This document shows, piece after piece, positions 1-20,121 of a DNA stretch of 20,121 bases (within the stretch, counting starts at the first letter, position 1; each line of letters opens with the position of its first letter). The notes under the pieces were generated by a model. That model had not been told where the DNA came from, did not search any database, and saw only the letters and a list, made by a program, of their open reading frames with translations. Made by a program: the position numbers and the translations under genes. The DNA is from a virus. The stretch is from positions 1-20,121 of the IMG/VR virus record IMGVR_UViG_3300033552_000593. One strand, 5' to 3'.

Positions 1-4
1 ATTT

Positions 5-37
5 TAAAGTGGTCAAATTTGACCACTTTATTTTTTT
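5..37 (+). terminator. Perfect palindrome with T-run, likely intrinsic terminator
   Basis: Positions 5-30 form a perfect 26-bp palindrome (arms TAAAGTGGTCAAA and its complement) followed by seven T at 31-37. This fits a rho-independent terminator for a plus-strand gene ending left of the window. The stop codon of the minus-strand microprotein gene (28-30) lies inside it, so it may also end that transcript, although the T-run on that side is poor. Confidence 0.6.
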
Positions 38-156
38 CTATTTTTCCAACTATCGTTATGGTATTTATCAGACGGGTGCTCATTAAATTTATTCCATAAA
101 AGTTTAATAACTAATGCTAAAACTGCTATAGTCAGAATTATATCGATAGTTTCCAT
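28..156 (-). CDS. 42-aa single-pass membrane microprotein
   Basis: A 42-codon frame starts with ATG at 156 (METIDIILTIAVLALVIKLLW...) and stops at TAA 30-28. Residues 4-20 are a hydrophobic helix. The rest is short, charged and lysine-rich (HPSDKYHNDSWKNRKK), so the tail probably faces the cytoplasm. A minus-strand near-match to the -7 box (CAGATTTG) lies about 50 bases upstream. I recognise no family. It could be the last host gene next to the integration site or a small element gene. The hydrophobic-then-charged composition and the flanking palindrome support a real gene, but the length makes this uncertain. Confidence 0.45.
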   Translation of the reverse strand: METIDIILTIAVLALVIKLLWNKFNEHPSDKYHNDSWKNRKK

Positions 157-275
157 TTATTTAAATAAAGATTTTTCTAATTCATGCAAAAATAAGTGTT
201 TTGATCAAATCTGAAAAAGTTTTAGCAAATTTTAAGACTTTAATAAAAAGTATAAAATTTATAGTTTTTTAAACA

Positions 276-297
276 TTGCGGGGAACATGCGGGGATT
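276..297. repeat. Copy 1 of tandem TGYGGGGA repeat near integrase
   Basis: Two octamers TGCGGGGA (277-284 and 288-295) sit 11 bp apart, one helical turn. The 22-bp block recurs at 483-504 with only two C-to-T differences. G-runs like this stand out in very AT-rich DNA. Position beside the integrase suggests arm-type integrase or accessory-protein sites, or part of an att region. The opposite end of the element is outside the window, so a core site cannot be defined. Confidence 0.6.
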
Positions 298-306
298 TTG
301 TCTAAT

Positions 307-351
307 AAAAAAACGGTAAAAGCTTATTTTATAGCTGTTTACCGTTTTTTT
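307..351. terminator. Strong bidirectional intrinsic terminator
   Basis: Arms 307-320 (AAAAAAACGGTAAA) and 338-351 (TTTACCGTTTTTTT) pair over 14 bp. The stem extends by AGCT/AGCT (321-324 with 333-336) past a one-base bulge, leaving an 8-base loop. An A-run precedes and a T-run follows, so it can act in both directions. It lies between the two TGYGGGGA blocks and would insulate the integrase from transcription entering from the left. No gene is visible just upstream that it would obviously terminate. Confidence 0.75.
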
Positions 352-482
352 AAAGTGACCTTGACTGTACTTAAATTAATTACTTACATTTTATTAAATT
401 TAATTAAAATCAAAAAATAGCTAATGTTTACAAGTAGTTTGACATTATTTCAAGTTAACCTAATTAAATATCATTAAACTAA

Positions 483-504
483 TTGTGGGGAACATGTGGG
501 GATT
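483..504. repeat. Copy 2 of tandem TGYGGGGA repeat near integrase
   Basis: Two octamers TGTGGGGA (484-491 and 495-502), again 11 bp apart, match the block at 276-297 except for T in place of C at both variable positions. It ends 29 bases before the integrase ATG at 534. It could therefore be a site through which integrase or another factor both assembles the recombination complex and represses int. Confidence 0.6.
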
Positions 505-533
505 GTTTATATTTGCATTCTCAACTAGAAATC

Positions 534-1730
534 ATGGCAACGGTTAATTTCTTAATACAAACAAATACAAATCCTTCTAAGATATATATCCGATTTAAAG
601 ATGGGAGAAATTTTGACATTCAAACAACGACCAATTTTATCATAAATCCTTCTGACTGGAGTGTTCCCAAACAAAGGCCAAAAAATTTAAAGAACGAAAG
701 TTTTAAAAACCTAGATTCTGACTTACAAGAATTGAAAACAAATTTACTAAATAGTTTCAATAAATCTGATGAACCTATAAATTTAGTCTGGCTTAAAAAT
801 TTCATCAATCCAAAAGCTGAAATATTAATACCGAAAGATCTTGTCTCATACTTTGATTTTTACATCAAGGAACGCGGTAATGAAATAAATCATCGAACGA
901 CTTTAAAAATAAAGGTAGTTCAAAATAAAGTTGCTAAAATTCAAAAAATTAAAGGGAAGACCTTTTTAATAAAAGATATAAATTCACAATTCAAAAACGA
1001 ATTTGAGAAGTGGAACCTGGAGCAAGGCTATTCTGAAAACACTATTTTATCAAACTTGAAAGAGGTAAAAGCAATGTGTATTCATGCCAGAAAAAAAGGA
1101 CTTGCAGTAAGTTACGAAATGGATGAAATAAAAGTCACCCAGAAAAAAGCAATCAGCATTTATCTAAACGAAAAAGATTTGTTTAAAATCGAAAATGCAA
1201 ATCTTAAAATAAAGGATTTGCAAGATGCCAGGGATTGGCTATTGATTTCGTGCTACACTGCGCAGCGAGTTTCAGATTTCATGCGATTTACTACAGATAT
1301 GATTAGAATTGAAAATGGAGTTAGCCTAATCGAATTTATACAAGTTAAAACAGGTAAGGTTATGACTTTGCCATTACATAAAAAAGTAATTGAAATTTTA
1401 AATAAAAGAGGATTTCAATTCCCGAAACGACAAACAGATCCTAAATACAATATTCATATTAAAAATATTTGTAAAAAAGCTAAAATAAATGAGGTTGTCT
1501 ATGGTGGAAAAATGGATCCAGCAACCAATAGAAAGGTTTTGAAAAAATATCCAAAACATGAGTTGGTGACTTCGCACATTGGCCGTCGATCCTTTGCAAC
1601 TAACTTTTATGGAAAAATACCCACGGCACTATTAATGGGTGCAACTGGGCACAGTACCGAGGCGACTTTTTTAATCTATATAGGAAAAAGCAGCACTGAT
1701 AAAGCTATTGAATTAAGTAAATATTTTTAG
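534..1730 (+). CDS. int: Tyrosine site-specific recombinase (phage-type integrase)
   Basis: This enzyme would cut and rejoin att sites to integrate and excise the element through a 3'-phosphotyrosine intermediate. The 398-aa product has a Bacteroidota N-terminal arm-binding segment (about 1-95), a SAM-like core-binding domain (about 100-200) and a C-terminal catalytic domain. All expected catalytic residues are visible: R245 in TAQRVSD, K272 in VKTGK, H348 and R351 in HIGRRSFAT, H373 in TGHST and nucleophile Y382 in LIYIG. An in-frame TTG at 483 lies in the repeat and would add 17 cysteine-rich residues. ATG 534 gives the usual MATVNFLIQT-type start and is preferred. The stop overlaps the convergent XRE gene by four bases. 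Confidence 0.96.
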   Translation: MATVNFLIQTNTNPSKIYIRFKDGRNFDIQTTTNFIINPSDWSVPKQRPKNLKNESFKNLDSDLQELKTNLLNSFNKSDEPINLVWLKNFINPKAEILIPKDLVSYFDFYIKERGNEINHRTTLKIKVVQNKVAKIQKIKGKTFLIKDINSQFKNEFEKWNLEQGYSENTILSNLKEVKAMCIHARKKGLAVSYEMDEIKVTQKKAISIYLNEKDLFKIENANLKIKDLQDARDWLLISCYTAQRVSDFMRFTTDMIRIENGVSLIEFIQVKTGKVMTLPLHKKVIEILNKRGFQFPKRQTDPKYNIHIKNICKKAKINEVVYGGKMDPATNRKVLKKYPKHELVTSHIGRRSFATNFYGKIPTALLMGATGHSTEATFLIYIGKSSTDKAIELSKYF

Positions 1731-1981
1731 ACCATTTCTATAGATCCCTCGGTTCTAAAAACATTTTTTTCAATGCCTATGATCCAATTTGCATTGACTT
1801 TGTATTTTTTGCAAATCATTTCAATGTGAGTAACAGTGAAACTGGCTTTTCCGTGTCGTATTTTGGAAATGGTTTGACGGATAACGCCAACACCCTCGCA
1901 GAATTCGTTTATAGTGTTTATTCTTTTCTCAAATTTCAACAAGTCAATTAATCGCAATATACGTTCGTCTGGAGTTTTCAT
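1727..1981 (-). CDS. Small XRE-family HTH regulator
   Basis: An 84-aa protein with an XRE/Cro-CI type helix-turn-helix over about residues 22-65 (INEFCEGVGVIRQTISKIRHGKASF..., then HIEMICKKYKVNANWIIG, the usual Bacteroidota ending of this fold). It is expected to bind DNA as a dimer. It is the last gene of a leftward cluster, 12 bases after the lipoprotein gene, and converges on the integrase with a four-base overlap. It could therefore be made in the lysogen together with the repressor. Its target is unknown; the int region or the lysogeny promoter are natural guesses. There is no C-terminal protease domain, so it is not itself an SOS-cleavable repressor. Confidence 0.8.
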   Translation of the reverse strand: MKTPDERILRLIDLLKFEKRINTINEFCEGVGVIRQTISKIRHGKASFTVTHIEMICKKYKVNANWIIGIEKNVFRTEGSIEMV

Positions 1982-1993
1982 TTTTTGAAATTA

Positions 1994-2446
1994 TTAGATA
2001 CCTAAATATTCATGTAATTTATTTTGGTCTATTTTTGAAACGATAATAAATTGATCATTTAAAATAGAATCTTTTGAATATTGATTATTTTCTTTTATTA
2101 TGTAAGTAACATTATTCCTTGTATTGGCGCCATATTTATTTTCTGCATCATAATGTATGGAAACCTGCCATTTTTTGGATATTGAATCATTAATTTGTTT
2201 CATATCATAAGCGTCATCTAAATCTTTATTGTAATATTTATTGTTTTTATCAATTTCAAAAACATCAGTTAATAATGAATCGTATTTTATTGTTGATGGC
2301 GTTTTAGAGCCTACTTTAACATCCATTTTGCAAAATTCAAGAATCAAATCTTCTTTAGATTTTATTTTTGTTTCATTTTTTAAAATTTTATCGCATGAAA
2401 TCAACGTTGAACAAAATATTAATAATAATAAAATATTTTTTTTCAT
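1994..2446 (-). CDS. Hypothetical lipoprotein in the lysogeny operon
   Basis: A 150-aa protein with a clear type II signal peptide: MKKN, hydrophobic core at 5-16 and lipobox LISC with Cys18 as the lipidated residue. The mature part is charged and Lys/Asn/Asp-rich without a recognisable domain. It would sit on a periplasmic or outer-membrane face. It lies 13 bases after the CI-like repressor gene and 12 before the XRE gene, same strand, so it is probably expressed in the lysogen. Phage lipoproteins placed this way often act in superinfection exclusion or alter the host envelope. That role is only inferred here; the sequence itself shows just the lipoprotein signal. Confidence 0.8.
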   Translation of the reverse strand: MKKNILLLLIFCSTLISCDKILKNETKIKSKEDLILEFCKMDVKVGSKTPSTIKYDSLLTDVFEIDKNNKYYNKDLDDAYDMKQINDSISKKWQVSIHYDAENKYGANTRNNVTYIIKENNQYSKDSILNDQFIIVSKIDQNKLHEYLGI

Positions 2447-2459
2447 AATTTTTTATTTG

Positions 2460-3143
2460 TTAAAATAAATGGCTTGAAGCCTGAACTCTGAAAATAGCCG
2501 AAATGCTGCTTTTCTTTATTTGTTGTGGTGGGAACTCCTCTTTTTTACTATCCGTTGGCTTACTTATTAAAGTATAATATTCATCGGTATCCCCTTTAGT
2601 AATTACTTTAATTATTCTAAAATTATCAGTAGTAACAATAGCATAAATTTCACCGAAAGGAAAAAACTCCTGCCAGCTATTTATTTTTATCAATCCAATT
2701 GCGTCTCCATGACAAATAACTTTTGCCATTGATTGGCCAGATGCTCGTACTACATAATCACATCCTTTAAAAAATGGATGACTGATATATGAATCAGGAG
2801 TAACTTGGTTATTGTTTTCAATCGCCAAAAAACTGGCAGTAAAATCAATATCGTAATAGGGAACTCCTTTATAATAATCTGCAGGAGTTTCAGAAACAGT
2901 ATTATTTACTTCTTTTTTATTTATATAATTAGAAACTTCCATTTCTCCTATTCCATGCAATAACCATTCTTTTGACACACTAAAATTTTCGCAAATTACG
3001 TTTATGTGCGATATTTTTATACTGTCTCTCTTTATTGCATTTCTTATCGCACCTTCTGTAAGTCCCAGTATTATTGAAATTTCTTTTAGTGTATAACCTT
3101 TTTCACGCCTGTACAACTCCAATCTTTCGCCAGTTTTATCCAT
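2460..3143 (-). CDS. CI-like phage repressor (XRE HTH plus S24 peptidase domain)
   Basis: A 227-aa LexA/CI-type repressor expected to hold the lytic promoter shut. Residues 1-65 form the HTH (GYTLKEISIILGLTEGAIRNAIKR). Residues about 90-227 are the S24 peptidase-like domain, opening with GVPYYDIDFTASF as in many Bacteroidota phage repressors. The catalytic dyad is visible: Ser138 in ASGQSMA and Lys179 in FRIIKV. I see no clear Ala-Gly cleavage site in the linker (66-95), so RecA-stimulated self-cleavage is plausible but unproven; induction may instead use an antirepressor. It is divergent from the early genes, with ATTACG operator sites just upstream of its start, and heads the leftward operon. 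Confidence 0.93.
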   Translation of the reverse strand: MDKTGERLELYRREKGYTLKEISIILGLTEGAIRNAIKRDSIKISHINVICENFSVSKEWLLHGIGEMEVSNYINKKEVNNTVSETPADYYKGVPYYDIDFTASFLAIENNNQVTPDSYISHPFFKGCDYVVRASGQSMAKVICHGDAIGLIKINSWQEFFPFGEIYAIVTTDNFRIIKVITKGDTDEYYTLISKPTDSKKEEFPPQQIKKSSISAIFRVQASSHLF

Positions 3144-3180
3144 ATGAAATTATTTATAATGAATACAAATAAGTAATAAA

Positions 3181-3216
3181 TCGTAAAATAATTACGATTA
3201 TGTATTTTTAATTACG
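3181..3216. promoter_or_regulatory. Candidate repressor operator (ATTACG half-sites)
   Basis: TCGTAA (3181-3186) and TTACGA (3192-3197) form a perfect dyad with a 5-bp spacer. The octamer TAATTACG at 3189-3196 repeats at 3209-3216, exactly 20 bp (two helical turns) away. The cluster lies between the repressor start (3143) and the rightward -7 box (3227). A repressor bound here would block the rightward promoter and could autoregulate its own gene. Confidence 0.55.
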
Positions 3217-3226
3217 CTTTTGTACT

Positions 3227-3234
3227 TATATTTG
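3227..3234 (+). promoter_or_regulatory. Rightward early promoter, -7 box TATATTTG
   Basis: TATATTTG matches the Bacteroidota -7 consensus TAnnTTTG exactly. A -33 TTG-type box at the right spacing is weak (AT-rich, about 3203-3208). Transcription would start near 3241 and run to the Cro-like gene at 3531 through a leader of about 290 bases. The ATTACG operators sit immediately upstream. Confidence 0.55.
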
Positions 3235-3255
3235 CTCTATACAAATGCCCTATGG

Positions 3256-3263
3256 CAAATGTA
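3256..3263 (-). promoter_or_regulatory. Possible leftward (repressor) promoter -7 box
   Basis: CAAATGTA on the plus strand is TACATTTG on the minus strand, an exact TAnnTTTG. Transcription would begin near 3250, run across the rightward promoter and operators, and reach the repressor start at 3143, giving face-to-face promoters. The -33 partner is poorly spaced, so this is tentative. Confidence 0.35.
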
Positions 3264-3387
3264 ACGAAGTTCATTGACATATCGAATACAAAAAAACAAG
3301 AAACAAACTACTGAAAAAGTAGAAAGAATAATTAAAGCCTGTGGGTTTAAAGATTCCCTATTTTAAAAATGGCTGAAAAATAAAAAC

Positions 3388-3483
3388 GCCGTTGGATTTG
3401 AAAAATGAATCTGCTTTCGATGCAACAACGGCACAAAGAACATATAATGTTTCATAACCGGACATCTAATGTACGATGAAACA
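3388..3483 (+). other. Structured 5' leader of early operon (two hairpins)
   Basis: Inside the gene-free stretch 3264-3530, GCCGTTG (3388-3394) pairs with CAACGGC (3426-3432), and TGTTTCAT (3448-3455) pairs with ATGAAACA (3476-3483). The second hairpin encloses a further ACAT/ATGT stem (3462-3465 with 3469-3472). No T-run follows, so these are not ordinary terminators. They could be an RNA element in the early transcript, for example an antitermination or stability signal, or a DNA operator. Apart from these structures I see no gene here. Confidence 0.4.
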
Positions 3484-3530
3484 ACACATAAAACGCTTAG
3501 AATCAGTATAAATAGCAAAACAGCAACAAA

Positions 3531-3752
3531 ATGGAAGGTAAATCACTAAGTGAGGAAATAAAACATATTATCAGAAATGATATTCCTCTTAGACAAAAAA
3601 TAGCGATACAGCTTGGTATCACTCAAAAAACAGTTTACGAATACGCTCACAAAAAAAAGAGAGAAAAGGCACTCACTAGATATCCAATAGTTATCGAAAT
3701 CCTTAAAAAACATACAGGAATGCCGGATACTAAAATTCTAATCAAGAACTAA
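3531..3752 (+). CDS. Cro-like small HTH protein, first early gene
   Basis: A 73-aa basic protein with a predicted HTH at about residues 19-45 (LRQKIAIQLGITQKTVYEYAHKKK), followed by a lysine-rich helix. It is the first gene of the rightward transcript, divergent from the CI-like repressor, the place where Cro or CII-type regulators sit. I infer a role in turning down the repressor or early promoter; homology to Cro is not certain. It starts at ATG 3531 with an A-rich upstream (AGCAACAAA), and its stop touches the ATG of the next gene, so the two are probably co-translated. Confidence 0.65.
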   Translation: MEGKSLSEEIKHIIRNDIPLRQKIAIQLGITQKTVYEYAHKKKREKALTRYPIVIEILKKHTGMPDTKILIKN

Positions 3753-4010
3753 ATGGAGCTTATACAATTTATACAGGTGAATCCTAAAGATTTTCAAAAC
3801 GAGATAATCACTGGGATTTTAGAAATTATGGCAAAGCCAAAAGAAGAAGAGGTTTTACTTACTCAAAGCGAAGTTTGTGCTTTTTACAGAGTGTCAAAAC
3901 CTACAATTATTAAATGGCAAAAGGAAGGTAAAATAAAAGCCTACGCTATCGACAACGAACGCCGATACAAAAAAAGTGAGTTATTGGATAGCTTGGTTTT
4001 AATGAAATAA
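3753..4010 (+). CDS. Excisionase/MerR-like HTH DNA-binding protein
   Basis: An 85-aa protein whose C-terminal half (residues about 34-80) is a winged-helix of the excisionase/MerR-like helix-turn-helix group: LLTQSEVCAFYRVSKPTIIKWQ followed by EGKIKAYAIDNERRYKKSEL, with the typical final basic wing. Such proteins bend DNA at attachment sites as directionality factors for tyrosine integrases. Here it lies in the lytic operon, as expected for Xis. The first 33 residues are less typical. It begins directly after the previous stop and is followed at once by a terminator. Excisionase is the best guess; another early regulator is possible. Confidence 0.7.
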   Translation: MELIQFIQVNPKDFQNEIITGILEIMAKPKEEEVLLTQSEVCAFYRVSKPTIIKWQKEGKIKAYAIDNERRYKKSELLDSLVLMK

Positions 4011-4011
4011 A

Positions 4012-4042
4012 AAAAGCGATTCCCGAGCAAGGAACCGCTTTT
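4012..4042 (+). terminator. Intrinsic terminator after the first two early genes
   Basis: AAAAGCGATTCC (4012-4023) pairs with GGAACCGCTTTT (4031-4042) over 12 bp with one A-C mismatch around a 7-base loop, ending in four T. It begins one base after the stop of the excisionase-like gene. It would limit read-through into the recombination and replication genes unless an antitermination mechanism acts. No TAnnTTTG box is visible between it and 4089. Confidence 0.65.
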
Positions 4043-4088
4043 ACAATCAAATTTTAATAAGGGAGTCGAATTCCACAAATCAAACGTT
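4043..4088 (+). promoter_or_regulatory. Recurrent AATCAAATTTTAA leader with GTCGAA element
   Basis: ACAATCAAATTTTAATAA (4043-4060) is followed by GGGAGTCGAATTCCAC and an A-rich stretch up to ATG 4089. The same two-part arrangement (AAATCAAATATAAC, then GGAAGTCGAAAACC) precedes the PcfK-like gene at 15294. The shared blocks suggest a duplicated translation-initiation or regulatory leader rather than chance AT-richness. Confidence 0.45.
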
Positions 4089-4358
4089 ATGGCAAATTTA
4101 GCAAAAAAAATTAAAGAGATTGACGTTCAGATAAAATCAAAAACTACTGAACTCAGAGAAGCAGAAATTTCATTCTACTACAATATGTTCTCATGCGAAG
4201 AAAAACGCAATGAAGATATCAAAGATATCAATGCTGAATTAAGGGATTTGCTTTCCTTGAAATACGCTACAATCGAAAGCTTGCAAAGAGAATTTGAATT
4301 TGTAAAAGCTGCAATATCAAATCAACAGAGATTCTTAACGCTTCAAGTAAACGCATAA
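4089..4358 (+). CDS. Hypothetical coiled-coil protein
   Basis: An 89-aa acidic/basic alternating protein that looks almost wholly alpha-helical (IKEIDVQIKSKTTELREAEI..., DINAELRDLLSLKYATIESLQREFEF). It resembles small coiled-coil phage early proteins. There is no signal peptide, membrane helix or cysteine motif beyond a single Cys. It overlaps the next gene by one base (TAATG). Family and function are not recognised. Position before the recombination genes suggests an early accessory role only. Confidence 0.7.
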   Translation: MANLAKKIKEIDVQIKSKTTELREAEISFYYNMFSCEEKRNEDIKDINAELRDLLSLKYATIESLQREFEFVKAAISNQQRFLTLQVNA

Positions 4359-4573
4359 TGGCAATAGAGAAAAATAAAATTTACAAAACGTCTTCTGGAA
4401 AATTGTTACAAGTAGTTGATCTAAAAGAAAGTGGTTTTCATCACTTGAAAGAAATTGACAAAGAAGGCAATGCAATTCAAGAAATTAGAAACAGATCCGG
4501 ACACGTTGTTTACAGAACCTATTTTGTTTACTCAGAAGAAACGATTCATTCATTTAAAAAGCAAAAATCATGA
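4358..4573 (+). CDS. Hypothetical small early protein
   Basis: A 71-aa protein, probably a small beta-rich fold (KIYKTSSGKLLQVVDLKESGFHHLKEIDKEGN...SGHVVYRTYFVYSEETI). It is translationally coupled on both sides: TAATG overlap with the preceding gene and ATGA overlap with the next. No family is recognised. An alternative frame at 4455-4646 overlaps it but has poorer context and is not used here. Confidence 0.65.
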   Translation: MAIEKNKIYKTSSGKLLQVVDLKESGFHHLKEIDKEGNAIQEIRNRSGHVVYRTYFVYSEETIHSFKKQKS

Positions 4574-4734
4574 AAATAGAAATCATAGTCCAAAATGGCA
4601 AATGGCTAACAAACGGAAAAACTTATCCAGAGTTAGACTGGATTGAAAAAGTATTTTTTGACAATTTCTTTTTTGCAATGAAATTGAAAATGGAATCAGA
4701 TCAGATCAATTCAAGTCTAAAAATAGCATCATGA
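4570..4734 (+). CDS. Hypothetical 54-aa protein
   Basis: ATG 4570 overlaps the preceding TGA (ATGA), and the frame runs 54 codons to TGA 4732-4734, where it overlaps the next ATG in the same way. The product begins MKIEIIVQNGKWLTNGKTYPELDW and is then rich in Phe and Met (KVFFDNFFFAMKLKM). The exact ATGA coupling on both sides is the main evidence that it is real. Function is unknown. Confidence 0.6.
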   Translation: MKIEIIVQNGKWLTNGKTYPELDWIEKVFFDNFFFAMKLKMESDQINSSLKIAS

Positions 4735-4850
4735 ATTATGATGAAGAAAGAACTAACAAAATATTTAGTGTGTTTTGTTATGGAATGCTTGTAGCATTAA
4801 TTACAGGAGCCTCTTTTGGAGCGTTCGTAACTTATTTATTAGTAAAGTAA
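4731..4850 (+). CDS. 39-aa single-pass membrane microprotein
   Basis: ATG 4731 overlaps the previous TGA. The 39-aa product has a charged start (MNYDEERTNK) and a hydrophobic helix over residues 11-38 containing a GxxxG-like stretch (MLVALITGASFGAFVTYLL). It would be an inner-membrane protein with a short N-terminal tail. Its stop lies one base before the leader of the Rad50-like gene. Small phage membrane proteins in early operons sometimes act in exclusion or host takeover, but nothing specific is visible. Confidence 0.6.
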   Translation: MNYDEERTNKIFSVFCYGMLVALITGASFGAFVTYLLVK

Positions 4851-4851
4851 A

Positions 4852-4880
4852 ACAATCAAATTTTTAATAATAGAGCAAAA
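4852..4880 (+). promoter_or_regulatory. Recurrent start-site leader of the Rad50-like gene
   Basis: ACAATCAAATTTTT, AATAA and TAGAGCAAAA run directly into ATG 4881. The leader of recT (7117-7142) is nearly identical, differing by a few A/T indels. In a phylum without strong Shine-Dalgarno use, this looks like a preferred translation-start module for two genes of one pathway. Confidence 0.5.
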
Positions 4881-6893
4881 ATGAAAACAATTCAAATCAA
4901 ACAGATTAGCCTTACCAATTTCAAAGGCTTGCGCAATCAAATAATCAATTTCGAGAAAAATACCGACATATACGGTGCTAATGGTACCGGAAAAACAACA
5001 ATCATGGATGCTTTTCTTTGGATGCTTTTCGGGAAAGATTCCACAGATAGAAAGGATTTTGAGATCAAAACATTAGACAGTTTTAATGTTGCCATCCCAA
5101 AAATAGAGCACGAAGTATCAGCTGTTATCATGGTAAATGACATTGAGATTCAAGTTTCCAGAATTTTAAAAGAAAACTGGGTTAAAAAAAGAGGTTCGGA
5201 AGTAACTGAATTTTCCGGAAACGTTACGGAATACTACTGGGATGGAGTTCCAATGCAGCAAAAAGCCTTTCAGGAAAAAGTAAGCATGATTCTGGATGAA
5301 ACTGTTTTCAAGATGATTACCAATCCACTTGCTTTTAATGCACTGAAATGGCAGGAACGTAGAAAAGTATTGATGGATATTGCTGGAGCAATTTCCGATA
5401 AAGATTTGGCAGCAGGGAACAGCGAATACGAAAACCTGATTGATCAGTTGAATAACGGTAAAACATTAGCTGAATATGAAAAACAAATTCTTGCTTCCAT
5501 CAAAAAGGCCAAAGAGGACCTAAAAGGAATACCAACGCGAATTGATGAGGTTTCGAAAAGTAAGCCAGAAGCTTTTGATTTTGTAAACTTAAAAGTAAGC
5601 CTTGGTTTGAAAGAAACGGAGCTTAAAAAAGTGGACGAAAGCATTCAAGACAAATCCAGGGCTTTTGATACGCTCCTTACGGAAGTTAATCAGAATAAAG
5701 CAAAAGCGAATGCCATCAAATCAGATATTGAGAACATTGAAGCGAATGCCATAAGAGATTCCAAGCATAAAAACACACCTGATACTTCGGTTTTGGATGG
5801 TAAAAAAAGAGCGCTTGAAACAAAAGTGGCCGACTTTCAAAATGCTAAAAACGGAGTCCAATTATTACATTCAAAATTGATAATGAGAACCGAAGATGCT
5901 GAAATCCTTGAAAAAAAGATAGTCGCCAAACGGGAATCTTGGGGAGTTGAAAACGCAAAGGAATTGACTTTCAATGAAAATGATTTCCATTGTCCAACTT
6001 GTAAAAGGGATTTTGAAACCGGTGATGTAGAAAGTAAAAAAGCAGAAATGCTGAACAACTTTAAAACTGAAAAAGCAAACAATCTGGCAGAAATACAACG
6101 TCAAGGAAAAGCCTTAAGCGACGAACAAACTGCTGTAAAATTAGAGGTTACTACTTTTAGCGAACGAATTAAAAAGGGTGATGTTCTTGTATCAGAACTG
6201 GATAAAGAGATATTGGTTTTAAGAAATGAAATCGAAAGCGAACTTTCAAATATTACTCCAGCCGAAGTAGTTGATGAAGAATCAGTTTACCACAAACTGC
6301 TTTCTGACAATCCTGTTTACCGTTTAAAAAACGAAGAATTAAGCGCTGTTTTGGCCACTATTGATGAAGTTCCAAAAGTTGATATTTCAGAACTACAAGC
6401 CCAAAGAGCTGCAATCGTTCAGGACATTGACAACATCAAATCACAATTACGTAATGAGGACCAGATCAAATCAGTTGACAATCGTATTGCTGACTTGGAG
6501 CAAGAAGAAAAAGATTTGGCTCAGCAAATTGCCAACGTAGAGAAAACCCAATTCGTGATCGAACGTTTCAATAAATTGAAAATCGACACTTTGGAATCTA
6601 AAATCAACGAGAAATTCAAGTTTGTAAAATTCAGAATGTTCGAAACGCAGATTAACGGTGGAGAATCTGAGTGCTGTGATGCGCTTATCGATGGAGTGCC
6701 ATTTAGTGATGCAAATACCGCTTCAAAAATAAATGCTGGCTTAGACATCATTAATACGCTTTGCGAATTCTACGCAGTAACCGCACCAATTTTTATTGAT
6801 AACCGAGAAAGCATAATTGAGGTGATTGAGCTGAATAGCCAATTGATCAACTTAATTGTTTCTGGCCAAGATAAAAAATTGAGAGTGGCGTAA
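4881..6893 (+). CDS. Rad50/SbcC-like SMC-family ATPase with CxxC hook
   Basis: A 670-aa ABC-type ATPase of the Rad50/SbcC/RecN group. Residues 1-150 are the N-terminal nucleotide-binding lobe with Walker A GANGTGKTT (32-40). Two coiled-coil arms (about 195-365 and 380-560) flank CPTC at 371-374, the position of the Rad50 zinc hook. The C-terminal lobe has a signature-like NGGESE (592-597) and a Walker-B-like strand ending IFIDNRES (638-644), with Asn where the catalytic Glu usually sits. It is shorter than SbcC (about 1000 aa), as in phage versions next to RecT. It would tether or process DNA ends. No SbcD/Mre11 nuclease is encoded nearby; an MBL-fold protein follows recT instead. It ends in a one-base overlap with the next gene. 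Confidence 0.9.
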   Translation: MKTIQIKQISLTNFKGLRNQIINFEKNTDIYGANGTGKTTIMDAFLWMLFGKDSTDRKDFEIKTLDSFNVAIPKIEHEVSAVIMVNDIEIQVSRILKENWVKKRGSEVTEFSGNVTEYYWDGVPMQQKAFQEKVSMILDETVFKMITNPLAFNALKWQERRKVLMDIAGAISDKDLAAGNSEYENLIDQLNNGKTLAEYEKQILASIKKAKEDLKGIPTRIDEVSKSKPEAFDFVNLKVSLGLKETELKKVDESIQDKSRAFDTLLTEVNQNKAKANAIKSDIENIEANAIRDSKHKNTPDTSVLDGKKRALETKVADFQNAKNGVQLLHSKLIMRTEDAEILEKKIVAKRESWGVENAKELTFNENDFHCPTCKRDFETGDVESKKAEMLNNFKTEKANNLAEIQRQGKALSDEQTAVKLEVTTFSERIKKGDVLVSELDKEILVLRNEIESELSNITPAEVVDEESVYHKLLSDNPVYRLKNEELSAVLATIDEVPKVDISELQAQRAAIVQDIDNIKSQLRNEDQIKSVDNRIADLEQEEKDLAQQIANVEKTQFVIERFNKLKIDTLESKINEKFKFVKFRMFETQINGGESECCDALIDGVPFSDANTASKINAGLDIINTLCEFYAVTAPIFIDNRESIIEVIELNSQLINLIVSGQDKKLRVA

Positions 6894-7117
6894 TGATTAC
6901 TTATAAAGTAAAAAGAGATTCCAGCGGATTTTTAACTGAGAATTGCCCAATTTCCGTTGGTTTCAAAATAGGAAGTTTTGATTGTACGGCTAATTGTAAG
7001 CACAATCAAAATAGCAAAAAGGATATTCATGAAGGTGGATTTGAAACACCAATCATAAAATGTTCAGAGCGTTCACAATTAAAAAAGGACAACGAACAAT
7101 TTCAAATCGAATTATAA
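6893..7117 (+). CDS. Small four-cysteine, probably zinc-binding protein
   Basis: A 74-aa protein with Cys18, Cys31, Cys35 and Cys57 (NCPISVGFKIGSFDCTANCKHN..., IIKCSER). The pattern 'VG-S-x-C-x3-C-K' followed by a later Cys resembles small zinc-binding proteins common in phage recombination/replication operons. It overlaps the stop of the Rad50-like gene by one base and precedes recT, so it may be an accessory of that pathway. The precise role is unknown. Confidence 0.65.
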   Translation: MITYKVKRDSSGFLTENCPISVGFKIGSFDCTANCKHNQNSKKDIHEGGFETPIIKCSERSQLKKDNEQFQIEL

Positions 7118-7142
7118 CAATCAAATTTTAAATAGAGCAAAA
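7117..7142 (+). promoter_or_regulatory. Recurrent start-site leader of recT
   Basis: ACAATCAAATTTTAAA followed by TAGAGCAAAA ends at ATG 7143. It matches the leader at 4852-4880 almost base for base and its first half recurs at 4043, 13229, 15254 and 17143. It overlaps the final base of the upstream stop codon. Confidence 0.5.
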
Positions 7143-8162
7143 ATGAGTACAGAAGTATCAAAACAAGTAGCGCCATCTCAAAGCGAGAGATTTACCAATG
7201 CGGTAGTAAAAGAGTTTTCTTCTAATAATGGTGCTGTTACAATAACACCGTTTCAAAAGAAACTTTGCCAAAACTATTTCATTAAGATCGATCAAACTTT
7301 GAAAGATGCCGAAAAGAAACGTTTGGCAAAATCAGATGAATATCGCGATGCATTGGCATTGACTTGGGAGAATGTAAATATGGCAAAACTGGCCGTTGAT
7401 GTAATTGCTTTTTCAAGTGTCGAACTTGATCCAACGCAGCCAAATCACATTAACATGATTCCATACAAAAACACAGCCAACAACAAATATGACATGGGTT
7501 TTGTCATTGGCTACCGAGGAATGGAATTGAAAGCTAAAAAGTACGGTTTAGAAGTTCCTACAGATGTAGTCGTAGAATTAGTTTACTCGAATGACAGATT
7601 CAAGCAATTCAAGAAAGACAGAGTAAATGCAGTTGAAAGTTATGAGTTTGAAGTAACAGATAACTTTAATCGAGGCGAAGTAGTAGGCGGTTTTTGGTAC
7701 CATGAATTCGCAGACTTTCCAGAGAAAAACAAGTTAAAAGTTTTCTCCTTGAAAGACATTGAAAAAAGAAAACCGGCTTACGCTTCTGCTGAATTTTGGG
7801 GCGGTGAAAAAGATAAATGGGTAAGTGGAAAAAAAGTAGGTAAAGAAAAAATTGAAGGTTGGTTTGAAGAAATGGCCGAAAAAACAATTTCAAGAAACGC
7901 TTACAATGCCATCACAATTGACAGTAAAAAGATTGATGACAATTACTTATCGATCATTCAGAAAGAAACGGATATGAAGGATGCAATCGTTCAAAATGTA
8001 GTTATAGCCAATGCCAACAAAGAATCTTTAGACTTTGAAGATGCTGAAGTAGTAGGTGAGGAAGTTTTACAAATTGAAAATCAAAATACTGAGTCGGAAA
8101 AAGAATTGGAAGAAGCTCCTCAAATGAATTTTGAAGAAGCCACAGCTGGTCCAAACTTCTAA
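7143..8162 (+). CDS. recT: RecT-family single-strand annealing protein
   Basis: A 339-aa RecT/Bet-like annealase. The RecT core covers about residues 15-275. The best-conserved segment is INMIPYKN (103-110), then IGYRGMELKAKKYG (122-135). The C-terminal tail (about 285-339) is acidic and probably disordered (EEVLQIENQNTESEKELEEAPQMNFEE). RecT coats single-stranded DNA and pairs complementary strands for phage recombination, usually with a 5'-3' exonuclease. No RecE, YqaJ or lambda Exo homologue is visible; the adjacent MBL-fold gene, two bases downstream, is the obvious candidate partner. The long acidic tail could mediate contact with host SSB or with the nuclease. Confidence 0.93.
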   Translation: MSTEVSKQVAPSQSERFTNAVVKEFSSNNGAVTITPFQKKLCQNYFIKIDQTLKDAEKKRLAKSDEYRDALALTWENVNMAKLAVDVIAFSSVELDPTQPNHINMIPYKNTANNKYDMGFVIGYRGMELKAKKYGLEVPTDVVVELVYSNDRFKQFKKDRVNAVESYEFEVTDNFNRGEVVGGFWYHEFADFPEKNKLKVFSLKDIEKRKPAYASAEFWGGEKDKWVSGKKVGKEKIEGWFEEMAEKTISRNAYNAITIDSKKIDDNYLSIIQKETDMKDAIVQNVVIANANKESLDFEDAEVVGEEVLQIENQNTESEKELEEAPQMNFEEATAGPNF

Positions 8163-8164
8163 TT

Positions 8165-8905
8165 ATGGAACTTTTAACCATAGGAACCGGTTCAAAAGGT
8201 AACGCTTATATCCTCAGCAATGGGGATGAAGCTTTATTAATAGAATGCGGAGTAAACATCAAGGAAATCAAACAAGCTTTAGATTTTGATTTGTCAAAAG
8301 TAGTGGGATGCCTCGTAACCCATGAACATCAAGATCATTGTAAGTCAGTTAAGGATATTTCTAAACTTGGGATTCGTGTTTACTCCGGACTAAGAACTCT
8401 TTTAGCTATGGGTATAAATTGCAGTCATAAAGCGTTTATAGTCATTCCTAAACAGTCATTTTCTATTGGAAACTTCAAAGTAATGGCTTTCGATGTTAAA
8501 CACGATGCTGCAGAACCATTAGGTTTCTTAATAGAGCATCCAGATTGCGGAAAGGTGCTTTTCCTGACTGATACTTACTATTGTGAATATACTTTCAAAG
8601 GACTGAATAACATCATCATTGAAGCTAATTATTCAAAGGAAATTATCGACAGAAAATTTGGTTATGATTCGGGAAAGGAATTTTTGAGAAATAGGATTTT
8701 AAAATCGCATTTCTCGCTGGCCAATTGCAAGGATATGTTAAGCGCTAATGATCTCACGAAAGTAAACAACATTGTTCTCATTCATTTATCAGACAGCAAT
8801 TCAGATGAAATTCAGTTTCAAAAAGAAGTTGCTGAACTAACTGGTAAAAACGTAACCGTTGCTAATAACGGCATGAAAATTAATTTCGGTAAAACCCCTT
8901 TTTAA
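8165..8905 (+). CDS. MBL-fold (YycJ/WalJ-like) hydrolase, candidate nuclease
   Basis: A 246-aa metallo-beta-lactamase fold protein. The metal-binding motif THEHQDH gives H53, H55, D57 and H58. Further likely ligands are H113 (VKHDA), D136 (LTDT), H182 (KSHFSLAN, the GHLS-type motif) and H207 (LIHLSD). The start GTGSKGNAYILSNG and the EAN at 153-155 match the YycJ/WalJ branch. Phage members occur beside RecT. I infer it degrades DNA ends to make single strands for RecT, which is not proven by the sequence. It is tightly packed: two bases after recT and a one-base overlap with the next gene. Confidence 0.85.
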   Translation: MELLTIGTGSKGNAYILSNGDEALLIECGVNIKEIKQALDFDLSKVVGCLVTHEHQDHCKSVKDISKLGIRVYSGLRTLLAMGINCSHKAFIVIPKQSFSIGNFKVMAFDVKHDAAEPLGFLIEHPDCGKVLFLTDTYYCEYTFKGLNNIIIEANYSKEIIDRKFGYDSGKEFLRNRILKSHFSLANCKDMLSANDLTKVNNIVLIHLSDSNSDEIQFQKEVAELTGKNVTVANNGMKINFGKTPF

Positions 8906-9345
8906 TGATCTACAACCCCGAAAAGCAGATCGACATCCAGCGAGCAGTAGAAAAATTTAAGTATTTCATTGCCAAAAAACAAATGTTTGAACTTAAACCC
9001 AAACGAGTAGCTAAAACCTACCCACAGTTAAAGTATGCTCATTTGATCATGGGTTGGTTTGCTTGGGAATATGGAGAAACTACAGAATATATCAAACTTG
9101 AATATTTCAAGAAGTTGGTAAACTCTGAAACATTCGAATATGAATTCATCAATAGGAAAACGGGTGAAGTTCGAATTGAATACAAAAGCCTTGCTGATGT
9201 TTCCAAAGAAGAAATGACATTGGCTATCAATCGGTTTAGAGATTACTCCAGTAAAGAAGCTGGGATATACCTTCCAGAGCCGAATGATTTAGTACTAATG
9301 AGACAAATAGAATTAGAAATCGAAAACAACAAACAGTATTTATGA
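8905..9345 (+). CDS. NinB-like recombination protein (tentative)
   Basis: A 146-aa protein. The middle (PKRVAKTYPQLKYAHLIMGWFAWEYG) and the end (MTLAINRFRDYSSKEAGIYLPEPND) follow the layout of NinB/Orf-type phage recombination mediators, in which a helical 'QN..H' segment precedes a C-terminal RF-x-W/Y-x-GI-LP pattern. NinB proteins bind single-stranded DNA and assist annealing pathways. The place after recT and the nuclease candidate fits. The match is by pattern only, so an unrelated fold remains possible. It overlaps the next ORF by four bases (ATGA). Confidence 0.45.
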   Translation: MIYNPEKQIDIQRAVEKFKYFIAKKQMFELKPKRVAKTYPQLKYAHLIMGWFAWEYGETTEYIKLEYFKKLVNSETFEYEFINRKTGEVRIEYKSLADVSKEEMTLAINRFRDYSSKEAGIYLPEPNDLVLMRQIELEIENNKQYL

Positions 9346-9659
9346 AAAAGCTAATACCGCCAGATCTATTTACCAATCAGCCAAAAATAGATTTTAGTCA
9401 ATTACAGCACATAGAAAACAAAATCAGCAATCAAGAACATTTTGAAGCGAATAAAGAGAAGTTTTCGAACCAATGTAAAATCGTTTACGCAGCCCTTTTG
9501 CGAGGCGAAAGATTAACCACTACAAAAGCCTTACTTGATTATAGAGTTGGCGATTTGAGACGTAGAATTAAGGACCTAAAAGACATCTGGAATGTACCTA
9601 TAGAATCCAGTTATGTAGATGGAAGCTTCAAAGAATATTATTTATCAATAATCAATTAA
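9342..9659 (+). CDS. HTH-domain protein (HTH_39-like)
   Basis: A 105-aa protein with a winged-helix segment at about 41-85: FSNQCKIVYAALLRGERLTT followed by TKALLDYRVGDLRRRIKDLKDIWNVPI. The pattern 'L-x-G-x-x-L-T-T-x-x-A-L...RRRIKDL' is that of the small helix-turn-helix domain found repeatedly in Bacteroidota phages and conjugative elements. It likely binds DNA as part of replication or recombination control. The N-terminal 40 residues look flexible. Partner or site unknown. Confidence 0.65.
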   Translation: MKKLIPPDLFTNQPKIDFSQLQHIENKISNQEHFEANKEKFSNQCKIVYAALLRGERLTTTKALLDYRVGDLRRRIKDLKDIWNVPIESSYVDGSFKEYYLSIIN

Positions 9660-9672
9660 TACCAATTTTAAG

Positions 9673-10287
9673 ATGTCAAAAGAAAAAGTGATTACAATCA
9701 ATGCAGACAAATTTTTAAAAGCCATTGATAACGGTTTTGCAAACCAAGTTTCTAAAGAAGTAGAAATAAAAAGCGCCTCTCTTAAAGATGCCCTTTGCAG
9801 CTACTCCTACGAATTATTAACGGGAAAGACTAAAGGCGATGGACTTTCAAGAAACGGAAAACACATAGTGCATGAAGATTTAGAAATAGCATTTGATAAA
9901 TTCGATGTTTTCTTAGCTCATTTAGACGATGCATTCACTGGGAATGATAATGCAACTGAATTGGAAAGACTTCGAGACGAACCGGAAACAGAAAGATATT
10001 TCGTGAATTCATTCTCTATACAAGGTGTGGAGGAAAATAGATCTTTGGTTTTATCAGGTTACAAAGATGTTTCAAATGGAGTGATAAAATTTAGTGCTCC
10101 AAAGGTAAAACTAAACGGATCTTATCTTTATTTGATTCAATTGACTGCTGTTTTAGACAATGCAATCAAAGAGGTCGAGCTTTATATGAACGGTAAATCT
10201 GCTCCACAGCCGGAACAGGTCCACATGGATTTTGCTTCGGAAGATAATGCTTTTGAAAATGCAAAATTTGAGGAAGAGGCCGTTTAA
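9673..10287 (+). CDS. Hypothetical early protein with acidic C-tail
   Basis: A 204-aa protein. Residues 1-175 look like a mixed alpha/beta domain (ITINADKFLKAIDNGF..., YFVNSFSIQGVEENRSLVLSG, IKFSAPKVKLNGSYLYLIQL). The last 25 residues are strongly acidic (DFASEDNAFENAKFEEEAV), like tails that bind SSB-type partners. It stands between the HTH gene and the helicase with short gaps, so it belongs to the early operon. I do not recognise a family. A single-stranded-DNA or helicase accessory role would fit but is not demonstrated. Confidence 0.7.
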   Translation: MSKEKVITINADKFLKAIDNGFANQVSKEVEIKSASLKDALCSYSYELLTGKTKGDGLSRNGKHIVHEDLEIAFDKFDVFLAHLDDAFTGNDNATELERLRDEPETERYFVNSFSIQGVEENRSLVLSGYKDVSNGVIKFSAPKVKLNGSYLYLIQLTAVLDNAIKEVELYMNGKSAPQPEQVHMDFASEDNAFENAKFEEEAV

Positions 10288-10290
10288 ATT

Positions 10291-11439
10291 ATGGCTTTTC
10301 AATTAAGACCATATCAATCAGATTCTATCAGTACCGGTGTTGAATATTTACAAGGTGATGCAAATGAAAATGCTGTAATTATACTTCCAACTGGTGCTGG
10401 CAAATCGATTGTAATAGCAAACATAATCGCTCCGCTTCATGGAAAAACAATAGTTTTCCAGCCTTCAAAAGAAATTCTGGAGCAGAATTATGAGAAATAC
10501 ACGAAGTATGGTAAGGCATCAATTTATAGTGCATCAGCAGGGGAAAAAAGAATTGATAAAGTCACTTTTTGCACCATTGGCAGCGTAATAAAAAAGAAAC
10601 ATCTTTTTATTGGTGTTGAAAACATCTTGATTGACGAATGTCACTTGGTTAATTCAGATGGTGGAATGTATCAGGAATTTATCAAATATTTCCCAAAAGC
10701 TAAAGTATTAGGATTGACAGCTACACCTTACCGATTATCACAAACCAGCGAAGGACCACAACTCACATTCCTAACCCGAAGCGCACCGAAGATTTTTAAT
10801 AAAATTCTTTACTACGTTCAAAATAGCACGCTGTTTGACGCTGGATTTTTGGCTAAGCTAGAGTATTACTCCTTTGATGTAATTGACCGCTCAAAACTAG
10901 AATTAAACAGTTCAGGAACGGATTATACTCCAGCTTCATTGAGTAGGTATTACAAGTCAATTGACATGCCATCTAGAATTGTGAAGTATGCCATGCATGT
11001 ACTTTCAAAGAAACCTAATCTTTTAATTTTTTGTGCTTTGATCAGTGAAGCTGAAATAGTTGTCAAACGTATTCCTGGGGCTGTTCTTTTAACGTCAGAC
11101 ACAAAAAAAATAGAAAGAGAAAGGATTCTTTCGCTTTTTAAAAAAGGCTCAATTAAATGCCTAATTAATGTTGGGGTTTTAACAACTGGTTTTGACTATC
11201 CAGAGCTTGAAGCGGTTCTTATGGCACGCTCTACAATGTCATTGTCACTGTACTACCAAATAGTAGGCAGATGCATGAGAATATGGCCAACGAAAGAGAA
11301 TGCTTGGTTCGTTGATTTAGGAGGAAACATTAATCTTTTTGGAAAAATAGAGACTATGAAAATACAAATTGATTCAGAAGGCAGATACGCCATTTGGAAT
11401 AACGGTAGGCAATTAACTAATGTGCCTTTTAAAAAGTAG
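10291..11439 (+). CDS. SF2 DEAD/DEAH-box helicase
   Basis: A 382-aa superfamily 2 helicase with both RecA lobes. Seen motifs: Q-type RPYQSD (6-11), motif I PTGAGKS (33-39), motif II DECH (115-118), motif III TATP (143-146), motif V TTGFD (298-302) and motif VI QIVGRCMR (323-330). It is compact, without accessory domains, resembling the UvsW/RecG-like or ResIII helicases of phages that remodel forks or unwind D- and R-loops. It lies between the recombination and initiator genes. It is not a DnaB replicative helicase; the DnaC-like gene downstream suggests that host DnaB is used for the fork. Confidence 0.93.
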   Translation: MAFQLRPYQSDSISTGVEYLQGDANENAVIILPTGAGKSIVIANIIAPLHGKTIVFQPSKEILEQNYEKYTKYGKASIYSASAGEKRIDKVTFCTIGSVIKKKHLFIGVENILIDECHLVNSDGGMYQEFIKYFPKAKVLGLTATPYRLSQTSEGPQLTFLTRSAPKIFNKILYYVQNSTLFDAGFLAKLEYYSFDVIDRSKLELNSSGTDYTPASLSRYYKSIDMPSRIVKYAMHVLSKKPNLLIFCALISEAEIVVKRIPGAVLLTSDTKKIERERILSLFKKGSIKCLINVGVLTTGFDYPELEAVLMARSTMSLSLYYQIVGRCMRIWPTKENAWFVDLGGNINLFGKIETMKIQIDSEGRYAIWNNGRQLTNVPFKK

Positions 11440-11442
11440 GAT

Positions 11443-12210
11443 ATGGCAGAAAATAAATTAGATTATTTCAAACTGATGCGTAATTTTTGGGATTTTGCTT
11501 TTGAAAATCCTGAATTAATCAAACCTAATCACTGTGCTTTATTTGCCTTTACGGTAGAGCATTGCAATAGGTTAGGATGGAAATTAAAGTTTGGACTACC
11601 TGCTTCTATGGTTTTAGACGCCATTGGCTTAAAAAGCTATTCTGTTTATAAAAAAACATTCGATGATTTAGTTGAATTTGGGTTTATAGAAGTGATTGAA
11701 TATTCAAGAAATCAGCACTCCAGCAACATAGTTGCTTTGAAAGAAAATTACAAAGCACATTACAAAGCATATAACAAAGCAAACGTAAAGCACGATAGAA
11801 CCACGATAGAAAGCACCTTACAAAGCACGTTAGAAAGCACGGTGAGTATAGATAAACCTATTACCAGTTACCTATTACCTGATAAAACATTAAAAACAGA
11901 AGAAGAAATTAAAAATAAAAATATCAATATTCCAAAAAATGAAATGTTCGGAAAAGAAATTTTAGAAAGTCAAAGTTGGATTGAAACAATTTCGATGCAA
12001 AATAAAATTACTCCAGAAGAAGTTTTAAAATGGATTGAAGATTTTAATAAAAAATTAATTTCAGAATTAGACAACAAAATTTCAAAAAAAGAATACGCCT
12101 CGCATTTTTCACGATGGCTTCCTGGGGAAATTTTAAAATCAAAAAATACAAATGGAAAACAAAACTCCGGAACTGGAATACCAACTTCCAGCTTTACAAA
12201 CAATCGATAA
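11443..12210 (+). CDS. Phage replication initiator (winged helix plus DnaD-like C-domain)
   Basis: A 255-aa protein. The N-terminal 100 residues form a winged-helix region (DYFKLMRNFWDFAFENPELIKPN, ASMVLDAIGLKSYSVYKKTFDDLVEFGFIEVIEY) like initiators of Bacteroidota phages. Residues 102-133 are low-complexity (YKAHYKAYNKAN..., TIESTLQSTLEST) and encoded by 12-bp DNA repeats. The C-terminal part (about 165-232) has the pattern SWIETISMQNKITPEEVLKWIEDF...EYASHFSRWLPGEI seen in Bacteroidota DnaD/DUF7833-like domains. The layout (initiator, intragenic repeats, then helicase loader) parallels lambda O/P. It should bind the repeats and open the origin. It overlaps the loader gene by 59 bases. Confidence 0.8.
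   Translation: MAENKLDYFKLMRNFWDFAFENPELIKPNHCALFAFTVEHCNRLGWKLKFGLPASMVLDAIGLKSYSVYKKTFDDLVEFGFIEVIEYSRNQHSSNIVALKENYKAHYKAYNKANVKHDRTTIESTLQSTLESTVSIDKPITSYLLPDKTLKTEEEIKNKNINIPKNEMFGKEILESQSWIETISMQNKITPEEVLKWIEDFNKKLISELDNKISKKEYASHFSRWLPGEILKSKNTNGKQNSGTGIPTSSFTNNR
11748..11841. repeat. Intragenic iterons, candidate phage origin of replication
   Basis: About eight 12-bp units, consensus TTACAAAGCACG, follow each other. AAAGCA cores start at 11752, 11764, 11776, 11787, 11810, 11822 and 11834, with a degraded unit (AGAACCAC) near 11797. Spacings are 11-12 bp, so all sit on one face of the helix. The next 70-100 bases, especially 11881-11945, are extremely A/T-rich and suit a DNA-unwinding element. 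Location inside the initiator gene is as in lambda O. Confidence 0.65.
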
Positions 12211-13030
12211 TACCACAATAGGACTTAATCGGTATCAGTTTTTGAAAAGATTATCCTTTGAAGATTTAACTCAAGAGGAAATCAGCCAAATTAAAATCTA
12301 CGAGGAATTACATGAGCCTAGTGAGGAACAAATTGAAAATCAAAAAAAGTTTGTTCGTAGAATGTTGACTCCTGAATCTGAAAAAGAAACTGAATTTAAA
12401 ATCACCGCAAAGCGTTTGTATGATTCATTCAAACAGAAATTTACAGAGATAACAGCTAGGCCTTTTATAAAAATTGAAGGCATTACCATTAAAAATCTGG
12501 AGCCGCTTATTTATTATTTCTCCAAAGACGAACGGTTTTTTGAATGTGAAAATCTTTCGAAGTTGTCAGATCCTAGTTTTGACAAAGGACTTTTGGTAAT
12601 TGGTAATTTTGGAAACGGTAAAACATCAACTATTATCACTTTTGAAAGAATATTTCAAAATATTAAAGGCATTTCTTTTAAGGGTTACACGGCAAATGAA
12701 GTTGTTGGAATGTTTGAAAAATGTGGTGATGATATTTCCAAAAAGGAATTTGAGCGAAAAGTAAACTTTGGTACCCGATATTTTGATGATGTAAAAACGG
12801 AGCGAATCGCCAGCAATTTTGGTAAAGTAAATCTATTCAAAGACATTTTAGAAAGCAGATACAATAACAAAGTTAAGACTTTTGTCACCTGCAATTTTAA
12901 AGAAGGTTTTGAGGGAGATATTGAAGCTGCATTAAATGAATTTGGCGAAAAATACGGGGGGAGAGTTCATGATCGACTTTTTGAAATGTTCAATATAATT
13001 GAATTTAAAGGTAAATCATTCAGAAAATGA
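12152..13030 (+). CDS. DnaC-like AAA+ helicase loader
   Basis: A 292-aa ATPase. The N-terminal 100 residues are mostly charged helices, possibly the DnaB-binding part. The AAA+ domain has Walker A GNFGNGKT (151-158), Walker-B-like YFDDV (210-214), sensor-1 FVTCNF (244-249) and GGRVHDRLFEMF (269-280), the conserved R-x-x-DRL element of DnaC/DnaI. It would place the host replicative helicase at the initiator-opened origin. It starts inside the initiator gene (59-base overlap), the usual coupling of initiator and loader. It ends with a four-base overlap (ATGA) with the next gene. Confidence 0.87.
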   Translation: MENKTPELEYQLPALQTIDNTTIGLNRYQFLKRLSFEDLTQEEISQIKIYEELHEPSEEQIENQKKFVRRMLTPESEKETEFKITAKRLYDSFKQKFTEITARPFIKIEGITIKNLEPLIYYFSKDERFFECENLSKLSDPSFDKGLLVIGNFGNGKTSTIITFERIFQNIKGISFKGYTANEVVGMFEKCGDDISKKEFERKVNFGTRYFDDVKTERIASNFGKVNLFKDILESRYNNKVKTFVTCNFKEGFEGDIEAALNEFGEKYGGRVHDRLFEMFNIIEFKGKSFRK

Positions 13031-13251
13031 ACCATATCAGCCAACGAAACCAATTAGAAATCCAACTCAAAAGCTACAAAAATTTCATGCCTTTATGTCC
13101 TGCGGATAGTTTGCCAAAACTGGTAAACGAGATGATGAAAATTCATTGCAGATTAGAGAAAATAAGGGAATTCACATTGGAAGAGTTGGTTGAAAAAGTG
13201 GATTACCAATACGAAACCAAACAAAGTAAATCAAATTTTAAAACAGTATGA
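13027..13251 (+). CDS. Hypothetical small helical protein
   Basis: A 74-aa protein, probably helical (QRNQLEIQLKSYKNF, LPKLVNEMMKIHCRLEKIREFTLEELVEKVDYQYE). It is ATGA-coupled to the loader gene and overlaps the NinG-like gene by four bases. The final codons contain AATCAAATTTTAAAACAG (13229-13246), the recurrent leader, which here serves the next gene. No function is recognised. Confidence 0.65.
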   Translation: MNHISQRNQLEIQLKSYKNFMPLCPADSLPKLVNEMMKIHCRLEKIREFTLEELVEKVDYQYETKQSKSNFKTV

Positions 13252-13967
13252 TTGAACCAAAAGAAAAACCGTGCAAAGGTTCCGGGTTAGCGAAAGGCTA
13301 CGGATGTGATAGAAAAACAAAACATCGCGTTTATGGTCTTGGTAAAATGTGCGGTTGCTACACCGACTGGCTTTTGAACTCCGAAAACGGAAAAATAAAG
13401 ATGGCGAATGCTCAGTTATCAGCTAAAAAGACAGTTCACAAAGAGCAAATAAAAAAACAAAACGAAGAGCGCCAAAAAACAAAGATTGAGTTGATGAGTC
13501 CTGATAAGTACCGAGCAGAACATCTTCAGCCCATAATTAATGAAATTGCCAGAATAATTGATTTTGGTCAATCTTGCATCGCCACCGGAGATTTTGGCAA
13601 AATGAATGGAGGGCATTACGTGAGCGTAGGTGCCAACAGAACAACAGCTTTGAATTTACACAACATTCACATTCAATCCTTTTCCAGCAATCATCATAAG
13701 AGCGGAGATCCGATAAAATACCGGTTGGGATTGATTGAGCGATATGGGAATGATTATTTTGAGTATGTGCAATATATTCAACAACACAAAGCGCTGCATC
13801 TTACCAAAGGCGACATGATAGCCATTGCTCTTAAAGCGGCATCGATTAGAAACGAACTCAAACGCAGTGAAGAACAAAGAAAACCTTTCGAACGGATTGA
13901 GCTTCGAAACCAAATTAATTTAAGGCTTGGAATTTATGATCCAAAGTTCTGTGAATTTTTATTTTAA
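13248..13967 (+). CDS. NinG/Rap-like recombination endonuclease
   Basis: A 239-aa protein with the NinG/Rap signature: SCIATG (109-114), GGHYVSVGAN (121-130), NIHIQS (139-144), NHHKSGD (148-154) and YRLGLIERYG (158-167). An N-terminal cysteine cluster (C9, C20, C35, C37) may bind zinc, and residues 50-90 are a charged helix. Lambda NinG/Rap is a structure-specific nuclease acting on branched recombination intermediates. In this copy the cysteines usual in the central CxxC and QCxxCN positions are replaced (CIATG, QSFSSN), so the metal site differs, as in other Bacteroidota members. It ends the long early operon. Confidence 0.75.
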   Translation: MIEPKEKPCKGSGLAKGYGCDRKTKHRVYGLGKMCGCYTDWLLNSENGKIKMANAQLSAKKTVHKEQIKKQNEERQKTKIELMSPDKYRAEHLQPIINEIARIIDFGQSCIATGDFGKMNGGHYVSVGANRTTALNLHNIHIQSFSSNHHKSGDPIKYRLGLIERYGNDYFEYVQYIQQHKALHLTKGDMIAIALKAASIRNELKRSEEQRKPFERIELRNQINLRLGIYDPKFCEFLF

Positions 13968-13978
13968 TCAAAAAGAAT

Positions 13979-14005
13979 AAAATATATTCGCAATGAATAT
14001 ATTTT
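13979..14005. promoter_or_regulatory. 27-bp AT dyad at a promoter, candidate operator
   Basis: AAAATATATTC (13979-13989) and GAATATATTTT (13995-14005) are perfect 11-bp inverted arms around the spacer GCAAT. The dyad lies 14 bases upstream of the -7 box at 14020, over the expected -33 region. It starts 12 bases after the ninG-like stop. A protein bound here would control the second early operon. A weak terminator for ninG is the alternative. Confidence 0.5.
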
Positions 14006-14019
14006 GTTACATTTTTTTG

Positions 14020-14027
14020 TATGTTTG
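14020..14027 (+). promoter_or_regulatory. Second early promoter, -7 box TATGTTTG
   Basis: TATGTTTG is an exact TAnnTTTG. A TTTG at 14003-14006 is only 13 bases upstream, shorter than the usual 17-23, so the -33 box is unclear and activation may be needed. Predicted start near 14034 places the pseudoknot RNA at the very 5' end of the transcript. Confidence 0.5.
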
Positions 14028-14041
14028 CCATGTAGTTCAGA

Positions 14042-14115
14042 CGTCCACAATATGCTACACTTAAAATATTGGCCTTATAATCTGGAGGGAGTGGACGCCC
14101 AAAGGATTATGAGGC
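14042..14115 (+). ncRNA. Apparent pseudoknot leader RNA upstream of the DUF3560 gene
   Basis: Helix A pairs CGTCCAC (14042-14048) with GTGGACG (14091-14097), seven Watson-Crick pairs. A small hairpin AATAT/ATATT (14049-14053 with 14066-14070) stacks next to it. Helix B pairs GCCTTATAATC (14072-14082) with GATTATGAGGC (14105-14115), eleven pairs with one G-U. The order A, B, A', B' is an H-type pseudoknot. Six T follow at 14123-14128, so helix B could also act as an attenuator. It lies between a promoter box and ATG 14151. No known riboswitch class is recognised. Confidence 0.55.
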
Positions 14116-14150
14116 TTTACTGTTTTTTATAATCAAAATTTAAATTATTT

Positions 14151-14795
14151 ATGAACACATATTCAAAATTTGCGCCAAATGTATTTGTTGCTAAATGTCC
14201 AGAAATGCACGAAAAAGGCGAAACTATTATTTTAGAAACCAAGTATGGAAAAGAGCACGAATGCATTGTTTTTAACCTTGTAGCCAGAGATAGGGAAAGT
14301 AATTTTTATTATTCCATTGTTAGGTCTGATGGGTTCAATGCCCAAGAATTTGCAAAGAAAAAAGCTGAAAGATATCAAAATTGGGCTGTAAATTCAGAAA
14401 ACAAATCAACTAAATACTGGGAAGCGTCAAAAGAAGGCAAAGACTTTCTTGCATTAGCTGAACCAATCAAAATCGGGCACCATTCCGAAAAGAGACATCG
14501 TGCGCTTATTGAACGAAATCATAATAGAATGGGAAAATGTGTTGAGGAAAGTAAAAAAGCAGAACAGCACGAAAGCAAAGCCGAATATTGGGAAGCGAAA
14601 GCAAATGACATCAATTTGTCAATGCCGGAAAGCGTTGAATTTTATGAATATAAAACCGAAGCCTCCAAGGAATACCATGAAGGTTTAAAGTCTGGAAAGT
14701 ACGAAAGATCACATTCGTTTTCTTTAACGTATGCAAAAAAAGCCCTGAATGAAGCTGAAAAAAATCTAGAAATGGCTAATAAGCTTTGGTCTTAA
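14151..14795 (+). CDS. DUF3560-domain protein
   Basis: A 214-aa protein. The segment PIKIGHHSEKRHRALIERNHNRMGKCVEESKKAEQHE (about 105-141, with GHHSEKRHR at 109-117) is the hallmark of DUF3560, a domain carried by plasmids, conjugative elements and phages and without an assigned biochemical role. The N-terminal 100 residues look like a small beta-rich domain (GETIILETKYGKEHECIVFNLVARD). The C-terminal third is helical and charged. It is the first gene after the pseudoknot RNA, so its expression may be controlled by that RNA. An ATAATCAAAATTTAAATT leader abuts the start. Confidence 0.75.
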   Translation: MNTYSKFAPNVFVAKCPEMHEKGETIILETKYGKEHECIVFNLVARDRESNFYYSIVRSDGFNAQEFAKKKAERYQNWAVNSENKSTKYWEASKEGKDFLALAEPIKIGHHSEKRHRALIERNHNRMGKCVEESKKAEQHESKAEYWEAKANDINLSMPESVEFYEYKTEASKEYHEGLKSGKYERSHSFSLTYAKKALNEAEKNLEMANKLWS

Positions 14796-14807
14796 AAATA
14801 TGAATAG

Positions 14808-15254
14808 ATGACTGAAAATACAAAACGTTACTATGATTTATGGAATAAGGATGTAAATATAGATTTTGAACCTGATGAATTTAGCTTCCTTAAAAAACAA
14901 ATCAAGAATAAAAAATTTACCGTGACCTATGGTTTTTATAATAAAGTAAGTGCTCAGAAAAAACAAATAGCATTAATTATAAATACTGATCCATTTATGA
15001 CTCGAAGAACTGGAGTTGAAAATAACTGGGAGTATATAACAACTCGAGATATAACAGATTTAGAGATTGAAGAATTTATAAATTTTTATTTCAGATCATC
15101 ATATAAGAGGTTTTTAGTTTTCTACTATCGAGATATTGAAAGGCTAATTGTTGATGATAAAAAATTAAAAGCAATAACTCCTCAAGATTTTATATCAAAA
15201 TGCGAAGACAAAGGGTATGCAGGAAAATACCAAACCAGATTAGAATTCAATTAA
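14808..15254 (+). CDS. Hypothetical protein
   Basis: A 148-aa protein starting at ATG 14808, 12 bases after the DUF3560 gene. It is rich in Lys, Tyr and Phe (FTVTYGFYNKVSAQKKQIALIINTDPFMTRRTG, FINFYFRSSYKRFLVFYYRDIERLIVDD) and probably alpha/beta. There is no signal peptide or cysteine cluster. No family is recognised. Its codon use is more AT-rich than its neighbours, which may indicate later acquisition, though this was judged only by eye. Confidence 0.65.
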   Translation: MTENTKRYYDLWNKDVNIDFEPDEFSFLKKQIKNKKFTVTYGFYNKVSAQKKQIALIINTDPFMTRRTGVENNWEYITTRDITDLEIEEFINFYFRSSYKRFLVFYYRDIERLIVDDKKLKAITPQDFISKCEDKGYAGKYQTRLEFN

Positions 15255-15293
15255 ATCAAATATAACGGAAGTCGAAAACCAAAAAAAACATTT
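15254..15293 (+). promoter_or_regulatory. Recurrent leader of the PcfK-like gene
   Basis: AAATCAAATATAAC, then GGAAGTCGAAAACC and an A-run lead to ATG 15294. The same two-part order is found at 4043-4088 before the coiled-coil gene. Confidence 0.4.
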
Positions 15294-15803
15294 ATGAAAG
15301 CATCAAACGAATTTAAAAAAACGATCAAAGCTCACCTTGAAAAAAGAGCAACTGAAGATGAACTCTTTGCTGTTACCTACAAAAAAGAAAACAAAAACCT
15401 AGACGAGTGCTGCAACTATGTTATGGAATGTGCTAAAAAGGGCGGTTGTGCCGGATACTCTGATGATGAGGTTTTTGGTTGGGCTGTTCATTATTACGAT
15501 GAAGATGATATTAAAGGCATCAAACCTATGAGCGGTAAAGTAGTTGTTAATCATTCAGTAGAACTTAATGAAGAAGATAAAAAATTGGCCAAAGAAAAAG
15601 CAACGGAACTGTTAATTCAGGAATTAAAATCAGAACAAAAGAAAACTTTTTCTGAAACTATTGAACTAACTGAAGAAGATTTACAAGATGCAAAAAAACA
15701 AGCAATGCAAAAAGTAGTTTCTGAGCAAAAAGAAAAAATGGTAACCAAGGCTGCCAAGAAGAAACCAACAACTGAGGTGGAACAAATTGACTTATTTGGG
15801 TAA
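15294..15803 (+). CDS. PcfK-like / AcrIIA9-family protein with C-terminal clamp motif
   Basis: A 169-aa protein. Residues 1-75 follow the PcfK-like family (FKKTIKAHLEKRATEDELFA, CCNYVMECAKKGG-CAGYSDDEVFGWAVHYYDED). From family knowledge, relatives include AcrIIA9, an inhibitor of type II Cas9. Residues 85-155 are a charged helical region with two similar segments (VELNEEDKKLAKEKA at 89-103 and IELTEEDLQDAKKQA at 123-137). The extreme C-terminus is EQIDLFG, a canonical beta-clamp binding motif (QLxLF type). A phage clamp gene lies two genes downstream. Two bases separate it from the PcfJ-like gene, the pairing typical of this family. Anti-CRISPR activity is an inference; the clamp tail suggests a DNA-replication link. 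Confidence 0.8.
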   Translation: MKASNEFKKTIKAHLEKRATEDELFAVTYKKENKNLDECCNYVMECAKKGGCAGYSDDEVFGWAVHYYDEDDIKGIKPMSGKVVVNHSVELNEEDKKLAKEKATELLIQELKSEQKKTFSETIELTEEDLQDAKKQAMQKVVSEQKEKMVTKAAKKKPTTEVEQIDLFG

Positions 15804-15805
15804 TT

Positions 15806-17140
15806 ATGAAGCCAAAAACGAAACTACAAGTGGAAGTTTGGGCTTTACACCAAAAACTTTCAGAACCTACAGAGCATGAGCCTTTCGTAATATTTAAACA
15901 CCAATTTTACTATACTACACATTACAAAAATTTGGTTTGCTTAGAATGTAATCATAGCTGGAAACCAACCCAAGCGTGGCATGAAGAATTGTTGGGCGCT
16001 GATTGTCCTTCATGTAATAAGAAACTTAAAAAAATCACAATCAATAATGGTGACTTCATACGAATAATTACATATTCTGTTGTTCAAGTTATTGGCAGAT
16101 TTCAAGTAGTCAGATATTTTTCATGTTGGAAAAGCATGTATAAAAATAAAAATCCTCGATATCATTTCCGATCATTATTTGAAGAATGGATGGACCATGA
16201 CAAAGGAAAAAAAGTTATCGTAGGTCGAAATACAACATATACTGGAGATGGATTTAGCTCTTCTGATTATGAAGTAAGATATGCTAATCCTAAATGGGGA
16301 CAAAGTGAATATGATCGCTTTGCATCAAATTTTAATTGCCCTGGAGCAGAATTTCTCCCAAGATTTAATAAGTATGGATTGACGAAATATAAGCATGATT
16401 GCGATTATAGAATTTTACTGGATAGAATTAAAGACTCCCCAAAAATTGAAACGCTTTTAAAAGCAAAACAAAAAGAGTTGCTTCATTTTTCATTATTTAA
16501 TGATAGTAGGCACAATGCTTTTTGGGATTCAATCAAAATTGTTATCAGAAACAAGTACAAGATAACTGATGTTGGAATATGGTATGACTATTTAGATTTA
16601 TTACGATACTTCAACAAAGATTTACACAATGCGGTCTATGTTTGTCCAAAGAATCTCCATAAAGAACACAATAATTTGATGAATAAAAAGCGTGAGATTT
16701 TGAGATTGGAAGAACAGGAAAGAAACCGACTTCAAACCATAAAACGCCAACAAAAACTTGAAAAGGCAATTGTACTATATGCCGAAAGAATGCAAAAGTT
16801 TTTTGACTTAGAATTCAAAAAAGGTAATATTTCAATAACTGTATTAAAAAGTATTGAAGAGTTCAAAGAAGAAGGCGACGAACTAAAGCACTGCGTGTAC
16901 ACCAACGAATATTATCTCAAGGAAAAATCAATAATTCTTTCAGCCCGAGTTGATGGTAGAAGAGCTGAAACCATTGAATTGAAACTTCCGGAGCTAAAAA
17001 TTGAACAGTCACGCGGATTCAAAAATCAACCAACCCAACATCATGAAAAAATAATAAAATTGGTCGAAAGTAATCTGGAGAAAATCAAAAAAATAGTTAT
17101 CAAAACAAGGCCAAGAGGCAAAGAAAAATCAGCAGCATAA
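15806..17140 (+). CDS. PcfJ-like protein with zinc ribbon
   Basis: A 444-aa protein. CxxC pairs C45/C48 (CLEC) and C67/C70 (CPSC) form a likely zinc ribbon. The C-terminal PcfJ-like domain (about 340-430) contains the conserved pattern LKHCVYTNEYY (360-370), then SARVDGRRAETIEL and IEQSRGFKNQP. PcfJ and PcfK take their names from the conjugative plasmid pCF10 and occur as a pair in mobile elements; their biochemical role is not settled. A coiled-coil-like basic stretch (293-325) may bind nucleic acid. It lies between the PcfK-like gene and the clamp gene and is probably co-transcribed with both. Confidence 0.78.
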   Translation: MKPKTKLQVEVWALHQKLSEPTEHEPFVIFKHQFYYTTHYKNLVCLECNHSWKPTQAWHEELLGADCPSCNKKLKKITINNGDFIRIITYSVVQVIGRFQVVRYFSCWKSMYKNKNPRYHFRSLFEEWMDHDKGKKVIVGRNTTYTGDGFSSSDYEVRYANPKWGQSEYDRFASNFNCPGAEFLPRFNKYGLTKYKHDCDYRILLDRIKDSPKIETLLKAKQKELLHFSLFNDSRHNAFWDSIKIVIRNKYKITDVGIWYDYLDLLRYFNKDLHNAVYVCPKNLHKEHNNLMNKKREILRLEEQERNRLQTIKRQQKLEKAIVLYAERMQKFFDLEFKKGNISITVLKSIEEFKEEGDELKHCVYTNEYYLKEKSIILSARVDGRRAETIELKLPELKIEQSRGFKNQPTQHHEKIIKLVESNLEKIKKIVIKTRPRGKEKSAA

Positions 17141-17142
17141 TA

Positions 17143-17160
17143 ACAATCAAATCAAATTTT
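17143..17160 (+). promoter_or_regulatory. Recurrent leader of the clamp gene
   Basis: ACAATCAAATCAAATTTT runs directly into ATG 17161, with the ATCAAAT unit doubled. It belongs to the ACAATCAAATTTT leader family seen before the Rad50-like and recT genes. Confidence 0.45.
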
Positions 17161-18276
17161 ATGAAAATTACAGTCGAAAGCCATTTACTGGCAAAAAATT
17201 TAAACGTGTTAAAAAAAGTAGTACCAAGTTCAAGCACCATTCCAGTTTTAGAATGCTTTTTGTTTACGGTAGCAGATGGCAAACTAACCATTACTGCCAG
17301 TGATTTAGAAACTACGCTTCAAATCAAAACAGAAGCCACATGCAGCGAAGAAAAAGGCAGTTTTGCTGTTGCAGCAGATCTATTAATGGAAATCGTAAAA
17401 TCACTATCTGATGATTCATTGGTGCTTAATTTCTCCGAAAAAGAATTGGAGATTCAAAGTATTTCAGGAAGTTACAATATGGCGGTTGATGATCCAAAAG
17501 CGTTTCCAGAAACTCCAGCCACACAAGAAGAAAACAACATTACTTTAGAAGCTCACATTCTCAATAAAGCTTTATTAAATACTTTATTCGCCACTGGAAC
17601 CGATGATTTGAGAGCAATGTTAACTGGAGTATGTTTTGATTTTAAGAAAGACTCTTTAGTTTTTGTCGCCACCGATGCTAACAAATTGGTGAAATTCACT
17701 CGAAATGATATAAAATCTGAAGAAGAGAAGCAACTGATCATGCCTAAAAAACCAATTATGGTCCTTACAACCGCGTTGGCTGGTAAGGATGAAGAAGTAA
17801 ATATAGGTTTCAACAATACTAACATTTCTTTCGAGCTTGAAAATACGATAATGATTTGTAGGCTGATAGATGCTAAATATCCAGCTTACGAAAATGTAAT
17901 TCCAAAAGAAAACCCAAACACACTTGAGATCAACAGATCTGAATTGTTGCGAAGCATCAAACGTATTTCAATTTTTGCAAGCAAAACAACACATCAATTG
18001 ATATTTGATAAAAAAGGTAATTCATTGACTATCCTTTCAGAAGACAAAGATTACAATAACAAAGCGGTTGAAACGCTTACAATTGTAGGAGATGGCAATG
18101 ACTTAAAAATTGGTTTTAATGCTAGGTTTTTGGCAGAAATGCTATCCAACTTAACATCTGATAAAATAAAAATTGAAATGTCAGCACCCAATAGAGCTGG
18201 AATTATTACTCCGGTCGATTCCAAAGATGAAAACGAAAGTATCTTGATGCTGGTGATGCCTGTAATGATCAATTAG
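17161..18276 (+). CDS. dnaN: DNA polymerase III beta subunit (sliding clamp)
   Basis: A 371-aa full-length DnaN, within the usual 365-375 range, with three clamp domains (about 1-120, 125-245, 250-371). Family marks include DLRAMLTGV (149-157), ATDANKLVKF (170-179), YPAYENVIP (240-248) and the C-terminal MLVMPVMIN (363-371). The last three line the pocket that binds QLxLF peptides, so peptide binding appears intact. It would load on DNA as a dimeric ring and tether polymerases and partners. Clamp genes are usually chromosomal; a second clamp on a phage implies a modified replisome. Two neighbouring products carry clamp-binding tails. It is Bacteroidota-type and probably host-derived long ago. 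Confidence 0.95.
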   Translation: MKITVESHLLAKNLNVLKKVVPSSSTIPVLECFLFTVADGKLTITASDLETTLQIKTEATCSEEKGSFAVAADLLMEIVKSLSDDSLVLNFSEKELEIQSISGSYNMAVDDPKAFPETPATQEENNITLEAHILNKALLNTLFATGTDDLRAMLTGVCFDFKKDSLVFVATDANKLVKFTRNDIKSEEEKQLIMPKKPIMVLTTALAGKDEEVNIGFNNTNISFELENTIMICRLIDAKYPAYENVIPKENPNTLEINRSELLRSIKRISIFASKTTHQLIFDKKGNSLTILSEDKDYNNKAVETLTIVGDGNDLKIGFNARFLAEMLSNLTSDKIKIEMSAPNRAGIITPVDSKDENESILMLVMPVMIN

Positions 18277-18278
18277 TA

Positions 18279-18512
18279 ATGATTTCTACTGTACTAGATT
18301 GTTATTTCTATAAAAGAATTGACAGCACTTTGATTGCAGTAACAACCACCGGAGAAGAAATACCGGTGGTTAAATTCAAGCAAAAATTCATCGATTTACT
18401 CATCGTCGACAAAGAGCCTTTAGCCTACATCAAGAAATACATTGAAATGTTTCCGGAACTCGTGGGAATTATAGAATTAAAAACACAAACAGAACAATTA
18501 AAACTTTTTTAG
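18279..18512 (+). CDS. 77-aa protein ending in a clamp-binding motif
   Basis: A small protein whose ATG lies two bases after the clamp stop, so the two are translationally linked. The body (STVLDCYFYKRIDSTLIAVTT..., VKFKQKFIDLLIVDKEPLAYIKKYIEMF) looks like a compact alpha/beta domain of unknown family. The last five residues are QLKLF (73-77), matching the beta-clamp binding motif QLxLF, at the free C-terminus as in many clamp partners. I infer that it docks on the adjacent clamp, perhaps to recruit a factor or to compete with host polymerase, but only the tail supports this. Confidence 0.75.
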   Translation: MISTVLDCYFYKRIDSTLIAVTTTGEEIPVVKFKQKFIDLLIVDKEPLAYIKKYIEMFPELVGIIELKTQTEQLKLF

Positions 18513-18513
18513 A

Positions 18514-18678
18514 ATGGTAATCGAAACGATAAAAACAAAGATTTTGCAGAAAAAGGATAAAGAAAATACCGTGATTTCTACAGGTAAAAAGATAATTCTA
18601 TACACTTCAGAAAAACAAGATTTCTCAATTAATGAAACAGAGAAAATCACGGAGTTTTTTAAAAACCTTAGAGCATAA
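18514..18678 (+). CDS. Hypothetical 54-aa protein
   Basis: ATG 18514 follows the previous stop (18512) by one base, and the frame runs 54 codons to TAA 18676-18678. The product is basic (MVIETIKTKILQKKDKENTV..., GKKIILYTSEKQDFSINETEKI), probably a small alpha/beta protein. Tight packing in the operon is the main support. No family is recognised. Confidence 0.55.
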   Translation: MVIETIKTKILQKKDKENTVISTGKKIILYTSEKQDFSINETEKITEFFKNLRA

Positions 18679-18681
18679 ATT

Positions 18682-18846
18682 ATGAAAAAATATATTTTCT
18701 CAATTCATTTTGATACTGAAGAAGATCAAGGCGTTGAATTAGTACCAATAATGGCAAAGAACATTCAATCTTCAATAGCAAAACTTTGCCAAGGCGATTT
18801 TTACCAGGAGAACCAAATTATAAATATTGCAGTTGTAAAAAAGTAG
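18682..18846 (+). CDS. Hypothetical 54-aa protein, last gene of the operon
   Basis: ATG 18682 follows the preceding stop by three bases. The 54-aa product (MKKYIFSIHFDTEEDQGVEL, then a helix IMAKNIQSSIAKLC, then a strand IINIAVVKK) looks like a beta-alpha-beta minidomain. It ends the rightward operon; a weak hairpin follows at 18880-18905. Function unknown. Confidence 0.55.
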   Translation: MKKYIFSIHFDTEEDQGVELVPIMAKNIQSSIAKLCQGDFYQENQIINIAVVKK

Positions 18847-18879
18847 ATAATATCTATTATAAAACGGAGATAAAGTAAA

Positions 18880-18912
18880 TAAAGGTGCCTAATCAGAGAC
18901 CTTTAAAATTTT
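18880..18912. terminator. Possible terminator between convergent genes
   Basis: TAAAGGT (18880-18886) pairs with ACCTTTA (18899-18905) around a 12-base loop, followed by AAATTTTG. The stem is short and the T-run weak. It lies where the rightward operon and the minus-strand gene at 18925-19233 converge, which supports a terminator role in one or both directions. Confidence 0.35.
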
Positions 18913-18924
18913 GATTATTTGATA

Positions 18925-19233
18925 CTACTTTAACTTAACCCAGTCAATTAGCCAAAGTATATAATTTATCAATTTAATATAAATCCAAGGATTTTCAATT
19001 TTATCTTCTTTAAATAATTTCTCAATTTCAGATTTTTCAATCTTGTTTTGATATTTAGTAGAAAATATTTTAAAATTTTCCTTGATAGTAAAATCATTTG
19101 AATTTAAATGATCTGTACGTGTAATTAAATTAAGATATTTTAATCTGTTAACGGTTTTATCTTCATTGTAAGACATCTCGGAATTTGTAACAAACAAGTT
19201 TAGATCTTTAATTAGTAATTGTTTTGTGCTCAT
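18925..19233 (-). CDS. Hypothetical protein on the minus strand
   Basis: A 102-aa protein (MSTKQLLIKDLNLFVTNSEMS..., DKTVNRLKYLNLITRTDHLNSNDFTIKENF...). It looks helical and charged, ending in a hydrophobic tryptophan-rich segment (IYIKLINYILWLIDWVKLK, about 84-102) that could be amphipathic or membrane-associated. It stands alone on the minus strand between two rightward units and has its own TAnnTTTG box at 19262-19269. Such independent AT-rich genes are typical of phage 'moron' genes expressed in the lysogen. Family and function are not recognised. Confidence 0.65.
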   Translation of the reverse strand: MSTKQLLIKDLNLFVTNSEMSYNEDKTVNRLKYLNLITRTDHLNSNDFTIKENFKIFSTKYQNKIEKSEIEKLFKEDKIENPWIYIKLINYILWLIDWVKLK

Positions 19234-19261
19234 GAAATTTATAATTTAAAGTCGTTCATTA

Positions 19262-19269
19262 CAAAAATA
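19262..19269 (-). promoter_or_regulatory. Promoter -7 box for the minus-strand gene
   Basis: CAAAAATA is TATTTTTG on the minus strand, an exact TAnnTTTG. Transcription would start about 20 bases before the ATG at 19233. No good -33 TTG is seen. Confidence 0.4.
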
Positions 19270-19341
19270 AAGGGTTATTGATTAGTATTTACACCTGTCG
19301 TTACTTTTAGTTATTGACAAAACATTATTAATAAAAAAAAT

Positions 19342-19818
19342 ATGAAAGCACTATCCATAAAACAGCCTTGGGCATCACTAATCGCTCACGGTATCAAAGA
19401 CATCGAGAATAGAACCTGGAGAACACATTTTAGAGGTAGAATTTATATTCATGCTTCAGGCAAATCAGCAGGAAATACTGCTTTTTTGCTTAGTGATTTA
19501 CAAGATAATTACTTTGCTTGGAATACTGAAAATTATAAAACCTTTGAAAGTAATTTGCCTTATTCAGCAATTATTGGAGAAGTAGATATCGTTGATTGTG
19601 TAATTAATCACGAGAGTATTTGGGCTGAAAAAACGGAAACCGATCAAGACCAACAAATGTTTCAATTATTTGGACGAACAGATAAATCGGGAAAGATATC
19701 TAATGATCCAATTAAAATTATTGGAAAACCAACGTACAATTGGGTACTTGCTAATCCAGTGCTATACGACAAACCGATTATGAATGTAAAAGGAAAGCTT
19801 TCCTTTTGGGAGTTTTAA
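19342..19818 (+). CDS. ASCH-domain protein
   Basis: A 158-aa protein with the ASCH domain signature at its start: ALSIKQPWASLIAHGIKDIENRTW (3-26), then FRGRIYIHAS (30-39), and later IIGEVDIVDCV (76-86). The typical final FWEF closes the domain. ASCH domains have a PUA-like beta-barrel and are thought to bind RNA or modified nucleosides; related small proteins include hydrolases of modified bases. In phages a role in modified-nucleotide handling or host RNA control is possible, not shown here. It is divergent from the minus-strand gene at 18925-19233 and convergent with the gene at 19844. Confidence 0.87.
   Translation: MKALSIKQPWASLIAHGIKDIENRTWRTHFRGRIYIHASGKSAGNTAFLLSDLQDNYFAWNTENYKTFESNLPYSAIIGEVDIVDCVINHESIWAEKTETDQDQQMFQLFGRTDKSGKISNDPIKIIGKPTYNWVLANPVLYDKPIMNVKGKLSFWEF
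19788..19807. terminator. Palindrome inside the ASCH gene end, possible terminator
   Basis: AAAAGGAA / TTCCTTTT arms around AGCT form a perfect 20-bp palindrome within the last codons of the ASCH gene. The right arm ends in four T. It could end transcription from either side in this tight convergent junction (25 bases between the stops), with the stem doubling as coding sequence. Confidence 0.4.
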
Positions 19819-19843
19819 CAGTAAAAATATTATTTTCAAGCCA

Positions 19844-20121
19844 TCACTTGTCATAATGAACTTCATTAATTTGAATTACATCTTTCAACCTACCATTATT
19901 ATTCCATGCTTTAGAAACAGTTACAATAAAATGTTTATTTTCATCCTGATTACCGGCTATTACACCCTGATAAATACCATTTTCCCATTGAATGGTAAAA
20001 TCATAAGTAACATATTTTAAAGCATGTATAAATTTTGAATCATAAAGTGTTTTAATTCTATATGGCAATAAGTCCCCTACGTTAGATTTAGATTCATCTA
20101 ATATTTGTCGGATGGTATTGT
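19844..20121 (-). CDS. Hypothetical protein, 5' part cut by the window edge
   Basis: The minus-strand frame ends at 19844 and stays open to the window edge. A TTG at 20068 is only an internal codon, since the frame upstream of it (NTIRQILDESKSNVGDLLPYRIK) reads on without a stop. The visible 92 residues include YVTYDFTIQWENGIYQGVIAGNQDENKHFIVTVSKAW, probably a beta-rich domain. No family is recognised. It converges on the ASCH gene. Confidence 0.6.
   Translation of the reverse strand, partial: NTIRQILDESKSNVGDLLPYRIKTLYDSKFIHALKYVTYDFTIQWENGIYQGVIAGNQDENKHFIVTVSKAWNNNGRLKDVIQINEVHYDK

Follow-up and report, generated by a model that had tools for sequence, protein, structure and literature searches.

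The window, by which we mean the whole stretch of 20,121 nucleotides analysed here (positions 1 to 20,121 of IMG/VR record IMGVR_UViG_3300033552_000593, to which window coordinates refer), contains a putative operon with genes for a DUF3560 protein, PcfK/PcfJ-like proteins and the DNA polymerase beta clamp, and a structured leader RNA lies directly in front of it (Table 1). The initial annotation had described the leader as following a TAnnTTTG box, preceding the DUF3560 start by 35 nt and being accompanied by a T6 run, and all three landmarks are present in the sequence, the ATG at 14151 lying 35 nt past 14115. Since PMC9723704 places the TAnnTTTG-type box of F. psychrophilum at -12 to -5, transcription in the window is predicted to start at 14032, and the structured RNA is predicted to begin at or next to this position.

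Table 1. Features of the leader element and its surroundings in the window.
Feature	Position	Strand	Basis or remark
-7 promoter box TATGTTTG (TAnnTTTG, flavobacterial sigma-A type)	14020..14027	+	read from sequence
Hairpin 1, stem 14031-14036/14054-14059	14031..14059	+	minimum-free-energy fold; abuts predicted transcript start
Loop 1 kissing segment CGUCCAC	14042..14048	+	covaries with 14091-14097
A-rich linker, motif AARRNAUU = AAAATATT at 14063-14070	14060..14070	+	motif present in 14 of the 16 linkers counted
Hairpin 2, lower stem 14071-14083/14104-14116 (13 bp including G-U pairs)	14071..14116	+	covariation, 8 sequences
Hairpin 2 internal loop, GGA/AAA	14084-14086/14101-14103	+	
Hairpin 2 apical stem, GGG/CCC	14087-14089/14098-14100	+	
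Hairpin 2 apical loop, 8 nt, AGUGGACG	14090-14097	+	
Loop 2 kissing segment GUGGACG	14091..14097	+	covaries with 14042-14048
T6 run, terminator-like	14123..14128	+	6 nt from hairpin 2, larger gap than in other members
DUF3560 protein gene, first behind element	14151..14795	+	PF12083, E 1.2e-37

Two interleaved helices had been proposed for this leader, and both were recovered: the 7-bp helix reads CGTCCAC/GTGGACG in the sequence, and the 11-bp helix is part of the longer, G-U containing lower stem of hairpin 2. The pseudoknot in the window leader RNA is real, but its nature is that of a kissing helix between the loops of two hairpins, which the initial annotation had overlooked together with hairpin 1 itself, the internal loop and the apical stem of hairpin 2. 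The 5-bp hairpin that it had stacked between the two helices (14049-14053/14066-14070, AATAT/ATATT) did not hold up, being absent from the homolog L024 and crossing the conserved stem of hairpin 1, which the minimum-free-energy fold predicts. Both hairpins of the window were present in that fold computed without the pseudoknot, and the stem of hairpin 2 folds at -22.3 kcal/mol. The earlier impression of unusually strong structure agrees with a z of -2.76 for the nested fold, only 1 of 200 shuffles being equally good, and shuffling loop 1 of the window produced a match to loop 2 of at least 7 in 279 of 200,000 trials.

The window element belongs to a family of which we describe 18 elements with 17 different kissing pairs, found in IMG/VR flavophage contigs, in the Flavobacterium phages 11b, hattifnatt, mumin and morran, and in the Cellulophaga phage phi19:1. 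The kissing pair of the window, CGUCCAC/GUGGACG, recurs in L024, and is replaced by CAUCCAC/GUGGAUG in L026 and by UUUGCAC/GUGCAAA in L027, so the kiss is kept in these three relatives with bases changed in two of them. For the isolates, hattifnatt and others carry the pair GUGAGACG/CGUCUCAC, mumin, mymlan and snusmum9-1 carry GUGGAACG/CGUUCCAC, and morran9-1 carries GUGAGAAG/CUUCUCAC. Changes in the kissing segments are compensated among closely related phages and likewise between distant members, which favours the leader RNA that had been proposed together with a covariation test of this kind. Across 17 elements the two loops of each element match over 6-8 nt. These matches add up to 126, a total that 2,000 permutations of the partners never brought above 88, and 20 of 272 swapped pairs reach a match of at least 6. 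The loops of copies within one phage are orthogonal; the three elements of hattifnatt have matches of 8, 8 and 7 with their own partners and of 3-4 with each other's. Because the sequence of the kiss differs between copies and yet is kept, and the copies of one phage do not pair across, the kiss acts within one molecule.

For hairpin 2, an alignment of eight members that was itself fitted to the structure had 99.2% of its cells paired and substitutions of both partners in 9 of 15 pairs, with a covariation score of 0.767 against 0.246 for shuffled alignments (0 of 500 shuffles). An unfitted alignment of six members was 92.2% paired and scored 0.524 against 0.194 (0 of 500). The internal loop, whose types were read by eye from the folds with G404 left out of the classes, is GA-rich in most members. 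It has the form GGA/RAA in the window, L024, L026, L027, one element each of G409 and G410, two of hattifnatt, and mumin, the form GAA/GAA in G410b, G414 and phi19:1, and the form UGAC/UGAC in the third hattifnatt element; in G409b and 11b it is AGUA/GAA, which resembles the loop E motif. In morran the loop is shortened to AA/GA, and G406 lacks it. The linker motif AARRNAUU, which was picked after the linkers had been inspected, occurs in 14 of 16 linkers as against at most 5 in 20,000 shuffles; the two linkers without it are those of G410b and G414, with G404 and G406 outside the count. Since the internal loop and the linker are kept in sequence, they are the likely site of a contact; they could touch each other in the three-dimensional fold, or else a ligand, a protein or polymerase. 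A Paenibacillus terminator-like hairpin around position 3076 of L068 has the same UGGAGGGA...CCCAAAGG GGA/AAA loop; it was considered as a member and rejected, having no kissing partner, and the resemblance is probably due to chance.

The descriptor used to search for the architecture called for both hairpins, the second accompanied by four or more Ts in a row, and for an uninterrupted run of 6 or more Watson-Crick pairs joining the two loops; in its final form it admits stems that run into the T-run. Unanchored, the descriptor gave no enrichment, with 43 matches as compared with 40, 25 and 70 in the controls. When it was anchored on TAnnTTTG, the isolate set (9 loci, 313 kb) yielded 9 matches, all of at least 7 bp and representing 5 distinct sequences. 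With the threshold at 6 bp, the numbers were 0 in the reverse, 1 in the complement and 0 in the same-sequence control, and 0, 0, 0 and 0 in four shuffles; at 7 bp or more, the 9 matches stand against 0 in the three non-complement controls. The 42 loci (709 kb) of the IMG/VR flavophage set yielded 10 matches against 1, 0 and 2 in the controls and 2, 1, 0 and 1 in shuffles, where three of the ten (window, L024 and L027) had entered the set because a sequence pattern had found them and two more (L163 and L175) were dropped as presumably spurious, with hairpin 1 far from the box at offsets 35 and 43. The isolate set is the fairer test. Other viral loci (104, 952 kb) gave 1 match against 0, 1 and 1 in controls and 0, 0, 2 and 3 in shuffles, scrambled boxes gave up to 4 anchored matches, and a 400-kb sample of a Bacteroidia chromosome with 458 boxes gave none.

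The position of hairpin 1 was counted as an offset from the first base of the box, with +1 at offset 12 and a scan range of 8-50. In 17 of the 19 automatic anchored matches (9 of 9 in isolates, 8 of 10 in IMG/VR) it begins at offset 11-15, between -1 and +3 relative to the predicted start. The controls for these two sets contained a single match at offsets 11-15 (complement, offset 14), and six rounds of shuffling produced five matches in total, none at 11-15 and one at 9-17.

Other members were reached through sequence. A 17-base loop 2 pattern led to L024 and a second pattern with the kissing bases left free led to L026 and L027; two wider exact patterns returned 14 and 69 stretches, including three known members and none additional, and two exact-pattern scans of genome contigs returned 0 and 11 stretches with no member among them. 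The sister phage L016, with the same upstream gene (Pfam NinG), has the same box in the same place but a different RNA of identical architecture. The leader sequence of the window was upstream of none of 14 DUF3560 neighbourhoods (11 from IMG/VR and 3 from phage records), L008 among them being a relative by architecture only, and the element is not tied to DUF3560. A blastn search of the element against phages and plasmids gave no relevant match. Hattifnatt was retrieved because it weakly matched the 11b leader in blastn, and its first element was found at a query coverage of at least 80% in 46 phage-collection records, with GenBank and RefSeq copies both counted. There are three copies in hattifnatt and two each in G409 and G410. 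The isolates with the element are 11b, hattifnatt9-1, lillamy9-4, mumin6-3 and sniff9-2, but the Baltic phages are not independent of each other because they share sequence; the anchored descriptor found no element in 6H, pippi8-1, phi13:2 (first 36 kb) or FpV4 (first 30 kb).

For phi19:1, whose host belongs to another genus, a 33-nt match to the hattifnatt 5' UTR led to KC821607 10353-10451, the sole anchored match within 40 kb. Besides the box and the linker motif, this element shows a hairpin 1 that begins at offset 14, an internal loop of the GAA/GAA type and a 7-bp kiss of its own, GUACGAC/GUCGUAC; it is an independent member with the same architecture. The least secure members are G410b, which has no TAnnTTTG box directly upstream, G414, which has TATATTTA, G406 and G404. 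The R1 and R2 models, run on 395 genomes (the class of a Pedobacter genome), gave 9 weak R1 matches and one R2 match, all judged to be chance or ordinary terminators, and the R3 model, run on 386 genomes (the order of G361), gave 9 weak matches with the architecture in none; these three models cover the GGA/RAA type only, and stricter search filters lose some weak matches.

Rfam 15 had no match in the window at the gathering cut-off, and an E-value search of 13960-14170 reached 23.1 bits at best against a cut-off of 63; at the other member loci it reported only a tRNA, with nothing in L203 and no family at any tested element. We know of no RNA element described as controlling transcription in Bacteroidota phages. 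No description of such an element was found in searches of the open-access PMC literature, and the terms 'RNA', 'terminator' and 'promoter' were absent from the text of PMC7077304, which deals with the Baltic phages. The family was found in no Rfam model and in none of the literature reached by these searches, and the window has all of its defining features, namely the TAnnTTTG box, a flush hairpin 1, the linker, a terminator-like hairpin 2 and a kiss of at least 6 bp.

T-runs close to the end of hairpin 2 reach a maximum length of 4-9 in all 17 elements considered. For the members found with the descriptor this figure is partly built in, four Ts being its required minimum; in the four members that were reached by sequence alone, every run is 6-9 long. 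The window copy is the least canonical terminator of the family. With a T-run that begins 6 nt past the stem, it would make a weak terminator, and a built-in terminator scan (loops of up to 8 nt) gave its hairpin 2 no score. An unsystematic look turned up no alternative pairing that is conserved and could serve as an antiterminator. In 15 of 17 elements (phi19:1 outside the count), the distance from hairpin 2 to the start of an ORF is 10-64 nt and the interval is free of TAnnTTTG; the next ORF lies at 354 nt in G406 and 985 nt in G404. The genes behind the elements differ, including DUF6291 in L024, a helicase in L026, an annotated helicase and primase in hattifnatt and a primase in phi19:1, and they name no ligand. 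Their order suggests that the genes form operons, many for replication, and their content suggests that the promoters are early ones.

Covariation and the members in other phages uphold the proposal of a structured leader RNA directly after a sigma-A type promoter. While the two-hairpin kissing structure of the family is well supported, its function we infer. The initial annotation had left a switch, an attenuator and a stand-alone RNA side by side, and the choice can be narrowed to a leader that acts in cis and carries a terminator-like hairpin. With a probability of roughly 0.55, and judging from sequence comparison, we propose that the leader is a conditional terminator that gates phage operons, many of them of replication. 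RNA polymerase would start at about 14032, hairpin 1 would fold at the 5' end of the RNA, and its loop would pair with the loop of hairpin 2 as the latter emerges. Hairpin 2 and the U-run would then form an intrinsic terminator before the first gene, and read-through past it would switch the operon on. The kiss, the conserved internal loop and the linker may together be the site that decides between termination and read-through, contacted by RNA polymerase, by a host or phage protein, or by a ligand. Action in cis on read-through is suggested because the unit is complete, with a promoter, a flush RNA, a terminator-like hairpin and a near gene, and with no second box. A wider and distinctly more tentative proposal is that these elements constitute a new class of RNA-only transcription gates in Bacteroidota phages. 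Every operon would have a kissing code of its own, the kissing-loop fold of the nascent RNA would decide whether polymerase halts at a terminator about 90 nt from the start, and up to three orthogonal copies would time the operons of one phage.

A different way of using such a fold is offered by the put elements of phage HK022, which bind RNA polymerase at the beta' zinc-binding domain and suppress termination. In a put-like reading, the folded nascent RNA would bind RNA polymerase and protect it against pausing and against termination, both at its own terminator and at more distant ones. HK022 put is not known to have a U-run directly behind its second stem, whereas our elements have a U-run after theirs as well as a loop-loop kiss and a GA-rich internal loop. 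Both are short two-stem-loop RNAs without coding content, with more than one per phage (putL and putR in HK022), and put, at about 70 nt and with putL just behind PL, is similar in size and site (PMC9378689), although the terms 'kissing' and 'pseudoknot' were absent from that paper. Two stem-loops directly behind an early promoter are what we find too, where the early status is judged from gene content. The host phylum here is Bacteroidota. On balance we consider a put-like action unlikely. Less likely again is protection of the phage mRNA from 5'-dependent decay by a flush, locked 5' end. The onset of hairpin 1 at the predicted start, the stable fold and the placement of most elements just before genes would all suit a stabiliser, for which the U-run would be only AU-rich leader, but this reading accounts neither for the presence of that run directly behind hairpin 2 nor for the conservation of the internal loop and the linker.

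A complete unit of promoter, RNA and terminator could also mean a stand-alone small RNA of about 90 nt acting in trans, for which regulated read-through would be unnecessary and in favour of which the distant ORFs of G406 and G404 would speak. We hold this to be very unlikely in view of the short, box-free spacing to an ORF in 15 of 17 elements; a common target by pairing is not expected either, because the loop sequences are not conserved. A leader peptide attenuator using the 26-codon ORF at 14053-14133, a frame that is open in the window, was rejected, as the matching ATG frame in L024 ends after 6 codons.

The conditional terminator reading also invites comparison with terminating riboswitches and protein-responsive attenuators, which likewise place a 5' leader of compact tertiary structure, with a terminator-like hairpin, ahead of a gene, whereas our elements have no noticed antiterminator helix and are linked to phage operon starts rather than to one pathway. 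Antisense attenuators of the pT181 type and RNAI/RNAII use loop-loop helices of seven to eight bases in termination or copy control, but both kissing loops of our element lie within one molecule. If conditional termination is correct, Bacteroidota phages, including cultured ones that infect laboratory strains of Flavobacterium, would gate operons by compact tertiary RNA at their promoters, and many of the gated operons would carry replication genes. The idea is directly testable because natural compensated loop variants exist, and the orthogonal kissing codes could become tools.

Several further observations concern the surroundings of the elements. In hattifnatt (L203, MN812207), the annotated helicase start at 9441 falls inside hairpin 2 of an element, and the in-frame ATG at 9477, directly behind that hairpin, is the likelier start. 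The 5' UTRs of L016 and L017 have the stretch GTCGTCGAGGACAAAA in common, which may form a small hairpin just before the ATG behind the element, and the 5' UTR behind the element at L203 14446-14478 is 91% identical over 33 nt to positions 304-336 of L241 (phi19:1), a match between a Flavobacterium and a Cellulophaga phage. A phage tRNA-Met gene (L174, 4706-4780, minus strand) lies upstream of the G410b element, behind a promoter box seen in L017. In the window itself, positions 8165-8905 hold a metallo-hydrolase gene in the recombination cluster, and a Porphyromonas phage protein with 47% identity to its product carries the annotation anti-Pycsar nuclease.

Follow-up and report, generated by a model that had tools for sequence, protein, structure and literature searches.

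Bacterial proteins that bind the beta sliding clamp do so through a short peptide with the consensus QL(S/D)LF, usually placed at the C-terminus (PMC9690074; PMC4549789). Peptides of this type are also present in insertion-sequence transposases (PMC4549789, PMC9690074), and the Caulobacter toxin SocB uses a clamp-binding motif to attach to the clamp (PMC9690074). Bacteriophage T4 encodes a clamp, gp45, that interacts with the phage proteins gp33 and gp55 (PMC9690074). The Cas9 inhibitor AcrIIA9 contains the Pfam PcfK domain (PMC6739104), and its mechanism is left blank in two reviews. Our literature search found an established function for neither PcfK nor PcfJ, both of which are widespread in mobile elements, and no description of a clamp-binding peptide in the PcfK family or in the p77 family treated here.

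The window, a 20,121-nucleotide stretch of viral DNA (IMG/VR record IMGVR_UViG_3300033552_000593), includes a locus of a temperate Bacteroidota phage in which open reading frame calls give PcfK, PcfJ, a DnaN-type clamp and the small protein p77 (Table 1). None of the sequenced phages compared at the DNA level matched this phage. The PcfJ gene starts 3 bases past the PcfK stop codon. The original prediction had the clamp flanked by two proteins with clamp-binding tails. This is accurate for p77, which adjoins the clamp gene and begins two bases past its stop codon as described, but PcfK is separated from the clamp by PcfJ. Across loci the clamp gene adjoins PcfK/PcfJ in three arrangements, and among the PcfK records tested it was never found away from them.

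Table 1. Genes and predicted clamp-binding peptides of the locus, with positions in the window
Feature	Position	Strand	Support
PcfK-like protein (PF14058), 169 aa, ends VEQIDLFG	15294..15803	+	Pfam E 3.8e-40
PcfK tail peptide QIDLFG, core QIDLF, predicted beta-clamp-binding motif	15783..15800	+	conservation in homologues; EQIDLF also in pCF10 PcfK
PcfJ-like protein (PF14284), 444 aa	15806..17140	+	Pfam E 6.8e-33
DnaN-type beta sliding clamp, 371 aa	17161..18276	+	Pfam, TIGR00663, PHROG 947, pocket alignment to E. coli
p77, 77 aa, ends TEQLKLF; body and C-terminal clamp-type tail	18279..18512	+	PHROG 14426 E 1.6e-6
p77 tail peptide QLKLF, predicted beta-clamp-binding motif	18495..18509	+	kept in homologues

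Both tails match the bacterial consensus at the C-terminus, as had been proposed (PMC9690074, PMC4549789). Like known beta-clamp binders, PcfK and p77 present a C-terminal peptide in an unstructured tail; its first residue is Q, the third is often S or D, and the fourth and fifth are L-F. In this they also resemble proteins of other mobile elements that reach the host clamp by such peptides. Unlike these binders, p77 and some PcfK proteins accompany a phage-encoded clamp. The PcfK/PcfJ pair of the Enterococcus plasmid pCF10 belongs to the same two families (PF14058/PF14284) in the same adjacent order, and its PcfK ends in EQIDLFECV, but this protein has about 145 extra N-terminal residues, and the plasmid has no clamp gene. 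With SocB the predicted likeness is that of a non-polymerase protein with a clamp-binding motif; no antitoxin pairing was seen for PcfK or p77, and PcfK resides on temperate and conjugative elements. The statement that no described system has this set needs a caveat, since T4 gp45 with gp33 and gp55 is also a phage-encoded clamp with two interacting phage proteins (PMC9690074), the interaction being a predicted one in our case. The T4 clamp, however, is a trimer of a different family, gp33 and gp55 serve late transcription, no sequence relation was found between the T4 set and this phage, and PcfK occurs also without a phage clamp.

The PcfK and p77 tails are kept nearly without exception in both families. 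The window PcfK scores 137.6 bits against PF14058 (gathering cut-off 27), and its AlphaFold model has a helical body and, after it, a tail predicted as coil (pLDDT 54-59). No known fold is supported for PcfK, as Foldseek gave no meaningful match and a PDB sequence search came back empty. Q..LF lies within the last 12 residues in 49 of 73 distinct phage PcfK homologues, counts that are non-independent (15 clusters at 60% body identity). Among the other distinct genes in these loci, 10 of 1,074 have the motif in the last 12 residues; none of 33 clamps has it, and shuffled PcfK tails contain it in a mean of 0.15 of 73. A clamp-type tail was found in 0 of 82 PcfJ proteins, and PcfJ was on this ground rejected as the clamp binder; the controls also speak against a chance motif. 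The residue before LF is S or D in 54 of 66 PcfK proteins, and the tail Phe is invariant across 65, after a highly variable linker. Short motifs are degenerate, and the Gln is absent from the tail in 22 of 78. Several exceptions were inspected: QISLF lies past an in-frame stop in L040, QPTLF is in a different frame in L099, and L057 has the variant QASLSF. The complete, tailless PcfK reading frame of L075 is a real exception. The tail is common to Bacteroidota phages, genomes and plasmids and to Bacillota plasmids and phages, with C-terminal QLDLL, QLDLF and QMSIF in homologues from Listeria and Streptococcus phages.

For p77, 20 distinct relatives were gathered with a profile built without the tail, and all have a clamp-type tail (19 Q[LF]xLF, 1 QIQLEL), with body identity as low as 30% and synonymous codon variation inside the tail motif. 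A truncated p77 in L015 has QITLF past an in-frame stop. The homologue alignments of PcfK and p77 thus bear out the expectation that the tails would be kept while the bodies diverge. Conservation by recent descent alone is weakened as an explanation by the divergent p77 bodies and synonymous changes, the varying linkers and the Bacillota homologues. Tailed p77 is encoded in L006 and L089, clamp-bearing records with undetectable PcfK, and a tailed relative occurs in the complete phage Fpv5, which has no clamp. A 209-residue neighbor protein in L006 has a QLDLFA tail; a second homologue of it was not found.

All three DnaN domains of Pfam are recognized in the phage clamp, which scores 257.6 bits against NCBIfam TIGR00663 (cut-off 137.65), and has the beta clamp 8dt6 as its closest solved structure (E 6e-89). 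Alignment to E. coli DnaN confirmed that the pocket elements are kept, with T172, L177, P242, V247, N320, M362 and P363 conserved and with the substitutions G174 to A, H175 to N and R176 to K. Compared with a host Bacteroidota clamp, 14 of 17 pocket positions are identical, while identity outside the pocket is 46%. Because the pockets match so closely, there is no hint that host partners are shut out, a role that had been suggested for the tails. A search of 17 clamp-bearing records found no Pol III alpha, Pol A or loader delta, which speaks against a phage-encoded polymerase or clamp loader there, and the phage clamp thus probably depends on the loader and polymerase of the host.

Most PcfK elements have no clamp of their own, so docking would not be tied to a phage's own clamp. 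The PcfK tail persists in records where a profile search found no clamp homologue (the same search detected 10 of 10 known-positive records), among them the complete isolated phages Danklef_1, Freya_1 and BS-TP3, and pCF10 adds a tailed PcfK on a plasmid. These cases, together with the likeness of phage and host pockets, rule out a private clamp as a requirement, and the idea of a dedicated module on such a clamp is not supported.

The reading we favor, and consider likely, makes PcfK and p77 accessory factors, each able to dock on any beta clamp via a C-terminal peptide. Judging from the tail peptides, physical clamp binding by both proteins is very probable. A recruitment purpose, in replication, recombination or protection of phage DNA, is somewhat favored. 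Because the tails fit the pocket and are conserved near-universally, PcfK and p77 probably ride clamps at replicating DNA, be they those of the phage or of its host. The QxxLF-type peptide at the end of the flexible tail would enter the conserved hydrophobic pocket, like the peptides of other clamp partners, and docking would carry the protein bodies to clamps located on phage DNA that is nicked or newly replicated. There they may help phage DNA replication or recombination, or protect the DNA. PcfK would probably bring along PcfJ, encoded directly downstream and paired with it in 92 of 94 cases; both the PcfK-PcfJ complex and the role given to PcfJ are proposed from gene adjacency. PcfJ has four invariant cysteines near its N-terminus (C45, C48, C67 and C70), and its model (pLDDT 91) has a C-terminal domain with a possible GNAT-like fold (VIA-align best Z 8.8), which we treat as a lead only.

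It is unlikely that the tails instead occupy the host clamp and block host replication or repair partners, as a takeover device or a SocB-like inhibitor. Such a role would suit the near identity of the two pockets and a small, stand-alone p77 found also in phages without a clamp, and SocB is a precedent (PMC9690074). However, PcfK is a stable gene in temperate phages, in conjugative plasmids and in the genomes of Bacteroidota, all settings in which poisoning the host clamp would come at a cost. PcfK also almost always occurs together with PcfJ, and an inhibitor would need no phage clamp with the same pocket. Quite improbable is clamp-coupled transcription, in which p77 or PcfK would be a late-gene coactivator joining RNA polymerase to the clamp as gp33/gp55 do. 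The formal layout of a phage clamp with two small docking proteins is the same and T4 is a precedent (PMC9690074), but neither protein has a sigma-like or coactivator match above cut-off in Pfam, PHROG or NCBIfam (a distant relation is still possible), PcfK is also on plasmids without phage late genes, and the phage clamp is of the bacterial DnaN type rather than gp45. Least probable is a ligand other than the clamp (PcfJ, another phage protein or a protease): short motifs are promiscuous, PcfK rarely lacks PcfJ and one PcfK branch ends in EPLDIPIF or EPLSIPLF, which presumably also resemble SSB tails, but the same peptide occurs in two unrelated families each linked to a clamp gene, tailed p77 occurs without detectable PcfK in L006, L089 and Fpv5, and Q followed by S or D before LF is the preference of known clamp peptides.

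Docking of PcfK on beta clamps may also bear on AcrIIA9. Phage PcfK carries the same Pfam domain, and RefSeq labels Bacillota PcfK members "Cas9 inhibitor AcrIIA9 family protein". A search of NCBIfam assigned neither the window PcfK nor pCF10 PcfK to a family, although RefSeq puts the latter in the AcrIIA9 family, so the library searched seems to be without an AcrIIA9 model. The likeness is that of a shared Pfam family, and the PcfK of this phage is at most a candidate Cas9 inhibitor. A tentative and rather doubtful extension is that the whole PcfK/AcrIIA9 family, which spans two bacterial phyla and occurs in phages, plasmids and genomes, might be a clamp-riding class. The tail would put PcfK and PcfJ, with its zinc-ribbon-like N-terminus and GNAT-like domain, on the element's own replicating DNA, which they would shield or modify, and AcrIIA9 would need clamp docking for its anti-Cas9 effect.

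The predicted family-wide clamp tail offers a concrete and cheap hypothesis for PcfK/PcfJ, namely action on the sliding clamp, and p77 is a second small phage family with the same predicted docking peptide. The hypothesis names a binding partner and a defined mutant (tail Q and F), and it allows a test of whether anti-Cas9 activity needs the clamp. The clamp tail would thus be a testable handle on the mechanism of AcrIIA9.

The 20,121-base window, an IMG/VR virus record, comes from a temperate phage and spans its early region, since it encodes an integrase, an S24-type repressor, an excisionase-like protein, an SbcC-like protein, RecT, NinB, a helicase, a DnaC-like loader and NinG. Its named relatives come from Bacteroidota. 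The clamp of the cluster studied here matches the full set of three DnaN domains and scores above the dnaN cut-off of NCBIfam; PcfK and the 77-aa protein (p77) end in EQIDLFG and EQLKLF. The original prediction placed the clamp between two such tailed proteins. p77 does adjoin it directly but is the only one to do so, because PcfJ sits between PcfK and the clamp. Elsewhere in the window, a metallo-beta-lactamase-fold protein weakly matches the anti-Pycsar protein Apyc1 in Pfam, below the cut-off (E 0.0014).

Positions of the features discussed (L-numbers are loci in other records holding homologues)
Feature	Record	Positions	Strand
Whole cluster	window	15294-18512	+
PcfK	window	15294-15803	+
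PcfJ	window	15806-17140	+
DnaN-type clamp	window	17161-18276	+
p77	window	18279-18512	+
Metallo-beta-lactamase-fold protein	window	8165-8905	
PcfK of pCF10	L112	37207-37983	
PcfK, EPLDIPIF/EPLSIPLF branch	L069, L072, L086	4986-5390	
PcfK, same branch	L084	658-1086	
PcfK, broken ORF	L040	4998-5460	
PcfK, broken ORF	L099	3906-4450	
p77, broken ORF	L015	6955-7300	
p77 locus lacking a clamp	L100	5642-6001	
Genes upstream of clamp	L006	171-4638	
161-aa protein	L103	5707-6192	
Altered-pocket clamp	L013	3824-4990	
Altered-pocket clamp	L014	3910-4998	
Altered-pocket clamp	L016	3908-4993	

The bacterial clamp-binding consensus is QL(S/D)LF, mostly C-terminal (PMC9690074; PMC4549789), and docking via such peptides is well known, mobile-element transposases included (PMC4549789). 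Scanning viral sequences with PcfK yielded 80 loci and 73 distinct homologues (counts that are not phylogenetically independent), whose last 12 residues contain Q..LF in 49 cases and LF in 66. The corresponding counts were 10 and 73 among 1,074 other distinct genes at these loci, and on average 0.15 and 2.4 of 73 for shuffled PcfK tails. S or D precedes L in 54 of the 66, in agreement with the consensus. When bodies were clustered at 60% identity, 13 of 15 clusters had an LF- or IF-type tail and nine had the Q. Across 65 aligned PcfK proteins the tail Phe never changes, nor do several residues of the body's HYYDEDD signature, while the linker differs greatly in both length and sequence. PcfJ, as widespread as PcfK, has the tail in 0/82. 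Consensus fit and enrichment over both controls thus argue, as originally predicted, that the PcfK tail is probably a clamp-binding motif. One PcfK branch has EPLDIPIF or EPLSIPLF in place of QxxLF at its end; these endings are close to the clamp motif's hexapeptide form, but close to SSB tails as well. Two PcfK ORFs are broken, with a clamp-type tail encoded past an in-frame stop (L040) or in a different frame (L099).

Twelve PcfK loci from genomes of Bacteroidota, and a further one carried by a Bacteroides plasmid, all have an LF-type ending (for example QTSLF, QIGLF, QLTLF, ALTLFDL). The founding member, from Enterococcus faecalis plasmid pCF10, ends EQIDLFECV, six residues being identical to those of the window. 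Related tails occur in Bacillota phages Javan467 (GQLDLFGALV), Javan345 (GQLDLFEELA), Listeria B054 (EQLDLLDFL) and SM1 (KQMSIFDFLD), and on an E. faecium plasmid (EQLSLLDML). The tail is therefore a trait of the PcfK family in two phyla. The pCF10 protein also has about 145 residues N-terminal to the PcfK domain, where Pfam finds nothing convincing.

A p77 profile built without the tail columns, against circularity, recovered 20 distinct, complete homologues, the most divergent pairs being 30% identical. Nineteen end in Q[LF]xLF (one with an additional N) and one in QIQLEL, which fits the related QLxLxL form. As anticipated, a predicted clamp-type tail is thus kept in 20/20 while the bodies diverge. 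The peptide, not the DNA, is conserved, because the Leu codons vary synonymously (TTA, CTA, CTT). Relatives from isolated phages of Flavobacterium psychrophilum, Fpv5 gp42 among them, have the ending VQLNLF. In L015, the p77 ORF is broken and the tail lies past an in-frame stop. Records L097-L100 (23-63 kb) carry p77 without a clamp homologue. The clamp's place in the window, between PcfJ and p77, is taken in L100 by a 119-aa protein with no family assigned.

DnaN-type clamps are common in phages (108 records). Where present, the clamp lies beside PcfK/PcfJ in one of three orders: PcfK-PcfJ-clamp (25 loci, some of them overlapping segments), clamp-PcfK-PcfJ (8 loci), or the clamp first and PcfK-PcfJ after a gap (3 loci). 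No tested PcfK record lacking an adjacent clamp had one at another place. This recurrent neighbourhood supports a functional link. In 17 clamp-bearing records, searches for homologues of Pol III alpha, Pol A and loader delta found none, so the clamps of these records probably need the loader and polymerase of the host. Clamp-like tails also occur in further families, some of them adjoining the clamp. Directly upstream of a clamp with p77, in a record without detectable PcfK (L006), an 897-aa helicase/N6-N4 methyltransferase ends SLFDFMEAESA and a 209-aa protein ends VQLDLFA. In L103, a 161-aa protein directly upstream of a gene that by position is large-terminase-like ends VVEQPLFGDDDED, also clamp-like.

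A dedicated module, with PcfK and p77 docking on the phage's private clamp, does not fit the wider distribution. Forty-seven records with PcfK or p77, some possibly fragments, have no match anywhere to a clamp profile that detected 10/10 known clamp-containing records or genomes. The PcfK tail is kept without a clamp in complete phages Danklef_1, Freya_1 and BS-TP3 and on pCF10, as is the p77 tail in complete phage Fpv5. The window clamp also shares 14/17 pocket residues (positions as generally given for E. coli) with a second clamp, from a Bacteroidota MAG, against 46% identity elsewhere. That clamp is apparently chromosomal: proteins resembling UvrA and DnaX, recognised by eye only, are encoded on its contig too. 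A peptide fitting one of these clamps should, by residue identity, bind the other as well. Clamps of a branch lying directly before PcfK (L013, L014, L016) have a strongly altered pocket (e.g. M362 to G or S); the PcfK tails beside them are nonetheless QLGLF, QVGLF or QVFLFE.

The nearest formal parallel to a phage clamp with two docking proteins is T4 gp45 with gp33 and gp55 (PMC9690074). AcrIIA9, from a screen for Cas9 inhibition, is described as sharing the PcfK domain (PMC6739104), and no mechanism is entered for it in two reviews (PMC6538845, PMC10328345). In the open-access literature, most subscription papers lying outside the search, we found no paper linking PcfK, PcfJ or AcrIIA9 to the clamp.

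The PcfK model has a helical body, spanning residues 5-69 and then a pair of longer helices, and its tail is coil; structure search recognised no fold. The PcfJ model (pLDDT 91) has a C-terminal domain (residues about 330-435, with a conserved QSRGxxN) whose top Foldseek matches are GNAT acyltransferases (probability ~1, E about 0.05; best VIA-align Z 8.8, rmsd 3.3 over 106 residues). This moderate structural support makes a GNAT-like fold a lead only. The N-terminal part has four invariant Cys.

The tailed proteins might instead inhibit the host clamp; SocB is a toxin that binds the clamp (PMC9690074). Such a role is harder to dismiss for p77 than for PcfK, where it is less likely, as PcfK resides on temperate and conjugative elements. 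PcfK and PcfJ are adjacent in 92/94 loci, and the likeliest picture is that PcfK would serve as a clamp adaptor, with PcfJ as its working partner.
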